From NCBI RefSeq assembly GCF_016863615.1, contig NZ_BOPF01000015.1, positions 124,001 to 188,000 of the forward strand: a stretch of 64,000 bases of DNA, given 5' to 3'. Below, one piece after another: positions 1-64,000 of this stretch. A program made the position numbers and the translations under genes. Every line of letters begins with the position of its first letter. Positions within the stretch are counted from its first letter, which is position 1. The stretch comes from Virgisporangium aliadipatigenens (lineage in GTDB: Bacteria; Actinomycetota; Actinomycetes; Mycobacteriales; Micromonosporaceae). The notes beneath the pieces are model-generated. The model was not told the DNA's origin and made no database searches. It saw only the letters and a list, made by a program, of their open reading frames with translations.

Positions 1-380
1 TCCCAGGTGTCCCCGGAGCCACTCGTGTGCGTGCGCACCTCCGGCACCAGGCCGTGCTCGCCGGCCACGACGCCCTCGCCGGCGGCCAGCGCCGCCCCGC
101 TGAACGGGCCGGGGCCGGGCAGCCCGCGCGGATCCCCCGGGGCCGGCAGCACCAGGCGCACGTCGTCCGGGTGCAGCTTCGACAGCACCGCCAGCGCCCC
201 GGTCAGCGGCACGTCGGTCCAGGTGCCGGGCACGTCGGCGGCGAGGTGCTCCTCACCGGCCGCGATCTCGTCGGCAACGTCGTCGTAGGGCACCAGGCCG
301 GCGCGCCACGCGCGGACCCAGGAGACGAACCGGGCCGAGCGGCGCGCGGTCATGGTGGCCGCGTGCGCTGCGGGGGACAT
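1..380 (-). CDS. Conserved hypothetical protein, 3' part missing
   Basis: An open frame on the minus strand starts near position 380 ([13 protein letters not shown]) or at the ATG at 353 ([10 protein letters not shown]) and runs off the left edge, giving about 126 visible residues. The reading includes an [11 protein letters not shown] stretch and ends in a TSGSGDTW segment without a stop. I do not recognise a domain. It is divergent from the DUF3097 gene, with about 75 bases between the two starts, so the two may share a promoter region. Reality as a gene rests on the uninterrupted, normally composed frame and the fitting divergent layout. Confidence 0.55.
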
Positions 381-455
381 GCAGCACAGAGTACGTGCTG
401 GCCTGCGGTGTGTCTCGCAAGCCCCGGGCGGGTCCCCCGGCATACGGTGAGCGTC

Positions 456-1261
456 ATGTATGGCGAGGACGTGCTCCGGTCGCGACGCCCGCGCCGGATC
501 GTGCCGGAGATGGAGGCCGAACCGGACCTCGTGGTCGAGGACGCCGACTCGGGCTTCTGCGGCGCGGTCGTCGGCTTCGAACACGGCGCGGTGGTGCTGG
601 AGGACCGGTACGGGAAGCGGCGCAACTTTCCGCTCGCGCCGGCCGCTTTTCTCATCGACGGGCAGGCCGTGACGCTGCGCCGCCCGAGCGCGCCGGCGCA
701 GCAGGTGAGACGGATCACCGCCTCCGGTTCGATCGCCGTCGAGGGGGTGCGCGCCCGGGTCGCCCGCGGCAGCCGAATCTGGGTCGAGGGGCTGCACGAC
801 GCGGCCCTCGTCGAGAAGGTATGGGGCGACGACCTGCGCATCGAGGGGGTGGTCGTGGAGCCGCTGTCCGGGATCGACGACCTCGCCGGTGCGGTGGCGG
901 AGTTCGAGCCGGGGCCGGGGCAGCGGCTGGGCGTGCTGGTGGACCACCTGGTCGAGGGCTCCAAGGAGAGCCGGATCGTGGCGTCGGTGCGGTCGCCGTT
1001 CGTGCTGGTGACGGGGCATCCGTACGTCGACGTGTGGCAGGCGGTCAAGCCCGAACGCCTCGGCATCCGGGCCTGGCCGGTCATCCCGCGCGGGCAGGAC
1101 TGGAAGCAGGGGGTCTGCGACGCGCTGGGCGTGGCCGACCCGCCGGAGATGTGGCGGCGGATCCTGTCGAGCGTGCGTTCGTACAAGGATCTCGAGACGC
1201 CCCTCATCAACTCCGTCGAACGCCTCATCGACTTCGTCACCGACCCCTCGGACGGCGCCGC

Positions 1262-1265
<4 letters not shown>
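456..1265 (+). CDS. DUF3097 family protein
   Basis: This 269-residue protein matches, from memory, the actinobacterial DUF3097 family. It opens with a basic stretch, then an acidic segment around [14 protein letters not shown] and a [14 protein letters not shown] block. The centre carries [20 protein letters not shown], reminiscent of toprim-like folds, and the C-terminal half has [15 protein letters not shown] and [16 protein letters not shown]. No signal peptide or membrane segment is seen, so it is probably cytoplasmic. The biochemical role is unknown. The start at ATG 456 was chosen; an in-frame GTG at 447 is possible. Its TGA overlaps the GTG start of the next gene, indicating translational coupling with the oxygenase. 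Confidence 0.85.
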
Positions 1266-2200
<935 letters not shown>

Positions 2201-2230
<30 letters not shown>

Positions 2231-3475
2231 GGTCGCCACGTCGAGCGCGATCACCTGACCGCCCGCGTCGCGGAGCACCTTCAGCGCCTCGCCGTCGTAC
2301 TCGCCGCCGCGCCCGCGCCACCTGTCCACCCCGTCGGCCGCGAACCGCCACGGCTCCTCGCCGGTCGGGCCGAGCAGCAGTTCGGTGCCGTTCCAGCGGG
2401 ACTCGTGCTCCCGGCCCATCCACCACCACCGGCCGGTGAGCGGCACCAGGTCCTGTGGCGGCACGACCGCCGGACGCCAGGGCACCGCCGGCAGCGGTTC
2501 CCGGTCGCAGACGCCGGCCAGCAGTTCGAGGGCGAGATCCTCGGCGACGTTCTTGCGGAACGTGTTGGCCAGCACGACCACGCCGGTGCGGGTCGGCCGG
2601 TGCACCACGAGGGCGCAGCCGTAACCGGGTGCGGCTCCGGTGTGGCCGACGACGACGCGTTCGCCGCGGCGCCACAGCTGCAGGCCGAGGCCGTGCCCGC
2701 CGGTCCAGGCGTCCAGGTCGTGCACGGCCACCGGGCTGCACATCTCGTCGAGCGTCGTGCGGTCCAGCACCGCCGGGTCCGGGTCGGCGAGGAACGCGCC
2801 CCAGCGGGACAGGTCGCTCGCGGTCGACCAGAGCTGGCCGGCGGGTGCCATCGCGCGGGTGTCGTGCACCGGCTCCTCGCGCAGCGTCCCGTGCCACGGG
2901 TGGGCGACATATCCCGGGGTGTACGGCCCCTCGGGGAGGTAGGTCGTGCGGCGCAACGCCAGGGGTTCCAACAGATGCTTTTTGACGGCGTCGGTCCAGT
3001 CCATCCCGGTGATCCGGGTGACCACGGCGCCGAGGAGGCCGTAGGCCAGGTTGGAGTAGTGGTAGCGCGGCCGCGCGGCCTGGTCGGGCCCCAGCCGGTC
3101 GAGGAACGCCTCCAGTCCCACCCCCGGGCAGCGCTGCCACCACGCCCCGTCCGGCTCCCGCTGGAGCCCGGAGGTGTGGCTGAGCAGCTGCCGCAGCGTG
3201 ATCCCGCCGAGCGGCGTGCCCGGGATGTGCCGGTACAGCAGGTCGTCCAGGGCGAGATGTCCCTCGTCGCGCAGCCGCAGCACGACCGCCGCCGTGAACG
3301 TCTTCGTGATGCCGCCGATCCGGTACTGCAGTCCGGCGCCGGGTGCCGGGGTGGTGCCGGCGGTCGCGACGTGCTGCACGGCGCCGTCACGGAACACGGC
3401 GGCGGTCAGCGCCGGGACGTTCTTGTCCGCCTGGACCCTGGTGACCAGTCGGTCCACGAACGGGGCGGTCTGCAT
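2201..3475 (-). CDS. Beta-lactamase/serine hydrolase family protein lacking the catalytic serine
   Basis: This 424-residue protein has the penicillin-binding/class C beta-lactamase fold (PF00144-like) followed by a C-terminal extension of about 100 residues. The family nucleophile motif SxxK appears here as G55-I-T-K58 (codon GGC at 3311-3313), so lysine is kept but serine is replaced by glycine. The other landmarks remain: YSN within YHYSNLAYG, and HTG within [12 protein letters not shown]. No signal peptide is evident. A single base change (AGC to GGC) would explain the loss. It may be a non-catalytic binding protein, an inactivated enzyme, or a sequence error. The 3' end overlaps the convergent oxygenase by 30 bases. 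Confidence 0.85.
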
Positions 3476-3617
3476 GCGCTCCTCCAGTCAATGCCGGCGA
3501 TCAGGTCACCGCCTCTCAAAGCGGCCGTATCGGTCAACGCATCGGAGCCCCCTTCGTTACCTGCCATTGACCTGGCGGAGTGAGCCGACGGTGGTGAAAC
3601 CGTGTCAGGATTGCCTG

Positions 3618-4043
3618 ATGGATGTCCTGCTGTGGCTGATAGCGGGCGTCGTACTGGCCGTCGCCGAGATGTTCACGGCGTCGTTCTTTCTGGTCATGTT
3701 CGCCGCCGGCGCCTTCGCCGCGGCCGCCGCCGCCGGGCTGGGCGCACCGCTCGCCGTCCAGGGCGTGGTCTTCATCCTCGTCTCGCTGCTCGCCACCCTC
3801 GGGGTGCGGCCGCTGCTGCGGCAGTGGATGGGGCGCGACGCGGACGAGGCCGTCCCGGTCGGCGAGATCACCGGACACGAGGCCGTGGTACTCGAGCGGG
3901 TCGACGCCGACCAGGGCGTCATCAAGATCGACGGCGAGCTGTGGCAGGCCCGCGCCATCGACGCCGATCAGGTCATGGAGCCGGGCGAACGCGTCCGGGT
4001 CATCGACATCAAGGGAGTGACCGCACTGGTCTGGAGGGACTGA
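3618..4043 (+). CDS. NfeD family membrane protein
   Basis: A 141-residue short NfeD-type protein. Residues 3-70 form three hydrophobic segments (VLLWLIAGVVLAVAEMF; FFLVMFAAGAFAAAAAAGL; VVFILVSLLATLGV). The C-terminal part from about residue 85 is a small soluble OB-like domain (GEITGHEAVVLERVD, ELWQARAID, GERVRVIDIKGVTALV). NfeD proteins act with SPFH-domain partners in membrane organisation and quality control. The SPFH gene begins two bases after this stop, supporting that role. The ATG at 3618 was chosen because hydrophobic sequence begins directly after it. Transcription probably starts in the 142-base gap shared with the divergent upstream gene. Confidence 0.9.
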   Translation: MDVLLWLIAGVVLAVAEMFTASFFLVMFAAGAFAAAAAAGLGAPLAVQGVVFILVSLLATLGVRPLLRQWMGRDADEAVPVGEITGHEAVVLERVDADQGVIKIDGELWQARAIDADQVMEPGERVRVIDIKGVTALVWRD

Positions 4044-4045
4044 CC

Positions 4046-5215
4046 GTGGACGTCGTGCTGTTGGCAGTACTGGGCGGGATCGCCCTGTTGCTTCTGGTCA
4101 CCGTGATGAAGTCCGTGCGGGTCGTGCCGCAGCAGAGCAAATACGTGATCGAACGGCTGGGCAAGTACCACCGCACGCTCAACGCCGGGCTCAACATGCT
4201 GGTGCCGTACATCGACGCGGTTCGTAAGCCGGTCGACATGCGCGAGCAGGTCAAGAGCTTCCCGCCGCAGCCGGTGATCACCTCCGACAACCTCTCGGTC
4301 AACATCGACACGGTGCTCTACTTCCGGGTGATCGACCCGGTCAAGTCCACCTACGAGATCGCCGACTTCCTGCAGGCCATCGAGCAGCTGACCGTCACCA
4401 CGCTGCGCAACATCATCGGCTCGCTCGACCTCGAACGCGCCCTGACCAGCCGGGACGACATCAACCGGCACCTGTCCGGCGTGCTCGACGAGACGACCGG
4501 CCGGTGGGGCATCAAGGTCACCCGGGTGGAGATCAAGGCGATCGAGCCGCCGAACAGCATCCGCGACTCGATGGAGAAGCAGATGCGGGCCGAACGGGAC
4601 CGCCGCGCCGCCATCCTCAACGCCGAGGGCACCAAGCAGGCGCAGATCCTCACCGCACAGGGTGACCAGCAGGCCGCCGTGCTGCGCGCGGAGGGCAACC
4701 GGCAGGCGCGCATCCTGGAGGCCGAGGGCCAGGCGAAGGCGATCCGCACCCTCGTGGACGCCATCCACGCCGCCGACCCGGACCCGCAGGTGATGGCCTA
4801 CCAGTACATGCACCTGCTGCCGCAGATCGCCAACGGCCAGGCCAGCAAGCTGTGGATCCTGCCGGCCGAGGTGACGCGGGCGCTGGAGGGGATCGGCGGA
4901 GCGCTCAGCGGCGCCTTCGACGGTCCGGCCCGCCGCCCGGCCCGGGCCGCGTCGGCCGACGCGGACGCCGACCCGGCGCCCAAAGTGACCGAGGCCCCGG
5001 CGGTCGGTGCCGCGTCGGCGGCCGTGGAGGCCGAGGCGCGCGAGGTCGCCGCCGCCGCGACCCGGGCCGCCGAGGAGGCGACGGCCGAGGCCCGCAAGGC
5101 CACCGTCGTCGGCGGTGCGCCCGCGCTCCCGTCGACGCCCGACGGGGGCACGCTGGAGGATCTTCTCGGGAACGGTTCGGAGCGGGCGGCCGTCGCCCGG
5201 CCCGACAGCGCGTAG
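4046..5215 (+). CDS. SPFH/Band 7 (stomatin-like) membrane-anchored protein
   Basis: A 389-residue stomatin/QmcA-type protein. One N-terminal membrane segment (residues 3-22) precedes the SPFH core (QQSKYVIERLGKYHRTLNAG, VDMREQVKSFPPQPVITSDN). A coiled coil follows with repeating AEG/AQG units (about residues 190-235). The tail from about residue 290 is Ala-rich, charged and probably disordered. Such proteins oligomerise at membranes and scaffold proteases or lipids, and the neighbouring NfeD gene encodes their usual partner. The GTG start at 4046 follows a GGAGGG ribosome site at 4033-4038. It is translationally adjacent to the NfeD gene. Confidence 0.92.
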   Translation: MDVVLLAVLGGIALLLLVTVMKSVRVVPQQSKYVIERLGKYHRTLNAGLNMLVPYIDAVRKPVDMREQVKSFPPQPVITSDNLSVNIDTVLYFRVIDPVKSTYEIADFLQAIEQLTVTTLRNIIGSLDLERALTSRDDINRHLSGVLDETTGRWGIKVTRVEIKAIEPPNSIRDSMEKQMRAERDRRAAILNAEGTKQAQILTAQGDQQAAVLRAEGNRQARILEAEGQAKAIRTLVDAIHAADPDPQVMAYQYMHLLPQIANGQASKLWILPAEVTRALEGIGGALSGAFDGPARRPARAASADADADPAPKVTEAPAVGAASAAVEAEAREVAAAATRAAEEATAEARKATVVGGAPALPSTPDGGTLEDLLGNGSERAAVARPDSA

Positions 5216-5271
5216 CGCGTCCGGACCCGAGGCCCCGATCGGCGCGGCCTAGGCCGGCCTACCGTTGGGCG

Positions 5272-6102
5272 ATGATCACATACGCGGACATCGAACGCGG
5301 CGAGGCCGAGGCCGGCCGGGCGGCGTTCGATGCCCTGCCCACGCCGGTCCGTCAGGCGCTCGGCGCGACCTCGGCCCGGGTCGGCGGTGCCGCGGTGCAG
5401 GCCACCCGCCACGACCCGGGCGGCCCCCGGAACGTCGCCACGGGGCTGGGTGCGGACGGTCCGGTCGACGCTGACGTGATCGCCGCGGTCCTCGGCTTCT
5501 TCCGCGACGCCGGCGTCACCCGAGCCACCCTGAAGATCGCCGATCCGGCCCGGCCCGTCGACGGCGATCGGATTCGCCGCGCGTACGGGCTCACGCTCGG
5601 CCCGTCGACCGTCAGAATGGTGCGGCCGGTCGAGCCGGTGCCCACTGCCGGGACGACGCTGCGCATCGCCGAGGCGAGCGTCGATCAGTACCCGGATGTC
5701 GTCGCACTGGCGGTCCGGACGGACTTCGTCTCCGCCGAGAGCGCGGATGTGATGGCCAGCTTCCTGCGACGCGACAACTTTCACGCGTTCGCGGCCTGGG
5801 ACGGCCCCGACATGGTGGCCCTGAGCGTGCTGCGCTTCTTCGGCGACTACGCCGACCTGGTCGGCTCCGCGACGCTGCTGCCATACCGGCGGCGCGGTGC
5901 CCAGACGGCGTTCGTCGCGGCTCGCGCCGCCTGCGCACGTGAGCACGGCGCGCGCACTCTGCTGGTGGAGACCGCCCAACCGCCGAACACCTCGCACAAC
6001 AACATGCTCCGAGCCGGTTTCCGCGACCTGTACGTGCGGCACCAGTGGATCTGGCACGCGGACCCTCCGGACCACGACGCGGAGCAGACATCCAGCGGTT
6101 GA
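5272..6102 (+). CDS. GNAT family N-acetyltransferase
   Basis: This 276-residue protein carries a GNAT fold in its C-terminal half. The acetyl-CoA loop reads LLPYRRRGAQTAFVAAR (a variant of the R/Q-x-x-G-x-G/A signature), preceded by the beta strand FAAWDGPDMVALSVLR. The terminal strand contains NNMLRAGFRDLY, like the usual N..a...Y..~GF element. The N-terminal 120 residues (ADIERGEAEAGRAAFDALPTP) may be a substrate-binding or degenerate GNAT half. The substrate is unknown. ATG 5272 lies 57 bases after the SPFH stop. A second GNAT gene follows after one small gene, but the two proteins are only distantly alike. Confidence 0.8.
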   Translation: MITYADIERGEAEAGRAAFDALPTPVRQALGATSARVGGAAVQATRHDPGGPRNVATGLGADGPVDADVIAAVLGFFRDAGVTRATLKIADPARPVDGDRIRRAYGLTLGPSTVRMVRPVEPVPTAGTTLRIAEASVDQYPDVVALAVRTDFVSAESADVMASFLRRDNFHAFAAWDGPDMVALSVLRFFGDYADLVGSATLLPYRRRGAQTAFVAARAACAREHGARTLLVETAQPPNTSHNNMLRAGFRDLYVRHQWIWHADPPDHDAEQTSSG

Positions 6103-6202
6103 TCGCCGTAGGACGCGTCTAGTGATATCCCCGCATCCGCGGTTCACCGTCGAACTCGACTCCACCCGTGCTCGTTCTGGTGACGTTCGCGAGTCGCACA
6201 CG

Positions 6203-6532
6203 ATGCGGAGTTACGAGATGCCGAGCCAGTACTACCGGAAATCGCTCATCACCCTGGCTGCCGTGGTGCTCACCGGCGGGCTCGCGGCGGGCGACGTCTC
6301 CCACGCCGCCACCACCGCGCCGGAGTGCCTGTCGAACGGCATGCCGGTGCCGTGCTGGCAGGACGGCTGGGGTGAACTGGACCGTGCTGACGGCTGCTAT
6401 TACGTGGTCGAGGCGCCGCGACCGGCAGCCGACGACCCGGTGTGGGAAGGCCACCGTGTCGGCAGCGGAACGGTGTACCGCCAGCGCTGTTTCGGTGCGA
6501 TGGGCGGAGTCCTTGTATGGCGCCGCTTCTGA
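6203..6532 (+). CDS. Small secreted four-cysteine protein, probably shortened
   Basis: A 109-residue protein with a plausible signal peptide (basic start, then LITLAAVVLTGGLAAG and a cleavage zone near VSHAA). The mature part has four Cys in the pattern PECLSNG, VPCWQDG, DGCYYVV, RQRCFGA and a DDPVWEGHRVGSGTVYR block. From memory this resembles the N-terminal segment of longer exported proteins common in actinomycete accessory regions, which continue after the fourth Cys. Here the frame ends soon after (LVWRRF), so it may be a truncated copy. ATG 6203 was chosen; ATG 6218 is an alternative. The surrounding 400 bases look slightly less GC-rich than the neighbours. Function unknown. Confidence 0.6.
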   Translation: MRSYEMPSQYYRKSLITLAAVVLTGGLAAGDVSHAATTAPECLSNGMPVPCWQDGWGELDRADGCYYVVEAPRPAADDPVWEGHRVGSGTVYRQRCFGAMGGVLVWRRF

Positions 6533-6578
6533 CCGACTCCGACGCCGATGAGAATTGACACCGAAGAGAGGACGTAAC

Positions 6579-7382
6579 GTGTCTGTATCGCAAGCCGCTG
6601 TTGAGTCGAAAGACGTGCTCGTCACCACCTGGGCCGATCTGATCCGGGACCGTGGTGGGGACCTCAACACGGACCAAGGGGTCAGCTTCATGTGGGCCGA
6701 CAGCACGTTCGGATTCTGGAACACCATCGCTTTCACCGACGTGGACACACCGCAGGACGCGCTCGGTGACCGGCTCTCACGAGCTGCCTCCTACATGAGG
6801 ACCCGATCGCAGGCCGGCTATCTGTGGGTGTTCGAGGAACTGCTGTCCGCGCAGGCGAAGCAGGACTTGTTCAGCCGAGCCGCCGAGGCCGGTCTCCAGT
6901 TGGCGTTCTCCGGGTGCGGCATGGCCGGCGACCTGTCGGTCCCTGATCCGCACCATCCCGAACTGGAGTTCCGGCGGGTGGAGAGTGACGAAGAGCTGGT
7001 CACCTACGGCGAGATCAACGGCCGCGCGTACGGCATGACGCTCGAGGCCGGCCGGAACGCGATCGCCGGCTCGAAACTCTGGCTGCACGACGCCTACGCA
7101 TACGTCGGATACCGCGATGGACGCCCGGTAACGTGCGCCGCCACGATCGCCGCCCGCGGCTCCGTATTCCTGGCGCTCGTCGCGACGGTCCCGGAGGAGA
7201 CCCGCCGCGGATACGGCGAGGCCGTCACCCGCAAGGCTATTCACGAAGGCCTCAAGGAGACCGGTCACCGGCGGGTCGTACTGCACGCGACGCAGGCCGG
7301 GCGGCCGGTGTACGAGCGCATCGGTTGCCGTGCCAACACGCCGATCCACTTCTTCCAACTCGCCGACGGGGGCCGCTCCTGA
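6579..7382 (+). CDS. GNAT family N-acetyltransferase
   Basis: A 267-residue acetyltransferase with the GNAT core toward the C terminus. The strand GYRDGRPVTCAATIAARG leads to the acetyl-CoA binding segment VATVPEETRRGYGEAVTRKA, which holds the R-R-G-Y-G form of the P-loop-like signature. It ends with VLHATQAGRPVYERIGCR, the typical tail where a Tyr lies near the thiol. The N-terminal third (WADLIRDRGGDLNTDQG) is not assigned. The GTG start at 6579 is supported by a GAGAGGA ribosome site 8 bases upstream. It has no clear operon partner, and the substrate is unknown. Confidence 0.82.
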   Translation: MSVSQAAVESKDVLVTTWADLIRDRGGDLNTDQGVSFMWADSTFGFWNTIAFTDVDTPQDALGDRLSRAASYMRTRSQAGYLWVFEELLSAQAKQDLFSRAAEAGLQLAFSGCGMAGDLSVPDPHHPELEFRRVESDEELVTYGEINGRAYGMTLEAGRNAIAGSKLWLHDAYAYVGYRDGRPVTCAATIAARGSVFLALVATVPEETRRGYGEAVTRKAIHEGLKETGHRRVVLHATQAGRPVYERIGCRANTPIHFFQLADGGRS

Positions 7383-7445
7383 CCCGACCCGGCGGTGTGC
7401 GGTGCGGCCGGCAGCTGTCGGTGGGCGTTGGGGCATGATGCGTTC

Positions 7446-8276
7446 GTGCGTGCGACGACGGTCACCGACCCGGCGGATCCTCGCCTGGCGGACTACCGCG
7501 ACCTGACCGATGTGGCCCTGCGTAACCATGTGGAGCAGCCTCTGGGGCTGTTCATCGCCGAGGGTGAGCTGGTGCTGCGGCGGGCGCTTCGCGCCGGTTA
7601 CCGGGCGCGGTCGATCCTGGTGGACGCCAAACGGGTGGACCAGTTCGGCGACCTGGACGCCGGCGATGTGCCGCTGTACGCGGCGAGCGCCGAGGTGATG
7701 CAGGCGCTCACGGGCTTTCACGTCCATCGCGGGGTGCTCGCCGCGCTGCACCGGCGTCCGACCCGGCCGGTCGGGGAACTGCTCGCCGCGGCGAGGCGGA
7801 TAGCGGTCCTGGAGGGTCTGAACAACTACACCAACCTGGGTGCCATTTTCCGGTCTGCGGCCGCGCTCGGGCTGGATGCGGTTCTCCTGTCGCCCACCTG
7901 CACGGATCCGCTGTACCGGCGGACTGTGCGGGTGAGCATGGGGGAGGTGTTCGCGGTGCCGTTCGCCCGTCTCGATCCGTGGCCCGACGGGTTGGGACTG
8001 GTCCGGGACGCCGGCTTCACCCTGCTCGGAATGACGCCGGCGTCGGATGCCACGCCGATTCAGTCGCTGAGCCCCGGTCAACGCGTCCGGCCCGCGATTC
8101 TGGTGGGTGCGGAGGGGCCGGGGCTCAGCGATGATGCTCTCAAAGCGTGTGACGTGCGGGTGTCGATCCCGATGAGCGGGGGAGTGGACTCCCTGAACGT
8201 CGCGACCGCCTCAGCCATCGCGTTCTGGGAGCTCGCGCGCGAGGATCAGCGCTCCGGACAGTCGGAGATCCGTTGA
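7446..8276 (+). CDS. TrmH/SpoU family RNA 2'-O-methyltransferase
   Basis: A 276-residue SPOUT-class methyltransferase. The N-terminal substrate-binding domain (NHVEQPLGLFIAEGELVLRRAL) precedes the knotted catalytic domain. All three SpoU motifs are visible: LEGLNNYTNLGAIFRSAAAL, ILVGAEGPGLS, and IPMSGGVDSLNVATASAIAF. These bind S-adenosylmethionine and methylate a ribose 2'-OH in rRNA or tRNA; the exact target cannot be inferred. The GTG at 7446 was chosen because homology to the family starts just after it. It stands alone and converges on the flavoenzyme gene 36 bases downstream. Confidence 0.88.
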   Translation: MRATTVTDPADPRLADYRDLTDVALRNHVEQPLGLFIAEGELVLRRALRAGYRARSILVDAKRVDQFGDLDAGDVPLYAASAEVMQALTGFHVHRGVLAALHRRPTRPVGELLAAARRIAVLEGLNNYTNLGAIFRSAAALGLDAVLLSPTCTDPLYRRTVRVSMGEVFAVPFARLDPWPDGLGLVRDAGFTLLGMTPASDATPIQSLSPGQRVRPAILVGAEGPGLSDDALKACDVRVSIPMSGGVDSLNVATASAIAFWELAREDQRSGQSEIR

Positions 8277-8312
8277 AGCGCGGCCGGTCCTCGATGCCCG
8301 TGAGGATCCCGT

Positions 8313-9404
8313 TTACAGCGCCATGGACACCGGCGGCTCGTCGGTGAGCAGCAGCCGGCTGTGATCTTCGGCGGTGATGAACGGGTTCAGCCCGGCGTAC
8401 CGGGTGCCGACCTCGACATCGCGCCAGAACCGCTGCAGGGGGTTGGCGTGCTGGAAGCCGCTCGCGCCGTGCAGGTCGAGCAGCTTGCCCAGCGCGGCGC
8501 GGCACTCCTGGGCGGCGGTGACCAGCTCCATGCGCAGCGTCGAGCGGTCGAGCGACGGCATGGGCGGCACGTCGCCGGTACGGTCGAGCAGCTCGGCGAC
8601 CCGGATCGAGCGCTCCACAGCCGCGTCGACCAGCCGGGTCGCCTCGGCGAACCACAGCCGCGCCAGCGGCGAGTCGGCCATCCGCCGGTAGGTGGTCTGG
8701 AACGGCGCCTTGTCGCCGCGCAGCAACTCCTCGACGACCTGGTGCGCGCCCTTGGCGGCCCCGAGCATCGGCGCCAGGTGGGCCAGCACCGCGCCGATCG
8801 TGAGCCGGGCCGGCGGCTGCGGCATCGTCGCGCCGGGCGGCGGCAGGGCGACGAACGCGTCCTCGACGAACACGCCGTCGGCGACAAGAGTGTGGCTGCC
8901 GGTCCCACCCAGTCCGGCGGCGTCCCACGACCGTTCGACCGTCAGGTCGGCGACGGGCACCAGCACTCCTGCCCCGCCGGCCGGCGCTCCGTCACGGACG
9001 ATCGGCGTGACCAGGAACGCCCACGTGGCGACCTCGCAGCCCGAGGCCATGCGCCACTTGCCGGTCAGCGACAGCCCGCCCGGCACCGTCTCGCCGTGAC
9101 CGCCGATGACCCCGCTCGCGCAGACCACGCAGTGCGGGTCGGCGAAGTACGCGTCACGGGCCCGGCCGGTCTGCACCGCGCCCGTCATGAGCTTCGCCGC
9201 CGAGGACAGCGAGAACACCCACGCGGTCGACGGGCAGCCCTGGCCGAGCTCGACCGCCACCCGCACGAGCGTGGGCAGGTTCGCGCCGTGACCGCCGTAC
9301 TCGCGGGGCACGGTGATCGCGAACAGTCCTGCCTCGCGGACGGCGTCCACGCTGGCCGGCGCGGGGGTAAGGTCCCGCTCGGTCAGCCCGGCGTTGTCGC
9401 GCAA
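8313..9404 (-). CDS. Acyl-CoA dehydrogenase-fold flavoprotein (type 2 C-terminal domain)
   Basis: About 363 residues of an acyl-CoA dehydrogenase-like flavoenzyme of the group that includes class D flavin monooxygenases. Visible landmarks are EAGLFAITVPREYGGHGANL near the start, the flavin-binding middle (SLTGKWRMASGCEVATWAFL), and the C-terminal helix bundle with GASGFQHANPLQRFWRDVE. The only standard start in this frame is TTG at 9404. Family-like sequence (ILDADALVDRARDIVK) continues upstream in the same frame with no ATG or GTG. An ATG at 9475 overlaps the stop of the preceding regulator but lies in another frame, so a single-base indel near the start is likely. Operon with the MmyB-like regulator upstream. 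Confidence 0.75.
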   Translation of the reverse strand: MRDNAGLTERDLTPAPASVDAVREAGLFAITVPREYGGHGANLPTLVRVAVELGQGCPSTAWVFSLSSAAKLMTGAVQTGRARDAYFADPHCVVCASGVIGGHGETVPGGLSLTGKWRMASGCEVATWAFLVTPIVRDGAPAGGAGVLVPVADLTVERSWDAAGLGGTGSHTLVADGVFVEDAFVALPPPGATMPQPPARLTIGAVLAHLAPMLGAAKGAHQVVEELLRGDKAPFQTTYRRMADSPLARLWFAEATRLVDAAVERSIRVAELLDRTGDVPPMPSLDRSTLRMELVTAAQECRAALGKLLDLHGASGFQHANPLQRFWRDVEVGTRYAGLNPFITAEDHSRLLLTDEPPVSMAL

Positions 9405-9471
9405 CGTCTTGACGATGTCACGGGCGCGGTCGACAAGAGCGTCGGCATCGAGAATTGTCGTTGGCGCTGGG

Positions 9472-10302
9472 TCATTTCCATTCGTGTCGGGAGCGCGTGT
9501 CGGCCAACCGGCGCGCGTCGTCGGAACCGGGTTCGGTACTGAACACGAGGGCCCGCAGATCGCCCTCGTGCACGGTGAGGATGTCGCAGTCGACCTGCAG
9601 ATTCCCGACGTCGGGATGGTTGATCAGCACCTGGTCGTCGAAGAACCGCACCGCCCCGCCGCCGGTCCACAGCTCGTCGAACCGGCGGCTGTGCAGCCGC
9701 AGATCGTTGACGAGCGCGACCAGGTCCGGGTCGGCGGGGTAGCGGTGCAGGGTGGTGCGTAGGTCCGCGGCGATCGTCGCCTCGAAGCGCGAGGTGCGCT
9801 CGTCGGAGCGGCGCACCCGCAGCGCGGGGCGGGTGAACGTGCGCCAGGCCACGTTGCGGTCGCGACCGCGGGCCGAGACGGCGTCGCAGTTCATCGCCTC
9901 CCACGCCGGGTTCCAGGCGAGCGCGGTCCAGGCGGCGTCGCAGAGGCAGACGGGGACGTGGCCGAGCCGGTCCAGCAGCCGCTGCGCGCTCGGGCCGACA
10001 TGGCTGGGCACCCGGTCGTCGCCGACCGGCGCGTGCCCGGCGATCACGCAGAAGTACTCATAGTCGGAGCGGGTCAGGCGCAGCGCGCGGGCCAGCGCCT
10101 CGACGACCGCAATCGACGGTGTGCCGGTACCCTGTTCGAGTCGCCGGATGTAGTCCGGCGAGACACCGGCCAACCGGGCCAGTTCCTCGCGACGCAGGCC
10201 CGGTACCCGCCGCACGCCGGCGCTGCGCAGGCCGATGGACTGCGGGGTGGCCCGGTCACGCCAGGCGCGCAGGAGCGAACCGAACGCATGTCGTTCAAGC
10301 AC
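9472..10302 (-). CDS. XRE-family transcriptional regulator with MmyB-like ligand domain
   Basis: A 276-residue regulator. Residues 5-75 form a Cro/C1-type helix-turn-helix (RRVPGLRREELARLAGVSPDYIRRLEQG), the characteristic GLRREELA start of this group. The remainder matches the MmyB-like ligand-binding domain, a PAS-like fold (DAAWTALAWNPAWEAMNCD, NVAWRTFTRPALR, PDLVALVNDLRLHSRRF). Such regulators often control an adjacent short-chain or flavin oxidoreductase. The downstream flavoenzyme on the same strand fits that pattern. GTG 10302 was chosen because the domain begins right there. Its TGA overlaps an ATG at 9475 belonging to the displaced downstream frame. Confidence 0.85.
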   Translation of the reverse strand: MLERHAFGSLLRAWRDRATPQSIGLRSAGVRRVPGLRREELARLAGVSPDYIRRLEQGTGTPSIAVVEALARALRLTRSDYEYFCVIAGHAPVGDDRVPSHVGPSAQRLLDRLGHVPVCLCDAAWTALAWNPAWEAMNCDAVSARGRDRNVAWRTFTRPALRVRRSDERTSRFEATIAADLRTTLHRYPADPDLVALVNDLRLHSRRFDELWTGGGAVRFFDDQVLINHPDVGNLQVDCDILTVHEGDLRALVFSTEPGSDDARRLADTRSRHEWK

Positions 10303-10334
10303 CCGACGATTGTGACAACCCGCGCCGGGCGCAG

Positions 10335-10355
10335 CCTGGCCCAGATCGGGCCAGG
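10335..10355 (-). terminator. Short stem-loop after the aldo/keto reductase gene
   Basis: An 8-bp perfect inverted repeat (CCTGGCCC and GGGCCAGG) with a 5-base loop lies between the aldo/keto reductase stop and the start of the MmyB-like regulator on the same strand. No T-tract follows. It could be a weak terminator or attenuator, and is structurally unremarkable in such GC-rich DNA. Confidence 0.3.
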
Positions 10356-10417
10356 TGGATCGGCAGGACCCCGCCCGGACGCGTCGGCCGCTCCGGCCGG
10401 CACCGGTCGGGCGTCGC

Positions 10418-11464
10418 TCAGGCGGTGTTCGCGACCGGGGAAGGGTTGAGCCTGGCGAAGCCTTCCTGGCGTTGGTAAGGGAAATACGGGTAGGGCGCGG
10501 TGCGGGTGCTGGCAGTGTCGAGCCGGGCTGCCTGTTCGGGCGTGAGTGACCAGCCGGCAGCGTCGATGTTCTGCCGCAGTTGCGCCTCGTTGCGGGCGCC
10601 GATGATGACCGTGGCCACCGTGGGTCGTCGTAGGAGCCAGTTGACCGCGATCTGCGGCACTGCTCGGCCGGTCTCGCGGGACAGTTCTTCGAGGACGTCC
10701 ACGACGCGGAACAGGTGCTCATCGTCGACCGGCGGGGCTTGGGCAGCGGTCGCGTGCAGCCGGCTCGTGCGCGGTGGCGGTGTATCGCGGCGGATCTTGC
10801 CGGTGAGCCGTCCCCAGCCGAGCGGGCTCCACACCACGGCTCCGACGCCTTGGTCGAGCCCCAGGGGCAGCAGTTCCCACTCGTAGTCCCGGCCGATGAG
10901 CGAGTAGTAGACCTGGTGGGCCACGTACCGGCGGCGGTGGTCCCGGTCGGCGGCGGCGAGGGACTTCATCAGTTGCCAGCCGGCGAAGTTGGAGACGCCG
11001 AGATAGCGAATCTTCCCGTCCCGTACCAGGTCGTCCAGTGTCGCCACGACCTCTTCGACGGGTGTCGCGGCGTCGAAGGCATGTAGCTGGAACAGGTCGA
11101 TGTAGTCGGTGCCGAGTCGACGCAGCGCCGTCTCGACCGATCGGACGAGACGGGCGCGTGAGGTTCCCGCGTCGTTCGGTCCGTCGCCGGTCGGCAGGCC
11201 ACTCTTGGTCGAGATCAGGACGGCGTCGCGTCGGCCTCTGATCGCCTGTCCCAGCACCTCCTCGGACGCGCCGTCGGAGTACACGTCCGCGGTGTCGAAC
11301 ATGCTGATCCCGGCTTCCAGGCAGATGTCCACGAGGCGTCTTGCCTCCCGGGCGTCCGTATTGCCCCAGGCGCCGAAGAGCGGTCCCGAGCCGCCGAAGG
11401 TGCCGGCGCCGAAGCTGAGGGCGGGCACGCTGAGTCCGGATGCCCCGAGTCGTCGATACTCCAC
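10418..11464 (-). CDS. Aldo/keto reductase
   Basis: A 348-residue NAD(P)H-dependent oxidoreductase with the TIM-barrel aldo/keto reductase fold. The catalytic tetrad is visible: Asp and Tyr in MFDTADVYSDG, Lys in LISTKSGLP, and His in DLFQLHAFD. The phosphate-binding end contains VIIGARNEAQLRQNIDA. It should reduce an aldehyde or ketone; the physiological substrate is not indicated. It is transcribed divergently from a TetR regulator across a 92-base gap containing three similar AT-containing repeats, so repression by that TetR protein is the natural hypothesis. Confidence 0.92.
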   Translation of the reverse strand: MEYRRLGASGLSVPALSFGAGTFGGSGPLFGAWGNTDAREARRLVDICLEAGISMFDTADVYSDGASEEVLGQAIRGRRDAVLISTKSGLPTGDGPNDAGTSRARLVRSVETALRRLGTDYIDLFQLHAFDAATPVEEVVATLDDLVRDGKIRYLGVSNFAGWQLMKSLAAADRDHRRRYVAHQVYYSLIGRDYEWELLPLGLDQGVGAVVWSPLGWGRLTGKIRRDTPPPRTSRLHATAAQAPPVDDEHLFRVVDVLEELSRETGRAVPQIAVNWLLRRPTVATVIIGARNEAQLRQNIDAAGWSLTPEQAARLDTASTRTAPYPYFPYQRQEGFARLNPSPVANTA

Positions 11465-11478
11465 GATGGTCGCCTCCC

Positions 11479-11540
11479 CGTTAAAGGTTCTGCAGTTCCG
11501 TTAAGGCGTCGGCTACGATAGCAGCCACCCGCAGTTAAGG
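11479..11540. promoter_or_regulatory. Candidate TetR operator region with three repeats
   Basis: The intergenic region between the divergent aldo/keto reductase and TetR genes holds three short direct repeats: CCGTTAAAGG at 11479, CCGTTAAGG at 11499 and CAGTTAAGG at 11532. A CTGCAG palindrome with GG and CC at its edges (about 11486-11499) lies between the first two. A TACGAT hexamer at 11514-11519 could be the -10 box for the TetR gene. Local repeats in such a gap are typical of autoregulated TetR pairs, but no binding site is proven. Confidence 0.4.
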
Positions 11541-11556
11541 GAACCGGAGACCCGTT

Positions 11557-12177
11557 ATGGCCGTCGGTGCGATCCGACCCGGAGGACGGACCGCCCGGGT
11601 CCGCGCCGCCGTGCTTCGAGCCGCCGGCGACGCGCTCGTCGAGCACGGCTTCGACCGTCTCGACCTCGCTGACGTGGCGCGCCGCGCCGAGGTGGGCAAG
11701 ACAACGGTCTACCGCCGCTGGGGTACGGTCGCCGGCCTCGTCGCCGACCTGCTGACGGACATGGCGGAGCAGTCCCTGCCGCGAGCCGACACCGGATCGC
11801 TGACCGGGGACCTGCGTGCCAATGCCCGGCTCGTGCAGCGCACCCTGGTGGATCCGCGTCAGGGTGCGCTGTTCCGGGCGGTCATCGTCGCCGCGACCTG
11901 CGACCCCCGCGCCGCCGAGGCTCTGCACCACTTCTACGCCGTCCGCATCGCCGAGTGGGCCCCCTGCGTGGAGCAGGCCGTACGACGGGCGGAACTTCCC
12001 CCGGGCACGGACGCGGCCGAGGTCATCCGCGCCGTCTCGGCACCGCTCTACTACCGCCTGCTCGTCAGCGGAGACCCCATCGACGAGGCCGCGGCGGACC
12101 GGGCTGCCGACGCGGCAGTGGCAGCCGCCCACGCCGGCGTCTACACGACCGCCGGCGGTCCGCAGCCGGTCCGATAG
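11557..12177 (+). CDS. TetR family transcriptional regulator
   Basis: A 206-residue regulator. The N-terminal helix-turn-helix is clear at about residues 14-60 (RAAVLRAAGDALVEHGFDRL, DVARRAEVGKTTVYRRWGTV). The C-terminal ligand-binding domain is all-helical, with DPRQGALFRAVIVAATCDPR and AVSAPLYYRLLVSGDPID, resembling the TetR_C groups in which the last segment lines a ligand pocket. It is divergent from the aldo/keto reductase and probably represses it and itself through the repeats between them. The inducer is unknown. It is followed by a strong stem-loop at 12181-12251. Confidence 0.9.
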   Translation: MAVGAIRPGGRTARVRAAVLRAAGDALVEHGFDRLDLADVARRAEVGKTTVYRRWGTVAGLVADLLTDMAEQSLPRADTGSLTGDLRANARLVQRTLVDPRQGALFRAVIVAATCDPRAAEALHHFYAVRIAEWAPCVEQAVRRAELPPGTDAAEVIRAVSAPLYYRLLVSGDPIDEAAADRAADAAVAAAHAGVYTTAGGPQPVR

Positions 12178-12180
12178 CGG

Positions 12181-12251
12181 CGATCTTGCAGTTGTGGTGG
12201 CGACATAGGCTCTCGAGACCGGGCACGCCGGGCACCACAACTGCAAGATCG
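12181..12251. terminator. Perfect 19-bp inverted repeat between convergent genes
   Basis: Arms at 12181-12199 and 12233-12251 are perfect inverted copies of CGATCTTGCAGTTGTGGTG with a 33-base loop. The structure begins 4 bases after the TetR stop and ends 30 bases before the stop of the convergent secreted hydrolase, so it can terminate both transcripts. There is no U-tract. The arms are less GC-rich than surrounding DNA, which hints that this is a dispersed palindromic repeat family rather than a locally evolved terminator. Confidence 0.65.
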
Positions 12252-12281
12252 GCGGGAGGGGGTCAGGGGCCGGCGGAGGGG

Positions 12282-13724
12282 TCAGGGGCAGGCGGGCGCC
12301 ACGAAATTCGGGCGGGCGCCGACCGTGTACGTGCAGCCGAAGGTCGGGCGGGCGACCTCGCGGGGGTTCAGCAGCGCGTCGCCGGCGGCCTTGCGGCCGG
12401 TGCGGACCCAGGTCACGAGATCGTCGAAGGTGCGGTTCAGCTCGCCGGGCGTGAACTCGCAGTGCCCCACCGCGCGGACGGCCCGCTGGGCGACGTTGCG
12501 GGACTGCCCGTGCAGGGCGGCCCGCAGCGCGTAGGTCTGCTCCATCGACAGCGGCACGAACAGGTCGCCGATCGTGTGCAGCGACAGCACCGGGATGCGC
12601 GGGTCGCCGTTCACCCTCGGGATGCCGGAGAGGTCCCGACTGGCCGTCGCCGTGCGGGCCACCCGCAGCGCGTCGCGGTTGAGGCGCAGTTCGGCCCGGC
12701 TGGGCAGCAGGCGGTCGTCGAGGTCGTACCAGGTGAGGCGGTTGTCGACGATGTTCCCCGGGGCGATGCCGGCCGTGCCGCCGCTCATGCCGGGGTACAC
12801 GCCGAACAGGAACGGGACGTCGTTGTTCGGTGCCAGGCCGGGTGCGGCGTTCCAGTAGGCGAACGCGCTGTCGAAGCCGGGGCGCTCGCCACCGGAACGG
12901 CGTTCGACCGCGTCGCCCCAGGTACGGCCGAGGTCGGTGAGGGTCGGCGGGACACCGACCCCGAAGTTGCTGCCCAGCAACGGAAGCGCGGCCTTCACGT
13001 CGGCCTTGAACGCCGCGTCGAACGCCGGCCCCGGATCGCCGTCGGTGGGGAACGACAGCGGCATGCCGGTCAGCGCGGCGGCCGTCACCGTGGCGTCGGT
13101 GAAGTAGTCGTACAGCTCGGTGTCGCCGATCGACCCGCACAGCGGCATCGCGCCGACGAACGACCCGCGGTAGTGCTCGATCGCGACGGCCGTGATGTGG
13201 CCGCCCATCGAGACGCCGGTCATGTACACGCCGCGCGCCCGCTTGCCCGTGACGGCCGCGAACCGGGCGATCATCGCGTGCGAGTCGCGGACCCCCTGGC
13301 CGACGTCGTAGCCGTTGGTCTGGTAGCTGGAGGCCGCCCACGCGAAGCCGCGCGCCACGTAGTGCGCCCGCAGCGACGGGTTGTCCACGTACACCGTGGC
13401 GCCCTGGCCGCGGTATCCGTGCGCCCAGACGGCCAATTCACCGTTCCACCGCAAGGGGACCTCGATGCGATAGGCCGCACCGTCGACGATGCCCGTCCAC
13501 GTGCGGCTCAACGGGGTCCCGTCGGCGGACGTCAACGGCCCGAACGGCGTCCCGTTGAGGTCGCAGTCGGGATCGGCCACCACGTAGCCCGGCTTGGTGC
13601 TGCTCGGCACCGGGGCGGTGCAGGCGGCCGGCTCCGCGGCGGACACCGGGGAGGCGGCCACGAGGGAGGCGGAGAGCAGCACGACGACCGTCAGCAGGCG
13701 CGCACCGGCACGGAGATGTCCCAC
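12282..13724 (-). CDS. Secreted alpha/beta hydrolase
   Basis: A 480-residue exported protein. The N terminus is a signal peptide (GARLLTVVVLLSASLVAA, cleavage near PVSAAEPA). The alpha/beta-hydrolase nucleophile elbow is G-V-S172-M-G-G. Plausible acid and histidine partners are Asp in LSLHTIGDLFVP and His in AVGHCEFTPGE. The central region contains FGVYPGMSGGTAGIAPGN. This looks like a secreted esterase or peptidase of an actinobacterial family; the substrate is not evident. GTG 13724 was chosen because the signal peptide starts there. It converges with the TetR gene through a shared stem-loop. Confidence 0.78.
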   Translation of the reverse strand: MGHLRAGARLLTVVVLLSASLVAASPVSAAEPAACTAPVPSSTKPGYVVADPDCDLNGTPFGPLTSADGTPLSRTWTGIVDGAAYRIEVPLRWNGELAVWAHGYRGQGATVYVDNPSLRAHYVARGFAWAASSYQTNGYDVGQGVRDSHAMIARFAAVTGKRARGVYMTGVSMGGHITAVAIEHYRGSFVGAMPLCGSIGDTELYDYFTDATVTAAALTGMPLSFPTDGDPGPAFDAAFKADVKAALPLLGSNFGVGVPPTLTDLGRTWGDAVERRSGGERPGFDSAFAYWNAAPGLAPNNDVPFLFGVYPGMSGGTAGIAPGNIVDNRLTWYDLDDRLLPSRAELRLNRDALRVARTATASRDLSGIPRVNGDPRIPVLSLHTIGDLFVPLSMEQTYALRAALHGQSRNVAQRAVRAVGHCEFTPGELNRTFDDLVTWVRTGRKAAGDALLNPREVARPTFGCTYTVGARPNFVAPACP

Positions 13725-13766
13725 GGCCCCATACAAGTCGCCGCATGTGCATGAGTCAATCGATGC

Positions 13767-13808
13767 TCCGGGGCGCCGGTGAATTCGCCGATACCGAAGC
13801 GCCCCGGA
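13767..13808 (-). terminator. Stem-loop downstream of the WGR/beta-propeller gene
   Basis: A perfect 10-bp inverted repeat (TCCGGGGCGC at 13767-13776, GCGCCCCGGA at 13799-13808) encloses a 22-base loop that can itself pair CGGT with ACCG. It lies 12 bases past the stop of the minus-strand WGR gene and before the secreted hydrolase start, consistent with a terminator that separates the two transcripts. Confidence 0.5.
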
Positions 13809-13819
13809 TCCACCCCGAT

Positions 13820-15247
13820 CTACACGAGACGGCGCGGCTCCCCGTAGGAACGGTAGAAGCCGCCGCGCGCCGCCTCGCGCACGCCCTCGACGACGTACCG
13901 CGCGCCCGGCTCCCGGATGTCGCTGGGGAACTGCACCCGCCAGTCGTGGTGGTAGCCGGAGGAGACGACCCGCACGCGCACCCGGCCGCCCTGCTCGTAG
14001 CACTCGACCACCACGCCGCTGCCGCTGTCGTGCACGACCTCGACGGTGGACGACGGCGCGACCTGCGCGATCCGCGGCGGTGCCTTGACGTCCACGACCT
14101 CGGGGACGTCACCGGACTGCGCCGCCTTGATGGCGGCCTCGCTGGCGTCGATGCAGGCGAGCGAGCCGTCGGTGGTGACGATGTAGAGCCGCTCGTCGTG
14201 GTACTGCATCGAGTAGGCCGAACCGCAGCCGGTGCGCAGCTTCCACAGCAGGGTGCCGTCCTCCTGGAAGCAGTACACCGAGGAGCCGCTGTCACCGGCG
14301 AACACGTACCGGCCGTCCGGCGACGTCGCGCACGAGTACACCGACGCGGAGGCCTTGTACACGCGGTGCGTCGCGCCGTCCTTGCCCAGGCGGACCACCT
14401 GGCTGTTGGACGTGCCCGCGAAGACCGTGTCGCGCTCCTGCCAGCCGAACAGCACGGCCCCGGTCGTGGTGTGCCACCGCTCCTGGCCGGTGCGCCAGTC
14501 GTAGCCGGTGACGCCCTTGCTGTGGCCGTGGTAGACGGCATCGGCGTCGCAGCGCACCATCCACGCGTAGGAACCGCGCCCCTGCCGCCGCCACAGGAAC
14601 TCGTCGTCGTGGTCGATCGTGCAGATGCCGCCGCGCGCGTCGGAGACGCCCAGGACGCCGTCGTGGATGTCGAGCCAGTAGATGTCGATGTCCGGCGAGA
14701 TCCGGTACGCCATGCGCGGCACCTTGCCGGAGAGGTCGTACACGTTGCCGTCGTCGCAGCCGGCGTAGAGCCAGCCGTCGTCGGCGACGATGCACTTCAC
14801 CCCGTCGGGCAGCCGGTACTGCTGGATCACCTCGGCCTGGTGGGTCAGCGTCGTGATGACGCCGCTCTCGTTGCCGACCATGCAGCGGTCGCCGTCGACG
14901 AAGATGCCGAACGCCGGCGAACCCGAGCGGTAGCGCCACAGCACCGGCGCGAGCGTCTTGCTGGTCGGCGCCGACGCGGGGACCATCGCGCGGCGCGACA
15001 CCGAACGCTTGGCGCGCTGGCCGATCACGGCCGGGGCGTAGCCCTTGCGCACCTTCTCGCCGATCTTCTTGGCGGCCTCGGTGGTGGCCTTGGCCGCGTC
15101 GGCGTAGGTGGTCTTCTTGACCTGGCCCTGGTCGCCGATGCGCCCGTAGCGGATCGTCAGGTCGGCGCCGTCGACGGTCACCTCGTAGAACTTGTGGGCG
15201 CTCCCGGAGTCCTCGGACAGTTCGAGGTACGTCGTCTGGGCAGGCAT
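13820..15247 (-). CDS. WGR domain plus PQQ-like beta-propeller protein
   Basis: A 475-residue two-part protein. Residues 1-75 are a WGR domain (TYLELSEDSGSAHKFYEVTV, TIRYGRIGDQGQVKKTTYAD), the fold that binds DNA ends in poly-ADP-ribose polymerases. A basic linker (KRSVSRRAMVPASAPTSK) follows. From about residue 110 a beta-propeller made of PQQ/WD-like blades appears (VFVDGDRCMVG-like, GWLYAGCDDGNVYDLSG, SPDGRYVFAGDSGSSVYCF). No signal peptide is present. In the family, function is unknown; DNA- or nucleotide-dependent scaffolding is an inference. ATG 15247 was chosen because the WGR fold begins at MPAQTTYLEL. Confidence 0.85.
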   Translation of the reverse strand: MPAQTTYLELSEDSGSAHKFYEVTVDGADLTIRYGRIGDQGQVKKTTYADAAKATTEAAKKIGEKVRKGYAPAVIGQRAKRSVSRRAMVPASAPTSKTLAPVLWRYRSGSPAFGIFVDGDRCMVGNESGVITTLTHQAEVIQQYRLPDGVKCIVADDGWLYAGCDDGNVYDLSGKVPRMAYRISPDIDIYWLDIHDGVLGVSDARGGICTIDHDDEFLWRRQGRGSYAWMVRCDADAVYHGHSKGVTGYDWRTGQERWHTTTGAVLFGWQERDTVFAGTSNSQVVRLGKDGATHRVYKASASVYSCATSPDGRYVFAGDSGSSVYCFQEDGTLLWKLRTGCGSAYSMQYHDERLYIVTTDGSLACIDASEAAIKAAQSGDVPEVVDVKAPPRIAQVAPSSTVEVVHDSGSGVVVECYEQGGRVRVRVVSSGYHHDWRVQFPSDIREPGARYVVEGVREAARGGFYRSYGEPRRLV

Positions 15248-15326
15248 TCGCAACGGCCTTCCGGAGGGGTCGGAGGATTGATGGCCGACACCATAGCGAG
15301 ACCGTGCGACAAGATTCAGTCCGTCC

Positions 15327-15551
15327 CTAGTGGACACCCACCGCCGCGGGCGAGACCTCCCGGGTGACGCCGCACGCCGTGCACGTCACCGTGTACTTGG
15401 TCTTCAGCGGGATCAGCGGGACGAAGAAGAGCGAAATTTTGAGCACCTGCTTCTGCACCGGATGGGCAACGTGGTTGCCGCAACGCGGACAGGTCAGCTG
15501 CGTCGTCGCGAGGTGGGTCGCCTTCCAGCCCCACCCGAAGATGAAGAACAC
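15327..15551 (-). CDS. Small zinc-ribbon protein
   Basis: A 74-residue protein resembling the zinc_ribbon_15 family. It begins VFFIFGWGWKATHL and contains two cysteine pairs, CPRCGN and CTACGV, that would chelate one zinc ion. The stretch between them, KISLFFVPLIPLKTKYTV, is hydrophobic and may touch the membrane. GTG 15551 was chosen because the family start MFFIFGWG aligns with it. It lies on the same strand as the WGR gene, 79 bases upstream, so the two could share a transcript. Role unknown. Confidence 0.75.
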   Translation of the reverse strand: MFFIFGWGWKATHLATTQLTCPRCGNHVAHPVQKQVLKISLFFVPLIPLKTKYTVTCTACGVTREVSPAAVGVH

Positions 15552-15692
15552 ACGGGTGAGGTTACCGAGAGTCTGCCCGCACGGTCGCGCGCGTTCCACC
15601 TACGCTGCGGTGATGAGCGGACGCTTGCGGGAGCGAATCATGAAGCAGGGTGCGCTTGTGTCTCAGGGCGCCGGTGAGCGGAGCGAGGCGGC

Positions 15693-16166
15693 ATGAGCGC
15701 CTTGGACTCGGCCGATGAGCACCGCCGCTTCGCCGTCATGCTCTTCAACGACGTGTGGCGGCTCATGGAGCTGGAGGACCGCGGGCCGGACGAGGACGCG
15801 CTGATGATCCACGAGGCGCACGCCTCCCTGTACCACTGGCTGCAGGTCGGCACCCCGCAGAACGCCGCCCGCGGCGAGTGGCAGTGCTCCCGCGTGTACT
15901 GCCTGGCGGGCCGCCCCGAGCCCGCGCTCTACCACGCGGCGCGGGTGCTGGCGATCTGCGCGCAGAACGGCATCGCCGACTGGGACATCGCCTACGCCTA
16001 CGAGGCGCACGCGCGGGCGTTCGCGGTGGCGGGAGATGTCGTCGCCGCTCGGGAGTGGTTGGCCCGAGCCGTCGCGGCCCTCGACCAAGTCACCGAAGAA
16101 GACGACCGGGAGCTTCTGCGGGACGACCTGTCCACTGTGGAGTCTTTGTTGTCGCGCCTTTCTTGA
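15693..16166 (+). CDS. Conserved helical hypothetical protein, TPR-like
   Basis: A 157-residue, cytoplasmic-looking, all-helical protein. The sequence has paired amphipathic helices with aromatic residues (LYHWLQVGTPQNAARGEWQC, LYHAARVLAICAQNGIADWD, AYAYEAHARAFAVAGDVVAA) that resemble tetratricopeptide hairpins. I recognise it only as an actinobacterial hypothetical protein. A GAGCGAGGCGG ribosome site precedes the ATG. The next gene on the same strand, the family A polymerase, starts about 160 bases later, so cotranscription is possible but not shown. Confidence 0.75.
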   Translation: MSALDSADEHRRFAVMLFNDVWRLMELEDRGPDEDALMIHEAHASLYHWLQVGTPQNAARGEWQCSRVYCLAGRPEPALYHAARVLAICAQNGIADWDIAYAYEAHARAFAVAGDVVAAREWLARAVAALDQVTEEDDRELLRDDLSTVESLLSRLS

Positions 16167-16328
16167 TTTTCTGTTTCGTGCGTCCGTCGTGGTCCGGACC
16201 GTTGCTCCCGCCGGACCGCTCCGGGTCGATTCGCTTCGCGTCATCGACCGCTCCGCTGCCACGTCCGCGTCCAGCCCTCCGTGGGGAAGTGGGTCGGAAG
16301 TGTCGTACCCCCGGGGTTGAATGACCGG

Positions 16329-17990
16329 GTGCTGCGCGCCCTGCTTCCGGACCCCGACGGGGGCTGCTGGCTGCGTGACCTCGATGCCTCCGGGTTGCCC
16401 GTCGGGCCGGCGTATCGGGCTGAGGCGCCGCCGGTTGATGACGGGGTGCGGTGGGTGTGGGCTTCGACGGCTCACGCGTATGCGGCGCAGTTGCAGCGGG
16501 GTGTGCGGGTCGAGCGGTGTCATGACCTGGAGTTGACCGAGGCGTTGCTGCTCGGGTACAGCGGGCGGTGGGGGGAGCCGCGGGGGTTGGGGGCGATCAC
16601 GGCGCGTCGTACGGGGGCGCCGGTCCCGCCGGATCCGCCGGCGCGGGCGGCCGTTCCGCCGGGGGAGATCCAGGGGACGCTCTTCGACGCCTCCCCGGCC
16701 GGTCCGCCCGGCAGCGTGGACGACGTGGTCGAGGCGTACGCGGACCAGCGCCGGCGGATCGCCGCCGTCGACGAGCCGGGGCGGTTCCGGTTCCTCGTGG
16801 CGGCCGAGTCGGCCGGGGCGCTGGTGGCCGCCGAGATGGGGCACGTGGGGCTGCCGTGGCGGGTGGACGTTCACGACGCGGTGCTGCGGGAGATGCTGGG
16901 CGAGCCGTCGCCCGTCGGGGGGCCGCCGCGGCGTCTTGTGGAGCTGACCGCGGCCATCCAGGAGGCGTTCGGGGGGCAGCGGGTGCATCCGGAGTCGCCC
17001 GCCGAGGTGGTGCGGGCGTTCGCGCGCGTGGGGGTGCCGGTGCCCAACACCCGCTCCTGGGTGCTCCAGCAGGTCGAACACCCTGCGGTGCCGCTGCTGC
17101 TGGAGTTCAAGGAGCTTTATCGCATCTGGGTCGCGCACGGGTGGTCGTGGCTGGAGCAGTGGGTGCGGGACGGACGGTTCCGGGCGGAGTACGTCCCCGG
17201 CGGGGTGGTCTCCGGGCGGTGGGCCACGCGGGGCGGCGGGGCCCTGCAGATCCCGCGCGTGGTGCGCAAGGCGGTGGTGGCCGACCCGGGGTGGACGTTC
17301 GTGGTCGCCGACGCGGGGCAGCTGGAGCCGCGCGTGCTCGCGGCGATGTCCGGCGACCGGGGCCTCACCTCCGCGGCCCGCGCCGGGGACCTGTACGCGG
17401 CGCTGGCCGCCGACTCGTTCGGCGGCGACCGGGCCAAGGCCAAGGTGGCCCTGCTCGGCGCCATGTACGGGCAGACCGGCGGGCAGGCCGCACCGGCCCT
17501 CGCCGTCCTGCGGCACAGCTACCCGGTCGCCTGGGAGTACGTCGAGGCGGCCGCGCGGACCGGGGAGGCGGGCGGGCTGGTGCGCTCCTGGCTCGGGCGG
17601 ACCTGCCCACCCCCGTCGGTCTCCTGGGGCGACCAGCTCGGCGGCGAGGCCCTCGAGGGTGCGCCCGCCTCCGACGAGGACCCGCGCTCGTCGTCGCGGG
17701 CGCGGGCCCGGGGCAGGTTCACCCGAAACTTCGTCATCCAGGCGACCGCCGCCGAGTGGGCGCTCGCGCTGCTGGCCCGACTGCGCACACTGCTCGCCGG
17801 CAGCGCCGCCGAGCTGGTCTTCTTCCAGCACGACGAGGTGATCGTGCACTGTCCCGAGAAGGACGCGCCGGAGGTGGCCGAGGCGGTCGCGCGGGCCGGT
17901 GACGACGCGCGGCGGCTCCTGTTCGGCGACACGCCGGTGCGCTTCCCGCTCGGCGCCACGACCGTGCGCAGCTACTCCGACGCCAAATAG
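16329..17990 (+). CDS. Family A DNA polymerase (bifunctional 3'-5' exonuclease/DNA polymerase type)
   Basis: A protein of about 553 residues related to the short actinobacterial PolA-like enzymes without a 5' nuclease domain. The polymerase signatures are present: motif A in VADAGQLEPRVLAAMSGD, motif B with R-x3-K-x7-Y-G spacing in RAKAKVALLGAMYGQTGG, and motif C in FFQHDEVIVHCP. The N-terminal half (RWVWASTAHAYAAQLQRGV, RCHDLELTEALLLGYSGRWG) corresponds to a divergent exonuclease-like domain; its acidic catalytic residues are not clear to me, so proofreading is uncertain. A role in DNA repair synthesis is inferred. GTG 16329 was chosen; GTG 16281 is also in frame. The stop abuts the Nudix gene stop exactly. 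Confidence 0.85.
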   Translation: MLRALLPDPDGGCWLRDLDASGLPVGPAYRAEAPPVDDGVRWVWASTAHAYAAQLQRGVRVERCHDLELTEALLLGYSGRWGEPRGLGAITARRTGAPVPPDPPARAAVPPGEIQGTLFDASPAGPPGSVDDVVEAYADQRRRIAAVDEPGRFRFLVAAESAGALVAAEMGHVGLPWRVDVHDAVLREMLGEPSPVGGPPRRLVELTAAIQEAFGGQRVHPESPAEVVRAFARVGVPVPNTRSWVLQQVEHPAVPLLLEFKELYRIWVAHGWSWLEQWVRDGRFRAEYVPGGVVSGRWATRGGGALQIPRVVRKAVVADPGWTFVVADAGQLEPRVLAAMSGDRGLTSAARAGDLYAALAADSFGGDRAKAKVALLGAMYGQTGGQAAPALAVLRHSYPVAWEYVEAAARTGEAGGLVRSWLGRTCPPPSVSWGDQLGGEALEGAPASDEDPRSSSRARARGRFTRNFVIQATAAEWALALLARLRTLLAGSAAELVFFQHDEVIVHCPEKDAPEVAEAVARAGDDARRLLFGDTPVRFPLGATTVRSYSDAK

Positions 17991-18491
17991 CTAGACCGCG
18001 GCGAACCAGTCCGCCATCGCCTGAGTGTGCGTGCTGAAGACCAGTTCGACCGGCTCGGTCAACACCAGCCACTCGCTCGCCTCGTCGGTCGCCGCGACCT
18101 CGGGCAGGTCGGCGGCCTCGACCTGCGGCAGCAGGCCGAAGACGAGCAGGTTGTGCGTACTGGGAGTGCTGTGCACGTCGAACAGGCGCACCCCGGCCGG
18201 ATCCGCGGCGATCCCGGTCTCCTCGCGCAGCTCCCGCACGGCGGCCTGCCGCCAGTCCTCGCCCACCTCCATGAACCCGCCCGGCAGGCCCAGCTGCCCG
18301 TAGCCCGGCTCGATGGTGCGCCGCACCACCACCAGCCCCACCGGCCCGCCGGCCGTGCGCACCGGAAGCAGCGCGACGGCGACCGGCAGCGGATTGCGCC
18401 AGGTGGTCTGCCCGCACGAGGCGCAGACGCGCGGCCAGTCGGCGCCCTCGGCATAGGCGGTGCCGCAATAGGAGCAGTGCGAGTGCTGCAT
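17991..18491 (-). CDS. Nudix hydrolase with N-terminal zinc ribbon
   Basis: A 166-residue enzyme. Residues 6-27 form a zinc ribbon (CSYCGTAY and CASCGQTT), as in NudC-like and related proteins. The Nudix box is complete: GGFMEVGEDWRQAAVRELRE followed by ETGIA, giving the GX5EX7REUXEEXGU pattern needed to bind Mg2+ and hydrolyse a nucleoside diphosphate linked to another group. The substrate is not predictable. It is convergent with the DNA polymerase gene with no spacer: their stop codons (TAG and the complement of CTA) are adjacent. It is divergent from the CHASE histidine kinase across 66 bases. Confidence 0.92.
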   Translation of the reverse strand: MQHSHCSYCGTAYAEGADWPRVCASCGQTTWRNPLPVAVALLPVRTAGGPVGLVVVRRTIEPGYGQLGLPGGFMEVGEDWRQAAVRELREETGIAADPAGVRLFDVHSTPSTHNLLVFGLLPQVEAADLPEVAATDEASEWLVLTEPVELVFSTHTQAMADWFAAV

Positions 18492-18557
18492 GATCTTCAG
18501 ACGGTACACGCGACCACTTCGGTCAGATGTCCCGTCCCACGGTCGATCGGAGGTCCC

Positions 18558-20483
18558 GTGGGGGCTGTGCGGTGGATCCGCCGGGTCGGGAGCTACGCGG
18601 TCGGCGCGAGCGGAGCGGTGGCCGTGGTCGGCCTCGTCGCCTCCCTCGGGGCCCTCGGCGTGCTGCACGACGCCGAGCGGCACACCGCCGACCGGGAGAT
18701 GGACCGGCGGGTCGCCGCCGCGCGCGCCTCCGTGGAGGCCGAGGCGCGCCGCTACGTGGACGCCACGACCATCGCCGCGGCCGGGCTGGGCGCGCTTTCG
18801 GAGATCACCCCCGCCGGCTTCGAGACCGTCACCGGGCGGGTCGCCGACCTGCGCCTGCCGGGTGCCGCGGCGGCCGTGTTCCTGACGGCGGCCACCACCG
18901 AGACCCTGCCGGCCGTCGAGGCGGACTGGCGCCGGCGCGGTGTCGACGTGACGTTCCAGCCGGCCGGGGCCGGTGCGGGGGAGGCGCGCGAGCACGTGTT
19001 CGTCGTCCTGGGGCGCAGCCTCGACCCGACGCCGGTCACCGTCATGGGCGCCGACGTGACGGTCGTTCCGGAGCTCCGCGAGGTGCTGCTGCGTTCGCGG
19101 GAACGGCGTGCCGTGTCGCTCTCCGCGCCGTACGTGCTCATGCGCGACCGGGGCCTGCCCGCCGAACGGCAGCAGAAGTCGTTCGTGCTCGCGGTGCCGG
19201 TGCCGGACCCCGTGGGCGGCCTGCGCGGGTGGCTGCTGCTGGCGATGCGCGGCAACGCCCTCATGTCCGGGGTGCTCGCCCGCGCCGGCGCCGGGCGGCT
19301 CGACGTGCGGCTGGCGGCGGCGCCGGGCGCGGAGGCGTTCGCCCGGTACAGCACCAGCCGGCCGGCGCACCACGTCGGCGAGACGCTGCTGGTGCGCTCC
19401 ACCGTGGTGCCGGTCGCCGACCGGGAGTGGGCCCTGCACGCCACCGCCGAACGTTCCACCGTGCCCGGCGCCGCCACCCACCTCGACGGGAGCATCGCGC
19501 TGGCCCTGTTGCTGCTCACCGTCATCTGCACCTCGTTCGTCTACGTGCTCGCGACGGCCCGCCAGCGGCTGAGCCAACGGGTCGAGGCGGCCGTCGCGGA
19601 CACCCTTGCCGGGCAGGCCGCCATCGAACGCCTCAACGACGACCTGCGCCGCCGCGGCGAGGAACTGGAGGAGCGCGTCGCGGAGCGCACCCGTGAGGTG
19701 GAGGCGCAGGCGGCCGAGCTGCGCGAGGCGAACGCCGACCTGGAGTCGTTCTCGTACAGCGTGTCGCACGACCTGCGGGCACCGCTGCGCGCCATCGACG
19801 GCTTCGCCAAGATGCTGGAACTCGACCACGCCGCGAGCCTCGATCCGATGGGACGCCGGTGCGTCGCCAAGGTGCGCGCCGGCGCCGCGCGGATGAGCGA
19901 GCAGATCGACGCGCTGCTGGCGTTCTCCCGGATGCAGCGCCAGGCGATGGAACGGCAACCCGTCCACATGGCCGACCTGGTCGACGACGTCTGGGAGGAA
20001 CTCGCCGGGGACCGCGACGGCCGGACGGTCGAACTGGTCACCGAGCCCCTGCCGGCGGTCGACGGCGACCCGCGGCTCGTCCGGCACGTGGTCGCCAACC
20101 TGCTCGGCAACGCCGTCAAGTACACCCGCGGCCGGGACGTGGCCCGCGTGACGGTCGGCGGCGAACCGGGTGACGACGGCCAGGTGACGTTTCGCGTGGC
20201 GGACAACGGCGCCGGCTTCGACATGCGCTACGCGGACCGACTCTTCCAGGTCTTCCAGCGGCTGCACCGGGCGGAGGAGTACGAGGGCACCGGGGTCGGG
20301 CTGGCGCTCGCGGCCCGGATCGTGCACCGCCACGGCGGAAGGATCTGGGCCGAGGCCACCCCCGGCGAGGGCGCGACCTTCTACTTCACCCTCTCCAGCA
20401 GCGCGTCGGAGGCGGGGATCAAGCACACCAACGAGGCCCTGGACGCCGAGGAACGCCGCGCCGCCCCCGCGAACCGCGCCTGA
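18558..20483 (+). CDS. CHASE-domain sensor histidine kinase
   Basis: A 641-residue membrane sensor. A first transmembrane helix (about residues 13-36) leads to an extracellular CHASE-type domain (about 75-240; GADVTVVPELREVLLRSRER, SLSAPYVLM). A second helix spans about 311-332. A coiled coil (340-395) joins to HisKA with the phospho-acceptor H404 in SYSVSHDLRAPLRAIDGF. HATPase_c follows with N box NLLGNAVKYTRG, DNGAGFDM and GTGVGLALAARIV. Extracellular small ligands of CHASE domains include cytokinin-like and other molecules; this ligand is unknown. No response regulator is adjacent, so it is an orphan. GTG 18558 is preceded by a GGAGG site. Confidence 0.9.
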   Translation: MGAVRWIRRVGSYAVGASGAVAVVGLVASLGALGVLHDAERHTADREMDRRVAAARASVEAEARRYVDATTIAAAGLGALSEITPAGFETVTGRVADLRLPGAAAAVFLTAATTETLPAVEADWRRRGVDVTFQPAGAGAGEAREHVFVVLGRSLDPTPVTVMGADVTVVPELREVLLRSRERRAVSLSAPYVLMRDRGLPAERQQKSFVLAVPVPDPVGGLRGWLLLAMRGNALMSGVLARAGAGRLDVRLAAAPGAEAFARYSTSRPAHHVGETLLVRSTVVPVADREWALHATAERSTVPGAATHLDGSIALALLLLTVICTSFVYVLATARQRLSQRVEAAVADTLAGQAAIERLNDDLRRRGEELEERVAERTREVEAQAAELREANADLESFSYSVSHDLRAPLRAIDGFAKMLELDHAASLDPMGRRCVAKVRAGAARMSEQIDALLAFSRMQRQAMERQPVHMADLVDDVWEELAGDRDGRTVELVTEPLPAVDGDPRLVRHVVANLLGNAVKYTRGRDVARVTVGGEPGDDGQVTFRVADNGAGFDMRYADRLFQVFQRLHRAEEYEGTGVGLALAARIVHRHGGRIWAEATPGEGATFYFTLSSSASEAGIKHTNEALDAEERRAAPANRA

Positions 20484-20492
20484 CCCGCCGCC

Positions 20493-20669
20493 TCAGGCGT
20501 CACGGTCGTTCTTCCGGTCGAGGTCGGGCTGCCGCGGCCGCGGATCGCCGACCACCCCCGTTTGAACCGGCCGGGCGACCGTCACGCCGTCCCACAGGTT
20601 CCAGGCGCGGCCCGGGGCCGGCGCGTCCGGAACGCACCGGCACCAGCCCGCCCGGGTCAGCGGCGCCAC
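20493..20669 (-). CDS. Possible small protein, 58 residues
   Basis: After the DUF1707 stop, the minus strand stays open in another frame and encodes VAPLTRAGWCRCVPDAPAPG then RAWNLWDGVTVARPVQTGVV and a charged end (PDLDRKNDRDA). It overlaps the end of the DUF1707 gene by 13 bases. No domain is recognised, and no clear ribosome site supports the GTG at 20669. The gap it fills (20484-20656) is otherwise empty, which is the main reason to list it. Confidence 0.2.
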   Translation of the reverse strand: MAPLTRAGWCRCVPDAPAPGRAWNLWDGVTVARPVQTGVVGDPRPRQPDLDRKNDRDA

Positions 20670-21187
20670 CCCGGACCCCGCCGGTCGCCGCGCTCCCAGC
20701 CGTGGTGGTGCCAGGGGTGGCCGTGGTGGGCCCACGGCGGCTGGGCGCCGTGCATGGCCTGCATCGCCTGCCAGCGTTGCCAGCGGTGGTAGCGGTGCCG
20801 GCGGCCCCTCGTCACCATCAGCAGGAAGATCGCCAGCAGGATCAGCGGGAACACGGGAACGTGGCTGATCGTCGCCAGCACCGCCCACACCCCCAGCACC
20901 ACGAGCGCCACCCCGGTCACCCGGATGCCGTGCCACCGCACGTGCTTGCGGATCTCCTCGCGGTACTCCGGCCGGGCCGTGAAGTCCGTCCAGCCGCCGC
21001 CCGGCAGGTCGTCGACCTGCGGGCTCAGCTCGTCGCGGTACACCGCCGCGTAGACCCGGGCGAGACGTTCCTCGCCCTCCTCCATGGAGAGCCGGCCCTC
21101 GCTCATCGCGGCACGCAGCAGTTCCGCGTACTGTTCGCGTTCCGGGTCCGAGGCCCGGACCCGGTGTGGTTGCTTCTCGTCCGTCAT
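20657..21187 (-). CDS. DUF1707 domain membrane protein
   Basis: A 176-residue protein. The N-terminal DUF1707 domain is plain: RVRASDPEREQYAELLRAAM, SEGRLSMEEGEERLARVYAA, with the typical spacing to ELSPQVDDLPGG. It is followed by a 2TM-like hydrophobic hairpin (GVALVVLGVWAVLATISHVP and FPLILLAIFLLMV) and a His/Trp/Arg-rich cytoplasmic tail (HRWQRWQAMQAMHG, WAHHGHPWHHHGWERGD). The tail might bind metal (inference from the His cluster). It is divergent from the NarL-type sensor kinase. DUF1707 genes often neighbour such kinases, so a shared regulatory region is likely. Confidence 0.88.
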   Translation of the reverse strand: MTDEKQPHRVRASDPEREQYAELLRAAMSEGRLSMEEGEERLARVYAAVYRDELSPQVDDLPGGGWTDFTARPEYREEIRKHVRWHGIRVTGVALVVLGVWAVLATISHVPVFPLILLAIFLLMVTRGRRHRYHRWQRWQAMQAMHGAQPPWAHHGHPWHHHGWERGDRRGPGWRR

Positions 21188-21353
21188 GTCCACCACTTTC
21201 CGATGGAACGGCGGATGCGGCGTCGCCCCGTCGGCGGCACCGGTACTACCACGCTCGATGCCCTCGGGAGCACCGCGTACATCCCCCGTGGTACGCCGGC
21301 ACGGGACCGGCGGGTGAGGCGGCCTCCACCGCGGGTGCCCTAGCGTGGTGGCG

Positions 21354-22814
21354 ATGAGGGACGAGGCCCGCGAGGAACGCCGCCGCCAGCAGCGCGAACG
21401 GCGCCTGCGGCGTGGCCTCCCGCCGGACCCGCCGTGGGGCCACGGCGCGCGTGGGGACGGCAACGGGCCCGCCCGCCAGTGGCACGAGGAGTGGGCCCAC
21501 CGGACGCGGGAACGCCACGACGCCAGGCGCCGGCGCCACGACCGGCTGCACGACCGGTGGCCGCCCGGCCCGGGCCTGGACGGCCCGCCGTGGGCGCGGC
21601 GCATCTCGCCGCAGATGGTGCGTCGGGTCCTCCAGGCGCGGGAACGGCAGCAGCGGCACTCGAACAGCAGCGTCGCCGCGCTGGTGGCCGGGGTGGTGCA
21701 CGTTCTCGGGACGCGCGTCGCGCTCGGTGAAGTGCCCGAGATGCCGACCCTGGCGCTGCTGCTCGTCGGGCCGCTCGCCCTGCTGGTGCGCAAGAGGGCG
21801 CCCGAACTGGCGCTCCTGGTGGCGCTGGCCGCCGCGCTGGCGTTCACGCTGCCGCACGGGATCGTCGCGCCGGTGTTCCTCGCGCCGCTGTTCGCGCTGG
21901 TGCACGCCGTGCAGGAGGGGAAGCGGCGGGCCGCCAGGTGGATCCTGCTCGCGGGGTACGCGGTGTACGTCTTCGCGGGGCGGCTGCTGCCGGAGACGTT
22001 CCACCTGGTGTCGTGGAGCCGGGCGCTCGCGGCCGGTGGCGTGGTGTGGGCGACCTACCTCTTCGCCGAGGGTTCGCGGGCGCGCAATCTCCAGGTGGCG
22101 GCGCTGGCCCGGATCGTCGAGGAGGAGGAACGCGCCGAGGCCGAACAGAAGCGCGCCGCCGAGGAGCAGCAGCGCCGGCAGGCCAGCGAGGAACGCCTGC
22201 GCATCGCCCAGGAACTGCACGACGTGCTGGGCCACCACCTGTCGCTGATCAACGTTCGGGCCGGCGTGGGCCTGCACATCATGGACGAACATCCCGAGGA
22301 GGCCCGCGCCTCGCTGGCGGCGATCAAGGAGGCCAGCGCGGAGGCGTTGCGCGAGGTGCGGGCCGTGCTGGCCTCGCTGCGGGTCGACGAGGACGCCGCC
22401 GCGCCGCGCGCCCCGACGGCCGGCCTCGGCGCGTTGGACGCGCTGCTGGCGGCGGCGGACCCACCCGTGCCGCTGAAGGTCGAGGGCACCGCGCGCGACC
22501 TGCCGCCCGACGTGGACCGCGCCGCCTACCGGATCATGCAGGAGGCGCTGACGAACGTCCGCCGCCACGCCGGCCCCGACGCGCGCGCCACGGCCACCGT
22601 CCGGTACCTGCCGGACGCCGTGGAGATCGCGGTGCGCGACGACGGTCAGGGCGTTCCCCCGGAAAAGCTGGAGGCGGGCAACGGCCTGGCGGGGATGCGC
22701 GAACGGGCGGCCGCCCTCGGCGGTAGTTTGCGGGCCGGGCCGCGCGCGGGCGGCGGATTCGAGGTGGTGGCCGTGCTGCCCCTTCCGAAAGACTCCTTGA
22801 AGGGGGAGACATGA
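21354..22814 (+). CDS. NarL-type sensor histidine kinase (HisKA_3)
   Basis: A 486-residue membrane kinase. The first 100 residues are highly charged (EAREERRRQQRERRLRRG). Four to six hydrophobic helices occupy about residues 105-238, with little extracellular sequence. The cytoplasmic part has a Glu/Ala-rich coiled coil (245-282) and the HisKA_3 phospho-acceptor motif ELHDVLGHHLS with H289. The ATPase carries EALTNVRRHAG, DDGQGV and NGLAGMRERAAALGG. Such kinases often sense membrane or envelope state. The TGA at 22812 overlaps an ATG at 22811 that opens a duplicated fragment of the response-regulator start. The partner regulator follows. Confidence 0.9.
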   Translation: MRDEAREERRRQQRERRLRRGLPPDPPWGHGARGDGNGPARQWHEEWAHRTRERHDARRRRHDRLHDRWPPGPGLDGPPWARRISPQMVRRVLQARERQQRHSNSSVAALVAGVVHVLGTRVALGEVPEMPTLALLLVGPLALLVRKRAPELALLVALAAALAFTLPHGIVAPVFLAPLFALVHAVQEGKRRAARWILLAGYAVYVFAGRLLPETFHLVSWSRALAAGGVVWATYLFAEGSRARNLQVAALARIVEEEERAEAEQKRAAEEQQRRQASEERLRIAQELHDVLGHHLSLINVRAGVGLHIMDEHPEEARASLAAIKEASAEALREVRAVLASLRVDEDAAAPRAPTAGLGALDALLAAADPPVPLKVEGTARDLPPDVDRAAYRIMQEALTNVRRHAGPDARATATVRYLPDAVEIAVRDDGQGVPPEKLEAGNGLAGMRERAAALGGSLRAGPRAGGGFEVVAVLPLPKDSLKGET

Positions 22815-22858
22815 TCCGGGTGGTGCTCGCCGATCTTCCCTTGCGGGGTGACAGGTGA
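22811..22858 (+). other. 15-codon remnant duplicating the start of the response regulator
   Basis: The ATG at 22811 overlaps the kinase stop (ATGA) and opens MIRVVLADLPLRGDR before a TGA. Its first eight codons repeat those of the real regulator (GTG at 22855, MIRVVLAD) at 20 of 24 bases, and its TGA overlaps that GTG. The layout suggests an old 44-base duplication or insertion. The remnant may be translated and couple the kinase to the regulator as a short relay. Confidence 0.6.
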
Positions 22859-23517
22859 TTCGCGTGGTGCTCGCCGACGATCAGGCGCTGGTGCGGGCCG
22901 GCTTCCGGGCGCTGCTCGACGCCCAGCCCGACTTCACGGTGGTGGGGGAGGCCAGCGACGGCGCCCACGCGGTCCGCCTCGCCGCCCAGGAACGCCCCGA
23001 CGTGGTGCTGATGGACATCCGCATGCCCGGCACCGACGGGCTGGAGGCGACCCGGCGGATCGTGGCGGACCCGCGCTGCGCGGACACCCGCATCCTCATC
23101 CTGACGACGTTCGACCTGGACGAGTACGTCTTCGAGGCGCTGCGCGCCGGGGCGAGCGGCTTCCTGGTCAAGGACACCGAGCCGGTCGACCTGCTGCGCG
23201 GCGTGCGTTCCATCGCGGCCGGCGAGGGGCTGCTGTCGCCGGGGGTGACCCGCCGGCTGATCGAGGAGTTCGCGCTGCGCAGCCGGGCCCCGCAGGCGCC
23301 GCGCTCGGTCGACGCGCTCACCGACCGGGAACGTGAGGTGGTGGCGCTCGTCGGTGCCGGTCTGTCCAACGACGAGATCGCCGAACGCCTCGTCGTGAGC
23401 CCCGCGACGGCGAAGACGCACGTGAGCCGGGCGATGACGAAGCTGTCCGCCCGGGATCGGGCACAGCTGGTGGTGTACGCGTACGAGGCAGGGCTGGTCC
23501 GGCCGGGCTGGCTGTAA
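22855..23517 (+). CDS. NarL/LuxR-family response regulator
   Basis: A 220-residue two-domain regulator. The receiver domain shows D8, D9, the phosphorylation site D54 in VVLMDIRMPG, T84-like threonines in LILTTFDLDEY and K106 in GFLVKDTEP. The C-terminal LuxR-type helix-turn-helix is LTDREREVVALVGAGLSNDE followed by IAERLVVSPATAKTHVSRAM. It is the cognate partner of the upstream HisKA_3 kinase. The GTG start at 22855 overlaps the stop of the duplicated remnant. Its TAA lies inside the left arm of the palindrome at 23516-23576. Confidence 0.93.
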   Translation: MIRVVLADDQALVRAGFRALLDAQPDFTVVGEASDGAHAVRLAAQERPDVVLMDIRMPGTDGLEATRRIVADPRCADTRILILTTFDLDEYVFEALRAGASGFLVKDTEPVDLLRGVRSIAAGEGLLSPGVTRRLIEEFALRSRAPQAPRSVDALTDREREVVALVGAGLSNDEIAERLVVSPATAKTHVSRAMTKLSARDRAQLVVYAYEAGLVRPGWL

Positions 23518-23576
23518 GTGGTGGGGAGTTACGCCGGTCATTCGCACTCTATGGCCTGTGTAAGTCCCCACTACTT
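23516..23576. repeat. Near-palindrome, left copy flanking the DUF559 gene
   Basis: Arms of 17 bp at 23516-23532 and 23560-23576 pair with two mismatches (core GTGGGGA and TCCCCAC). An inner pairing of GCCGGTCAT with ATGGCC is also possible. The stops of both flanking convergent genes fall inside the arms, so it may also terminate both. A second copy of the same length lies at 24497-24558 on the other side of the DUF559 gene. Over 57 bases from the GTGGGGA core the copies align without gaps and differ mainly in the 10-base loop and the right arm. Confidence 0.7.
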
Positions 23577-24452
23577 GAGCGCCGCGCGGATCTGCGCCAG
23601 CATCCGCGCCTGAGCGTGCGTCAGGTCGTCGGCGGTGAAGCGCAGCACGGTCCACCCCGCCAGGCGGAGGCGGTTGAGGCGCACGGCGTCCCGGCGGAAC
23701 GTGTCGCGGCCCCGGTGATGGTCGCCGTCGTACTCCAGGCCCACGTGGCGCTCGGGGTAGGCGAGGTCGAGGCGGGCGACGAAGCGGCCGGCGGCGTCGC
23801 GGACGTCGTGCTGCACGACCGGCTCGGGGAGGCCGGCGGTCACCACGGTCAGGCGGAGGCGGGTTTCCATGTGAGATTCCACGCCCTCGCGAGCAAGAGC
23901 CAGAGCCTGGCGGGCGTGGCGCACGTTGCGCCAGTTGGGGTGGGCGTCCAGGTAGGCGGCGATCTCCTGCGGTTTCGTCGCGCGGCGGCCGAGCAGCGCG
24001 TCGACGCCGATCACCGCGGCCGTCAGGTCGGGGTCGCGGGCCAGGTCGAACGCGGTGCGCACCGGCGACGTGACCCGCAACCCGCCGCGCCGCCACACAT
24101 CGGCGCGCTCCAGCGGAGACCGCACCACGCTCAGGCCGGATCGCGACCGCAGGTCGCCGGGGACCGGGACGGTCGCCTCCACCGGATCCGTCGCGCGCCA
24201 CACATCGGCGCCGTAGACGAACGCGGCGGTGCGGCGGCTGAGCGCGGCGTCGGGCGGGAGCAGCAGCGCGGCCGCCTGAGCGCGGGTCACATTGTCGAGC
24301 GTGGCATCCGCGTGCAGGTAGACGTCGCGGAACAGCCGCCGCCAGGCCGTCCCGGCGAGTTGCCCGCGGGTGAGGAGCCCACCGGCGACGGCGGCCGAAC
24401 CGCGAAACGGCACGTATCGGAGATCGACCGGGATGTCAGCGCTTCGGGACAT
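23571..24452 (-). CDS. DUF559 endonuclease-like protein with AbiEi-like N-terminal region
   Basis: A 293-residue protein of a family found in many copies in actinobacterial genomes. The N-terminal half resembles the AbiEi antitoxin-like winged-helix region (LLTRGQLAGTAWRRLFRDVY, ARAQAAALLLPPDAALSRRT-like). The C-terminal domain is DUF559, a Vsr-like PD-(D/E)xK nuclease fold, with HVGLEYDGDHHRGRDTFRRD and LRLAGWTVLRFTADDL; the Asp/Glu near ARLDLAYPERHVGLEYDG are likely metal ligands. Cellular role is not established. ATG 24452 was chosen; a TTG at 24482 is possible. Both ends are bracketed by related 60-bp palindromes, suggesting a cassette. Confidence 0.82.
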   Translation of the reverse strand: MSRSADIPVDLRYVPFRGSAAVAGGLLTRGQLAGTAWRRLFRDVYLHADATLDNVTRAQAAALLLPPDAALSRRTAAFVYGADVWRATDPVEATVPVPGDLRSRSGLSVVRSPLERADVWRRGGLRVTSPVRTAFDLARDPDLTAAVIGVDALLGRRATKPQEIAAYLDAHPNWRNVRHARQALALAREGVESHMETRLRLTVVTAGLPEPVVQHDVRDAAGRFVARLDLAYPERHVGLEYDGDHHRGRDTFRRDAVRLNRLRLAGWTVLRFTADDLTHAQARMLAQIRAALK

Positions 24453-24496
24453 GCGCCGCACGATGCACCGGAGGTCCGACAAAACGCGTGGCGCTC

Positions 24497-24558
24497 ACGT
24501 AGTGGGGACTTACGCCGGTCATCAGGCCCGGATGGCCTGCGCGACTCCCCACCACTTG
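24497..24558. repeat. Near-palindrome, right copy flanking the DUF559 gene
   Basis: This copy has left arm ACGTAGTGGGGACTTAC starting at 24497 and right arm ending ACTCCCCACCACTT at 24556. It shares GCCGGTCAT and ATGGCCTG with the copy at 23516 in direct orientation. Its outer arms also match that copy in inverted orientation (14 bases exactly at the outer end). It sits between two divergent starts, where a terminator would not be expected, which favours a mobile or recombination origin. Confidence 0.7.
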
Positions 24559-24614
24559 TAAGACCGTTTTCGCACGTGTTTCACCTGGGTTGCCTTGACC
24601 CGTCACCGCCCGCG

Positions 24615-25616
24615 ATGATCGAGCGCATGCCGAGCCGCTGGGGCCTCACCATTCCGCTGACCAATGTGCCGCTGACCGATCACGCGCGGATCGTGTCCGC
24701 CGCCGCCGACGCGGGCTTCACCGACTTCTGGTCCGCCGAGACCAACGGCACCGACGCGTTCGTGCCGCTGGCCCTCGCGGCCGGGTGGGCACCGTCGGCG
24801 CACCTGGGGACGGCCATCGTGCCGGTTTTCACCCGGGGGCCGGCGCTGATCGCCATGAGCGCCGCCACGCTCGCCGACGTCGCTCCGGGGCGGTTCACGC
24901 TGGGCATCGGGGCCTCGTCGCCGGCCATCGTCAACGCGTGGAACGGCATCGACTTCGCCGACCCGTTCGGCCGGGCGCGGGATGTGCTGCGCTTCGTGCG
25001 CCGGGCGCTGGCGGGCGAGATGGTGGACGGGGAGTTCGATTCGTTCACGATCCGCCGGTTCAAACTGGAGAAGGTCCCGGAGGTGCGGCCGCGGGTGTCC
25101 CTCGCGGCGCTGCGGCGCGGCATGCTGCGACTGGCCGCGGCCGAGGCGGACGGCGTCATCCTCAACTGGCTCGCCGCCACGGACCTGCCGCAGGTGACCG
25201 CGGAGCTGAAGGAGGCGCCGGCGGACTTCGACGTCGCGGCGCGCATCTTCGTCTGCCCGACCGAGGACGCCGCCACCGCACGCGCGATCGGCAAGCGCCT
25301 CATCGCCGCGTACCTGACCGTGCCGGTCTACGAGAAGTTCCACCGCTGGCTCGGCCGCGGCCCGGCGCTCGACGAGACGTGGCGGCTGTGGGCGGCCGGC
25401 GATCGCAAGGGCGCACTCGCCGCCGTGCCCGACTCCGTCGCCGACGAGCTGATCCTGCACGGCTCGCCGGCGTCGGTGCGCGCGCAGCTTCAGTCCTATG
25501 TGGACGGTGGGGTGAAGACGCCGGTCGCGGCGCTGATCCCGCCGCCCGGCACCGACCTCGCCGCGGCCGTCGCCGCACTGGCGCCGACCGCGAAGGAGGA
25601 CGCGACGTGGAGCTGA
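24615..25616 (+). CDS. LLM-class flavin/F420-dependent oxidoreductase
   Basis: A 333-residue luciferase-like monooxygenase-fold protein. It opens RWGLTIPLTNVPLTDHARIV and contains the family patterns FTDFWSAETNGTDAFVPLAL, LGTAIVPVFTRGPALIAMSA and APGRFTLGIGASSPAIVNAW, which line a flavin or F420 pocket in a TIM barrel. In actinobacteria this subgroup usually uses F420, but the cofactor is inferred. ATG 24615 and ATG 24627 are both possible starts. Its stop overlaps the GTG of the following SDR gene, which has an AAGGAGGA site inside this gene, so the two are translated together. Confidence 0.88.
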   Translation: MIERMPSRWGLTIPLTNVPLTDHARIVSAAADAGFTDFWSAETNGTDAFVPLALAAGWAPSAHLGTAIVPVFTRGPALIAMSAATLADVAPGRFTLGIGASSPAIVNAWNGIDFADPFGRARDVLRFVRRALAGEMVDGEFDSFTIRRFKLEKVPEVRPRVSLAALRRGMLRLAAAEADGVILNWLAATDLPQVTAELKEAPADFDVAARIFVCPTEDAATARAIGKRLIAAYLTVPVYEKFHRWLGRGPALDETWRLWAAGDRKGALAAVPDSVADELILHGSPASVRAQLQSYVDGGVKTPVAALIPPPGTDLAAAVAALAPTAKEDATWS

Positions 25617-26392
25617 CCGACAGGGTCGTCATCGTGACCGGTGCGGCGAACGGGATCGGCGCCGGGCTGGTGCGCCGGTTCGTCGCCGAGGGGGCGCGCG
25701 AGGTGGTCGTCGCCGACCTCGACGGCGATGCCGCCGAGGCGTTGGCGAAGGAGCTGGGCCCCGTCGCGGTCCCGGCCCGCGTGGACGTCACCGTCGAGGC
25801 CGACACCCAAAATCTTGTCGCGGGAACGCTTTCGCGGCACGGCCGGGTCGACCTGTTCTGCGCCAACGCCGGCATCACCAGCGGGGCCGGCACCGACGCC
25901 ACCGACGCGCAGTGGGAACGCACCTGGTCGGTCAACGTGCTCTCGCACGTGTACGCGTCCCGGGCGGTCCTGCCGTCGATGCTCGAACGCGGCAGCGGTT
26001 ACTTCCTCGCCACGTGTTCCGCGGCCGGGTTGCTCACCTCGGTCGACGACGCGCCGTACGCGGTCACCAAGCACGCCGCCGTCGCCTACGCCGAATGGCT
26101 GTCGATCCACTACGGCGACAAGGGGATCCGGGTCAGTGCGCTCTGCCCGCAGGGCGTCGACACGCGCATGCTCCGCGACGGGCTGGACATCGGGCACCGG
26201 GGCGCCAGGGTGACGGCCGCGTCCGGTGCCGTGCTGCCGGTCGACGCCGTCGTCGACGCGGTGGTCGCCGGGCTGGCCGCGGAGGAGTTCCTCATCCTGC
26301 CGCATCCGGAGGTCGCGAAGTACGAGCGGCACCGGGCCACCGACCGGGAACGCTGGCTGGCCGGCATGCGCTCGCTCGCCGCGCAGGCCTGA
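25607..26392 (+). CDS. Short-chain dehydrogenase/reductase
   Basis: A 261-residue classical SDR. The NAD(P)-binding motif is TGAANGIGAG, the structural CANAGI motif follows, and the catalytic residues are Ser in CSAAGLLTS with Tyr and Lys in YAVTKHAA. An acidic residue after the second strand (VVVADLDGDAAE) suggests NAD(H) preference. The end has ILPHPEVAKYERHRATDRER, as in several actinobacterial SDRs. It overlaps the LLM oxidoreductase by 10 bases and is followed after 3 bases by a kinase gene, forming a three-gene operon that may process one substrate. Substrate unknown. Confidence 0.92.
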   Translation: MELTDRVVIVTGAANGIGAGLVRRFVAEGAREVVVADLDGDAAEALAKELGPVAVPARVDVTVEADTQNLVAGTLSRHGRVDLFCANAGITSGAGTDATDAQWERTWSVNVLSHVYASRAVLPSMLERGSGYFLATCSAAGLLTSVDDAPYAVTKHAAVAYAEWLSIHYGDKGIRVSALCPQGVDTRMLRDGLDIGHRGARVTAASGAVLPVDAVVDAVVAGLAAEEFLILPHPEVAKYERHRATDRERWLAGMRSLAAQA

Positions 26393-26395
26393 CGG

Positions 26396-27037
26396 GTGGT
26401 CCGGCCCCAGGCCCTCCCGCCGGCGTTGGACGCCGTGCGGGAGCTGTTGGCGGATCGTCCGGGACGGCTGCTCGTGGGCCTGTGCGGTCCGCCGGCCGCC
26501 GGCAAGTCCACGCTCGCCGCGGCCCTGGCCGCCGCGCTGGTCAATCGCGACGGGGTGAGCGCGGTCGCCGTTCCCATGGACGGGTTCCATCTGGCGAACG
26601 CGGAACTGGCCCGGCTGGGCCTCGCCGACCGCAAGGGCGCGCCGGAGACGTTCGACGCGCACGGGTTCGTGCACCTGCTGCAGCGGTTGCGGGACGCGGG
26701 GCCGGACGTGGTGTACGCGCCGGCGTTCGACCGGGTGGTCAACGAGTCCATCGGCTCGGCCATCCCGGTGCCGCCCGACATCCGGGTGATCGTCATCGAG
26801 GGCAACTACCTGCTGCTCGACTCGCACCCGTGGGACCGGGTGCGGGACATCCTCGACGTGACGCTCTACCTGGACGCGCCGCACGACATGCGCCATGACG
26901 CGCTGGTGCGCCGCCAGCAGGCGCGGGGGCTGTCGCGTTCGGCCGCGCAGGACTGGGCCGCCGGCAGCGACGCGGCGAACGCCCGCATCATCGAGTCGAC
27001 CCGGGACCGCGCGGATCGTGTGCTGACACGTCGATAA
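26396..27037 (+). CDS. Nucleoside/nucleotide kinase family protein (uridine kinase-like P-loop)
   Basis: A 213-residue P-loop kinase. The Walker A motif GPPAAGKST is near residue 30, followed by AVPMDGFHLANAELARLGL, in which the Asp-Gly-Phe-His segment matches the substrate loop of the uridine kinase/phosphoribulokinase/pantothenate kinase group. Further landmarks are KGAPETFDAHGFVHLLQRL and VIVIEGNYLLLDSHPWDRVR. Members phosphorylate nucleosides, sugars or pantothenate-like compounds; the substrate is open. The GTG start lies 3 bases after the SDR stop. The TAA is inside the palindrome at 27031-27044. Confidence 0.85.
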   Translation: MVRPQALPPALDAVRELLADRPGRLLVGLCGPPAAGKSTLAAALAAALVNRDGVSAVAVPMDGFHLANAELARLGLADRKGAPETFDAHGFVHLLQRLRDAGPDVVYAPAFDRVVNESIGSAIPVPPDIRVIVIEGNYLLLDSHPWDRVRDILDVTLYLDAPHDMRHDALVRRQQARGLSRSAAQDWAAGSDAANARIIESTRDRADRVLTRR

Positions 27038-27044
27038 TTATCGA
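27031..27044. promoter_or_regulatory. AT-rich perfect 14-bp palindrome upstream of the SGNH hydrolase
   Basis: TCGATAATTATCGA is a perfect palindrome 12 bases before the ATG of the secreted SGNH hydrolase and overlaps the kinase stop codon. In such GC-rich DNA an AT-rich palindrome in this place suggests a dimeric repressor site, overlapping or close to the promoter of the exported enzyme. The binding protein cannot be named. Confidence 0.45.
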
Positions 27045-27056
27045 TATCGTCGTCGC

Positions 27057-28529
27057 ATGAGGTTTCTCGTGGCCCTGCTCGTGGCCGCCACTGTTGTCGT
27101 ACCCGGACCCGGAAAGGCCGACGCCGCCACGGCCTTTCCCGCACTGCGCATCATGCCGATGGGTGACTCGATCACCTACGGCGTCGGGAGTTCCACCTCC
27201 TCCAGCTACCGCGCCGACCTGTGGAACCTGCTGCGTGGCGAGTTCGCCGTCGACTATGTCGGCGCGCAGCGCTCGGGCCAGCTGCCCGACGCCGATCACG
27301 AGGGCTACTCGGGGCGCGTCATCACCGAGGTGGCGGGGTACGCCGCGTCGGCCGTTCCCCGCTACCGCCCGAACGTCATCACCCTCCACGTCGGCACCAA
27401 CGACATGAACCGCAACGTAAACGTCGCCGACGCGCCCGCCCGCCTCGGCGGCCTCATCGACCAGCTGCTCGCCGCCGCTCCCGACGCCACGATCCTGGTC
27501 GCCACGCTGGTTCCGGCGAACGACCCCGCCGTGCAGGCCCGCATCGACGCCTACAACGCCCGCATCCCCGGTGTCGTGGAGCAGCGCCGCGCCGCCGGCA
27601 AGCACGTGGGTCTCGTGGACATGAGCGCGCTCACCACCGCCGACCTGATCGACACCCTGCACCCGAACGACGCCGGCTACCGCAAGATGGCCGCCGCCTT
27701 CCACGACGGCGTGCTGCGTGCCGTGTTCGCCGGCTGGGTCGGCAGTCCCGTGCCCGACTCGGTCCGCTGCGCGGCGAAGCTCGGCTGGAACTCCCGTGGC
27801 CGCGTCGCCTCCGGCGCCGCTCCGGGCGCCAAGGTCCGGTTCGCCGACTACAACGGCGACGGCCGCGACGACTATCTCGTGCTCGACCCGGCCACCGGCG
27901 CGGTGGACGCCTGGCAGAACAACGGCGGCGACGGCAGCGGCGGCTGGATCAGCCTCGGCCGCGTCGCCTCCGGTGCGGCCCCCGGCGACCGGGTGCGCTT
28001 TGCCGACTTCGACGGCGACCGACGCGACGACTACTGGGTCCTCGACCCGGCGAACGGCGCCGTCCAGGTCTGGCGCAACACCACGTCCGGCTGGGTGAGC
28101 CTGGGTCAGGTGGCGTCGGGCGCGGCACCCGGCGACCGGGTGCGTTTCGCCGACTGGGACGGCGACGGCCGCGACGACTACTGGGTGGTCGAACCGACCT
28201 CCGGCGCGGTCCAGGTCTGGCGCAACACCGGCTCCGGTTGGGCGGCCCTGGGCCAGGTAGCCTCCGGTGCGGCCCCGGCCGACCGGGTCAGATTCGCCGA
28301 CCTGAACTGCGACCGCCGCGACGACTACCTCGTCCTCGACCCCTCGTCCGGCTCGGTGGGCGCCTGGCTCAACCCGACGTGGACCAACCGGGGCCGGGTG
28401 GCCTCCGGCGCGGCGCCGGGTGACCGGGTCCGCTTCGCCGACTTCGACGGCGACGGCCGCGACGACTACCTCGTCGTCGACCCGACGACCGGCGCGCTGG
28501 ACCTCTGGCTCAACTCCGGCGGCGACTGA
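27057..28529 (+). CDS. Secreted SGNH hydrolase with C-terminal FG-GAP-like repeats
   Basis: A 490-residue exported protein. A signal peptide (LVALLVAATVVVPGPG, cleavage near ADAA) precedes the SGNH/GDSL esterase domain. Block I is GDSIT with S38, block III is GTND with N115, and block V is D199-T-L-H202. Residues about 244-490 hold five repeats of 45-50 residues with the consensus RVASGAAPGDRVRFADFDGD then GRDDYLVLDP. These repeats carry DxDGDGxDD calcium-binding-like motifs and would form a beta-propeller-like module. It probably deacylates a polysaccharide or ester outside the cell (inference). The 14-bp palindrome at 27031 may regulate it. Confidence 0.9.
   Translation: MRFLVALLVAATVVVPGPGKADAATAFPALRIMPMGDSITYGVGSSTSSSYRADLWNLLRGEFAVDYVGAQRSGQLPDADHEGYSGRVITEVAGYAASAVPRYRPNVITLHVGTNDMNRNVNVADAPARLGGLIDQLLAAAPDATILVATLVPANDPAVQARIDAYNARIPGVVEQRRAAGKHVGLVDMSALTTADLIDTLHPNDAGYRKMAAAFHDGVLRAVFAGWVGSPVPDSVRCAAKLGWNSRGRVASGAAPGAKVRFADYNGDGRDDYLVLDPATGAVDAWQNNGGDGSGGWISLGRVASGAAPGDRVRFADFDGDRRDDYWVLDPANGAVQVWRNTTSGWVSLGQVASGAAPGDRVRFADWDGDGRDDYWVVEPTSGAVQVWRNTGSGWAALGQVASGAAPADRVRFADLNCDRRDDYLVLDPSSGSVGAWLNPTWTNRGRVASGAAPGDRVRFADFDGDGRDDYLVVDPTTGALDLWLNSGGD
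27790..28520 (+). repeat. Five tandem DNA repeats encoding FG-GAP-like units
   Basis: The 3' half of the SGNH hydrolase gene consists of five tandem units of about 135-150 bases, each encoding VASGAAPGDRVRFADxDGDx and a DDYxVLDPxxGAVxxW segment. The nucleotide similarity between units is high (shared blocks such as GCCTCCGGTGCGGCCCC), so slippage or unequal exchange can change the copy number. The fourth unit has an NCDRRDDY variant that breaks the Asp ladder. Confidence 0.8.
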
Positions 28530-28602
28530 ATACCCGGGACCGACACCGGCATCGCTGAGCGCCGGCGCCCACCGCGCATCGGACCGCTGGCGGCGTCAGC
28601 CG

Positions 28603-31600
28603 TCAGCGGCCCAGCCGGATCGGGGCGGACGGCCGCTCGCTCGGATCCGGGGCACCGCTCGGTGCGGCCGTCACGAACGCGAACACCGCCACCGACGCCC
28701 CCGCGATGAACCCGATCAGCAGCAGCGTGAGCAGCAGCCGCCAGAGCCCTTTCCGCCTGCCCACCCGCGCCCGGCGCGATGCCGAGTGCGCCGGAACATG
28801 CTTCCGCGGCCGCGTCCGGTCGCCGGCCCCACCGGCGGGTGGTGCCGTGCGGTCGGCCGCTCCGGCTCCCGCCGCCGGTCGCGTGGCGCCGGGGTGGTTC
28901 GGACGGCCGGTACCCGGCCCGATTCGCCGGCTGGGCGGCGCCAGCACCGAACGCACATCGCCTCCGGCCGTATCCGCGCCGCCTTCCTCCCGCACGTCCA
29001 CACTCCGCTCGGCGCCACCATCTCTCTTGGCGGCACGACTCGGTGCGGAGGCTCCGTCAGGTGCGGCGGCACCACTGCTTTCGGCGGCACCACTGGTCTC
29101 GGCGGCGCCGCTTCGCTCGGTGGCGCTGCCTTCCCTGTGCGTGGCGCGGCTGTCCGCCGGCATGCGCTCGTCCGCTGCGGCGCGCTCTGCCGAGGTGCGC
29201 CCGTCGGCGGTCGGTCGGTTCGCCGACGGGCTCCCGTCGGTGAACGGCGCGATCGTGTCGGGGCTGCCCGGGACACCGTTGCGGCGCGGGTCGTCGGGCC
29301 GCGAACGCCGGATCGACTCGACGTCCGGCGGCCGACGCTGGAGCGGGATCACCGGAGCGGCCGCAGCCGGGGCATCGGAGTCCCGCTCGGTCACATCCCG
29401 ATCCACCGCGAACGAGCGGAACACCGGCCGGTCCGACTCCACCTCCGCCCACGCGTCGAACGGCGGCCCGCCGGTGGCCTCCCCGCCCGCTACGGATTTC
29501 GGCTCAACCGTCCTCTGTGGACTGTCCATGTCGGACACACGGGCGGGGTCGTCGACCTCGGACGACAGACTGTCCACTTCGGACGGCGTCGCCTCGGCCG
29601 TCGGCCCCGCGGCGGCCGGGCCGGTGTCGACCGCTGGCGTGGTGTCGGTCCGGGTGTCGTCCGCCTCCGGCGACGCATCCGCCTCTGGCGCGGGCGTATC
29701 CGCGCGACGCCGCTCGCCGGCTTCTGGTGAGCCGTCCGACGCAGCGACACCGGGAGCGGTGGCGGACTCATCGACAGCCACTGCGTCGACAGCGTGTTCC
29801 GGCACATCCGTCGCTTGGAGATCGCCGACCGGCGCGGACACAGTGCCGTGCCGCCGAGGCGATCCGGCCGATGCCGAGGAGGGCGCTGTCTCCGAAGCCG
29901 CAATCGGAGGCGCGAGCGGCGTCTCGTGCGGCCCGCCGGTGATGGGCGCTGTCTCCGGCGATGCGGCGCTGGCGGGTAACGCCGTTTGGGGCGCAGTGAT
30001 CGCGGGTGGTGTTGGTCGCGCCGCAGCGTTGGCGGGCGGCATCGCTTGCGGCGCGGCGGTTGTCGGCGGGGCCGTGTGCGGTACGGCGGATGCGGGCGGG
30101 GGAGGGGCCGCTTCCGGCATGGCGGTCGGCACCGGGGGCGGCGCACTGTGCCCTCCGCGCGACGGCGTTTCCGCGAACCCCGCGGCCGGTGGCACCTCAC
30201 GCGCGGACCGCGCTGATCCCGGTGCGTCTCCGGACATCGAGGCCGCATCGACCGCCTCGTCGGTGACGCGCGACGCGGCTTCGACCGGCACCGGCCGACC
30301 GGCGGACGCCGACCCGCTCACCGATGCCGGAGGGTCGGCGGGCGTCGTCGGCACCGCGCCGGATCCCGACGGCGTATCGGTGGCGGCGCCGGTGGTGCCG
30401 AGCAGCACACGCGGCGGAATGTAGAACGGCAGCGGCTCCCGCGACCCCGGACGATCGGCCCGGCTCGACCCGCCGTCACGGTCGGCGAGCGGCGTCTCCG
30501 CGCCTCGCCCGACGGACCCGGGCGCATGCGGCTCACCGACCTGAGGCGTGTCGTCTCGGGACACGGCGCCCCGCGAACGGCCGCCGTAGGTCACGCCGCC
30601 CCGATTGGTGGGAGCATCCTCCGCCAGAGCCGGGATCGTCGGCACCGGCCGGACCGCTGCCCCCTCGGGCTGCGAGCCGGGTGACGCTTCCGTGCGGTCG
30701 GCCTCCGGCGTCACGTCCCCGGCGTCGTCAACCCGGGACCGGACGCCCTCGTGCGCGGTATCCGACCCGTGCGCCGCCGGGCGCACAGGTGCGTCGGACG
30801 GCGCCGCCGGGTCGAGCACCGCCCCGGTTGGCACGACCGGACCGGAGGCGACCGGGTCGGGCGCCGCGTAGGAATCGCGCGCCGTGTGGGCCTCGGACGC
30901 CCTGTAGGCCTCGGAGGCTACGTGGGCATGCGCGTCGGGCGCCGCCTGCGCATCGGATCGTGTGTCGGCATCGGATCGCGCGGCCGGATCGGACGGCGCA
31001 TTGTCGGTGCGCCACGTGATGGTCCAGGGCGGAGCCGCCGCCTCCGGACGAGCGGTCGTCTCGGCCGGCACCATGAGCGCGGGCCCCGTGGCCGATGCGC
31101 TGACGCCATCGGGTCGCGCGGATACCTGTCGCGGCACGGGGATTTCCGGCGCGGCTTGACGTTCATGCACGGCGGCCGGGCCCGGAGCTGCGGTGGTGTC
31201 GGTCGATGCGACGGCGTCGGCGGGTGCCGTTCCGTCGGCGGTCTGCCCCTCGGACGGGGCGGCGGGGACGACGGCGCGCGGCGATGCGATCGACTCGGCA
31301 CGGTCGGCCGCAGCCGCCGGAGCCGTCCCGGCGGACGTAGCGGGGGCCGGTGTTGCCGCCGCCTCGGACGGAGGGCTCGGCACGTATTGCGCTGTCGCCG
31401 GTGGGGTTGCCGCCGCCCAGGCTGGAGTGGCCGCTGACGGTGCCGCGGCCCATGGCGACCCGGCGGTCCACGGCGGAGCCTCGCTGCCGCGCGGGTCAGC
31501 CGTCCCCGCGCGGTCGACCGTCCCGGACGGCGCGGCGGACTCCGGATCCGCCGAAGGCGATGGTGGAGCGGCGAGGGCATCCGGCTGCGGGGTGTGCGTT

Positions 31601-32484
31601 TCGAAGTCGGGAGTCGTGGCCGATCGGGGCTGGGGAATCGGACCGGTCGCCGGCGGCTCCGGAGCAGCGGTCGACGCCGGTACCCGCGCCCGCGCGGTGA
31701 TACGTTCGGCCGCCGGCGGTCGTACCGGGGCGGCGGGGATCGGAGCCTCGACAGCGCCCGGCCCAGCAACGGATTCGGGAGCCGGGACCACACGGGCAAC
31801 GCCGCTGACCGGACCGGTGTATGCCGGCGCGGGCCGGCCGCTGTCGGGCGCCGGCTGCGTGGGCACCGGCCATCCCGGCGCCCCGTGGGCCATGGTCTCC
31901 GGCCGTGCGGGACCGGTCCCACCGTCGGCTGCGGGCTGTGCGGTCTGCGGCCCGCCGCGAGGCGGTGGCTGTTCGGGGGCGGGCGTTCCGTGGAGGGTGG
32001 GCTGCACCGGTGCCGGCCCGTATCCGCCCGGCACCGGCCCGTAGGGCGAGACCGGCGCCGGTTCGACGGGCATGCCGAGGTAGTGCTGCGCCGCGCGCAC
32101 GTACTCGTGATCCGGGCCGAGGACCGACGGGCCGAAGCGGCGCAGGCGGTCGAAGTTCCGCCGGGCCTCGTGGCGGTTGTCCAGCTCCGCCGCGATGATC
32201 GCGAGGTCGTACGCCAGTCCCAGCATCGCGGGGTGCGTCTCGCCCCGGGCGAAGAGTCCCGCCCGCAGCGCCTCTTCGAGGAGGGTGCGCGCCTCGCCGA
32301 GTTCGCCCATGCGGCGGTGCAGTCCGGCGAGCACCCGCGTGGCGGAGAGCACGTCGGGGTGGTCCCGGCCGAGCGAACCGACGCTGTCCCGCAGGACGGC
32401 GCTCAGTGCGGCCTGTGCCGTCCGCGGGTCACCCGGTGCGGCGGCGTGGGCCGCGACGGCCGCGAGGCGCTCGGTTACGGACAC
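28603..32484 (-). CDS. Large TPR/low-complexity protein with C-terminal membrane anchor
   Basis: A 1293-residue protein in three parts. Residues 1-140 are tetratricopeptide hairpins of the kinesin-light-chain type (GRDHPDVLSATRVLAGLHRR, GELGEARTLLEEALRAGLFA, ETHPAMLGLAYDLAIIAAEL). Residues 140 to about 1220 are a low-complexity Ala/Pro/Thr/Ser region, surely disordered. A basic patch (RPRKHVPAHSASRRARVGRR) and one membrane helix (LLLTLLLIGFIAGASVAVFA) end the protein, leaving a short Pro/Ser tail. The TPR part would be cytoplasmic. Function unknown. The gene at 60927 has the same architecture. The opposite strand is also open over long stretches, a by-product of the biased composition. Confidence 0.8.
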   Translation of the reverse strand: MSVTERLAAVAAHAAAPGDPRTAQAALSAVLRDSVGSLGRDHPDVLSATRVLAGLHRRMGELGEARTLLEEALRAGLFARGETHPAMLGLAYDLAIIAAELDNRHEARRNFDRLRRFGPSVLGPDHEYVRAAQHYLGMPVEPAPVSPYGPVPGGYGPAPVQPTLHGTPAPEQPPPRGGPQTAQPAADGGTGPARPETMAHGAPGWPVPTQPAPDSGRPAPAYTGPVSGVARVVPAPESVAGPGAVEAPIPAAPVRPPAAERITARARVPASTAAPEPPATGPIPQPRSATTPDFETHTPQPDALAAPPSPSADPESAAPSGTVDRAGTADPRGSEAPPWTAGSPWAAAPSAATPAWAAATPPATAQYVPSPPSEAAATPAPATSAGTAPAAAADRAESIASPRAVVPAAPSEGQTADGTAPADAVASTDTTAAPGPAAVHERQAAPEIPVPRQVSARPDGVSASATGPALMVPAETTARPEAAAPPWTITWRTDNAPSDPAARSDADTRSDAQAAPDAHAHVASEAYRASEAHTARDSYAAPDPVASGPVVPTGAVLDPAAPSDAPVRPAAHGSDTAHEGVRSRVDDAGDVTPEADRTEASPGSQPEGAAVRPVPTIPALAEDAPTNRGGVTYGGRSRGAVSRDDTPQVGEPHAPGSVGRGAETPLADRDGGSSRADRPGSREPLPFYIPPRVLLGTTGAATDTPSGSGAVPTTPADPPASVSGSASAGRPVPVEAASRVTDEAVDAASMSGDAPGSARSAREVPPAAGFAETPSRGGHSAPPPVPTAMPEAAPPPPASAVPHTAPPTTAAPQAMPPANAAARPTPPAITAPQTALPASAASPETAPITGGPHETPLAPPIAASETAPSSASAGSPRRHGTVSAPVGDLQATDVPEHAVDAVAVDESATAPGVAASDGSPEAGERRRADTPAPEADASPEADDTRTDTTPAVDTGPAAAGPTAEATPSEVDSLSSEVDDPARVSDMDSPQRTVEPKSVAGGEATGGPPFDAWAEVESDRPVFRSFAVDRDVTERDSDAPAAAAPVIPLQRRPPDVESIRRSRPDDPRRNGVPGSPDTIAPFTDGSPSANRPTADGRTSAERAAADERMPADSRATHREGSATERSGAAETSGAAESSGAAAPDGASAPSRAAKRDGGAERSVDVREEGGADTAGGDVRSVLAPPSRRIGPGTGRPNHPGATRPAAGAGAADRTAPPAGGAGDRTRPRKHVPAHSASRRARVGRRKGLWRLLLTLLLIGFIAGASVAVFAFVTAAPSGAPDPSERPSAPIRLGR

Positions 32485-32615
32485 CGTGCCACTGTGCCTG
32501 CCACCGACCGGGCCTGGCTACCCACCTCACGGAGCGGGACGAATCAGACGTGGGGCTGCGGGAACGCCCCAAACCGCCTATCCGGTGCAGGTCATGACCA
32601 ACACCCGAAAGGACC

Positions 32616-34220
32616 TCAGACGGCGGCGGACTCCCACGGCGCCTCGAACGTCATCCGACTGCGCTCCGGATACACGCTCGCGGTGACGGTGCGCGTCTTC
32701 CCGCCCAACGGCGTCACGAACGGCGCCGCCAGCGACCCGTCGAAAGAAGCCCGCCCGCCGTGCAGCACGGGATCGACGGCCGGAACGGCCACCAGCCCAC
32801 CCGTCTGCCCCGACGCCACCACGGTGAGCCGGTCGGCGGCGACCCGTTCGGGGAGGCCGAGCGTGAGCTCCCACGGCTCCAGGAAACTGCTCGGGACGGC
32901 GACGACGTCGGTGTCGTGCAGGACGGCGAGCCGGAACACCTCCGGGTACAGCGCGTCGTCCCCGACGATGATCGTCAGCCGGCCCCACTCCAGGTCGAAC
33001 GGCACGAGCCGGTCACCGAGCGCGCCCTGCCAGCTGACGTGCCGGGCGCTGGAGTGCAGCTGGAGCTGCCGACCGCGCACCCCGTCGGCGCCGATGAGGA
33101 TGCCCACGTGGGCGGCGTCGTCGGGGAGGCTGGTGACGACGTGGCAGCGGGTGCCGTCGAGCGCCTGGATGAGCATGTCCACGGCGATGCCGTCGACGAA
33201 GGAGCCGTCGGCGCGCCCCTGCGGATAGAAGAACAGCTCGGGCAGCACGACCAGGTCGGCGCCCTCGGCGGCGGCGGTGCGCACGTACGAGGCGGCCTCG
33301 TCGATGGCGCTCATGCCGTTGGTGCGCGGCCGGGCGACGACGACGGTGGCACGGGCGGCCGGCGTCCGGGTGGAGCCGGCCGGCCGCGCGGTCTCCGGCG
33401 CGTAGATCCTCGGTCGCCGCGCGCGGAAGAGGTCGCCGCCGTCGGGACGGGTCTTGTTGTCGGCCCAGCGCGGCTCGATGTCCGCGATCACGATCTGTTC
33501 CTCGGTGTCCCCGACCACCTCGGCCGTCCCGTCCGGCCTGATCACGCGGCTCTCCCCGACACCACGCATCCATTCCGGGGGAACGCCATGAGCCTCGGCC
33601 CCGAGCCGTTCGCCGACGGTGTTGGCGACGACCGCCCAGATCTTGTTCTCGGCGGCGCGAACCGGCGAGTGCAGCCGCGTGGCGTCGGTGCTCACGGTGG
33701 CGAGGGAGACCAGGAGGATCTGCGCCTGTTCGAGGGCGAGCTGCCGGGCGAACTCCGCGTTGCCCACGTCGCCGGCGCTGATCATGCCGAGGCGCCCGAT
33801 GTCGGTGTCCACGACGGGTGCCGGCTGGGTGCCCGGGTCGAGCCAGCGGCGCTCGGACCCGTCGAAGAGGCGGGTGTTGCCGCGCGCCACGACGTTCCCT
33901 GAAGGATCGAAGAGAAGATCGACGGCGCGGATGTGATCGCCGTCCTCGACCGTCACGTGGGCCTTGAGATAGATCTCGTGGCGAGCCGCGGCAGCGGCGA
34001 GCCCGAGCAGGAACGTCCCCTCCGGCGCACACGCGGCGGCCCGGGCCGAGGCGCGGTCGGGGTGGTACTCGGGATGGTTGAGGAACGCGGGCAACACGAC
34101 GACGCGTGCGCCCCGGGCAGCGGCCTGCTCGACCATCCGGACACACGTCGCCAGGTTTGCCGACGGGTCCGTCCCTATGGAGAACTGCACCGCCGCGACA
34201 CGTGTCCCGCTCAACCGCAC
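32616..34220 (-). CDS. Tandem nitrilase-fold (carbon-nitrogen hydrolase) protein, probably inactive
   Basis: A 534-residue protein made of two carbon-nitrogen hydrolase domains (about 1-260 and 290-534). Both keep the fold: VAAVQFSIGTDPSANLATCV and ARGARVVVLPAFLNHPEY in the first; EGADLVVLPELFFYPQGR in the second. The Glu-Lys-Cys triad is not intact. In domain 1 the Glu site is A45, the Lys site about N115 and the Cys site about A149 (GMISAGDVGN). In domain 2 Glu (E328) is kept but the Cys site is G420 (IIVGDDALYPE). Neither domain should hydrolyse nitriles or amides by the known mechanism. A binding or regulatory role is inferred. GTG 34220 is the start used. Confidence 0.82.
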   Translation of the reverse strand: MRLSGTRVAAVQFSIGTDPSANLATCVRMVEQAAARGARVVVLPAFLNHPEYHPDRASARAAACAPEGTFLLGLAAAAARHEIYLKAHVTVEDGDHIRAVDLLFDPSGNVVARGNTRLFDGSERRWLDPGTQPAPVVDTDIGRLGMISAGDVGNAEFARQLALEQAQILLVSLATVSTDATRLHSPVRAAENKIWAVVANTVGERLGAEAHGVPPEWMRGVGESRVIRPDGTAEVVGDTEEQIVIADIEPRWADNKTRPDGGDLFRARRPRIYAPETARPAGSTRTPAARATVVVARPRTNGMSAIDEAASYVRTAAAEGADLVVLPELFFYPQGRADGSFVDGIAVDMLIQALDGTRCHVVTSLPDDAAHVGILIGADGVRGRQLQLHSSARHVSWQGALGDRLVPFDLEWGRLTIIVGDDALYPEVFRLAVLHDTDVVAVPSSFLEPWELTLGLPERVAADRLTVVASGQTGGLVAVPAVDPVLHGGRASFDGSLAAPFVTPLGGKTRTVTASVYPERSRMTFEAPWESAAV

Positions 34221-34347
34221 CCCTTTCCCGGCAGGTGTCGATGATGCTCGGTTATCGGGCGGAGCCTTGGCAAGGCTGCAAAGTCGACGCTAAGGAACTG
34301 TGGTGATTGCCATGCACGAAACAGTCCCAAGTCTGACCTTTCACCCG

Positions 34348-34378
34348 TGCGGCCCCGAGCCTGGAGCCCGGGGCCGCA
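34348..34378 (-). terminator. Stem-loop downstream of the hemerythrin gene
   Basis: A perfect 10-bp inverted repeat (TGCGGCCCCG at 34348-34357, CGGGGCCGCA at 34369-34378) with an 11-base loop lies 16 bases past the minus-strand hemerythrin stop. It probably terminates that transcript. The rest of the gap 34221-34393 holds nothing else I can identify. Confidence 0.65.
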
Positions 34379-34393
34379 ATCTGGGCAAAAGAT

Positions 34394-34972
34394 TCAGTTG
34401 CCGAGAGCCTCGGCGAGCTCGTCCTTGTTCATCTGCGAACGGCCGGGGATGTCGGCCTTCTTCGCCTCTTCGTAGAGCTCGGCGCGGGTCATCGAACTGA
34501 GGTCGTCCGGGGTGCCGCTGTCCTGCACGCCCAGCTCGTCGAGCACCTCGATGCGCCGCCGCTCGAACTCGGCACCGAGCTGCTCCAGCTTCTCGGGGTC
34601 GACGGCGTCCTCGAGGTTCGGCAGGATGTCGCTCTCCTCCTCCTCGACGTGGTGCTTGACCGCGTCGACGAACTCCTTGAGCGCCTTGTCGAACTCCTTG
34701 CTGGACGGGTCGGTGCCCTCGAGGGTCTCGAGCAGGTCCTCCGCCTCACGGTGTTCCTCGACGCCGTGGTGCACGTCTTCCTTCTCCGTGGGGTTGGCCT
34801 TGGCGAGGGCCGGGTAGACGCGGTCCTCCTCGGCGACGCTGTGCGCCTTGAGGCGCGCCTTGATCTCGGCGACGAGTTCGGTGCGGTTGCTCTTCTCGGT
34901 CTTGCAGCGTTCGAAAAGGCGCTCCATGCGCCGGTGGTCCTGCATGATCGCGCTGACGGCGTCGGAAGCCAT
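34394..34972 (-). CDS. Hemerythrin domain protein with Rho-N-like C-terminal module
   Basis: A 192-residue protein. The N-terminal four-helix hemerythrin fold supplies di-iron ligands: H13 in IMQDHRRMERLFE, H44 and E48 in LKAHSVAEEDRVYP, H68/H69 and E73 in VHHGVEEHREAE, and H105/H106 with E109-E110 in KHHVEEEESDILP. The last 35 residues (MTRAELYEEAKKADIPGRSQ, MNKDELAEALGN) form a small Rho_N/SAP-like helical module. Hemerythrins bind O2 or respond to redox or iron; here stress sensing is an inference. The same terminal module occurs in the ChaB-like gene 1.2 kb away. A strong stem-loop follows. Confidence 0.88.
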   Translation of the reverse strand: MASDAVSAIMQDHRRMERLFERCKTEKSNRTELVAEIKARLKAHSVAEEDRVYPALAKANPTEKEDVHHGVEEHREAEDLLETLEGTDPSSKEFDKALKEFVDAVKHHVEEEESDILPNLEDAVDPEKLEQLGAEFERRRIEVLDELGVQDSGTPDDLSSMTRAELYEEAKKADIPGRSQMNKDELAEALGN

Positions 34973-35052
34973 GGGTACTCCTCCTGAACGGCGTTGGTCC
35001 GGTGCGGCGGGTACCCGTCCAAAAACGGCCCAAACGGTAGGCGACCCTTACC

Positions 35053-36168
35053 TCACAGCCAGCCTGACCTGCGGAACAGGCGGTACACGAGGCCGCCGGC
35101 CGCCAACATCAACCCGATCGCCCAGGCGTAGCCGAACCGCCAGTGCAGCTCCGGCATGTGGTCGAAGTTCATGCCGTAGATGCCGGCGATGGCGGTCTGC
35201 ACGGCGGCGATGGCGGCGTACGCGGCGATCTTTCGCATGTCGTTGTTCTGGGCGAGGCTGACCTGCGCCAAGCGTGCCTGCAGGAGCGAGTTGAGCAGTT
35301 CGTCGTGCGCGTTGACCTGCTCGACGACGCGTTGCAGCTTCTCGGCGACCGAGCGGAAGTAGCGGCGCAGCGAGGTGGGCACGCCGGAGCGTTCCTCCAG
35401 GAGGGCCAGCATGGGTCGCTGCAGCGGCAGCACCGCCCGGCGGAACTCCACGACCTCGCGCTTGAGCTGGTACATGTGCGCGATGTGGTCGCCGCCGTTC
35501 GCGCGGGAGAAGACCGACTCCTCCAGTTCGTCCAGGTCGGCCTGAACGCCCTCGGCGACGTCGAGGTACGTGTCGACGAGCCGGTCGCTGACGGCGTGCG
35601 CGACGCTCCACGGCCCCTGGGCCAGCAGGTTGCGCCGCTTCTCCAGGTCGGCGCGCACCGGGCCGAGCGCACCGGGGGCGCCGTGCCGGACGGTGATCAC
35701 GAACCGCGGCCCGATGAACACCAGCATGTGCCCGGTCTCGACGACCTCGGACCACTCGTTCAGCTCGGCGTGCTCGACGTAGCGGGCGGTGCGCAGGACC
35801 ACGCAGCTGTGGTCGCCGTACTGCTCGATGCGCGGCCGCTGGGCGCTGGCGACGGCGGCGTCGACGGCCAGTTCGTGCAGGCCGAAGACGTTGGCCACGT
35901 CGGCGAACTCCTCGACGCTCGGCTCGCGCAGCCCCAGCCACACGAACGCCTTGGGCCGGGCGCACGCCTGCGCGTAGGCGGCGGCGTAGTCGCGGCTGCC
36001 CGGCAGGCGAACGCCGTCGGCGTACACGGCGCAGTCGATGATGGAGTTGTTGAGCATCGGGTGATGCGGAGCGATCTTCGCCGGTGGTGCGGCCGTGGGG
36101 CCGCCGAGGATCCGGTTGACGGCCCCGGCCAACATCCGGTGTGGCGCGAGGGTCCCGAGTTTCGCCAT
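35053..36168 (-). CDS. CorA-family magnesium/cobalt transporter
   Basis: A 371-residue inner-membrane divalent cation channel. A cytoplasmic alpha/beta domain (KAFVWLGLREPSVEEFADVA, IEQYGDHSCVVLRTARYVEH) is followed by the long stalk helix (YFRSVAEKLQRVVEQVNAHD). Two C-terminal transmembrane helices flank the signature YGMNFDHMPEL, whose Gly-Met-Asn forms the selectivity loop. The length fits the family. The N-terminal 35 residues (MLAGAVNRILGGPTAAPPAK) are an extension. Mg2+ or another divalent cation is the expected substrate. It stands apart from its same-strand neighbours. Confidence 0.92.
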   Translation of the reverse strand: MAKLGTLAPHRMLAGAVNRILGGPTAAPPAKIAPHHPMLNNSIIDCAVYADGVRLPGSRDYAAAYAQACARPKAFVWLGLREPSVEEFADVANVFGLHELAVDAAVASAQRPRIEQYGDHSCVVLRTARYVEHAELNEWSEVVETGHMLVFIGPRFVITVRHGAPGALGPVRADLEKRRNLLAQGPWSVAHAVSDRLVDTYLDVAEGVQADLDELEESVFSRANGGDHIAHMYQLKREVVEFRRAVLPLQRPMLALLEERSGVPTSLRRYFRSVAEKLQRVVEQVNAHDELLNSLLQARLAQVSLAQNNDMRKIAAYAAIAAVQTAIAGIYGMNFDHMPELHWRFGYAWAIGLMLAAGGLVYRLFRRSGWL

Positions 36169-36201
36169 GGTGTCGCAGCCTAGGCGACCCCGGCGAGAAG
36201 A

Positions 36202-36612
36202 TCATCGGGCCTTCGAGGTGGCTTTGCGATTGGCCTTCTTGATGGCTTCCACCAGTTCGCCCTTGTTCATCGACGAGCGGCCGGGAATCTCCAACCGCCG
36301 GGCGACCTCCATCAGGTGGGTCTTGGTGGCGTTCGCGTCGACGCCCTCGGCCGTCGGCGTCTTGGAGTTGCGCGCCCGCGCGCCCTTCTTCGCCGCCTGG
36401 GCGTCGCTCGGACCCTTGCGGCCGCCGGCCTTGGGTTCCCAGTGGTCGCCGACCTTCTCGTGGGTGTGCTTCAGCGACGAGAACGCGGTGCGGTGCGCCC
36501 GTTCGCCCTCGCCGTACTGCTCGACGGCGGAGTCGTGGGTCTTGCCCCAGGTCTCCTGGGCCTTCTTCCCGGAACGCTGGATCGTGCTCGGCATGTCTCT
36601 CTTAGCAGGCAT
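36202..36612 (-). CDS. ChaB family protein with Rho-N-like C-terminal module
   Basis: A 136-residue basic protein. The ChaB region is STIQRSGKKAQETWGKTHDS followed by AVEQYGEGERAHRTAFSSLK and a GDHWEPK end. A Lys-rich linker leads to THLMEVARRLEIPGRSSMNK, ELVEAIKKANRKA, a Rho_N-like helical module nearly the same as that ending the hemerythrin protein nearby. ChaB proteins are small and often tied to cation transport or stress; the CorA gene lies next to it on the same strand, 33 bases downstream. ATG 36612 was used; ATG 36594 (MPSTIQRS) is possible. Preceded by a terminator. Confidence 0.85.
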   Translation of the reverse strand: MPAKRDMPSTIQRSGKKAQETWGKTHDSAVEQYGEGERAHRTAFSSLKHTHEKVGDHWEPKAGGRKGPSDAQAAKKGARARNSKTPTAEGVDANATKTHLMEVARRLEIPGRSSMNKGELVEAIKKANRKATSKAR

Positions 36613-36643
36613 GTATTGACTGATTCCCTTGTCAGCACAGGCG

Positions 36644-36676
36644 AAACGGGCGGGTGCCCGTCGCACCCGCCCGTTT
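36644..36676 (-). terminator. Strong stem-loop terminator
   Basis: A perfect 14-bp inverted repeat (AAACGGGCGGGTGC at 36644-36657, GCACCCGCCCGTTT at 36663-36676) with a 5-base loop follows the minus-strand EF-hand-like membrane gene by 15 bases. The transcript ends its stem with U residues, as in intrinsic terminators. It isolates this gene from the ChaB-like gene. Confidence 0.8.
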
Positions 36677-36691
36677 CTTCGGGGGAATTGC

Positions 36692-37438
36692 TTACCAGCC
36701 CTGCATGAACGGCAGCTGGGTGTCGATCCAGTCGCGCAGCCGCGCCACCTGGTCGATGTCGCTGTCGAGCCAGCCGGTGGTGTGGTTCATGGCGAGGACG
36801 CCGAGCACCGCGCCGCCGACGCTGAGGATCAGCGCGAAGAGCGCGAGCCCGCCGCCGGCGATGCGCGGCTTGCCGCTGGCGGACATGCCGCCGAAGGAGA
36901 GGATCAGGCCGATCACGCCGAGCACCACGGCGACCGGCGCGAGCACGCCGGTCAGCGCCGCGTACACCGACGTGACGCCGACGAGCAGCGCCAGCGTCGC
37001 GATGAGGCTGGCCCGGGCGCGGATCTTCTGCGGTGCCGGCGCCGGCGGGGGAGCGACCTCGTCGCGGTCGTCCACGCCGTCGCGGTCCCGGTCGACCACG
37101 ACCGTGCGGTCCTTCTGGACCACCGCGGGGCGGGTCGCGATCCGCGTCGTGGTCACCTCGTCGCGGTCGTCGATGCCGTCCCGGTCCCGGTCCTTCAAGA
37201 CCTTCGCATCCTGAACGGGGGTCGGCGGCGGCGTCGCGGTGCCGTGCCGCTCGCGCTTGGCGCGCAGTGCCTCGACCCGTTCGTGTGCCGCGCGGGCCTC
37301 GTCCCTGTCCACCACGCCGTCCCGGTTGGTGTCGGCGGGATCCGTAGTCGTACGGGCCGATCCGACAGCGGTGGGCTCACTCAGTTCCTCGGTGCGGGGA
37401 TCTTCTGTCCGCCGCCCGAACAGTCCGATTCTTGCCAC
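36692..37438 (-). CDS. Membrane protein with EF-hand-like Asp repeats
   Basis: A 248-residue protein. The soluble N-terminal half has three Asp-rich motifs, DTNRDGVVDRDEA, DRDRDGIDDRDEV and DRDRDGVDDRDEV, which match the EF-hand or thrombospondin-3-type calcium loop DxDxDGxxD(R)DE. The C-terminal half has three membrane segments (SLIATLALLVGVTSVYAALT, PVAVVLGVIGLILSFGGM, GLALFALILSVGGAVLGVLA). The orientation is uncertain; no signal peptide precedes the Asp repeats, so they may be cytoplasmic. GTG 37438 is preceded by a GGAGGTGA site. Calcium sensing is an inference. It is divergent from the DUF2795 gene. Confidence 0.72.
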   Translation of the reverse strand: MARIGLFGRRTEDPRTEELSEPTAVGSARTTTDPADTNRDGVVDRDEARAAHERVEALRAKRERHGTATPPPTPVQDAKVLKDRDRDGIDDRDEVTTTRIATRPAVVQKDRTVVVDRDRDGVDDRDEVAPPPAPAPQKIRARASLIATLALLVGVTSVYAALTGVLAPVAVVLGVIGLILSFGGMSASGKPRIAGGGLALFALILSVGGAVLGVLAMNHTTGWLDSDIDQVARLRDWIDTQLPFMQGW

Positions 37439-37527
37439 GGATGTCACCTCCAGTGTCGGAAGTGACGTACCCACAACCGGCGTGAACTACACCGTTTTGC
37501 GTATCCGTAGGCGGGTAGCCGCATGGC

Positions 37528-37866
37528 ATGGATCGCATCAGCACGAAACACGGCGCGCGCGTCGACGATGCCCTGTCGCACAAGCCGCGCGAGACGGATT
37601 ACGACACCCCCGCCGGCGCGCCGGAGCCCGGTTCGCCGCCCGGTATGACGTACGACGAGGTGGAGGCGCGCAGCAACCTGGGCCGGTTCATCCCGATGGC
37701 GAGCCTGCCCGGCGACCGCGCGGCACTGATCTCCGGTGCCCGCGACCTGAACGCCCCGGACGAGGTGATCCGCACCCTCGAACGGCTGCCCGAGGGGGAG
37801 ACCTACGAGACGGTCAACCAGGTGTGGGCCGCGCTCGGCGGAAACAACGAAGCACAGCGCACATAG
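37528..37866 (+). CDS. DUF2795 domain protein
   Basis: A 112-residue acidic protein of the DUF2795 family. The domain is MASLPGDRAALISGARDLNA followed by PDEVIRTLERLPEGETYETV and NQVWAALGG, the usual pattern in these small helical proteins. The N-terminal 55 residues (HKPRETDYDTPAGAPEPGSP) appear disordered. Function is unknown; relatives are common in stress-associated actinobacterial gene sets. It is convergent with the LLM oxidoreductase after 6 bases and divergent from the EF-hand-like gene. Confidence 0.82.
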   Translation: MDRISTKHGARVDDALSHKPRETDYDTPAGAPEPGSPPGMTYDEVEARSNLGRFIPMASLPGDRAALISGARDLNAPDEVIRTLERLPEGETYETVNQVWAALGGNNEAQRT

Positions 37867-37872
37867 CGGGTT

Positions 37873-38832
37873 CTACAGCGAGCGCAGCGCGGGCAACAGC
37901 TCGCGCTGCGCCCACTCCACGAACTCGCCCTGCCGCTCCCCGCCCACCTGCACCACGGCGACGTGCGAGAAGCCGGCGTCCAGGAACTGCTTCACCGCCG
38001 CCACGTGCCGGTCGAGGTCGGGCCCGCACGGCACCTTCTCGGCGACGTCCTCCTCGCGCACGAACTGGCTCGCCGCCTCGAACGCCGCCGGATTGGGCAG
38101 CTCCGACATCACCGGCCAGCCGAGCGCGCTCCACCGCCACTGTTCCAGCGCGGTCTTGCGGCAGTCCTGCTCGTCCGGCCCCCAGCAGAGGGCGACCTGC
38201 CCGTAGCGGGGGCGTTCCCGGCCGGGGGCGCCGAAGCGTTCGGTCAGCGCGGCGTCCGGCTCCACGGCCACGACGGCGTCGCCGAACTCCGCGGCGATCT
38301 CGATCGAGGCCGGCCCCGACGCGGCGACGGCGATCGGCACGCCGCCCTCCGGCAGGTCGTACAGCTTCGCCTCGGGCACCTGGAAGTAGGTGCCGTGGAA
38401 GTGCACGGTCGCGCCGTCGAGCAGCGGCCGGATGATCTCCAGGGCCTCCACGAGCATGTCGTGCCGCTCGGTGACGTAGGGCCACGGGCCGGCGATGTGC
38501 TCGTTGAGGTTCTCGCCGGCGCCGATCCCCAGGGTGAAGCGCCCGGGCGCGATCGAGGCCACCGTCGCGGCCGCCTGGGCGACGACCGCCGGGTGGTACC
38601 GGCGCACCGGACACGTCACGAACGACATCAGCTTCAGCCGCGAGGTCGCGTAGGCGGCGGCGCCCAGCACCGACCAGGCGAACGGCGCGTGCCCCTGGGA
38701 CTCCAGCCACGGGTGGAAGTGATCGGAGACGACGGCGAAGTCGAACCCGGCCCCTTCGGCGCGCACGGCGTCCTCGATGAGCTGTCGTGGCCCCGCCTGC
38801 TCACCGAGCAGGGTGTACCCGAATTCCGCCAC
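37873..38832 (-). CDS. F420-dependent LLM-class oxidoreductase (glucose-6-phosphate dehydrogenase-like subfamily)
   Basis: A 319-residue TIM-barrel enzyme of the F420-type luciferase superfamily. Telling segments are AEGAGFDFAVVSDHFHPWLE, MSFVTCPVRRYHPAVVAQAA, APGRFTLGIGAGENLNEHIA and a VAASGPASIEIAAEFGDAVV stretch. They match the TIGR03557-type group close to F420-dependent glucose-6-phosphate dehydrogenase, but the true substrate may differ. GTG 38832 has a GGGAGGCGAA site directly upstream. It lies 53 bases after the RecQ gene on the same strand, so readthrough is possible. Confidence 0.88.
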   Translation of the reverse strand: MAEFGYTLLGEQAGPRQLIEDAVRAEGAGFDFAVVSDHFHPWLESQGHAPFAWSVLGAAAYATSRLKLMSFVTCPVRRYHPAVVAQAAATVASIAPGRFTLGIGAGENLNEHIAGPWPYVTERHDMLVEALEIIRPLLDGATVHFHGTYFQVPEAKLYDLPEGGVPIAVAASGPASIEIAAEFGDAVVAVEPDAALTERFGAPGRERPRYGQVALCWGPDEQDCRKTALEQWRWSALGWPVMSELPNPAAFEAASQFVREEDVAEKVPCGPDLDRHVAAVKQFLDAGFSHVAVVQVGGERQGEFVEWAQRELLPALRSL

Positions 38833-38885
38833 TTCGCCTCCCGATCGCGGTGTTTCGTGAGAGGGCGTAACCGATGGCGCAATTT

Positions 38886-40553
38886 TCAAACATCACTCAA
38901 CAGTCCCTGCTCCACGACCACCGGCACGGAGAGGGTCTTGTAGCCGACGTCGTCGAAGAGGACCGTCATCCGTTCGCCCTCGTACTGGAGCACCATCCCG
39001 TCGCCCCACTCGGCGTGGCGCACCGTGCTGTGCACCGGGTACGGCTCCGCCGACGTGGGCGCGATCGCCTCCACCGAGCCGTCCGCGCAGTTGTCGCAGT
39101 GGCCGCAGCGGTGCTCCAGATGTTCCCCGAAATAGGCGAGGAGTGCCTGTCCACGGCAGTTGGTGGTCTCCGCGAGATAGCGCATCATGTCGATCCGCGA
39201 ACGCTGCACCGTCTGGAACCGCTCGGCCTGCGCGCACGCCTCGCGGGCGGCCTCCTCGGGCGACGGCGCGTAGCGCGGCGCCGCGAGCTTCCCCCCGGAA
39301 CGGTGCACCACCGCACCGACCTGCTCCAGCAGTGACACCATCTGGGCGGTCTTGCGCGGCCCGAACCCGGTCTCGGTGCGCAGCTGTGCGGCGGAGACCG
39401 GATGCGGCGCGAGCGACACGACGGTGGCGAGCTTCAGCACCTCCTCCTCGTCGAGACCGCCGCCGCTGAAGAACTTGCGCAGCCCGGTGTCCTCCGTGCG
39501 GAAGAGCAGCAGCGCCTGCGCCGGCTCGCCGTCGCGCCCCGCGCGGCCGATCTCCTGCAGGTAGGAGTCGGGTGAGTCGGGCAGCGTGACGTGGTTGACC
39601 CAGCGGATGTTCGGCTTGTCGATGCCCATGCCGAACGCCGTCGTGGCCACCATGATCGGCGCCTCGTCGGCGAGGAACGCCTCGTGCCGGCGTTCGCGCT
39701 CGCCGGCCGACATGCCGCCGTGGTAGGCGATCGCGCCGAAGCCCTCCTTGGTCAGGCGTTCGGCCAGCTCCTCGGTGGATCGGCGGGTGGCGGCGTACAC
39801 GATGCCGGGCGGGGTGCTCTCCTTCAGCCGCATCAGCAGGCGCTGCCAGCGCTGTTCGTCGGTGGTGCACTGCACCGCCTCCAGGAACAGCTCCGGCCGG
39901 TCCAGCCCGAAGACCGACAGGTACGGATCGGTGAGCCCGAGCCGGTCGATGATGTCCTCGCGCACCGGCGGGGACGCGGTGGCGGTCAGCGCCACGACGG
40001 GCGGCCGGCCGAGTTCCCGCACGACGCGCCCGAGCTGCAGGTAGTCGGGGCGGAAATCGTGGCCCCACGCGGAGATGCAGTGCGCCTCGTCGACCGCCAC
40101 GAGGACCGGCTTCGTCGCCTTGATCTCCTTGAGGCGTTCGGGGTCGGCGAGCTGTTCCGGCGTGACGAAGAGGAACTTCGCCGTGCCCTCGCGAAGCGCT
40201 TCGAGGGCCTCGCGGCGTTCGGTGGCGGACTCGGCGGAACTGATCCGCACCGGCCCGAGGCTCGGGTCGCGCTCGGTCAGGCCGGCCATCTGGTCCTGCT
40301 GCAACGCCAGCAGCGGGGACACCACGATCACCGGTCCGGGCAGGAGCGCACCCGGGATCTGGTACACGGCGGACTTGCCGCCACCGGTCGGCATCACCAC
40401 GAACGCGTCGCGGCCGGACAGGACGGCGCGCATCGCCTCCAGCTGCCCGGGGCGCAGGTCGGGATAGCCGAACCGGTCGCGGGCGACCTTACGGAGCTGG
40501 CGCGGAGCCATGAGGCCGCGGGCGGCGCGGCGCAGGGAGTCGGCGACGGTCAT
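38886..40553 (-). CDS. recQ: RecQ-family ATP-dependent DNA helicase
   Basis: A 555-residue superfamily 2 helicase. Motif 0 is FGYPDLRPGQLEAM, Walker A is MPTGGGKS with K60, and motif II is DEAH at 155-158, followed by the RecQ aromatic-rich loop CISAWGHDFRPDY. Helicase C includes TTAFGMGIDKPNIRWVNH and QEIGRAGRDG. The zinc-binding module is CRGQALLAYFGEHLEHRC with GHCDNC, followed by a short winged/SH3-like end (HAEWGDGMVLQYEGERMTVL). No HRDC domain is present. It would unwind DNA during recombination repair. ATG 40553 was used; ATG 40511 is possible. Confidence 0.9.
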   Translation of the reverse strand: MTVADSLRRAARGLMAPRQLRKVARDRFGYPDLRPGQLEAMRAVLSGRDAFVVMPTGGGKSAVYQIPGALLPGPVIVVSPLLALQQDQMAGLTERDPSLGPVRISSAESATERREALEALREGTAKFLFVTPEQLADPERLKEIKATKPVLVAVDEAHCISAWGHDFRPDYLQLGRVVRELGRPPVVALTATASPPVREDIIDRLGLTDPYLSVFGLDRPELFLEAVQCTTDEQRWQRLLMRLKESTPPGIVYAATRRSTEELAERLTKEGFGAIAYHGGMSAGERERRHEAFLADEAPIMVATTAFGMGIDKPNIRWVNHVTLPDSPDSYLQEIGRAGRDGEPAQALLLFRTEDTGLRKFFSGGGLDEEEVLKLATVVSLAPHPVSAAQLRTETGFGPRKTAQMVSLLEQVGAVVHRSGGKLAAPRYAPSPEEAAREACAQAERFQTVQRSRIDMMRYLAETTNCRGQALLAYFGEHLEHRCGHCDNCADGSVEAIAPTSAEPYPVHSTVRHAEWGDGMVLQYEGERMTVLFDDVGYKTLSVPVVVEQGLLSDV

Positions 40554-40652
40554 CGCGCGGCAGGGTACCCGCTGGCGCACGCGCGGAAACGGGTCCGATG
40601 AGCGAGTTGTCAATCAGCGTGCCGACGGATCAAAGATGAGGCCTATTTGCGC

Positions 40653-40658
40653 TAGTGT
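40653..40658 (+). promoter_or_regulatory. Candidate -10 box before the first GGDEF-EAL gene
   Basis: TAGTGT lies 17 bases before the ATG at 40676 and upstream of the CGGAGGG ribosome site (40664-40669). It fits the actinobacterial -10 pattern TANNNT. A convincing -35 hexamer is not visible. On the opposite strand, a TTGACA at 40613-40608 could be the -35 of the divergent recQ promoter. Confidence 0.35.
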
Positions 40659-40675
40659 GCGCCCGGAGGGTGGTG

Positions 40676-42808
40676 ATGCGCTTGCACGCGGACGGCGGGG
40701 GGCTCGAGAGTCTTGTCCGCCGCTGGGCCGGCGCGGTCGATCACACCAGTCATCTCGAGGTACGCGCGCCCGACCTGCACCGCCTGCTGCTCGGCTTCGC
40801 CGGGCACCTCGCCGAAGCCCTGGAGCACGAGTACAGCGACGCCGGCCTGGAGGTCGGTGCGGAGCTGGTCGCCGCCGGGCTGACCGGTCCGGACGCGCTC
40901 AACGCGAGCGTGACGCTGCTCGCCGAGGTGCCCGAGTGCGTCGGCCGGGTCGACGCCGTGTCCCGCCGGCGGATGGCCGCGCTGCTGGGCGGCGTCGCCG
41001 CCGGCTTCGCCCGCGCCCTCCACGAACGCACGCTCGCCGAGCAGGCGCGGGTGCGCGAGCGGGCGTTCAGCGCACTCGCTCTGGCCGAACGCTCCGCGCT
41101 CGACAACCGCAACCGGGCGCGGGCGATGTTCGACGCCGCCGGGGTGGCCGTCGCGGTCAGCGACCTGCGCGGCGTGCTCGTCGAGGCCAACCCCGCGCTC
41201 GCCGAGATGCTCGGTGTGCCGCGCGCCGAACTGGTCGGCCGCGCGCTCTTCGAGTTCTTCCACCCGGACGACGTGGCCGCCGTGCGGCGCGAGGTGCTGG
41301 AGCGGCTGGCCGTGGCGGGGCGGCGCGACAAGGTGCGCGTGGAGAAGCGGTTCCTGCGCCAGGACGGCACGGTCGGCTGGACCATGCTGAGCCTCGCCGT
41401 CGTCCGCGACGAGCAGGGCGAGCCGGAGTACGTCATCGCCATCGGTGAGGACGTCACCGACCGGCACCAGTTGCAGCGGGAGTTGCAGCACCAGGCCCAC
41501 CACGACCCGCTGACCGGGCTGCCCAACCGTGCGCTCCTCTACGACCGGCTCTCCGAGGTGCTCGTGTCGGCGACGCCGTCCGGGCGGATCGGCGTCTGCT
41601 ACGTGGACCTCGACGAGTTCAAGATGGTCAACGACACGCTCGGCCACCACGTCGGCGACCAGTTGCTGGTGACCGTCTCCGAGCGGCTGCGCCGCTGCGT
41701 CAACGGGGCCGGCCACTTCGTCGCGCGGGTCGGCGGGGACGAGTTCGTCGTGGTGATGGCGGGGACGCGGGCCCCGGAGGAGGCGACCGCGCTCGCCGAC
41801 GACCTCCTCTCCGCCCTGTCCGAGCCGGTCACCGTGGACGGTCACCAGCTGTCCGTCTCCGCGAGTGTGGGCATCGTCGAACGCCCGGCGACCGGCACCG
41901 ACCCCGACGAGATCCTGCGCACCGCCGACGCCACCCTCTACTGGGCCAAGGCGGACGGGCGCAACCGCTGGGCGATCTTCGACGCGCGGCGCGGTGCCGA
42001 GCAGACCCTGCGTTACGACCTGGCCAACCAGCTGCCCGCCGCGCTGGCCCGCCAGGAGTTCTTCCTGGAGTACCAGCCGCTCGTGTCGCTGGACGACGGC
42101 AGCCTGCGCGGGGCGGAGGCGCTGGTGCGCTGGCGGCATCCGGAGCGCGGGGTGCTCTCGCCCAACCTGTTCATCCCGACGGCCGAGCAGTCCGGCAACA
42201 TCGTCTCGCTGGGCCGGTGGGTGCTGCGCGAGGCGTGCGAGAAAGCGGCGCTCTGGCAGTCCGAACGGGCGGACCCGGCCTATGTGAGCGTTAACGTGTC
42301 GGCCCGCCAGTGCACCGAGGGGGACCTCGTCGCCGACGTCGTCGACGCGTTGAAGGACACCGGACTGGAGCCGGCCAACCTGCAGCTCGAACTGACCGAG
42401 AGCGCGGTGATGCGTTCGTACGACCGGCCGGTGGAGGTGCTGCGCCGCCTGGCCGAACTGGGCGTGCGCATCGTCATCGACGACTTCGGCATCGGCTACT
42501 CCAACCTGGCGTACCTGCGCAATCTGCCGGTGCACGGGTTGAAGCTCGCCGGTTCGTTCATGGCCGGGATCCGCACTCCCGAGGCCGACGTCGTCGGCGA
42601 ACGGATCGTCGAGTCGGTCGTCACGCTGGCGCACGCGGTCGGGATCTCGGTGACGGCGGAGGGTGTGGAGACCGCCGACCAGGCGTACCGGCTGGCCGCG
42701 CTCGGGGTCGACCTGGGGCAGGGCTGGCACTTCGGACGGCCGGGCCGCCCGGACCGGATTCCCGTGTTCGAGCGGGACGGTATTCACGACGGTCGTGTCC
42801 TACCATGA
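40676..42808 (+). CDS. PAS-GGDEF-EAL cyclic-di-GMP turnover protein
   Basis: A 710-residue soluble signalling protein. An unassigned helical N-terminal region (about 1-150; LVRRWAGAVDHTSHLEVRAP) precedes a PAS domain (RARAMFDAAGVAVAVSDLRG, ELVGRALFEFFHPDD). The GGDEF domain begins HDPLTGLPNRALLYDRL and holds an intact RVGGDEF. The EAL domain begins with EALVRW and keeps NVSARQ, LELTES and IDDFGIGYSN, but the usual LKID is LKLAG. Both synthesis and breakdown of c-di-GMP are possible; the net activity is unknown. ATG 40676 is supported by CGGAGGG. A second GGDEF-EAL gene follows 49 bases downstream. Confidence 0.92.
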   Translation: MRLHADGGGLESLVRRWAGAVDHTSHLEVRAPDLHRLLLGFAGHLAEALEHEYSDAGLEVGAELVAAGLTGPDALNASVTLLAEVPECVGRVDAVSRRRMAALLGGVAAGFARALHERTLAEQARVRERAFSALALAERSALDNRNRARAMFDAAGVAVAVSDLRGVLVEANPALAEMLGVPRAELVGRALFEFFHPDDVAAVRREVLERLAVAGRRDKVRVEKRFLRQDGTVGWTMLSLAVVRDEQGEPEYVIAIGEDVTDRHQLQRELQHQAHHDPLTGLPNRALLYDRLSEVLVSATPSGRIGVCYVDLDEFKMVNDTLGHHVGDQLLVTVSERLRRCVNGAGHFVARVGGDEFVVVMAGTRAPEEATALADDLLSALSEPVTVDGHQLSVSASVGIVERPATGTDPDEILRTADATLYWAKADGRNRWAIFDARRGAEQTLRYDLANQLPAALARQEFFLEYQPLVSLDDGSLRGAEALVRWRHPERGVLSPNLFIPTAEQSGNIVSLGRWVLREACEKAALWQSERADPAYVSVNVSARQCTEGDLVADVVDALKDTGLEPANLQLELTESAVMRSYDRPVEVLRRLAELGVRIVIDDFGIGYSNLAYLRNLPVHGLKLAGSFMAGIRTPEADVVGERIVESVVTLAHAVGISVTAEGVETADQAYRLAALGVDLGQGWHFGRPGRPDRIPVFERDGIHDGRVLP

Positions 42809-42857
42809 GCGCTCTGCGGGCCGGGGTGACGGTTCCGCCGTGAGGAGACCGCCGACG

Positions 42858-45269
42858 ATGACCCGACCCGACCCGGTCCCGGACGCACCGGTGGGTGTCG
42901 CGGGACGCGTGGGCCGGATCGATCCCGTGGCCGTCGGGACCCTTCTCCTGGCGGCACTCGCCGTGCTGTGGTTCGCGTTCGGGCCGGCCGGCACCCAGCG
43001 GGCCGTGTTCCTGACTCTGGCGCCGGTCTTCGTCGCGCTCGTCGCGTGGAGCATGTGGCTCGTGGCCGCCGACGCCGGCCAGCCGGTACCGGCGGCGCGC
43101 TACTGGCGCATGCTCGCCGGCGCCATGGTCGCCTTCGGTGTCGGCATGGTGGTCGACCTCGCCATGGTGCTGGACGGGTACGAGGACCGCGACGTCGGCG
43201 AGACGCTCTTCTATCCCGTGGGCGGTGCGCTGGCGATCGCGGCGCTGGCGACGTTCCCGACGCCGCGGCGCAGCGGTCCGGAGCGGCTGCGGATGGGGCT
43301 GGACGTGACGGCCGTGCTGCTCGGCAGCGCGACGTTCAGCTGGTACTTCGTCTTCGGCGACCGGTGGCGGCCGGAGGACGCCTGGGACCAGATCTCCGAC
43401 GGGCTGGTCCTGCCGGCGCTGACCGTCGTCGCCGGGTTCGCGGTCCTGCGGATCAGCCTCGCCGGCTCGCGGGTGTTCCGGCCGACCACCACCGCCATGC
43501 TCGTGGTCGGCTCGGTCGCCGCGGCCGTCACGACGGCGGCCGCGCCGAGTGCGGGCAGCGTCGGCGGGCGGATCGCGTCGATCAGTTATGTGGGAACGTT
43601 CGTGCTGGTCGTGCTCGGCGTGCGGCTGCAGCTGCGGTGGCGGCCGGACCCGACCCGGCCCGCCGGCCGGCATCTGACCCGGCGCGGCGTGCGGATGCTC
43701 TTCGCGGCGCTGCCGTACGCGACGGTCGTCGGCACCCTGGTGCTGCTCCTGCTGGTGCTCGGCCCCGGGCTGTCGGAGCGCGAGTGGGCGGTCATGGCCG
43801 GCGTGCTCGCCCTCGGGGTCGTGGTGATCGCCCGCCAGCTCGCCGCCCTGTGGGAAAATGCGCGGCTGATCTCCGCCAACGTTCGCCTGACCGGGCAGCT
43901 GCGGCATCAGGCGTTCCACGATCCGCTGACCGGGCTGGCCAACCGCGCGCTCTTCACCGAACGGGTCACCGAGGCGCTCGCCGACGCCCGTAGGACCGGC
44001 GCGACGGTGGCGGTGCTCTTCATCGACCTCGACGACTTCAAGGTGATCAACGACAGCCTCGGCCATCACGTGGGGGACGCGGTGCTCACGGCCGTCGCCG
44101 ATCGGCTGCGCGGGGCCGTCCCCGAGACGGGGCTGCTCGGGCGGCTCGGCGGCGACGAGTTCGCGGTGCTGGTGATCGAGCCGGACGACCGGATGACCAA
44201 GCCGGAGAGCGCGGCGCGCGGCGTCGCCGGGCGGATCGTGTCGGCGCTCGGGGAGCCGCTGTCCACCGGCGGCGTGCCGGCGACCGTGATGGCCAGCGTC
44301 GGCATCGCCCTGGCGCCGCGCGGCGAACCGCCCGTGGCGGACCTGCTGCGCAACGCCGACGTCGCCATGTACTCCGCGAAGAACCACGCCAAGGGCGGCT
44401 GGCGGGTGTTCGAGGCGACGATGCTGGACACGATGCTGACCCGCCACCGGTTGCAGGCGGCGCTCAACGGTGCGATGACGCGCGAGGAGTTCCAGGTCCA
44501 CTACCAGCCGATCGTCGACCTGGTGACCGGGGCGGTGCACGGCGCGGAGGCGCTGGTGCGCTGGCTGCGCCCGGACGGCACGTCGGTGGCGCCGGGCGAC
44601 TTCATCCCGCTGGCCGAGGAGACCGGCCTCGTCACCGAGATCGACCGCTGGGTGCTCGAACGCGCCTGCCACCAGGCCGCGCTCTGGTGGCAGGCGACGC
44701 CGGACGGCCGGCCGTTCGCGCTGCACGTCAACCTGTCGGCCCGCTACCTGCACCGCGCCGACCTGGTCACCGACGTCGCGCGCGCGTTGCGGGAGAGCGA
44801 CCTGCCGCCGGACCGGCTCACGCTGGAGATCACCGAGAGCGGGCTGGGCCACGACCACCAGGCCGCCATCGAACGCCTCGGCGAGTTGGGCCGCCTCGGG
44901 GTGCACCTGGCGATCGACGACTTCGGCACCGGCTACTCGTCGCTGGCGTTCCTGCGGCGGATGCCGGTCAACACCCTGAAGATCGACAAGACGTTCACCG
45001 CCGAACTGGCGGGACGCGGCGGCCCCGCACCGCTCACCCAGGCGGTCATCGCCCTGGCCACCACGCTCGGCATGGACACCGTGGCCGAGGGGATCGAGGA
45101 ACCCGTGCAGGCCGGCCGCCTGCGCGCGCTCGGCTGCAAGTACGGCCAGGGCTACCTGTACGCCGCGCCGCTCGCCCCGGAGGCGATGGCGGAGTTCCTC
45201 GGGCGCGGCGGGCACAGCGAGCGCCAGCCGGCCGGCGGCCACAGCGTGGAGCGCCAGCCCGCCGGATGA
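42858..45269 (+). CDS. Membrane GGDEF-EAL cyclic-di-GMP turnover protein
   Basis: An 803-residue membrane protein. About nine hydrophobic helices fill residues 22-330 (VAVGTLLLAALAVLWFAFG, TVVGTLVLLLLVLGPGL, VMAGVLALGVVVIARQLAAL), an unassigned integral sensor. The GGDEF domain follows (HDPLTGLANRALFTERV, RLGGDEFAVL, intact). The EAL domain has EALVRW, NLSARY, LEITES, IDDFGTGYSS and LKIDKTF, all residues needed for phosphodiesterase catalysis. The C terminus has a short tandem repeat (GGHSERQPA twice). It is downstream of the PAS-GGDEF-EAL gene, and its TGA overlaps the ATG of the AfsR-like regulator, implying co-translation. Confidence 0.92.
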   Translation: MTRPDPVPDAPVGVAGRVGRIDPVAVGTLLLAALAVLWFAFGPAGTQRAVFLTLAPVFVALVAWSMWLVAADAGQPVPAARYWRMLAGAMVAFGVGMVVDLAMVLDGYEDRDVGETLFYPVGGALAIAALATFPTPRRSGPERLRMGLDVTAVLLGSATFSWYFVFGDRWRPEDAWDQISDGLVLPALTVVAGFAVLRISLAGSRVFRPTTTAMLVVGSVAAAVTTAAAPSAGSVGGRIASISYVGTFVLVVLGVRLQLRWRPDPTRPAGRHLTRRGVRMLFAALPYATVVGTLVLLLLVLGPGLSEREWAVMAGVLALGVVVIARQLAALWENARLISANVRLTGQLRHQAFHDPLTGLANRALFTERVTEALADARRTGATVAVLFIDLDDFKVINDSLGHHVGDAVLTAVADRLRGAVPETGLLGRLGGDEFAVLVIEPDDRMTKPESAARGVAGRIVSALGEPLSTGGVPATVMASVGIALAPRGEPPVADLLRNADVAMYSAKNHAKGGWRVFEATMLDTMLTRHRLQAALNGAMTREEFQVHYQPIVDLVTGAVHGAEALVRWLRPDGTSVAPGDFIPLAEETGLVTEIDRWVLERACHQAALWWQATPDGRPFALHVNLSARYLHRADLVTDVARALRESDLPPDRLTLEITESGLGHDHQAAIERLGELGRLGVHLAIDDFGTGYSSLAFLRRMPVNTLKIDKTFTAELAGRGGPAPLTQAVIALATTLGMDTVAEGIEEPVQAGRLRALGCKYGQGYLYAAPLAPEAMAEFLGRGGHSERQPAGGHSVERQPAG
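45207..45263 (+). repeat. Short in-frame tandem repeat at the end of the second GGDEF-EAL gene
   Basis: Two adjoining units of 27 and 30 bases encode GGHSERQPA and GGHSVERQPA just before the stop. The second unit carries one extra codon (GTG). The repeat extends the protein beyond the EAL domain and ends two bases before the ATG of the downstream regulator, so it also sets the coupling geometry. Confidence 0.7.
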
Positions 45270-48200
45270 ACGACATGCCGATCCGCATCCGTGCGCTGGG
45301 CAGGCTGGAGCTTGCCGGCCATGAGGGTGATCAGGTGCCGCTGGGGCCGCCGAAGCAGCGGCTCCTGCTGGGCGTGCTGGTGTGCCGCCCGGGGGAACTG
45401 CACACCGTCGCCGAACTGACGGAGGCGCTGTGGGGCGACGCGCCACCGGCCTCCGCGCGCAACAACCTGCGTTCCTACATCCACGGTCTGCGGCAGGCGC
45501 TGGGCGTCGCGGCGGTCGAGGGGAACGGCCGCCCGGGCTACCGGCTCGCGCTCGACCCGGCCGAGATCGACATAGGCCGGTTCGACGGGCTCGCCCGCGA
45601 CGGCGAGGCGGCGCTGCACGGCGGTGACCTGCGGGCGGCGCGGGAGGCGTTCCGGGCGGCGCTGTCGCTCTGGCGGGACCGGCCCTTCGCCGACCTCGAC
45701 GACGACTGCCCGCCCCTGGTGCGGGAGGCCTCCCGCCTGGAGGAACGCCGCCTGGTCGTGATCGAGCAGCGGATCGACGCCGACCTGGCCGACCACCGGG
45801 CGGCGGATCTCGTCGCCGAGCTCACCGGCCTGGTGACCCGCCACCCCTACCGCGAACGCTTCGTCGCCCAGCTCATGCTCGCCCTGTACCGCGCGGGCCG
45901 GCAGGCCGAGGCGTTGGCCGCCTACCGCCGCGCCCAGGTGGTCCTCGACGAGGAACTGGGCATCGAGCCCGGCGGCGCGCTGCGCGAGCTGCACCACCAG
46001 ATCCTCACCCGCGACCCGCAGCTCGACCCGCCCGCGGCGCACGCCGCCGCACAGCCGGCCGTGCGTCCGGCCGCCCCGGCGGAGCTGCCGCCCTCCTCGG
46101 GCCGCTTCACCGGCCGCGCCCCCGAACTGGCCCGCCTGGACCAGGTCGCCACGGCCGCCGCCCGGCGGGAGACGACGGCGGTCATCGCGATCGTCGGGGC
46201 GGCCGGCGTGGGCAAGAGCGCACTGGCCGTCGAGTGGGGCCGCCGGGCCCTGGCGCGCTTCCCGGACGGCCAGCTCTTCGTGCACCTGCGCGGGTTCGAC
46301 CACCGGCCGGCGCTGCGCGGGTACGAGGCGGTGACGCGTTGCCTGCGGTCGTTGGGCGTGGCGGCCGACGCCGTCCCGGACGGGTTGGAGGAGGCGTCCG
46401 CGCTGTACCGGTCGCTGCTGGCCGACCGCAGGGTGCTGGTGGTGCTCGACGACGCCGCGTCGGCGGAGCAGGTGCGGCCGCTGCTGCCGGGCAGCCCGGG
46501 CAGCGTGGTGCTGGTGACGAGCCGGTTCCGGCTGCCGGGGCTGGTGGCGAGCGACGGCGCGCGGCAGTTGATCCTGGAGCCGATGAGCGACGGGGAGGCG
46601 GTGTCGCTGATCGCCGCCGTGCTGGACGACGAGCGCATCGCCGCCGAGCCGGAGGCCGCCGCGGAGCTGGTCGCGACGTGCGGGTTCCTGCCGCTGGCGC
46701 TGCGGATCGCGGCGGCCAACCTGGCAGAGTTCCCGGAGCGGCCGATCGCGCGGCACGTGGCGGAGCTGCGCGCGGCGACGCTCGACGGGCTGGAGGTCGA
46801 GGGCGATCCGTCGCTGGCCGTGCGGGCGGCGTTCGACCTGTCGTACGAGGCGCTCACGGAGCCGGAGCGGCGCACGTTCCGGCTGGTGGGGCTGGTGCCG
46901 GGGCCGGACTTCGGGCCGGACGCGGTGGCCGCGCTGACCGGGCTGTCGTCCGCCGTCGCCGGCCGTCAGCTGCACCGGCTTGCGGGCGCGCACCTGTTGC
47001 AGCGCCGCGGGGACGAGCGGTACGGGTTCCACGATCTGGTCGGGGAGTACGCGCGGGAGCGGGCGTTCGCCGAGGACGACGCGGACGCGGCCGTCTCCCG
47101 CCTTTTCGATCATTATCTGGAACGGGCCGACGCGGCCGCCACGGCGCTGCACCGGCACGTGCTGCGGCTGCCCGAGGAGGCACGGCCCACGTTCGACACG
47201 GTGCTGGACGGGGCGACCGCGTGGGCGTGGATGACCACGGAGCTGCCGAACGTGGTGGCGGCCTGCGAACAGGCGGCGGTGCAGGGGCCGTTCGCGGTGG
47301 CGTGGCTGCTCGCCGACGCGCTGCGCGGGCACCTGACGCGCGTGCGGGACGTGGTGGCCCTGGACAGCGTGGCCGCCGCGGCGACCCATGCCGCCGCGGC
47401 GGCCGGGGATCCGCTGGCGCGGGCGTCGGCGGCGTTGTGCGCGGCGAGCCGGGCGCAGTTCACCGGCTCGTACCCGGAGGCGCTGCTGCGCTTCGACGAG
47501 CTGCTGGCGCTCTCCCGGGTGGCCGGCTGGCGCCGGGCCGAGGCGACCGCGCTGAGCAATCTCGCCGTGGTGCAGGCCGAGATGGGCGACAACCGCAAGG
47601 CGATCGAGAGTCACCGGGCGGCGCTCGAGGTGCACCGCGCGATCGGGTGGACCGACGGCGAGGCGATCACGCTGACCAACCTCGGCTTCGGGCTGCTGCG
47701 GGTCGGCCGTCCCGCGGAGTCGGTCGACGTTTTCGGGCAGGCGCTGCGGCTGTCCCGCGCGGTCGGTTCGAGCGACGAGGAGATCGAGGTGCTCGGCTAT
47801 CTCGGGCACCTGCGGGTCGGCCTCGGCCAGCACGAACTCGCGCGGGAGCACCTCGCGGAGTCGCGCCGGATCGGCCACCTGCGGGGGCGGGTGCACGTGG
47901 AGGCCGACGTGCACATCGAGATGTCGGCGCTGGCCGTGGAGACCGGCGATCCGGCGGCGGCGCGGGATCACGCGATGGCCGCGCTGGCGCTGCTCGGCCC
48001 GGCGAACGACCCGTGGCTCGTGTACAACGCGCACCGGGCGGCCGCCGCCGCACACGCCGCGGCGGGTGATCATCGGCTCGCGCTGGAGCACGTGCGGGCG
48101 GCGCACCTGCAGACCGAACGGGTCTACGGCTCCTTCGTGCGCATCCAGACGGCGCTGGAGCTGGCGCTGGCGGAGTTCCGCGTGGACAACTCGGCGGCGG

Positions 48201-48433
48201 CACGCGCCGAACCGGTCGTGCGGACCGCGCTCGACGACGCGCGCCGGACGGAGCACCGGATCCTGGAGGCGGACGCGCACCTGGCGCTCGCGGAGATCCT
48301 GCTGGGGCGCGACGACCCGGCGGAGGCGGCCGAGCAGTTCGCGGCGGCCGTCGCCATCTACACGGAGACGGGATGGCGGCTCGGCCGCGCCACCGTCGAA
48401 CGGCTGGCCGCCGAGATCCCCACCCGCGCCTAG
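45266..48433 (+). CDS. AfsR/SARP-family regulator: BTAD, NB-ARC and TPR
   Basis: A 1055-residue multidomain regulator. Residues 5-95 are the OmpR-like winged-helix DNA-binding domain (RIRALGRLELAGHEGDQVPL, ARNNLRSYIHGLRQALG). Residues 100-250 are the bacterial transcriptional activation domain. An NB-ARC-type ATPase follows, with Walker A GAAGVGKS ending at K317-S318, Walker B-like RRVLVVLDDAAS, and FLPLALRIAAANLA. TPR repeats fill the last 350 residues (EATALSNLAVVQAEMGDNRK, AITLTNLGFGLLRVGRPAES). AfsR-type proteins activate secondary metabolism or development; the targets here are unknown. The ATG overlaps the upstream GGDEF-EAL stop (ATGA). Confidence 0.92.
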   Translation: MNDMPIRIRALGRLELAGHEGDQVPLGPPKQRLLLGVLVCRPGELHTVAELTEALWGDAPPASARNNLRSYIHGLRQALGVAAVEGNGRPGYRLALDPAEIDIGRFDGLARDGEAALHGGDLRAAREAFRAALSLWRDRPFADLDDDCPPLVREASRLEERRLVVIEQRIDADLADHRAADLVAELTGLVTRHPYRERFVAQLMLALYRAGRQAEALAAYRRAQVVLDEELGIEPGGALRELHHQILTRDPQLDPPAAHAAAQPAVRPAAPAELPPSSGRFTGRAPELARLDQVATAAARRETTAVIAIVGAAGVGKSALAVEWGRRALARFPDGQLFVHLRGFDHRPALRGYEAVTRCLRSLGVAADAVPDGLEEASALYRSLLADRRVLVVLDDAASAEQVRPLLPGSPGSVVLVTSRFRLPGLVASDGARQLILEPMSDGEAVSLIAAVLDDERIAAEPEAAAELVATCGFLPLALRIAAANLAEFPERPIARHVAELRAATLDGLEVEGDPSLAVRAAFDLSYEALTEPERRTFRLVGLVPGPDFGPDAVAALTGLSSAVAGRQLHRLAGAHLLQRRGDERYGFHDLVGEYARERAFAEDDADAAVSRLFDHYLERADAAATALHRHVLRLPEEARPTFDTVLDGATAWAWMTTELPNVVAACEQAAVQGPFAVAWLLADALRGHLTRVRDVVALDSVAAAATHAAAAAGDPLARASAALCAASRAQFTGSYPEALLRFDELLALSRVAGWRRAEATALSNLAVVQAEMGDNRKAIESHRAALEVHRAIGWTDGEAITLTNLGFGLLRVGRPAESVDVFGQALRLSRAVGSSDEEIEVLGYLGHLRVGLGQHELAREHLAESRRIGHLRGRVHVEADVHIEMSALAVETGDPAAARDHAMAALALLGPANDPWLVYNAHRAAAAAHAAAGDHRLALEHVRAAHLQTERVYGSFVRIQTALELALAEFRVDNSAAARAEPVVRTALDDARRTEHRILEADAHLALAEILLGRDDPAEAAEQFAAAVAIYTETGWRLGRATVERLAAEIPTRA

Positions 48434-48557
48434 GGCGGGAGGCCGTGGGATCGATCCGGGCGTAGTACGTTGCCGTCGTGCGCGCCGCGCCGGCCGATCA
48501 CGTCGACGCCCGGTTGACGCGGACGGGCCGTCGCGACGGTGCGCAGCCGGGGCAACG

Positions 48558-49562
48558 TCAAGGCCCGCGGCCGCCCGACCCGGTAGCCGGGCCGGGACGG
48601 ACCAGGTCGAGCAGGCCGAAGCGGGCGGTGGCCGGGTCGCCGTCGGGTCGCCCGGTCCGCGGGTCGATCAGGGTGAACGCCTCCACGCCCACCCATCCGC
48701 GCACCCGTCCGGCGTCGTTCAGCACCCGCAGCAGCGGCCGGGCGTGACCGCCGCCCGGGCAGCGGTACCACTCGGTGTCGCGCCACCCGTCGGCGTGCGG
48801 CGTGACGTGGTGCACCCCCGCCCCGGGGAACGGCTCCGCGGTGCACGCCGTCGCCCGGCGCACCAGGTGCAGGCAGGTCCCGAGGGCCCGGCCGGGTACG
48901 GGTTCGATCGTCTCCCGCACCAGAACGCCCCCGACGGCCACGACGGCCGCGCCGGCAAAGTGCGGCGACAAGAGCAAGCCGCCGCGCGGCGAAGCGGTGG
49001 CGTACCCGACCCCGAACGTCGCCGTGTGGTCGCTGAACTGCCCGGGCGCCGGCACCGCCACCGGTTCCCGGTCGAACGTGGGGCTCCACATGCGTTCCCC
49101 GTCGACGCACCAGTGCTCGACGCGCGGGGTGGTGAGCGTTCGGCCGGTCGTGTCGTGGGTCCACCCGATGCAGAGCCGGCCGTCGGGCTGCCGCGTCCAG
49201 CCGCCCCGGTACCCGCCCACCGGCCCCCCGCCGAACCCGTCGACCGTCCGCACGCCGCACCCCGCCCACGCGTCCACGGTGCGCGGCTCGTCGACCTGTT
49301 CCCACCGCCACCAGTCTGTGCGCACCGACGCGTCGGCCCCGAACCGGTAGTGGCCCAGGCGAACCCAGTTGTCGTAGAAGTTCCCCTCCCTGGTGTCGAG
49401 GCCGCCGACCGCGACCGCCCATGTGGCGCGGCCGCCCGGTAGCTCCACGGAGAACCCCCATTCGCTGACCCACTCCAGCCGACGTCGTCCCCCGTGGCCG
49501 ACGCCGACCCCCGTCGGAGTGGTGCGGACACGTTCGCACCGGGCTGCATATGTGGGGTACAT
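48558..49562 (-). CDS. Hypothetical protein
   Basis: A 334-residue protein I cannot assign to a family. It is rich in beta-type segments and Trp/Gly (GYRGGWTRQPDGRLCIGWTH, HYRFGADASVRTDWWRWEQV, VEHWCVDGERMWSPTFDREP). No signal peptide or membrane helix is evident. ATG 49562 is used; because the first 25 residues look unlike the rest, a downstream start near VSEWGFSVELPGG is possible. It converges with the AfsR-like gene over 124 bases and is divergent from the CocE-type hydrolase with 73 bases between starts. Confidence 0.65.
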   Translation of the reverse strand: MYPTYAARCERVRTTPTGVGVGHGGRRRLEWVSEWGFSVELPGGRATWAVAVGGLDTREGNFYDNWVRLGHYRFGADASVRTDWWRWEQVDEPRTVDAWAGCGVRTVDGFGGGPVGGYRGGWTRQPDGRLCIGWTHDTTGRTLTTPRVEHWCVDGERMWSPTFDREPVAVPAPGQFSDHTATFGVGYATASPRGGLLLSPHFAGAAVVAVGGVLVRETIEPVPGRALGTCLHLVRRATACTAEPFPGAGVHHVTPHADGWRDTEWYRCPGGGHARPLLRVLNDAGRVRGWVGVEAFTLIDPRTGRPDGDPATARFGLLDLVRPGPATGSGGRGP

Positions 49563-49635
49563 GGAGGGTTCTGCGCATCGACGGTTCGCAATAGCCTGAT
49601 CGAGGCCTGTCGAGCCGATGCGAGGAGGCATCCCC

Positions 49636-51513
49636 ATGCGAGTCCGACGTCTGCTGGCGGGGGCGCTGGTCGCCGGCACCGTGCTGGCGCCCGCCGCGCC
49701 GGCCGGGGCCGTTCCCGACCGGCCGCAGATCGTGGTCACCGACGGCGTGACCCAACCCGTCTTCGACTACACCCAGGCGATCCGCGAGCAGTTGACCGTC
49801 GAGTCCGCCGTGGACAGCGACGGCGACGGCAGGCGGGACCGGGTGGCCGTTCGGGTGATCCGGCCGGCGGAGACCGAACGCGGGCTCAAGGTGCCGGTGA
49901 TCTTCCAGCCCAGCCCGTACTACGCGGGCCTCAACGACGTGCCCAACCACGACGACGTCGACCGCGGGGCCGGTACTCGCCGGGCCGCCCCGCCGACGGC
50001 CGACCGGGCCGCCGAGTCGATCATCTTCGCCGGCTACCTGGACAACTACTTCGTGCCGCGCGGCTACGCGGTCGTCTTCGCCGACAGTCTCGGCAGCGGC
50101 GGCTCCGAGGGCTGCCCCACCTCCGGCGCGCCCAACGAGACGCTCGGGATGAAGGCCGTCGTCGACTGGCTGAACGGCCGGGCGAAGGGGTTCGCGGCCG
50201 ACGGGTCGGACAAGAAGGCCACCTGGTCGACCGGGAAGACCGGCATGATCGGCGTCTCCTACAACGGCACCCTGCCCAACGCGGTGGCCTCCACCGGCGT
50301 GAAGGGGCTGGAGACGATCGTGCCGATCGCGGCCATCTCCAGCTGGTACGACTACTACCGGGCCAACGGCGGCGTGGTGGCGCCCGGCACGTTCCAGGGC
50401 GAGGATCTGGACGTGCTCGCCAGGGCGGTGTTGACCCGGCAGAATCCGGAGGTCTGTTCGGCCCTGATGGACGACATCGAGGCGAAGCAGGACCGGGTCA
50501 CCGGCGACTACAGCCCCTACTGGCACGAACGCAACTACCTCAAGGACGTCGACAAGGTGCGCGCCAGCGTGCTGCTGGTGCACGGCCTCAACGACTGGAA
50601 CGTCAAGACGAAGCACGCCGGCCAGTGGTGGGACGCCCTCGCCGCGCGCAACGTGCCCCGCAAGATCTGGCTGCACCAGGGCAACCACACGGACCCGTTC
50701 AACGTACGGCGGGCGGAGTGGCTGTCGACGCTGCACCGCTGGTTCGACTTCTGGCTGCACAAGATCGACAACGGCATCATGCGCACGCCCATGGCCGACG
50801 TGGAGACCGCGCCGGGCACCTGGCGGACCAGCCGCACCTGGCCCGTTCCGGGCACGCTGCCCACGCCGCTCTTCTTCGGCGGCGCCGCCGACAGCCGCCC
50901 CGGCACGCTCAACCGGCTGCCGCTCGGCATCGGCAAGCAGCAGTCCTTTGTGGACGATCCCGCCCAGACGGCCGAACAGTTGGTCGACGGCGAGGGTGCG
51001 GCCGACCCCAACCGGCTCGCCTACCTGAGCACCCCGCTGGACCGGGCCACCCGCCTGTCCGGCACGGCCCGCGTCACGGTGCGCGCCACGGTCGACGGGC
51101 CGGCGCCGTTCCTCACCGCGCTGCTGGTCGACTACGGTCCGGGCGAACGCTTCGCCGGCATCGTCCGCCTCACCGAGACCGACTGCATCGGCCCCGGCAT
51201 CCCGGAGGACCCGGGCTGCTTCGCCAAGCGCGCCTACGTCACGGAGAACACCCCGTGGAAGATCGTCTCGCGGGGCTGGCTCGACGTGCGCAACCGCCAC
51301 TCGCCGTCGGTGACCGAGCCGATCGACGGGGACCGGGCGTACACGTTCAGCTGGGACCTCCAGCCGCAGGACCACATCTTCGCGGCCGGCCACCGGATCG
51401 GGATCGTGGTGATCGCCACCGACCGCGACTACACGCTGCGGTACCCGGCCGGCACCCGGGTGGGCCTCTCGCTCGGCGTCAGCCACGCGATCCTGCCGCT
51501 GAGCCACGCCTGA
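49636..51513 (+). CDS. Secreted CocE/NonD-type hydrolase (X-Pro dipeptidyl-peptidase family)
   Basis: A 625-residue exported enzyme. The signal peptide is RVRRLLAGALVAGTVLAPAA with cleavage near PAGAVP. The alpha/beta-hydrolase domain shows the nucleophile S208 in GVSYNG, Asp 320 in VHGLNDWNV and His 351 in HQGNHTDPF. The C-terminal jelly roll of the PepX_C type is visible (LSGTARVTVRATVDGPAPFL, RGWLDVRNRHSPSVTEPI, FSWDLQPQDHIFAAGHRIGI). It would release X-Pro dipeptides or hydrolyse esters outside the cell. ATG 49636 has a GAGGAGG site. A perfect hairpin terminator follows. Confidence 0.92.
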   Translation: MRVRRLLAGALVAGTVLAPAAPAGAVPDRPQIVVTDGVTQPVFDYTQAIREQLTVESAVDSDGDGRRDRVAVRVIRPAETERGLKVPVIFQPSPYYAGLNDVPNHDDVDRGAGTRRAAPPTADRAAESIIFAGYLDNYFVPRGYAVVFADSLGSGGSEGCPTSGAPNETLGMKAVVDWLNGRAKGFAADGSDKKATWSTGKTGMIGVSYNGTLPNAVASTGVKGLETIVPIAAISSWYDYYRANGGVVAPGTFQGEDLDVLARAVLTRQNPEVCSALMDDIEAKQDRVTGDYSPYWHERNYLKDVDKVRASVLLVHGLNDWNVKTKHAGQWWDALAARNVPRKIWLHQGNHTDPFNVRRAEWLSTLHRWFDFWLHKIDNGIMRTPMADVETAPGTWRTSRTWPVPGTLPTPLFFGGAADSRPGTLNRLPLGIGKQQSFVDDPAQTAEQLVDGEGAADPNRLAYLSTPLDRATRLSGTARVTVRATVDGPAPFLTALLVDYGPGERFAGIVRLTETDCIGPGIPEDPGCFAKRAYVTENTPWKIVSRGWLDVRNRHSPSVTEPIDGDRAYTFSWDLQPQDHIFAAGHRIGIVVIATDRDYTLRYPAGTRVGLSLGVSHAILPLSHA

Positions 51514-51526
51514 CCCGAACGCGACG

Positions 51527-51556
51527 ACGCCCGCCGGTGTGCGCACCGGCGGGCGT
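51527..51556 (+). terminator. Perfect 13-bp hairpin terminator
   Basis: Arms ACGCCCGCCGGTG (51527-51539) and CACCGGCGGGCGT (51544-51556) pair perfectly around a 4-base loop, 14 bases after the CocE-type hydrolase stop and followed by TTCG. This is a strong candidate terminator for that gene. Confidence 0.8.
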
Positions 51557-51657
51557 TCGCCTGGGGAGCGGCCCGCCGCCGGAACGCCGTGGAACCGGAT
51601 GTAACGCCTAGGTAGCGTGGATTTTTGGGGAGAAGCGCTGCGGTTGTGGGACGTCGT

Positions 51658-52644
51658 ATGAGGCCGCACGGGGAGGCGCTGCGCAATCAGGACGGCGAGG
51701 ACGTGTCCGCGATCGCGTTCAGCACCAACGGGGAGTGGCTGGCCGTCGCGGACGCCTCCTGCACGGTGCGCCTGTGGAGCACCGTGACCGGACGGCGCGG
51801 GCGGCTGTTCGCCTCCACGCCCACCCGGATCGAGCAGTTGGCGTTCAGCCACGACGGGCGGCGGCTCGCGGCGACGTGGGGCTACGGGATCCGGGTCTGG
51901 GACGTGCTCACCGGCGAGTGGCTCACGCCCGAGGTACCGCCCAAGAAGCGCCACCCGGGCGGGGTCGGCGGCTCCCACGAGATCCGGGCGATGGCGTTCG
52001 ACCAGGTCGGGCGGCTGTGGGCGGCTCTGCGTCCGTTGTCCGCGGACCTGTCGATGGAGAACGTGATGTGGCTCGCCGACTGGTTCGGCAGCGCACCTTT
52101 CCGGGTGCTCGAACACGCGCGTCCCGGCGCCGCGTTCAGCACGTACGCCGACCGCGTGGCGACGCTCGACACCGGCTGCGGCGTGCTGGTGTGGAACGGC
52201 GACGACGGCCACGGGAAGAGCAGCGGCTGGGGCGGCGACAACTATCCCGACCTGACGGAACTGGCCGTCGCACCGGACGGCTTCGAGAGCGCGGTCGCCC
52301 GGATGAACAACGGGGTGGTGCTCTTCGACGTGTTCGGCGCCTGGCGGCTCGCCACCGCCTCGGAGGCGCACGCGTTGGCGTTCGGGGCGCGGAGCAGGTT
52401 CCTCGCGGCGGGGTGTGCCGACGGGACGGTGCGGGTGTGGACGCTCGGCTCCGAGCCCTCGGAGCCGCTGGACCTGGAGCCGGGTGGGCGCGGGGCGCCG
52501 TGCGTGGCGTTCAGTCCGGACGGGCGGTTCTTCGCGGCCGGCGGCGACGCCCATCCGTACCTGGGGGCCTTCCAGGAACGCGATGCGGGCACGGTGCGGC
52601 TGTGGACCGTTCCGCCACCGTCCACTGTGGAGGATCATGGGTGA
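51658..52644 (+). CDS. WD40-repeat protein
   Basis: A protein of about 328 residues with several WD40-like blades: VSAIAFSTNGEWLAVADASC, TVRLWSTVTGRRG, IEQLAFSHDGRRLAATWGYG, IRVWDVLTGEWL, RSRFLAAGCADGTVRVWTLG and CVAFSPDGRFFAAGGDAH. No signal peptide or catalytic domain accompanies the propeller, so it is probably a cytoplasmic scaffold. The start is uncertain: ATG 51658, GTG 51646 and TTG 51625 share the frame. A TAGCGT -10-like box at 51613-51618 would put a transcript start near TTG 51625. The partner is unknown. Confidence 0.82.
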   Translation: MRPHGEALRNQDGEDVSAIAFSTNGEWLAVADASCTVRLWSTVTGRRGRLFASTPTRIEQLAFSHDGRRLAATWGYGIRVWDVLTGEWLTPEVPPKKRHPGGVGGSHEIRAMAFDQVGRLWAALRPLSADLSMENVMWLADWFGSAPFRVLEHARPGAAFSTYADRVATLDTGCGVLVWNGDDGHGKSSGWGGDNYPDLTELAVAPDGFESAVARMNNGVVLFDVFGAWRLATASEAHALAFGARSRFLAAGCADGTVRVWTLGSEPSEPLDLEPGGRGAPCVAFSPDGRFFAAGGDAHPYLGAFQERDAGTVRLWTVPPPSTVEDHG

Positions 52645-52724
52645 GCCCGGTCGGGCTAGCCCTACCATCGATAGAGGGGTCAGCGGGATCGATCGCGGCG
52701 TCGACGTTCCCTAACGTCGGCCAC

Positions 52725-53801
52725 ATGTCGATGGTGGCGCTCGTCCTCGTGCTCCTGTCGTTGGCGCACCCGGGCGGTGCGCCCCCGTCGCAGGTGGTCG
52801 CGCACATTCCGACCCCGCCGTCGCCGGTGACCGGCACGGACGGGCGCACCCATCTCGTGTACGAGGTGCTGCTGCGCAATCTCGGCCGGAGCCCGGTCGG
52901 GGTGACCCGGGTCGCGGTGCACGGTTTGTCCACAGTGGATGGTGCGGAGGTGGACCGCCTGCTGTTCCACCGGGCGAACGGCACCTTCGGCAGGGTGCTG
53001 CCGCCGGGCGACACCGGCACGCTGCTGCTCGACGTCACGCTGCCGCCCGGCACGCGCACGCCGGCGGTGCTGAAGCACCGGATCGACGCGGGTGCGCGGC
53101 TCACCGTCCGGTCCACCGTGGACCGTCGGGCGCCGGTGCGCGTGGGACCGCCGCTGGGCGGCGGGAACCTGGCGGTGTTCGGCTGCTGCGGGCCGCCGTT
53201 CGGCCACCGGCGGGCCGCCTACGACGGCTTCGTCGCGCAGCGGTACGCGGTCGACCTGGTCCGGATGGACGGCGCGCTGAACATGTTCGCCGGCGACCCG
53301 ACCGTCAACGCGAACTACTTCAGCTACGGCGACCCCGTCTCGGCCGTCGCCCCGGGACGGGTGCTCGCCGTGCGCGACGGCGTCGCGGAGAGCGTGCCGC
53401 CGCGGCTGCCCAACGTGCCGGACGAACAGGCGCTCGGCAACATGGTGATCCAGGACCTCGGCGGCGGCCGGACGGCGACGTACGCCCACCTGCGCCCCGG
53501 CAGCATCACGGTCCGTCCCGGCGACCTGCTCGTCCCCGGCCGGACTCTCGGCGAGGTGGGCAACTCCGGCCGGTCGTTCCAGCCGCACCTGCACTTCCAG
53601 GTGACCGCCCGGCCCGGCCTCCCGTCCGGGCTCGCCGCCGAGGGCGTGCCTTTCGTGTTCGAACGCCTTCAGCTGGACGGCCGCATCACCGGCATCGACG
53701 GCCCGCCTGCCGGCTGGGTGCGCGAACCCGCGTCGCCGCCGGCCGTGCGCACCGGCGAGTACCCGCTCAACGGCGACGTCCTGGCGTTCCCGGAAAGGTG
53801 A
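52725..53801 (+). CDS. Secreted M23-family metallopeptidase-like protein
   Basis: A 358-residue exported protein. A short signal peptide (MSMVALVLVLLSLAHPGGAP) precedes a beta-rich domain of about 130 residues (LVYEVLLRNLGRSPVGVTRV, TGTLLLDVTLPPGTRTP). The LytM/M23 domain follows, with YAVDLVRMDG for the first metal-binding strand, GNMVIQDLGGGRTATYAHLR, GNSGRSFQPHLHFQV with the His-x-His motif, and a VTARPGLPSG tail. Family members cut peptidoglycan cross-links or poly-Gly, though some only bind. The first His ligand is not in the standard HxxxD context, so activity is uncertain. ATG 52725 was chosen because of the signal peptide. Confidence 0.82.
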   Translation: MSMVALVLVLLSLAHPGGAPPSQVVAHIPTPPSPVTGTDGRTHLVYEVLLRNLGRSPVGVTRVAVHGLSTVDGAEVDRLLFHRANGTFGRVLPPGDTGTLLLDVTLPPGTRTPAVLKHRIDAGARLTVRSTVDRRAPVRVGPPLGGGNLAVFGCCGPPFGHRRAAYDGFVAQRYAVDLVRMDGALNMFAGDPTVNANYFSYGDPVSAVAPGRVLAVRDGVAESVPPRLPNVPDEQALGNMVIQDLGGGRTATYAHLRPGSITVRPGDLLVPGRTLGEVGNSGRSFQPHLHFQVTARPGLPSGLAAEGVPFVFERLQLDGRITGIDGPPAGWVREPASPPAVRTGEYPLNGDVLAFPER

Positions 53802-53876
53802 GCGCCGCGCATTCCGGGATGGTTGCACGTCGGTCACGGCCCCAACGCGACGCGTTGCGGCGGGCGTTCACCTGTC

Positions 53877-54452
53877 ATGCGGAAGACATTGATCGTTCTG
53901 ACAGCGACACTGGTCGGGCTTCTCGTGACGGGGACCCCGGCGACCGCTACCGCACCGGCACGGGGAATTCCGGACCGGGTCATGCTGCAGCCGGAGGAGC
54001 TGGGTGGCAGCGTGCCGGGGCCGGTCGAGGACGGGTTCGCGTGGTCGCTGCTGCCGCAGCCCTGCGCTGACCCGCCGGTGCCGCAGCCCGACGCGAGTCG
54101 AAGCCTCGCGGCCGATCTCGACGGCCGGTTCCGCGTGTACGAGAACGTGGCCCGCTACCGGGGCGACGGCGCCCGCGGCTACGTCGACGAGTTGAAGGCG
54201 CAGCTGGCCCGCTGCGGTGTCGGCGGCGGGGACGACGGCTACGACCCGGTCGCCGAGGATCACCTGGGACCGGACACGGTGCTCTTCACCGGCAACTACG
54301 ACCTGGGCGACCGCTACGTCGGCTACGTGGTCGCGGCGCGCGGCCGCTACGTCGTGGTCCTCGCGATGACCGACTCGCGGCTCGGCGCCGCCGACCTGAC
54401 CCTGCTGAACTCGCTCGCCCAACGGGCGATGGACCGGGTCGCCGCCTGCTGA
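53877..54452 (+). CDS. Secreted hypothetical protein
   Basis: A 191-residue exported protein with signal peptide MRKTLIVLTATLVGLLVTGT and a likely cleavage near PATATA. The mature part contains LQPEELGGSVPGPVEDGFAW and an alpha/beta region (ENVARYRGDGARGYVDELKA, RYVGYVVAARGRYVVVLAMT), with three Cys (QPCADPP, LARCGVG, terminal AAC). The layout recalls small extracellular sensor-like domains of mycobacterial and actinobacterial proteins, but I cannot name the family. A bidirectional stem-loop separates it from the convergent MBL-fold gene. Confidence 0.75.
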   Translation: MRKTLIVLTATLVGLLVTGTPATATAPARGIPDRVMLQPEELGGSVPGPVEDGFAWSLLPQPCADPPVPQPDASRSLAADLDGRFRVYENVARYRGDGARGYVDELKAQLARCGVGGGDDGYDPVAEDHLGPDTVLFTGNYDLGDRYVGYVVAARGRYVVVLAMTDSRLGAADLTLLNSLAQRAMDRVAAC

Positions 54453-54461
54453 ACGCGGTAC

Positions 54462-54493
54462 ACCTGCGCCGGACGCACCGGTCCGGCGCAGGT
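54462..54493. terminator. Bidirectional stem-loop terminator
   Basis: Arms ACCTGCGCCGGAC (54462-54474) and GTCCGGCGCAGGT (54481-54493) pair perfectly over 13 bp with a 6-base loop. They lie between the stops of two convergent genes (54452 and 54502), so the structure can end both transcripts. Confidence 0.8.
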
Positions 54494-54501
54494 CGCCACG
54501 C

Positions 54502-55596
54502 TCAGGCGATCGGCTGCCACCAGGGGTCGAGCGCGGGCGGTTCGTCGACGTCGACGCGTTCACCCGGGCGGGGCACCACCAGGGTCACGCCGCGCGCCTT
54601 GGCCTCGGCCCAGACCCGTTCGACCGGCTCCGACCAGTCGTGCAGCGCCAGGTTGAACGTCCCCCAGTGCAGCGGGATCATCACCCGGCCGCCGACGTCG
54701 AGGTGGGTGGCCACCCCCTCCTCGGGCGTCATGTGGATGTCCGGCCAGGCGTCGCCGTAGGCGCCGACCTGGATGAGAGTCGCGTCGAACGGCCCGTGCT
54801 CCCGGCCCACCCGCGCATAGCCGGGGAAGTAGCCGGAGTCGCCCGTGTAGAAGACCTTCCGCGTGCCGACGGCCATCACCCAGGAGGCCCACAGCGTGCC
54901 GTCGCGGGTGAGCGTGCGCCCCGAGAAGTGCCGCGCCGCCGTGCACGTCAACGTGACGCCGTTGATCGTGACGTCCTCGTCCCAGTCGAGTTCGACGATG
55001 CGATCGAGCGGCACACCCCAGCGTTCGAGATGTTCGCCCACGCCCAGCGGCACCACGAACGGCGCCCGCGTCAGCCCGAGCAGCGCCTTCACGGTCGGCA
55101 TGTCGAGGTGGTCGTAGTGGTCGTGCGAGATGACCACCGCGTCGAGGCGCGGCAGGTCTTCCAGCTCGACCGGCACCGCGTGCATGCGCTTCGGCCCGAC
55201 CCGCTGCGACGGTGAACAGCGATCGCTCCACACCGGATCGAACAGCACCCGCCGGCCGTCGGCCTCCACCAGCGCCGAGGAGTGCCCGTACCAGACGACC
55301 CCGAGGCCGGTCTCCGACGACGTCGGCGTCACCAGCGGGATCTCGCCCGAGGGTGAACGCTTCGCGTGCGGCTCCCCGAAGAACATCTGCCGCACGACCT
55401 TCTGACGCGTGCCCGGCGCCATCATCACCGAGGGCACCGTATTCTGGAACTTCCCGTCCCGGTACTGCGGTGAGCGGCGCACGCGCTCAGCCCGTTCCCC
55501 CGAGGGAGCACGACCGAGCGCGGACGGCACGTCGCGCGCGAACCAGGCCACGGCACCCACCGCGGCGGCAACAGCCAGCCACCTTTTCTTCGCCAT
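54502..55596 (-). CDS. MBL-fold metallo-hydrolase, membrane-anchored
   Basis: A 364-residue metallo-beta-lactamase-fold protein. An N-terminal hydrophobic stretch ([20 protein letters not shown]) may anchor it or be a signal peptide. The metal motif is H158-D-H160-Y-D162-H163, with [20 protein letters not shown] before it and a downstream [10 protein letters not shown] that supplies the bridging Asp. The late His is in [16 protein letters not shown]. The pattern resembles the NAPE-PLD/UlaG-like branch, often phosphodiesterases or lactonases; the substrate is unknown. ATG 55596 is the start. It is divergent from the mycothiol-dependent dehydrogenase with 51 bases between starts. Confidence 0.9.
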
Positions 55597-55634
55597 GGGA
55601 TCAAGTGTGCCTTCCTCCCCGGAGCCGTGACTGG

Positions 55635-55640
55635 TAGTAC
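55635..55640 (+). promoter_or_regulatory. Candidate -10 box giving a leaderless mscR transcript
   Basis: TAGTAC ends 7 bases before the ATG at 55648. If it is the -10 box, transcription would start at or next to the start codon, making a leaderless mRNA. No ribosome site is present, consistent with that view. Confidence 0.4.
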
Positions 55641-55647
55641 TGGTCCC

Positions 55648-56736
55648 ATGCCGCATGAGATCAGTGCCGTCGTCGCGCGCGAGAAGAACGCACCCGTCAG
55701 CGTGGAGCGGATCCTGGTGCCCGATCCGGGCCCGGGCGAGGCGCTGGTCAAGGTGCAGGCGTGCGGGGTGTGCCACACCGACCTGCACTACAAGGAGGGC
55801 GGCATCGGCGACGACTTCCCGTACCTGCTCGGCCACGAGGCCGCGGGTGTGGTCGAGGCGGTCGGCGACGGCGTGACCGGGCTGGCGCCCGGCGACTACG
55901 TGATCCTCAACTGGCGGGCCGTCTGCGGCCAGTGCCGGGCCTGCCTGCGCGGCCGCCCCTGGTACTGCTTCGCCACGCACAACGCCACCCAGAAGATGAC
56001 GCTCCTCGACGGCACGCCGCTGTCGCCCGCCCTCGGCATCGGGGCGTTCGCCGAGAAGACCCTCGTGGCGGCGGGCCAGTGCACCAAGGTCGACCCCGCG
56101 GCCCCGGCCACCGTGGCGGGCCTGCTCGGCTGCGGCGTCATGGCCGGCATCGGCGCGGCGATCAACACCGGCGGCGTCACCCGCGGCGACTCCGTCGCCG
56201 TCTTCGGCTGCGGCGGGGTGGGCGACGCGGCGATCGCCGGTGCCCGGCTGGCCGGCGCCACCACGATCGTGGCCGTCGACCTCGACGACCGGAAGCTCGA
56301 ATGGGCGAGGGAGTTCGGCGCCACGCACACGGTCAACTCCGGCAGCGTCGACCCGGTCGAGGCGATCCGTGCCGCCACGGGCGGGTTCGGGGCCGATGTC
56401 GTGATCGAGGCGGTGGGCCTGCCGAAGGTGTACGAGCAGGCGTTCAACGCGCGTGACCTCGCCGGCACGGTGGTGCTGGTCGGGGTGCCCCGGCCGGACA
56501 TGCAGCTCACCCTGCCGTTCCTGGACGTGTTCGGACGCGGCGGCGCGCTCAAGTCCTCCTGGTACGGCGACTGCCTGCCGAGCCGCGACTTCCCCGTGCT
56601 GATCGAACTGTTCAAGCAGGGCCGGCTGCCGCTGGACAAGTTCGTGACGGAGACGATCGGCATCAACGACGTCGAGGCCGCCTTCGACAAGATGCACAAG
56701 GGCGATGTCCTGCGCAGCGTGATGGTCCTGGACTAG
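55648..56736 (+). CDS. mscR: S-(hydroxymethyl)mycothiol dehydrogenase
   Basis: A 362-residue zinc-dependent alcohol dehydrogenase. It oxidises the formaldehyde-mycothiol adduct with NAD+, the actinobacterial route of formaldehyde detoxification. The match to the family is strong along the whole length. Catalytic zinc ligands are C42 in CGVCHTD, H63 in GHEAAG and a Cys in [10 protein letters not shown]. Structural zinc Cys are C93, C96, C99 and C107. The NAD site is [33 protein letters not shown] is a family signature. In many relatives an MBL-fold hydrolase follows directly; here an MBL gene is divergent and of another subtype. Confidence 0.93.
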
Positions 56737-56765
56737 CCGCCGGAATGCGAACGAGGCGGCGCGGG

Positions 56766-56771
56766 TAAATT
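56766..56771 (+). promoter_or_regulatory. Candidate -10 box giving a leaderless transcript
   Basis: TAAATT lies 6 bases before the GTG at 56778. The spacing repeats that seen before mscR and the GT4 gene, and there is no ribosome site. A leaderless start for the polytopic membrane protein is likely. Confidence 0.4.
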
Positions 56772-56777
56772 GCGCGG

Positions 56778-58487
56778 GTGAGCGCGCTCAGGGAGGTCGG
56801 TGCACCCGACGACGGGTCCGCGGCGGTCCGTCGTCTCGGCGGACTGACCCGACGGGTGCCCTGGCGACGCGTCTTAGGCGCGGCCGGGCTGCTCCTCGTG
56901 GTGCTGGTGCTCTTCGCCGGCTACCTGCGGATGTCGCGGTCCCGGCCGGTCAACGCCGACGGTGCCAGCAACGCCCTGCAGGCGTGGGACATGCTGCACG
57001 GCAATCCGCTGCTGTCGGGCTGGACCGTCACGGACGTGTCGTTCTACACCACCGAACTGGTCGAGTACCTGCTGGTCGAGCTCTTCTACGGGCTGCGGGC
57101 GGACGTCGTGCACGTGGCCGCGGCCGTCACGTACACGCTGACGGTGCTGCTCGTCGCGGTCGTCGCCCGGGGCAGTGCCACCGGGCGGGAGGGCTGGCTG
57201 CGGGCCGGTGTCGGCGTGGCGATCGTGCTGGTGCCCTCGCCCGACATCGGCTACACGGTGGTGCTGCTGTCGCCGGACCACTTCGGGACGGGCGTGCCGC
57301 TGCTGGTGACCTGGCTCGTTCTCGAACGCGGCCTGCGCAAGCCGTCCCGATGGCTGCCGTACGCGGTGCTGGTGCTGCTGACCTGGGCGCAGCTGGGCGA
57401 TCCGCTGGCGATGTTCATCGGGGCGGCGCCGCTGGCCGGGGTCTGCCTGCTGCGCATGTGGCGGGACCGGACCTGGCGCGGGCTCGACGCCCACCTGCTG
57501 ATCGCGGCGGTCTCGTCGGTGTTCATGACGTATCTGGCGCTGGTGCTGATCCGGCTCGCGGGCGGGTTCGGGATCCACCCGCCGATCGCGAAGTTCGCGC
57601 CGCTGTCGGACCTGCTGACCCACCTGCGGGTGACGGGCGAGGCGCTGGCGCTCAACTTCGGCGGCCACTTCGGCATGTGGGACCACCCGCTGGGTTGGCC
57701 GGTCGCGCTGCTCAACCTGTGCGGGCTGGCCGTGGCGGCGTGGGCGTTCGGGGTGGCGCTGTCGCGCCTCGTGCGGCGGCCCGCGAACACGGCCGGCGAC
57801 CGGGTGGCCGATGTGCTCGCCGTGGCGATCCTGGTCAACCTGCTGGCGTTCGTGGTGTCGACGCAGCCGGGTGACCTGTTGACGGCGCGGCAGGTGGTGG
57901 TGGTGCTGCCGCTGGGCGCGGCGCTGGGCGGCCGCCTCCTGGGCACGTACCTGCACGGGGCGGCGCGGCCGCGGACGGTGCCGGTGCTCGCGGGCGTTCT
58001 CGCCGTGCTGAGCATCGGGTGGGGCGTGAGCGCGGCGGTGGCCACGCCGGTCCGGCCGGAGGCGCACCAGGCGGCGGAGTGGCTCGCCGCGAACGGCCAC
58101 ACCTACGGCCTGGGCAGCTACTGGGCGGCGAACACGACGACGCTGTACACGCGGGGGAAGGTGCACGTCGCGCCGGTCGCCGGACTGGAGCGCATCGCCG
58201 GCTACCGCTGGGAGTCGCGCGAGGACTGGTACGACCCGGCCCGCAGGGACGCCCGGTTCGTGATCATCGATCTGTCGGAGGCGCACTACGGCACGGTCGA
58301 TTCGGCGTTGGCGCAGTTCGGGCAGCCGGTGACCCGGCAGGACTTCGGCCGCTGGGCGGTGCTCGTCTACGACCGCAACCTGCTCGTGGGCCTGCCCGCG
58401 TTCTGCGAGCCGAGGCCCGCGGCGAGCATGGCGCAGTGCCCGTACCTGCGCCCGCGGATGCCGATGAGCACCCTGTTCTTCAAGTAG
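56778..58487 (+). CDS. Polytopic membrane protein, glycosyltransferase-C-like
   Basis: A 569-residue integral membrane protein with about ten hydrophobic helices (VLGAAGLLLVVLVLFAGYLR, VAAAVTYTLTVLLVAVVARG, AILVNLLAFVVST, VPVLAGVLAVLSIGWGVSAA). The first loop after helix 1 has RPVNADGASNALQAWDMLHG, comparable in position to the catalytic acidic loop of GT-C enzymes. The last 140 residues form an extracytoplasmic domain (GYRWESREDWYDPARRDARF). The family is a conserved actinobacterial hypothetical; glycosyl transfer is only an inference from topology. The GTG start has a -10-like TAAATT just upstream. Three in-frame stops follow in a 15-bp repeat. Confidence 0.78.
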   Translation: MSALREVGAPDDGSAAVRRLGGLTRRVPWRRVLGAAGLLLVVLVLFAGYLRMSRSRPVNADGASNALQAWDMLHGNPLLSGWTVTDVSFYTTELVEYLLVELFYGLRADVVHVAAAVTYTLTVLLVAVVARGSATGREGWLRAGVGVAIVLVPSPDIGYTVVLLSPDHFGTGVPLLVTWLVLERGLRKPSRWLPYAVLVLLTWAQLGDPLAMFIGAAPLAGVCLLRMWRDRTWRGLDAHLLIAAVSSVFMTYLALVLIRLAGGFGIHPPIAKFAPLSDLLTHLRVTGEALALNFGGHFGMWDHPLGWPVALLNLCGLAVAAWAFGVALSRLVRRPANTAGDRVADVLAVAILVNLLAFVVSTQPGDLLTARQVVVVLPLGAALGGRLLGTYLHGAARPRTVPVLAGVLAVLSIGWGVSAAVATPVRPEAHQAAEWLAANGHTYGLGSYWAANTTTLYTRGKVHVAPVAGLERIAGYRWESREDWYDPARRDARFVIIDLSEAHYGTVDSALAQFGQPVTRQDFGRWAVLVYDRNLLVGLPAFCEPRPAASMAQCPYLRPRMPMSTLFFK

Positions 58488-58518
58488 CAGATCTTCAAGT
58501 AGCAGATCTTCAGGTAGC
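58479..58518 (+). repeat. 15-bp tandem repeat that repeats the stop codon in frame
   Basis: Units TTCAAGTAGCAGATC at 58479-58493 and 58494-58508, then a partial TTCAGGTAGC to 58518. The unit is a multiple of three, so TAG recurs in frame at 58485, 58500 and 58515. The repeat directly joins the terminator stem. Confidence 0.8.
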
Positions 58519-58548
58519 CACCGGCCCCGCGATCACGGGACCGGTGGC
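58517..58548. terminator. Bidirectional stem-loop terminator
   Basis: Arms GCCACCGGCCCCG (58517-58529) and CGGGACCGGTGGC (58536-58548) pair with a single mismatch around a 6-base loop. They lie between the convergent membrane-protein and DUF5709 genes. Confidence 0.75.
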
Positions 58549-58556
58549 GTAGGGGA

Positions 58557-59072
58557 TCACTCCCGCACCGAGTGCATGGCCGCTTCCTCGGCCGTGGCCC
58601 CGCCGCCCGCCGAACCGGCGTCGTACGCGATCGCGTCCTTGTCCACGTCCTCGTGCGCGCCCTCGTCGGGCTCGACGATGCGGCCGACCGGCTCGGTGCC
58701 GTCCGGCACGTCGTACATCGACACCGGGGAGCCGGTGTTCGGCTCGATCACGGTCGTGTCGTTGACCAGCGCCTCGTCCGGGTCGATGTCGTCGTCGTCG
58801 CCGCGCGGGCGCAGTTCGGGGCGGGCCGCCGGGTCGGGGGTCTCGCGGGCGAGCTTGTAGTCCATCGGCTCGCCGATGCGGGCCTCCTCGGCGGTGGTGC
58901 CGTAGAGGTTCACGCCGAGCGGCCGGTCGGCGGGCAGCGCGGCCGGGTCGGGCCCGTCCGCCTCCCGGCCGGAGTACGCGTCGTCGTTGGCGGTCGAATC
59001 GTCGTCGGCGTAGTCCGGGAGTCCTTCCGCTTCGGGGTCGGACACCGGTGCCGGGTAGTTGTCCTGTCGCAT
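58557..59072 (-). CDS. DUF5709 family protein
   Basis: A 171-residue very acidic protein of the actinobacterial DUF5709 family. The family pattern is clear: NYPAPVSDPEAEGLPDYADD, LPADRPLGVNLYGTTAEEAR, MDYKLARETPDPAA and RIVEPDEGAHEDVDKDAIAY, ending in GGGATAEEAAMHSV. It is predicted disordered, without signal peptide or membrane segment. Function unknown. ATG 59072 was chosen because homology begins there. It is divergent from the GT4 gene with 79 bases between starts. Confidence 0.9.
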   Translation of the reverse strand: MRQDNYPAPVSDPEAEGLPDYADDDSTANDDAYSGREADGPDPAALPADRPLGVNLYGTTAEEARIGEPMDYKLARETPDPAARPELRPRGDDDDIDPDEALVNDTTVIEPNTGSPVSMYDVPDGTEPVGRIVEPDEGAHEDVDKDAIAYDAGSAGGGATAEEAAMHSVRE

Positions 59073-59139
59073 GTGATCCGACGTACCCACCCGCCCCGCC
59101 GCTAACCCTGAGCCGCTGCCACGAAAGGGATATTTAGGA

Positions 59140-59145
59140 TATAAC
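59140..59145 (+). promoter_or_regulatory. Candidate -10 box giving a leaderless GT4 transcript
   Basis: TATAAC sits in an unusually AT-rich patch (59130-59149) and ends 6 bases before the GTG at 59152. A leaderless transcript starting at that GTG is the simplest reading. Confidence 0.5.
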
Positions 59146-59151
59146 GAACAG

Positions 59152-60153
59152 GTGAAGATCGCTCTGCTCGGACCCGTCGCCTGGCGCACCCCACCGCGCG
59201 CCTACGGCCCCTGGGAACAGGTCGTCTCCCTGCTCGCCGAGGGGCTCGTGGCGCGCGGGGTGGACGTGACCCTGTTCGCGACGCTGGACTCGCGCACCGC
59301 CGCGCGGCTCGAGGGCGTGTGCGCCCGCCCGTACAACGAGGACGGGTCGCTCGACGGGCGGGTCTGGGAGGCGCTGCACACCGCCCACTGCTACGAACGC
59401 AGCGGCGGCTTCGATCTCGTGCACAACAACCTCGACTGGCTGCCGCTGGCGATGAGCGGGTTCTGCCGCACGCGACTGCTCACGACGGTGCACGGCTTCA
59501 GCGACCGGCGGATCCTGCCGGCGTACCGGCGTTCCAACTCGGCGTTCGTGTCGATCTCCAATGCCGACCGCGCGCCGGAACTCGACTACGTCGCCACCGT
59601 GCACCACGGGATCGACCTGGCACAGTTTCCGGTGCGGTTGCAGCGGGGCGGCCCGCTCGTGGCGTTCGGCCGGATCCACCCGGACAAGGCGACGGCCGAC
59701 GCCATCGAGATCGCCCGGCGGGCCCGGCGGACGCTGATCATCTGTGGCCCGATCCACGACGAGCGCTACCACACCGAACGCGTTCTCCCGCACGTCGACG
59801 GCGAGAACGTCCGCTACCTCGGCAACGTCGGCCCGACCGACCGGGCCAGGATCCTGGGGGAGGCCGCGGCGCTGCTGCACCCGCTCGGCTTCGACGAACC
59901 CTTCGGCCTGTCCGTCGTCGAAGCCATGGCCTGCGGCACACCCGTCGTCGGCTACCCGCGCGGCGCCCTGCCGGAGACCGTCGACCACGGCGTCACCGGT
60001 TTTCTCGTCGACGGGATCGGACCCGCCGCGGAGGCGGTAGCGGATGCGGAATCGCTGGACAGGAGTACGGTCGCCGATGTGGCCCGGCGACGCTTCTCCG
60101 CCGCGCGCATGGTCGACGAATACCTCACCGTCTACGAGAAGCTGCTGGGATAG
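59152..60153 (+). CDS. GT4-family glycosyltransferase
   Basis: A 333-residue GT-B glycosyltransferase. The acceptor half starts MKIALLGPVAWRTPPRAYGP, a form shared with group-1 transferases, and contains FDLVHNNLDWLPLAMSGF. The donor half shows LVAFGRIHPDKATADAIEIA, VRYLGNVGPTDRARILGEAA and the retaining-GT4 E-x7-E signature in GFDEPFGLSVVEAMACGTPV. It would transfer a sugar from a nucleotide donor to an unknown acceptor. A methyltransferase gene begins 21 bases after its stop, so the pair may modify one product. Start GTG 59152 has a TATAAC box just upstream. Confidence 0.9.
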   Translation: MKIALLGPVAWRTPPRAYGPWEQVVSLLAEGLVARGVDVTLFATLDSRTAARLEGVCARPYNEDGSLDGRVWEALHTAHCYERSGGFDLVHNNLDWLPLAMSGFCRTRLLTTVHGFSDRRILPAYRRSNSAFVSISNADRAPELDYVATVHHGIDLAQFPVRLQRGGPLVAFGRIHPDKATADAIEIARRARRTLIICGPIHDERYHTERVLPHVDGENVRYLGNVGPTDRARILGEAAALLHPLGFDEPFGLSVVEAMACGTPVVGYPRGALPETVDHGVTGFLVDGIGPAAEAVADAESLDRSTVADVARRRFSAARMVDEYLTVYEKLLG

Positions 60154-60173
60154 CGCCCGCGGGAGGCACCTGC

Positions 60174-60866
60174 GTGGAACCACCGTCAGCGTTCGCGGTA
60201 CACGCCGACCGGGCGGTGTACACGCCGCTGGTGCGCCCCCTGCTCGACGCGCTCGCCGACGTCGACGGCACCGTGCTCGACATCGCCGCCGGCAACGGCG
60301 CGCTCACCGCGCTCCTGCCCGACGCCGTGGCCCTGGACCGGGACGCCGGCCAACTGCGCGCCAACCCGGCGCCGCTTCGGGTGCGCGCCGACGCCGCGTG
60401 CCTGCCGTTCGCCGACGACACGTTCGCGGCGGCGGCGTGCGGCTTCGGCCTGCACCACTTCGCGCACCCGGCCGCCGCGATCGCCGAGATGGCCCGCGTG
60501 GCGCCGGTCGTGGCGGTGCTGACCTGGGCCCGCCCGGACGTGCCGTATCCGCCGCGCGAGGCGGTGGTGGAGGTGCTGTCCCGTTCGACGCCGCGGCGCA
60601 CGGCCGTCCTCGCGGAGCGCCGTTCCGAACGGGTCGGCCACCCCGCCGTCCTGCGCGACCTCATGGCGGTCGCCGGGCTGCGGGCGATGGCGCGCTACGT
60701 CACCGTCACGGTGCCGTGGCCGGGGACGGCGGAGTACGTGGCGTACCGGCTGGGACCGGTCGACTTCGTCTCCTTCGGCGAGGAGGCCATCGAGGCGGTC
60801 GACGCGCTCGGTGTGGAGCAGCGCCGGTGGACTCCCCGCCTGGTGTTAGCTGTTGGTCATCGCTAA
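60174..60866 (+). CDS. Class I SAM-dependent methyltransferase
   Basis: A 230-residue methyltransferase. Motif I is GTVLDIAAGNGALTALL, which binds S-adenosylmethionine; the acidic strand is ALDRDAGQL, motif II-like is ADAACLPFADDTFAAAACGF, and post-II is GLHHFAHPAAAIAEMARV. This is the UbiE/Methyltransf_11 pattern. The C-terminal half (VGHPAVLRDLMAVAGLRAMA) is the substrate side; the target is unknown. GTG 60174 has a GGGAGG ribosome site 7 bases upstream. It is probably co-transcribed with the GT4 gene. Confidence 0.87.
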   Translation: MEPPSAFAVHADRAVYTPLVRPLLDALADVDGTVLDIAAGNGALTALLPDAVALDRDAGQLRANPAPLRVRADAACLPFADDTFAAAACGFGLHHFAHPAAAIAEMARVAPVVAVLTWARPDVPYPPREAVVEVLSRSTPRRTAVLAERRSERVGHPAVLRDLMAVAGLRAMARYVTVTVPWPGTAEYVAYRLGPVDFVSFGEEAIEAVDALGVEQRRWTPRLVLAVGHR

Positions 60867-60926
60867 GTAGCGATCTGTTGTTCTTCTGCCCTAGTCTCGA
60901 TTTCCAGGGCGGATGGGAGCACAGGG

Positions 60927-63152
60927 GTGGAGCGCAGAGCCGGCGGTCGCAGCAGGTATCCCTCCCAGAGCGGCCCCGACCTGGCCGGATACCTCGACGA
61001 GGCGACCCGGCTGCGCCGCCGAGGCACGCCGGCCGCCGCCCGGATCGTGCTGGAGCGGGCCGTCGCGCTCGCCCGGGCCGCCCCCGGGGCCGACCGGCTG
61101 CAGCTCGTCAGCGTGCGCCGGATGCTCGGCGAGGTGCTGTACGAGCTGGGTGATCCCGCGGCGGCGTTCCGGGTCGTGTCGCCGCTCGTGCGCGAGACGG
61201 AGCACGAGTTCGGCCATCGCCACCCGGCCACCGTCCGCGCGGTCGCCGTTCTCGGGGCGGTCGTTCACGAGTTGGGGGAACTGGACACAGCCGAGCGGAT
61301 GTACCAGCGTGTCGTGGACGTGGCGCCGGAGATCGGTGGGCCCACGCTGCGTTCGGCGTCGCTGGCGCGCGTACGGCTGGCCATGCTGCACCGCGACCGG
61401 GGCGACCTGCGGGCCGCGCTCGACGAGCTGACCGGCGCGTTCCAGGCGCACCGCGAACGCTACGGCACCGAGGACGCCGACACCGTGCACATCGGCGCCG
61501 AACTGGCCGCCCTGCACCGCGCCGCCGGCGACAGCGCATCCGCCCGCCGGGTCCTGACCGTCTCGTACGTGGCGGCCGCCGCCGGCCTCGGCGAGGACAA
61601 CCCGCTGACCCGCCGCCTCGAACGCGAACTCGCCCAGCTCGAACCCCCGATGCCCTCCGCCCCGGTGGACCTGCCCGGCGACGCCCACTCCCGCAGCCTC
61701 CAGCGTCGCCACGACCGCCGGGCGCGCAACCGCCGCAAGCAGGCGCGCGGCGGGGCGGCCGCCCGGGCGGCCCTGACCACCACGTCCGAACGCCGTGCGC
61801 TCCCACCCCCACCCGCCGCGAACGGCACCTGGGCCCGCTGGCCCGAGTCCCTCACCTACACCGGCGAGAACCCGGTGATCCGCCCCACCGCCTACGCCCC
61901 ACCGCCCGGCACCGGCTCGCCCGGCACCCGCGGCGCGTACGGCCCGGCTGCCGGCGGCTCTGCCGGTGCATACGGCCGGGGCGGCCCGGCCGGCGGCTTC
62001 GCGGGCGCGCACGATGCCTATGGCCCGGCCAGTTCACGCGAGGCGTACGGCCCGGCTGCCGGCGGCTCTTCCGATGCGCACCGTGCCTACGGCCCTGGGG
62101 GAGGCGGCCCCGCTACCGCACCCGATGCCTACGGCCCGGCGGTCGCCGGCGGCTCGCGCGACGCCTACGGCGATGGTCCTGCCGGTGCGCACGGCGCTTT
62201 CGACCCGGCCGGCACCCGGGAAGCCTTCGGCCCCGCCGCCGCAGGCGGCGCTTCCCGCACGACCGGCGCTCCCCGCCTGCCGGTCCAGCGCGGCTTCCCG
62301 TCGCGGCCCGGCTACGCCGACCCACCTTCCCACGCCGACCGCCCCGGCTACGCCGATCCGCCTTCGCGCACCGACCGCCCCGGCTACGCCAGCCCCTCCG
62401 GCTACGCCGACCCGCCCGCTTACGCCGAGCCGCCGGTGTCCGCCGACCCGCCCGGCTACCCGCAGCGGCCTGGTTCATCAGACCCGGCCGGCCGTTTCGG
62501 GCGACCGGCCCTCCTCGATCGCAGCGCCGTCGACACTGCTGACCTCACCGGCTGGCCGGCCGCCGCACCGTCCACTATGGACAGTGATGCGACCGGCAAG
62601 GAGCTGGAGCCCCGCCCCCGGGCGCCGCTGCCGGTCGTGACGCCGTCCCGCACCCGCCCGTCGGCGACTCCGCCCGGCCGCCGCCTCGCCGGCATGCGCA
62701 CCATCGCCGCCACGGCGCTGGTGATCGGTGCGGCGATGGCCGTAGCGGGTTCGCTCGCACTGGCGGGCGTCTCCCTCTCCCTGCCCGAACGCCCACCGGA
62801 CACCGCGGCCCCCGCCCCGTCGGCGACACCACCCGCTCCGTCGCCTTCCCCGTCCCTGTCCCCGTCGCCGTCGCGCCCACCGCCACCGCCGGCCGAGCGC
62901 GCCACGGTGAACGTGCGCGACGAGGGCGCCACGTTGATCGTCTCCTGGAAACTGGCGACCCCGGCAGCGGTCAAGGTCGGCCTCATCGAACCGCCGGGCG
63001 AGGAGGTGCGCACGGTCGCCAACCTGCCGGCCGGTACCACCACGCACAACCTGCGCGGCCTGAACCCCCGCAAGAACTACTGCGTCCTGGTGCGACTCGC
63101 CACGGATCCCGGCCCACCCGACTCCGGCGGCATAGCCTGCACCCGCCGCTGA
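60927..63152 (+). CDS. TPR/low-complexity membrane protein with FN3-like C-terminal domain
   Basis: A 741-residue protein. Residues 15-245 carry kinesin-light-chain-type TPR units (GEVLYELGDPAAAFRVVSPL, GHRHPATVRAVAVLGAVVHE, GTEDADTVHIGAELAALHRA). A basic stretch (RRHDRRARNRRKQAR) follows. Residues about 310-540 are low complexity with repeated AYGPA and GYADPP units. One membrane helix (about 590-615) leads to a Pro/Ser linker and an extracellular FN3-like domain (ATLIVSWKLATPAAVKVGLI) with two Cys. TPRs would face the cytoplasm. Function unknown. GTG 60927; a TAGTCT -10-like box lies at 60892. Same layout as the gene at 28603. Confidence 0.85.
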   Translation: MERRAGGRSRYPSQSGPDLAGYLDEATRLRRRGTPAAARIVLERAVALARAAPGADRLQLVSVRRMLGEVLYELGDPAAAFRVVSPLVRETEHEFGHRHPATVRAVAVLGAVVHELGELDTAERMYQRVVDVAPEIGGPTLRSASLARVRLAMLHRDRGDLRAALDELTGAFQAHRERYGTEDADTVHIGAELAALHRAAGDSASARRVLTVSYVAAAAGLGEDNPLTRRLERELAQLEPPMPSAPVDLPGDAHSRSLQRRHDRRARNRRKQARGGAAARAALTTTSERRALPPPPAANGTWARWPESLTYTGENPVIRPTAYAPPPGTGSPGTRGAYGPAAGGSAGAYGRGGPAGGFAGAHDAYGPASSREAYGPAAGGSSDAHRAYGPGGGGPATAPDAYGPAVAGGSRDAYGDGPAGAHGAFDPAGTREAFGPAAAGGASRTTGAPRLPVQRGFPSRPGYADPPSHADRPGYADPPSRTDRPGYASPSGYADPPAYAEPPVSADPPGYPQRPGSSDPAGRFGRPALLDRSAVDTADLTGWPAAAPSTMDSDATGKELEPRPRAPLPVVTPSRTRPSATPPGRRLAGMRTIAATALVIGAAMAVAGSLALAGVSLSLPERPPDTAAPAPSATPPAPSPSPSLSPSPSRPPPPPAERATVNVRDEGATLIVSWKLATPAAVKVGLIEPPGEEVRTVANLPAGTTTHNLRGLNPRKNYCVLVRLATDPGPPDSGGIACTRR

Positions 63153-63177
63153 ACGACACCCGCAGCCCTCGACGGCC

Positions 63178-64000
63178 CTACGGCTCGATCTCGTCCAGGA
63201 TCCGCCGGAGCAACCCGGCTGCCGCATCGCCCATGAGGGCGGCGTCCATCAGGTTGGAAAACGCCCTGCGATAGAAGTCCACCTGCTCCGGCCGGCGAAT
63301 GTTGACCGGCCGCGTCAGGAGTTCGACGTGCACGAGGGGCTCGTCGTCGGCGACTTCATCGAAGAGGACGAACCCGCCGGTGCGCCAGACGAGGGGCGGC
63401 ACCATCGGCAGAATCCGGAGGTCGACGTTGGGCCGGTCCATGACCTCACCCAGCCGGCCGAGCTGCTCGCGGTGTTCATCGACCGGACCGACCGGCCAGC
63501 GCAGCACCGGTTCCGGCACCACGAACCTCAGTCGCTTCGTGGTGTCGTAGAGGATGCGCTGCCGCTCCAGCCGTCCCATGACCCGTTCGGCCACATCCGG
63601 CAGCACGCCGTCCGGACCGGCGGAGAACACGCGCCGGGCGTAGGACGCCGTTTGAAGCAGCCCGGGGAGGATCGCCGGCTGATAGACGCTGATGAGCGCA
63701 GCCGTCGCCTCGAACTCCGCCGTCGACCGCTGGAGGTCGTTGTCCTCGGTCTCGGACCACGACGTCGGCCCGAGCAGTGCCGCCTCGGCCAACGTCAGCA
63801 GTTCCTGCCGGCGCTGGTCGGATGCCCGCGTGGCGCGACACCAGGCGTCGACCTCGGCCAGGGTGACCGGTGCCGCGCCGGACTCGATGCGGGAGACCTT
63901 CGGCTGTGACAGCTTGAGCGCGGCCGAGAGCTGAGGCTGGGATAGCCCGGCCGTCTTACGGAGGCGACTCAGCGCCTGCCCGAGGCGCCGGCGCTGAGTC
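63178..64000 (-). CDS. XRE-family regulator with DUF5753, 5' end outside the window
   Basis: At least 274 residues; the start lies beyond the right edge. The N-terminal helix-turn-helix is visible (LGQALSRLRKTAGLSQPQLS, AALKLSQPKVSRIESGAAPV), followed by an AEVDAWCRAT linker. The DUF5753 domain has SVYQPAILPGLLQTASYARR, MGRLERQRILYD, LRWPVGPVDEHREQLGRLGE, VDLRILPM and FVLFDEVADDEPLVHVELLT. Such regulators usually pair with a small DUF397 protein as a Scr1-like unit. No DUF397 gene lies downstream; the upstream side is out of view. It converges on the TPR gene with 25 bases between stops. Confidence 0.88.
   Translation of the reverse strand, partial: TQRRRLGQALSRLRKTAGLSQPQLSAALKLSQPKVSRIESGAAPVTLAEVDAWCRATRASDQRRQELLTLAEAALLGPTSWSETEDNDLQRSTAEFEATAALISVYQPAILPGLLQTASYARRVFSAGPDGVLPDVAERVMGRLERQRILYDTTKRLRFVVPEPVLRWPVGPVDEHREQLGRLGEVMDRPNVDLRILPMVPPLVWRTGGFVLFDEVADDEPLVHVELLTRPVNIRRPEQVDFYRRAFSNLMDAALMGDAAAGLLRRILDEIEP

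Follow-up and report, generated by a model that had tools for sequence, protein, structure and literature searches.

How does a single DUF559 gene come to stand between two related palindromes in the genome of Virgisporangium, and do the three form a mobile unit? A preliminary description of this DNA had reported the two palindromes around the gene and proposed that they frame a compact mobile cassette. The window, by which we mean the whole stretch of 64,000 nucleotides analysed (G000:C15:124001-188000), belongs to a 10.3-Mb draft genome of this organism (G000). Both palindromes were confirmed, and the locus comprises the following features:

23516..23578, no strand: left palindrome, arms of about 25 bp, loop of about 11 nt
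24497..24559, no strand: right palindrome, belonging to the same family (77% identity with the left copy), arms more degraded
23571..24482, minus strand: DUF559 (PF04480) gene, 303 aa counted from TTG
23889..24446, minus strand: predicted AbiEi-antitoxin-like fold, residues 13-198 of the DUF559 protein
23574..23876, minus strand: predicted Vsr / I-Bth0305I-like nuclease domain (PD-(D/E)XK, EDxHD type), residues 203-303
23516..24559, no strand: whole cassette palindrome-DUF559-palindrome, about 1.04 kb, missing from the syntenic locus in two congeners
22855..23517, plus strand: LuxR-type response regulator gene, flank retained in empty sites
24627..25616, plus strand: luciferase-like monooxygenase gene, flank retained in empty sites

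Each palindrome is about 62 bp long. As direct copies the two are 77% identical over 60 nt, and they also match as an inverted pair (79% complementary over 73 nt), because each of them is a palindrome. The blocks GCCGGTCAT and ATGGCCTG, described earlier as common to both copies in direct orientation, and the 14 outer bases matching in inverted orientation, AAGTGGTGGGGAGT, were found as described. A home-made palindrome scan of the 64-kb window gave 14 matches at a score of at least 13, compared with 1-3 in four Markov controls; the left palindrome ranked first (score 16.5) and the right one third (14.5), after a short perfect hairpin at 36643-36677. The pattern of the left arm, allowing 3 mismatches at most, matched three times in the window, always within the two palindromes, and 100 shuffles gave 0.00 matches on average. 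When folded as a single DNA strand, the left palindrome surpasses its shuffles by far (z -4.0) and the right one weakly (z -1.4; 23 of 200 shuffles equally good).

The enclosed gene matches PF04480/DUF559 with an E value of 2.1e-6 and is free-standing in an intergenic region; judging from several relatives whose alignment rows start there, the ATG at 24452 is the more likely start. The left palindrome lies between convergent stops: it begins within the termination codon of the response-regulator gene upstream, and that of the DUF559 gene falls inside it. The right palindrome lies between the divergent starts of the DUF559 gene and the luciferase-like gene, as had been stated before. A search of positions 20000-28000 against Rfam gave no match up to E 1. 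None of the four scanned neighbour genes was a methyltransferase, no AbiEii toxin gene lies beside the DUF559 gene, whose neighbours are the response regulator and the luciferase-like gene, and no DDE or other known transposase was found between the palindromes, the cassette gene scanned being DUF559. A target-site duplication was sought at the cassette and none was found; the motif TGTAAG is present at both outer cassette ends, which may be chance. A scan of 22800-25000 for T-run terminators, ill-suited to this organism, gave 0 sites, and a T-run terminator as the sole explanation is ruled out on this ground.

When the two flanks of the cassette were joined and used as a query, a match spanning the junction was obtained in the congener G001. 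At this locus, G001 (L295) and a further congener, G002 (L310), have the same gene order (kinase, regulator, luciferase-like gene, SDR) at a nucleotide identity of about 69-83%, the gap between the regulator and the luciferase-like gene is below 100 bp, and neither a DUF559 gene nor a palindrome is present. The Virgisporangium genome and these two congeners therefore form a filled/empty pair for the cassette. Parsimony favours its gain in the G000 lineage, the alternative being its loss in both congeners. The possibility raised earlier, that the palindromes are ordinary dispersed repeats present here in relatives lacking the gene, was not borne out in the two congeners, which share the neighbourhood without gene and palindromes.

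The palindromes of the window belong to a family dispersed over the genome. A covariance model (R1) built on eight copies from the same genome identified at least about 35 distinct sites, with 150 of 1876 first-look candidates scored; the window palindromes are thus not special to this gene. Among the 34 sites lying between two genes called by a home-made gene caller, 21 were located between convergent genes and 2 between divergent genes; of 125 other gene pairs from these loci, 15 were convergent (p 1e-8) and 27 divergent. The copies have diverged from one another. The arms of the first eight copies alone showed no excess of covariation over shuffles, whereas 33 copies, aligned without regard to structure and with the weak sites L080 and L083 excluded, had double changes in 17 of 25 pairs. 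These changes occupied 63 cells, compared with 26 on average after shuffling, and 0 of 500 shuffles reached as many; the arms have therefore been kept complementary. With the same model, the matches obtained under stricter filters were none in G001 and three, at two places, in G002. For 12 solitary palindromes of G000, we looked for empty sites in 8 genomes and found no junction-spanning match among the matches listed.

The genome of Virgisporangium contains 8 DUF559 matches above the Pfam cut-off. A long palindrome is located at an end of six of these genes, in five cases at the 3' end, and two have none. The C2 paralogue of the window gene is 82% identical to it and carries at its 3' end a palindrome that has diverged but belongs to the same family; the homology stops where the right window palindrome starts. 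Four further genes have palindromes of other sequences, L089, L092 and L093 at the 3' end and L090 on the 5' side. Different DUF559 genes of one genome thus mostly carry different palindromes, which bears on whether other DUF559 genes have the flanks seen in the window: many are accompanied by palindromes, but mostly by those of their own families. The L093 palindrome is part of an element of about 92 bp with a small side hairpin and sharp ends (14 aligned copies), which occurs at 20 distinct places in this genome, one of them adjoining its DUF559 gene. The contexts of 15 sites of this element and one site of the L089 family were 7 convergent, 7 codirectional and 2 divergent (n=16).

The association extends to other genomes. 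A palindrome with a score of at least 14 was present within about 250 bp of the DUF559 match in 22 of 29 DUF559 loci of relatives (L102-L130), and absent in the other 7. For a broader test we used named loci from a contig scan with a DUF559 protein alignment (the best 80 of at least 574), chosen irrespective of palindromes; they include Micromonospora, Actinoplanes, Planomonospora, Actinomadura, Pseudonocardia, Jiangella and Curtobacterium as well as Frankiaceae MAGs and Chloroflexi/Dormibacterota MAGs. At score 17, a palindrome was located no farther than 250 bp from an end in 35 of the 80 loci, where flank density would predict 1.5, and 8 of the 80 had one at both ends. No palindrome of score 14.5 was found within 400 bp in 26 of the 80. 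At the level of genes, a palindrome of score 17 was located at an end of 34 of 55 DUF559 genes and 54 of 870 other genes (Fisher p 5e-24); at score 21, the values were 14/55 and 5/870 on the 5' side (p 1e-14), and 16/55 and 18/870 on the 3' side. This comparison relies on a home-made caller and palindrome score; 25 of the 80 loci yielded no DUF559 call that could be scored, and any additional DUF559 gene of a locus was treated as 'other'. Chance as the sole explanation is ruled out by this enrichment and by the shuffle mean of 0.00 in the window. DUF559 genes are thus associated with palindromes, and the arrangement recurs across Actinobacteria and Chloroflexi/Dormibacterota MAGs.

Of the 22 palindrome pairs within a locus, those from the same locus not being independent, 19 (from 12 of 15 loci) consisted of copies of each other; among random pairs between loci, the same held for 9 of 2000. 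Conversely, 21 of the 22 same-family pairs that lie 0.6-1.8 kb apart (17 of 18 loci, all of which had been picked for DUF559) enclose a DUF559-type ORF; the one exception encloses another gene. In L195, a palindrome pair away from the query gene even revealed a second, previously unnoticed DUF559 gene. The double-sided loci include related pairs, namely L137 and L160 (both Plantactinospora) and L170 and L181 (one strain). The flanking copies are identical in L107 and L195 and oppositely oriented in L116. Farther from the query gene, 46 of 49 palindromes matched neither the local nor another DUF559-adjacent family; some of them may represent further families. Syntenic groups (Micromonospora, Phytohabitans and others) show presence/absence of palindromes from other families, with the best cases (L139:20276-20341 compared with L136, and L178:6309-6380 compared with L144) near-clean but imprecise, and we do not rely on them.

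The palindrome families are specific to their genomes. We searched 22 palindromes from DUF559 loci together in 16 genomes, scoring up to 23 first-look candidates per genome. All 16 gave matches (5 to 52 each, both strands counted), and among the matches listed every genome matched its own palindrome(s) only. Dispersed copies with 81-97% identity were present among the matches listed in 10 of the 16 genomes (G000, G003, G008, G018, G034, G035 and G062-G065), and the matches listed for G011, G012, G048, G061, G066 and G067 were confined to the source locus. Of the 16 genomes, 14, including G000, lack the Y1 transposase PF01797, the sole transposase family searched, which the same search detected in 5 of 14 control genomes; a REP driven by RAYT is thereby ruled out as the sole explanation.

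In 67 genomes of Actinoplanes, the genus of G065, one palindrome family was present in 5 genomes, three of which had at least 4 matches. DUF559 relatives (E 1e-30) were found in 21 of the 67 genomes, including 4 of the 5 with the palindrome and all 3 with several copies (Fisher p 0.03). The genome G129 has one palindrome match and no DUF559 match at E 1e-30, and in the multi-copy genome G081 the closest DUF559 match is split into two pieces, one of them with a stop. By eye, the nearest Actinoplanes DUF559 relatives often share the outer palindrome motif with differing inner arms, and several other relatives have no palindrome.

To characterize the protein, we used an AlphaFold2 model derived from 55 proteins of the window and the loci (pLDDT 95, pTM 0.89). 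In this model, residues 13-198 resemble the AbiEi antitoxin 6y8q (Z 11.4, rmsd 5.6 over 177), and a similarity to the nucleotidyltransferase MenT1 (8an5; Z 10.3) was also seen for residues 62-198. Residues 203-303 have their structural counterparts in the catalytic domain of I-Bth0305I (3r3p; Z 12.4, 2.4 A over 91 residues), in 3hrl (Z 11.9) and in Vsr (1cw0; Z 10.5), and a match to the I-Bth0305I-like fold was also obtained at the sequence level (E 0.021). Pfam searches at E 0.01 assigned DUF559 to 52 and AbiEi_1 (PF09407) to 24 of the 55 aligned proteins; the window protein reached 18 bits with PF09407, which is under the Pfam curated cut-off of 22.2. The protein is thus, according to the model, an AbiEi-like domain joined to a Vsr/I-Bth0305I-like nuclease. 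Since E206, D239, H256, D265 and R268 of the catalytic domain are invariant in the 55 aligned sequences, and E250 nearly so, the nuclease is probably active.

We consider it probable that the locus represents a selfish element of two parts, a nuclease gene framed by its own palindromes and many palindrome copies without a gene. The best reading is a REP/RAYT-like system with the DUF559 nuclease standing in for RAYT, and the recurrent arrangement suggests that small mobile elements of an undescribed kind are driven by this nuclease. The preliminary description had held that palindromes found throughout the genome without DUF559 genes would argue for ordinary dispersed repeats. Such copies were indeed found, but a REP/RAYT-like system predicts them likewise. 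The proposal of a compact mobile cassette gains support from the empty site in two congeners, the 82% identical second copy and the occurrence of own palindromes at other DUF559 genes; for the nuclease as the mover, we infer that the protein binds and cuts its own palindrome and that repair spreads the palindrome or the cassette. The DUF559 protein, probably in dimeric form with each arm occupied by one subunit, would recognise its cognate palindrome, either double-stranded or extruded as a hairpin, and would cut at or near it; a dimeric nuclease fits a symmetrical palindrome of about 60 bp. Repair of the cut would copy the palindrome to new sites, and recombination between the flanking palindromes could copy the whole cassette or bring it into a solitary palindrome. 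Insertions would persist mainly behind genes, most of all between convergent genes, where a transcript-ending role of the hairpin may aid the survival of the copies.

Ordinary long hairpin terminators, bidirectional between convergent genes and next to DUF559 genes by chance, would account for the excess of R1 sites in convergent intervals (21/34 against 15/125), for the position of the left window copy between convergent stops and for the covarying arms, which fit an RNA hairpin. We nevertheless regard this explanation as unlikely, since palindromes also occur 5' of DUF559 genes (14/55 against 5/870 at score 21), the right window copy lies between divergent genes, the L093 copies have common fixed ends outside the palindrome, the families are lineage-specific among the matches listed, two congeners manage without the left palindrome, and the scan of 22800-25000, however ill-suited to the organism, found no T-run site. 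Whatever the mover, palindromes at gene ends could be retained as terminators. AbiEi antitoxins bind inverted repeats. The palindromes could accordingly be operators of the AbiEi-like domain, through which DUF559 represses itself and controls a scattered regulon, the families having spread by drift and duplication; the presence of this domain and the contact of the palindromes with DUF559 genes would agree with that. An operator function is improbable, however, when only 2 of the 34 classifiable R1 sites are divergent, when 5 of the 6 DUF559 genes with a palindrome in the Virgisporangium genome have it at the 3' end, and when the nuclease residues do not vary among the 55 aligned sequences; presence and absence of the whole cassette would moreover require mobility besides.

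Two further explanations accept mobility and assign it differently. If the palindromes were MITE-like repeats moved in trans by an unrelated transposase, with the DUF559 genes as passengers or exploiters, it would be understandable that copies without a gene far outnumber DUF559 genes and that the L093 element extends past its palindrome with extra end sequence. This we hold to be unlikely: DUF559-type genes lie within 21 of 22 same-family pairs, albeit in loci picked for DUF559, the palindrome varies from one DUF559 gene to the next, as that of a dedicated partner would, and the Y1 transposase, the sole transposase family searched, is missing from 14 of 16 genomes. Very improbable, in our judgement, is that the cassette alone is mobile and that palindromes without a gene are scars of recombination between flanking palindromes that deleted the gene, as in solo LTRs. 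A length of 53-62 bp is short for homologous recombination, the L116 copies are oppositely oriented, and about 35 and 20 sites per family compare with two and one cognate genes; these points outweigh the identity of the two flanking copies in L107 and L195 and the fact that the window palindromes are direct repeats.

Returning to the two-part element, a bolder proposal is that AbiEi-Vsr fusion nucleases are the engines of widespread undescribed selfish DNA, with a dimer that homes its own palindrome of about 60 bp, or the cassette, via a double-strand break and its repair; we see this as evenly balanced between true and false. If it is true, nuclease and palindrome co-evolve and every lineage fills with its own hairpins, and the system is the PD-(D/E)XK counterpart of REP/RAYT, which gives a function to a large family of unknown function. 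Dispersed palindromes in genomes without RAYT would thereby gain a candidate enzyme, and REP-like selfish repeats would be shown to arise with unrelated enzymes. A caution also follows, as the long 'terminator-like' hairpins seen in actinobacterial genomes may in fact be mobile. Should the nuclease cut its own palindrome, the many nuclease/palindrome pairs would constitute a natural library of long-site endonucleases. A link of DUF559 to palindromes was not found in the titles and opening abstract lines listed by an open-access library without bioRxiv.

Among known systems, the REP/REPIN-RAYT elements (REPtrons; PMC3116915, PMC8266576, PMC3733652), as the cited passages describe them, are the closest. 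They share with the DUF559 system short dispersed extragenic palindromes in lineage-specific families, a nuclease gene flanked by cognate palindromes (in our case not at every DUF559 gene) and non-autonomous solitary copies. They differ in the flanked gene, which here encodes a DUF559 (Vsr/EDxHD-like) nuclease with an AbiEi-like domain and not an HUH Y1 transposase, so that the DUF559 system lacks the HUH/Y1 enzyme (PF01797) by which REP/REPIN-RAYT is defined in these passages. The DUF559-linked palindromes are also longer (mostly 50-80 bp) and have no general GTAG/CGTC tag; by eye, GTAG/GTGG is present at the outer ends of the window copies and missing in the families L107, L093 and L170. The hosts found here, Actinobacteria and Chloroflexi/Dormibacterota MAGs, set the system further apart.

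The catalytic-domain fold predicted for the DUF559 protein is like that of the EDxHD homing endonuclease I-Bth0305I (3r3p), which, according to the cited part of its description, dimerises on a target that spans nearly 60 bp (PMC3943268) and so is comparable in length to one DUF559 palindrome. Unlike I-Bth0305I, the DUF559 gene has its own flanking palindromes, with dispersed copies that lack a gene, and no intron was found here. The nuclease fold and the DUF559 domain are shared with Vsr endonuclease (1cw0) and with DUF559 proteins such as Caulobacter VsrA (PMC12907096, as far as the cited passage goes), from which our protein differs by the putative additional AbiEi-like N-terminal domain and by its link to palindromes. 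In the model, residues 13-198 resemble the AbiEi antitoxin (6y8q) of the AbiE type IV toxin-antitoxin system, but this domain is fused to a nuclease, with no AbiEii toxin gene alongside. The cassette also differs from a classical insertion sequence with terminal inverted repeats, as its gene is DUF559 and not a DDE transposase. Finally, CGTC-tagged REPs are, like the families described here, palindromic repeats without RAYT; in the cited passage they are reported without a known dedicated transposase (PMC3733652), whereas the palindromes described here are linked to a candidate enzyme.

The palindromes and DUF559 genes outside the cassette included the following features, in the window and in loci extracted from its own genome and from other genomes (locus numbers L).

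window 36643-36677, perfect hairpin (arms of 15 bp, loop of 5 nt)
G000:C31:7395-8341, DUF559 paralogue L092 in the window's own genome; two overlapping match pieces, one with an internal TGA
L195:11124-12195, palindrome-framed second DUF559 gene (gene 11165-12067, minus strand), Pseudonocardia eucalypti
L139:20276-20341 and L139:6149-6200, two copies within 20 kb of a further palindrome family, Phytohabitans maris
L178:6309-6380, 72-bp palindrome, Micromonospora tulbaghiae

Since the match to the DUF559 paralogue L092 is split into overlapping pieces and one of these contains an internal stop codon, this gene looks decayed. Despite this appearance, a palindrome of about 67 bp is retained at its 3' end. 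In P. eucalypti, the second DUF559 gene lies about 3 kb from the one through which the locus was picked and is framed by a pair of identical 62-bp palindromes, which differ from the palindrome at the query gene.

Palindromes were also compared at syntenic places. The Ph. maris family, one copy of which follows a gene that we take from its translation to be groEL-like, was missing from the corresponding places in Ph. suffuscus (L136), and the M. tulbaghiae palindrome, which is unrelated to the local DUF559 palindrome, was absent from the same place in M. marina (L144).

The hairpin at 36643-36677 ranked second in the palindrome scan of the window and is ordinary, terminator-like, in its size. 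In locus L004, inspection by eye revealed a short stretch (1570-1630), following the stop codon of an ABC ATPase gene, that resembles the C-terminal end of that gene, as if the end of this neighbouring gene had been duplicated near the palindrome.

Finally, the outer arms of many otherwise differing palindrome families contain, as judged by eye, the motif GATCWTG, where W is A or T (GATCATG, GATCTTG; for example, in L157, L159, L169, L170, L172 and L207). This sequence points tentatively to a recognition core common to the palindrome families or to their shared descent.
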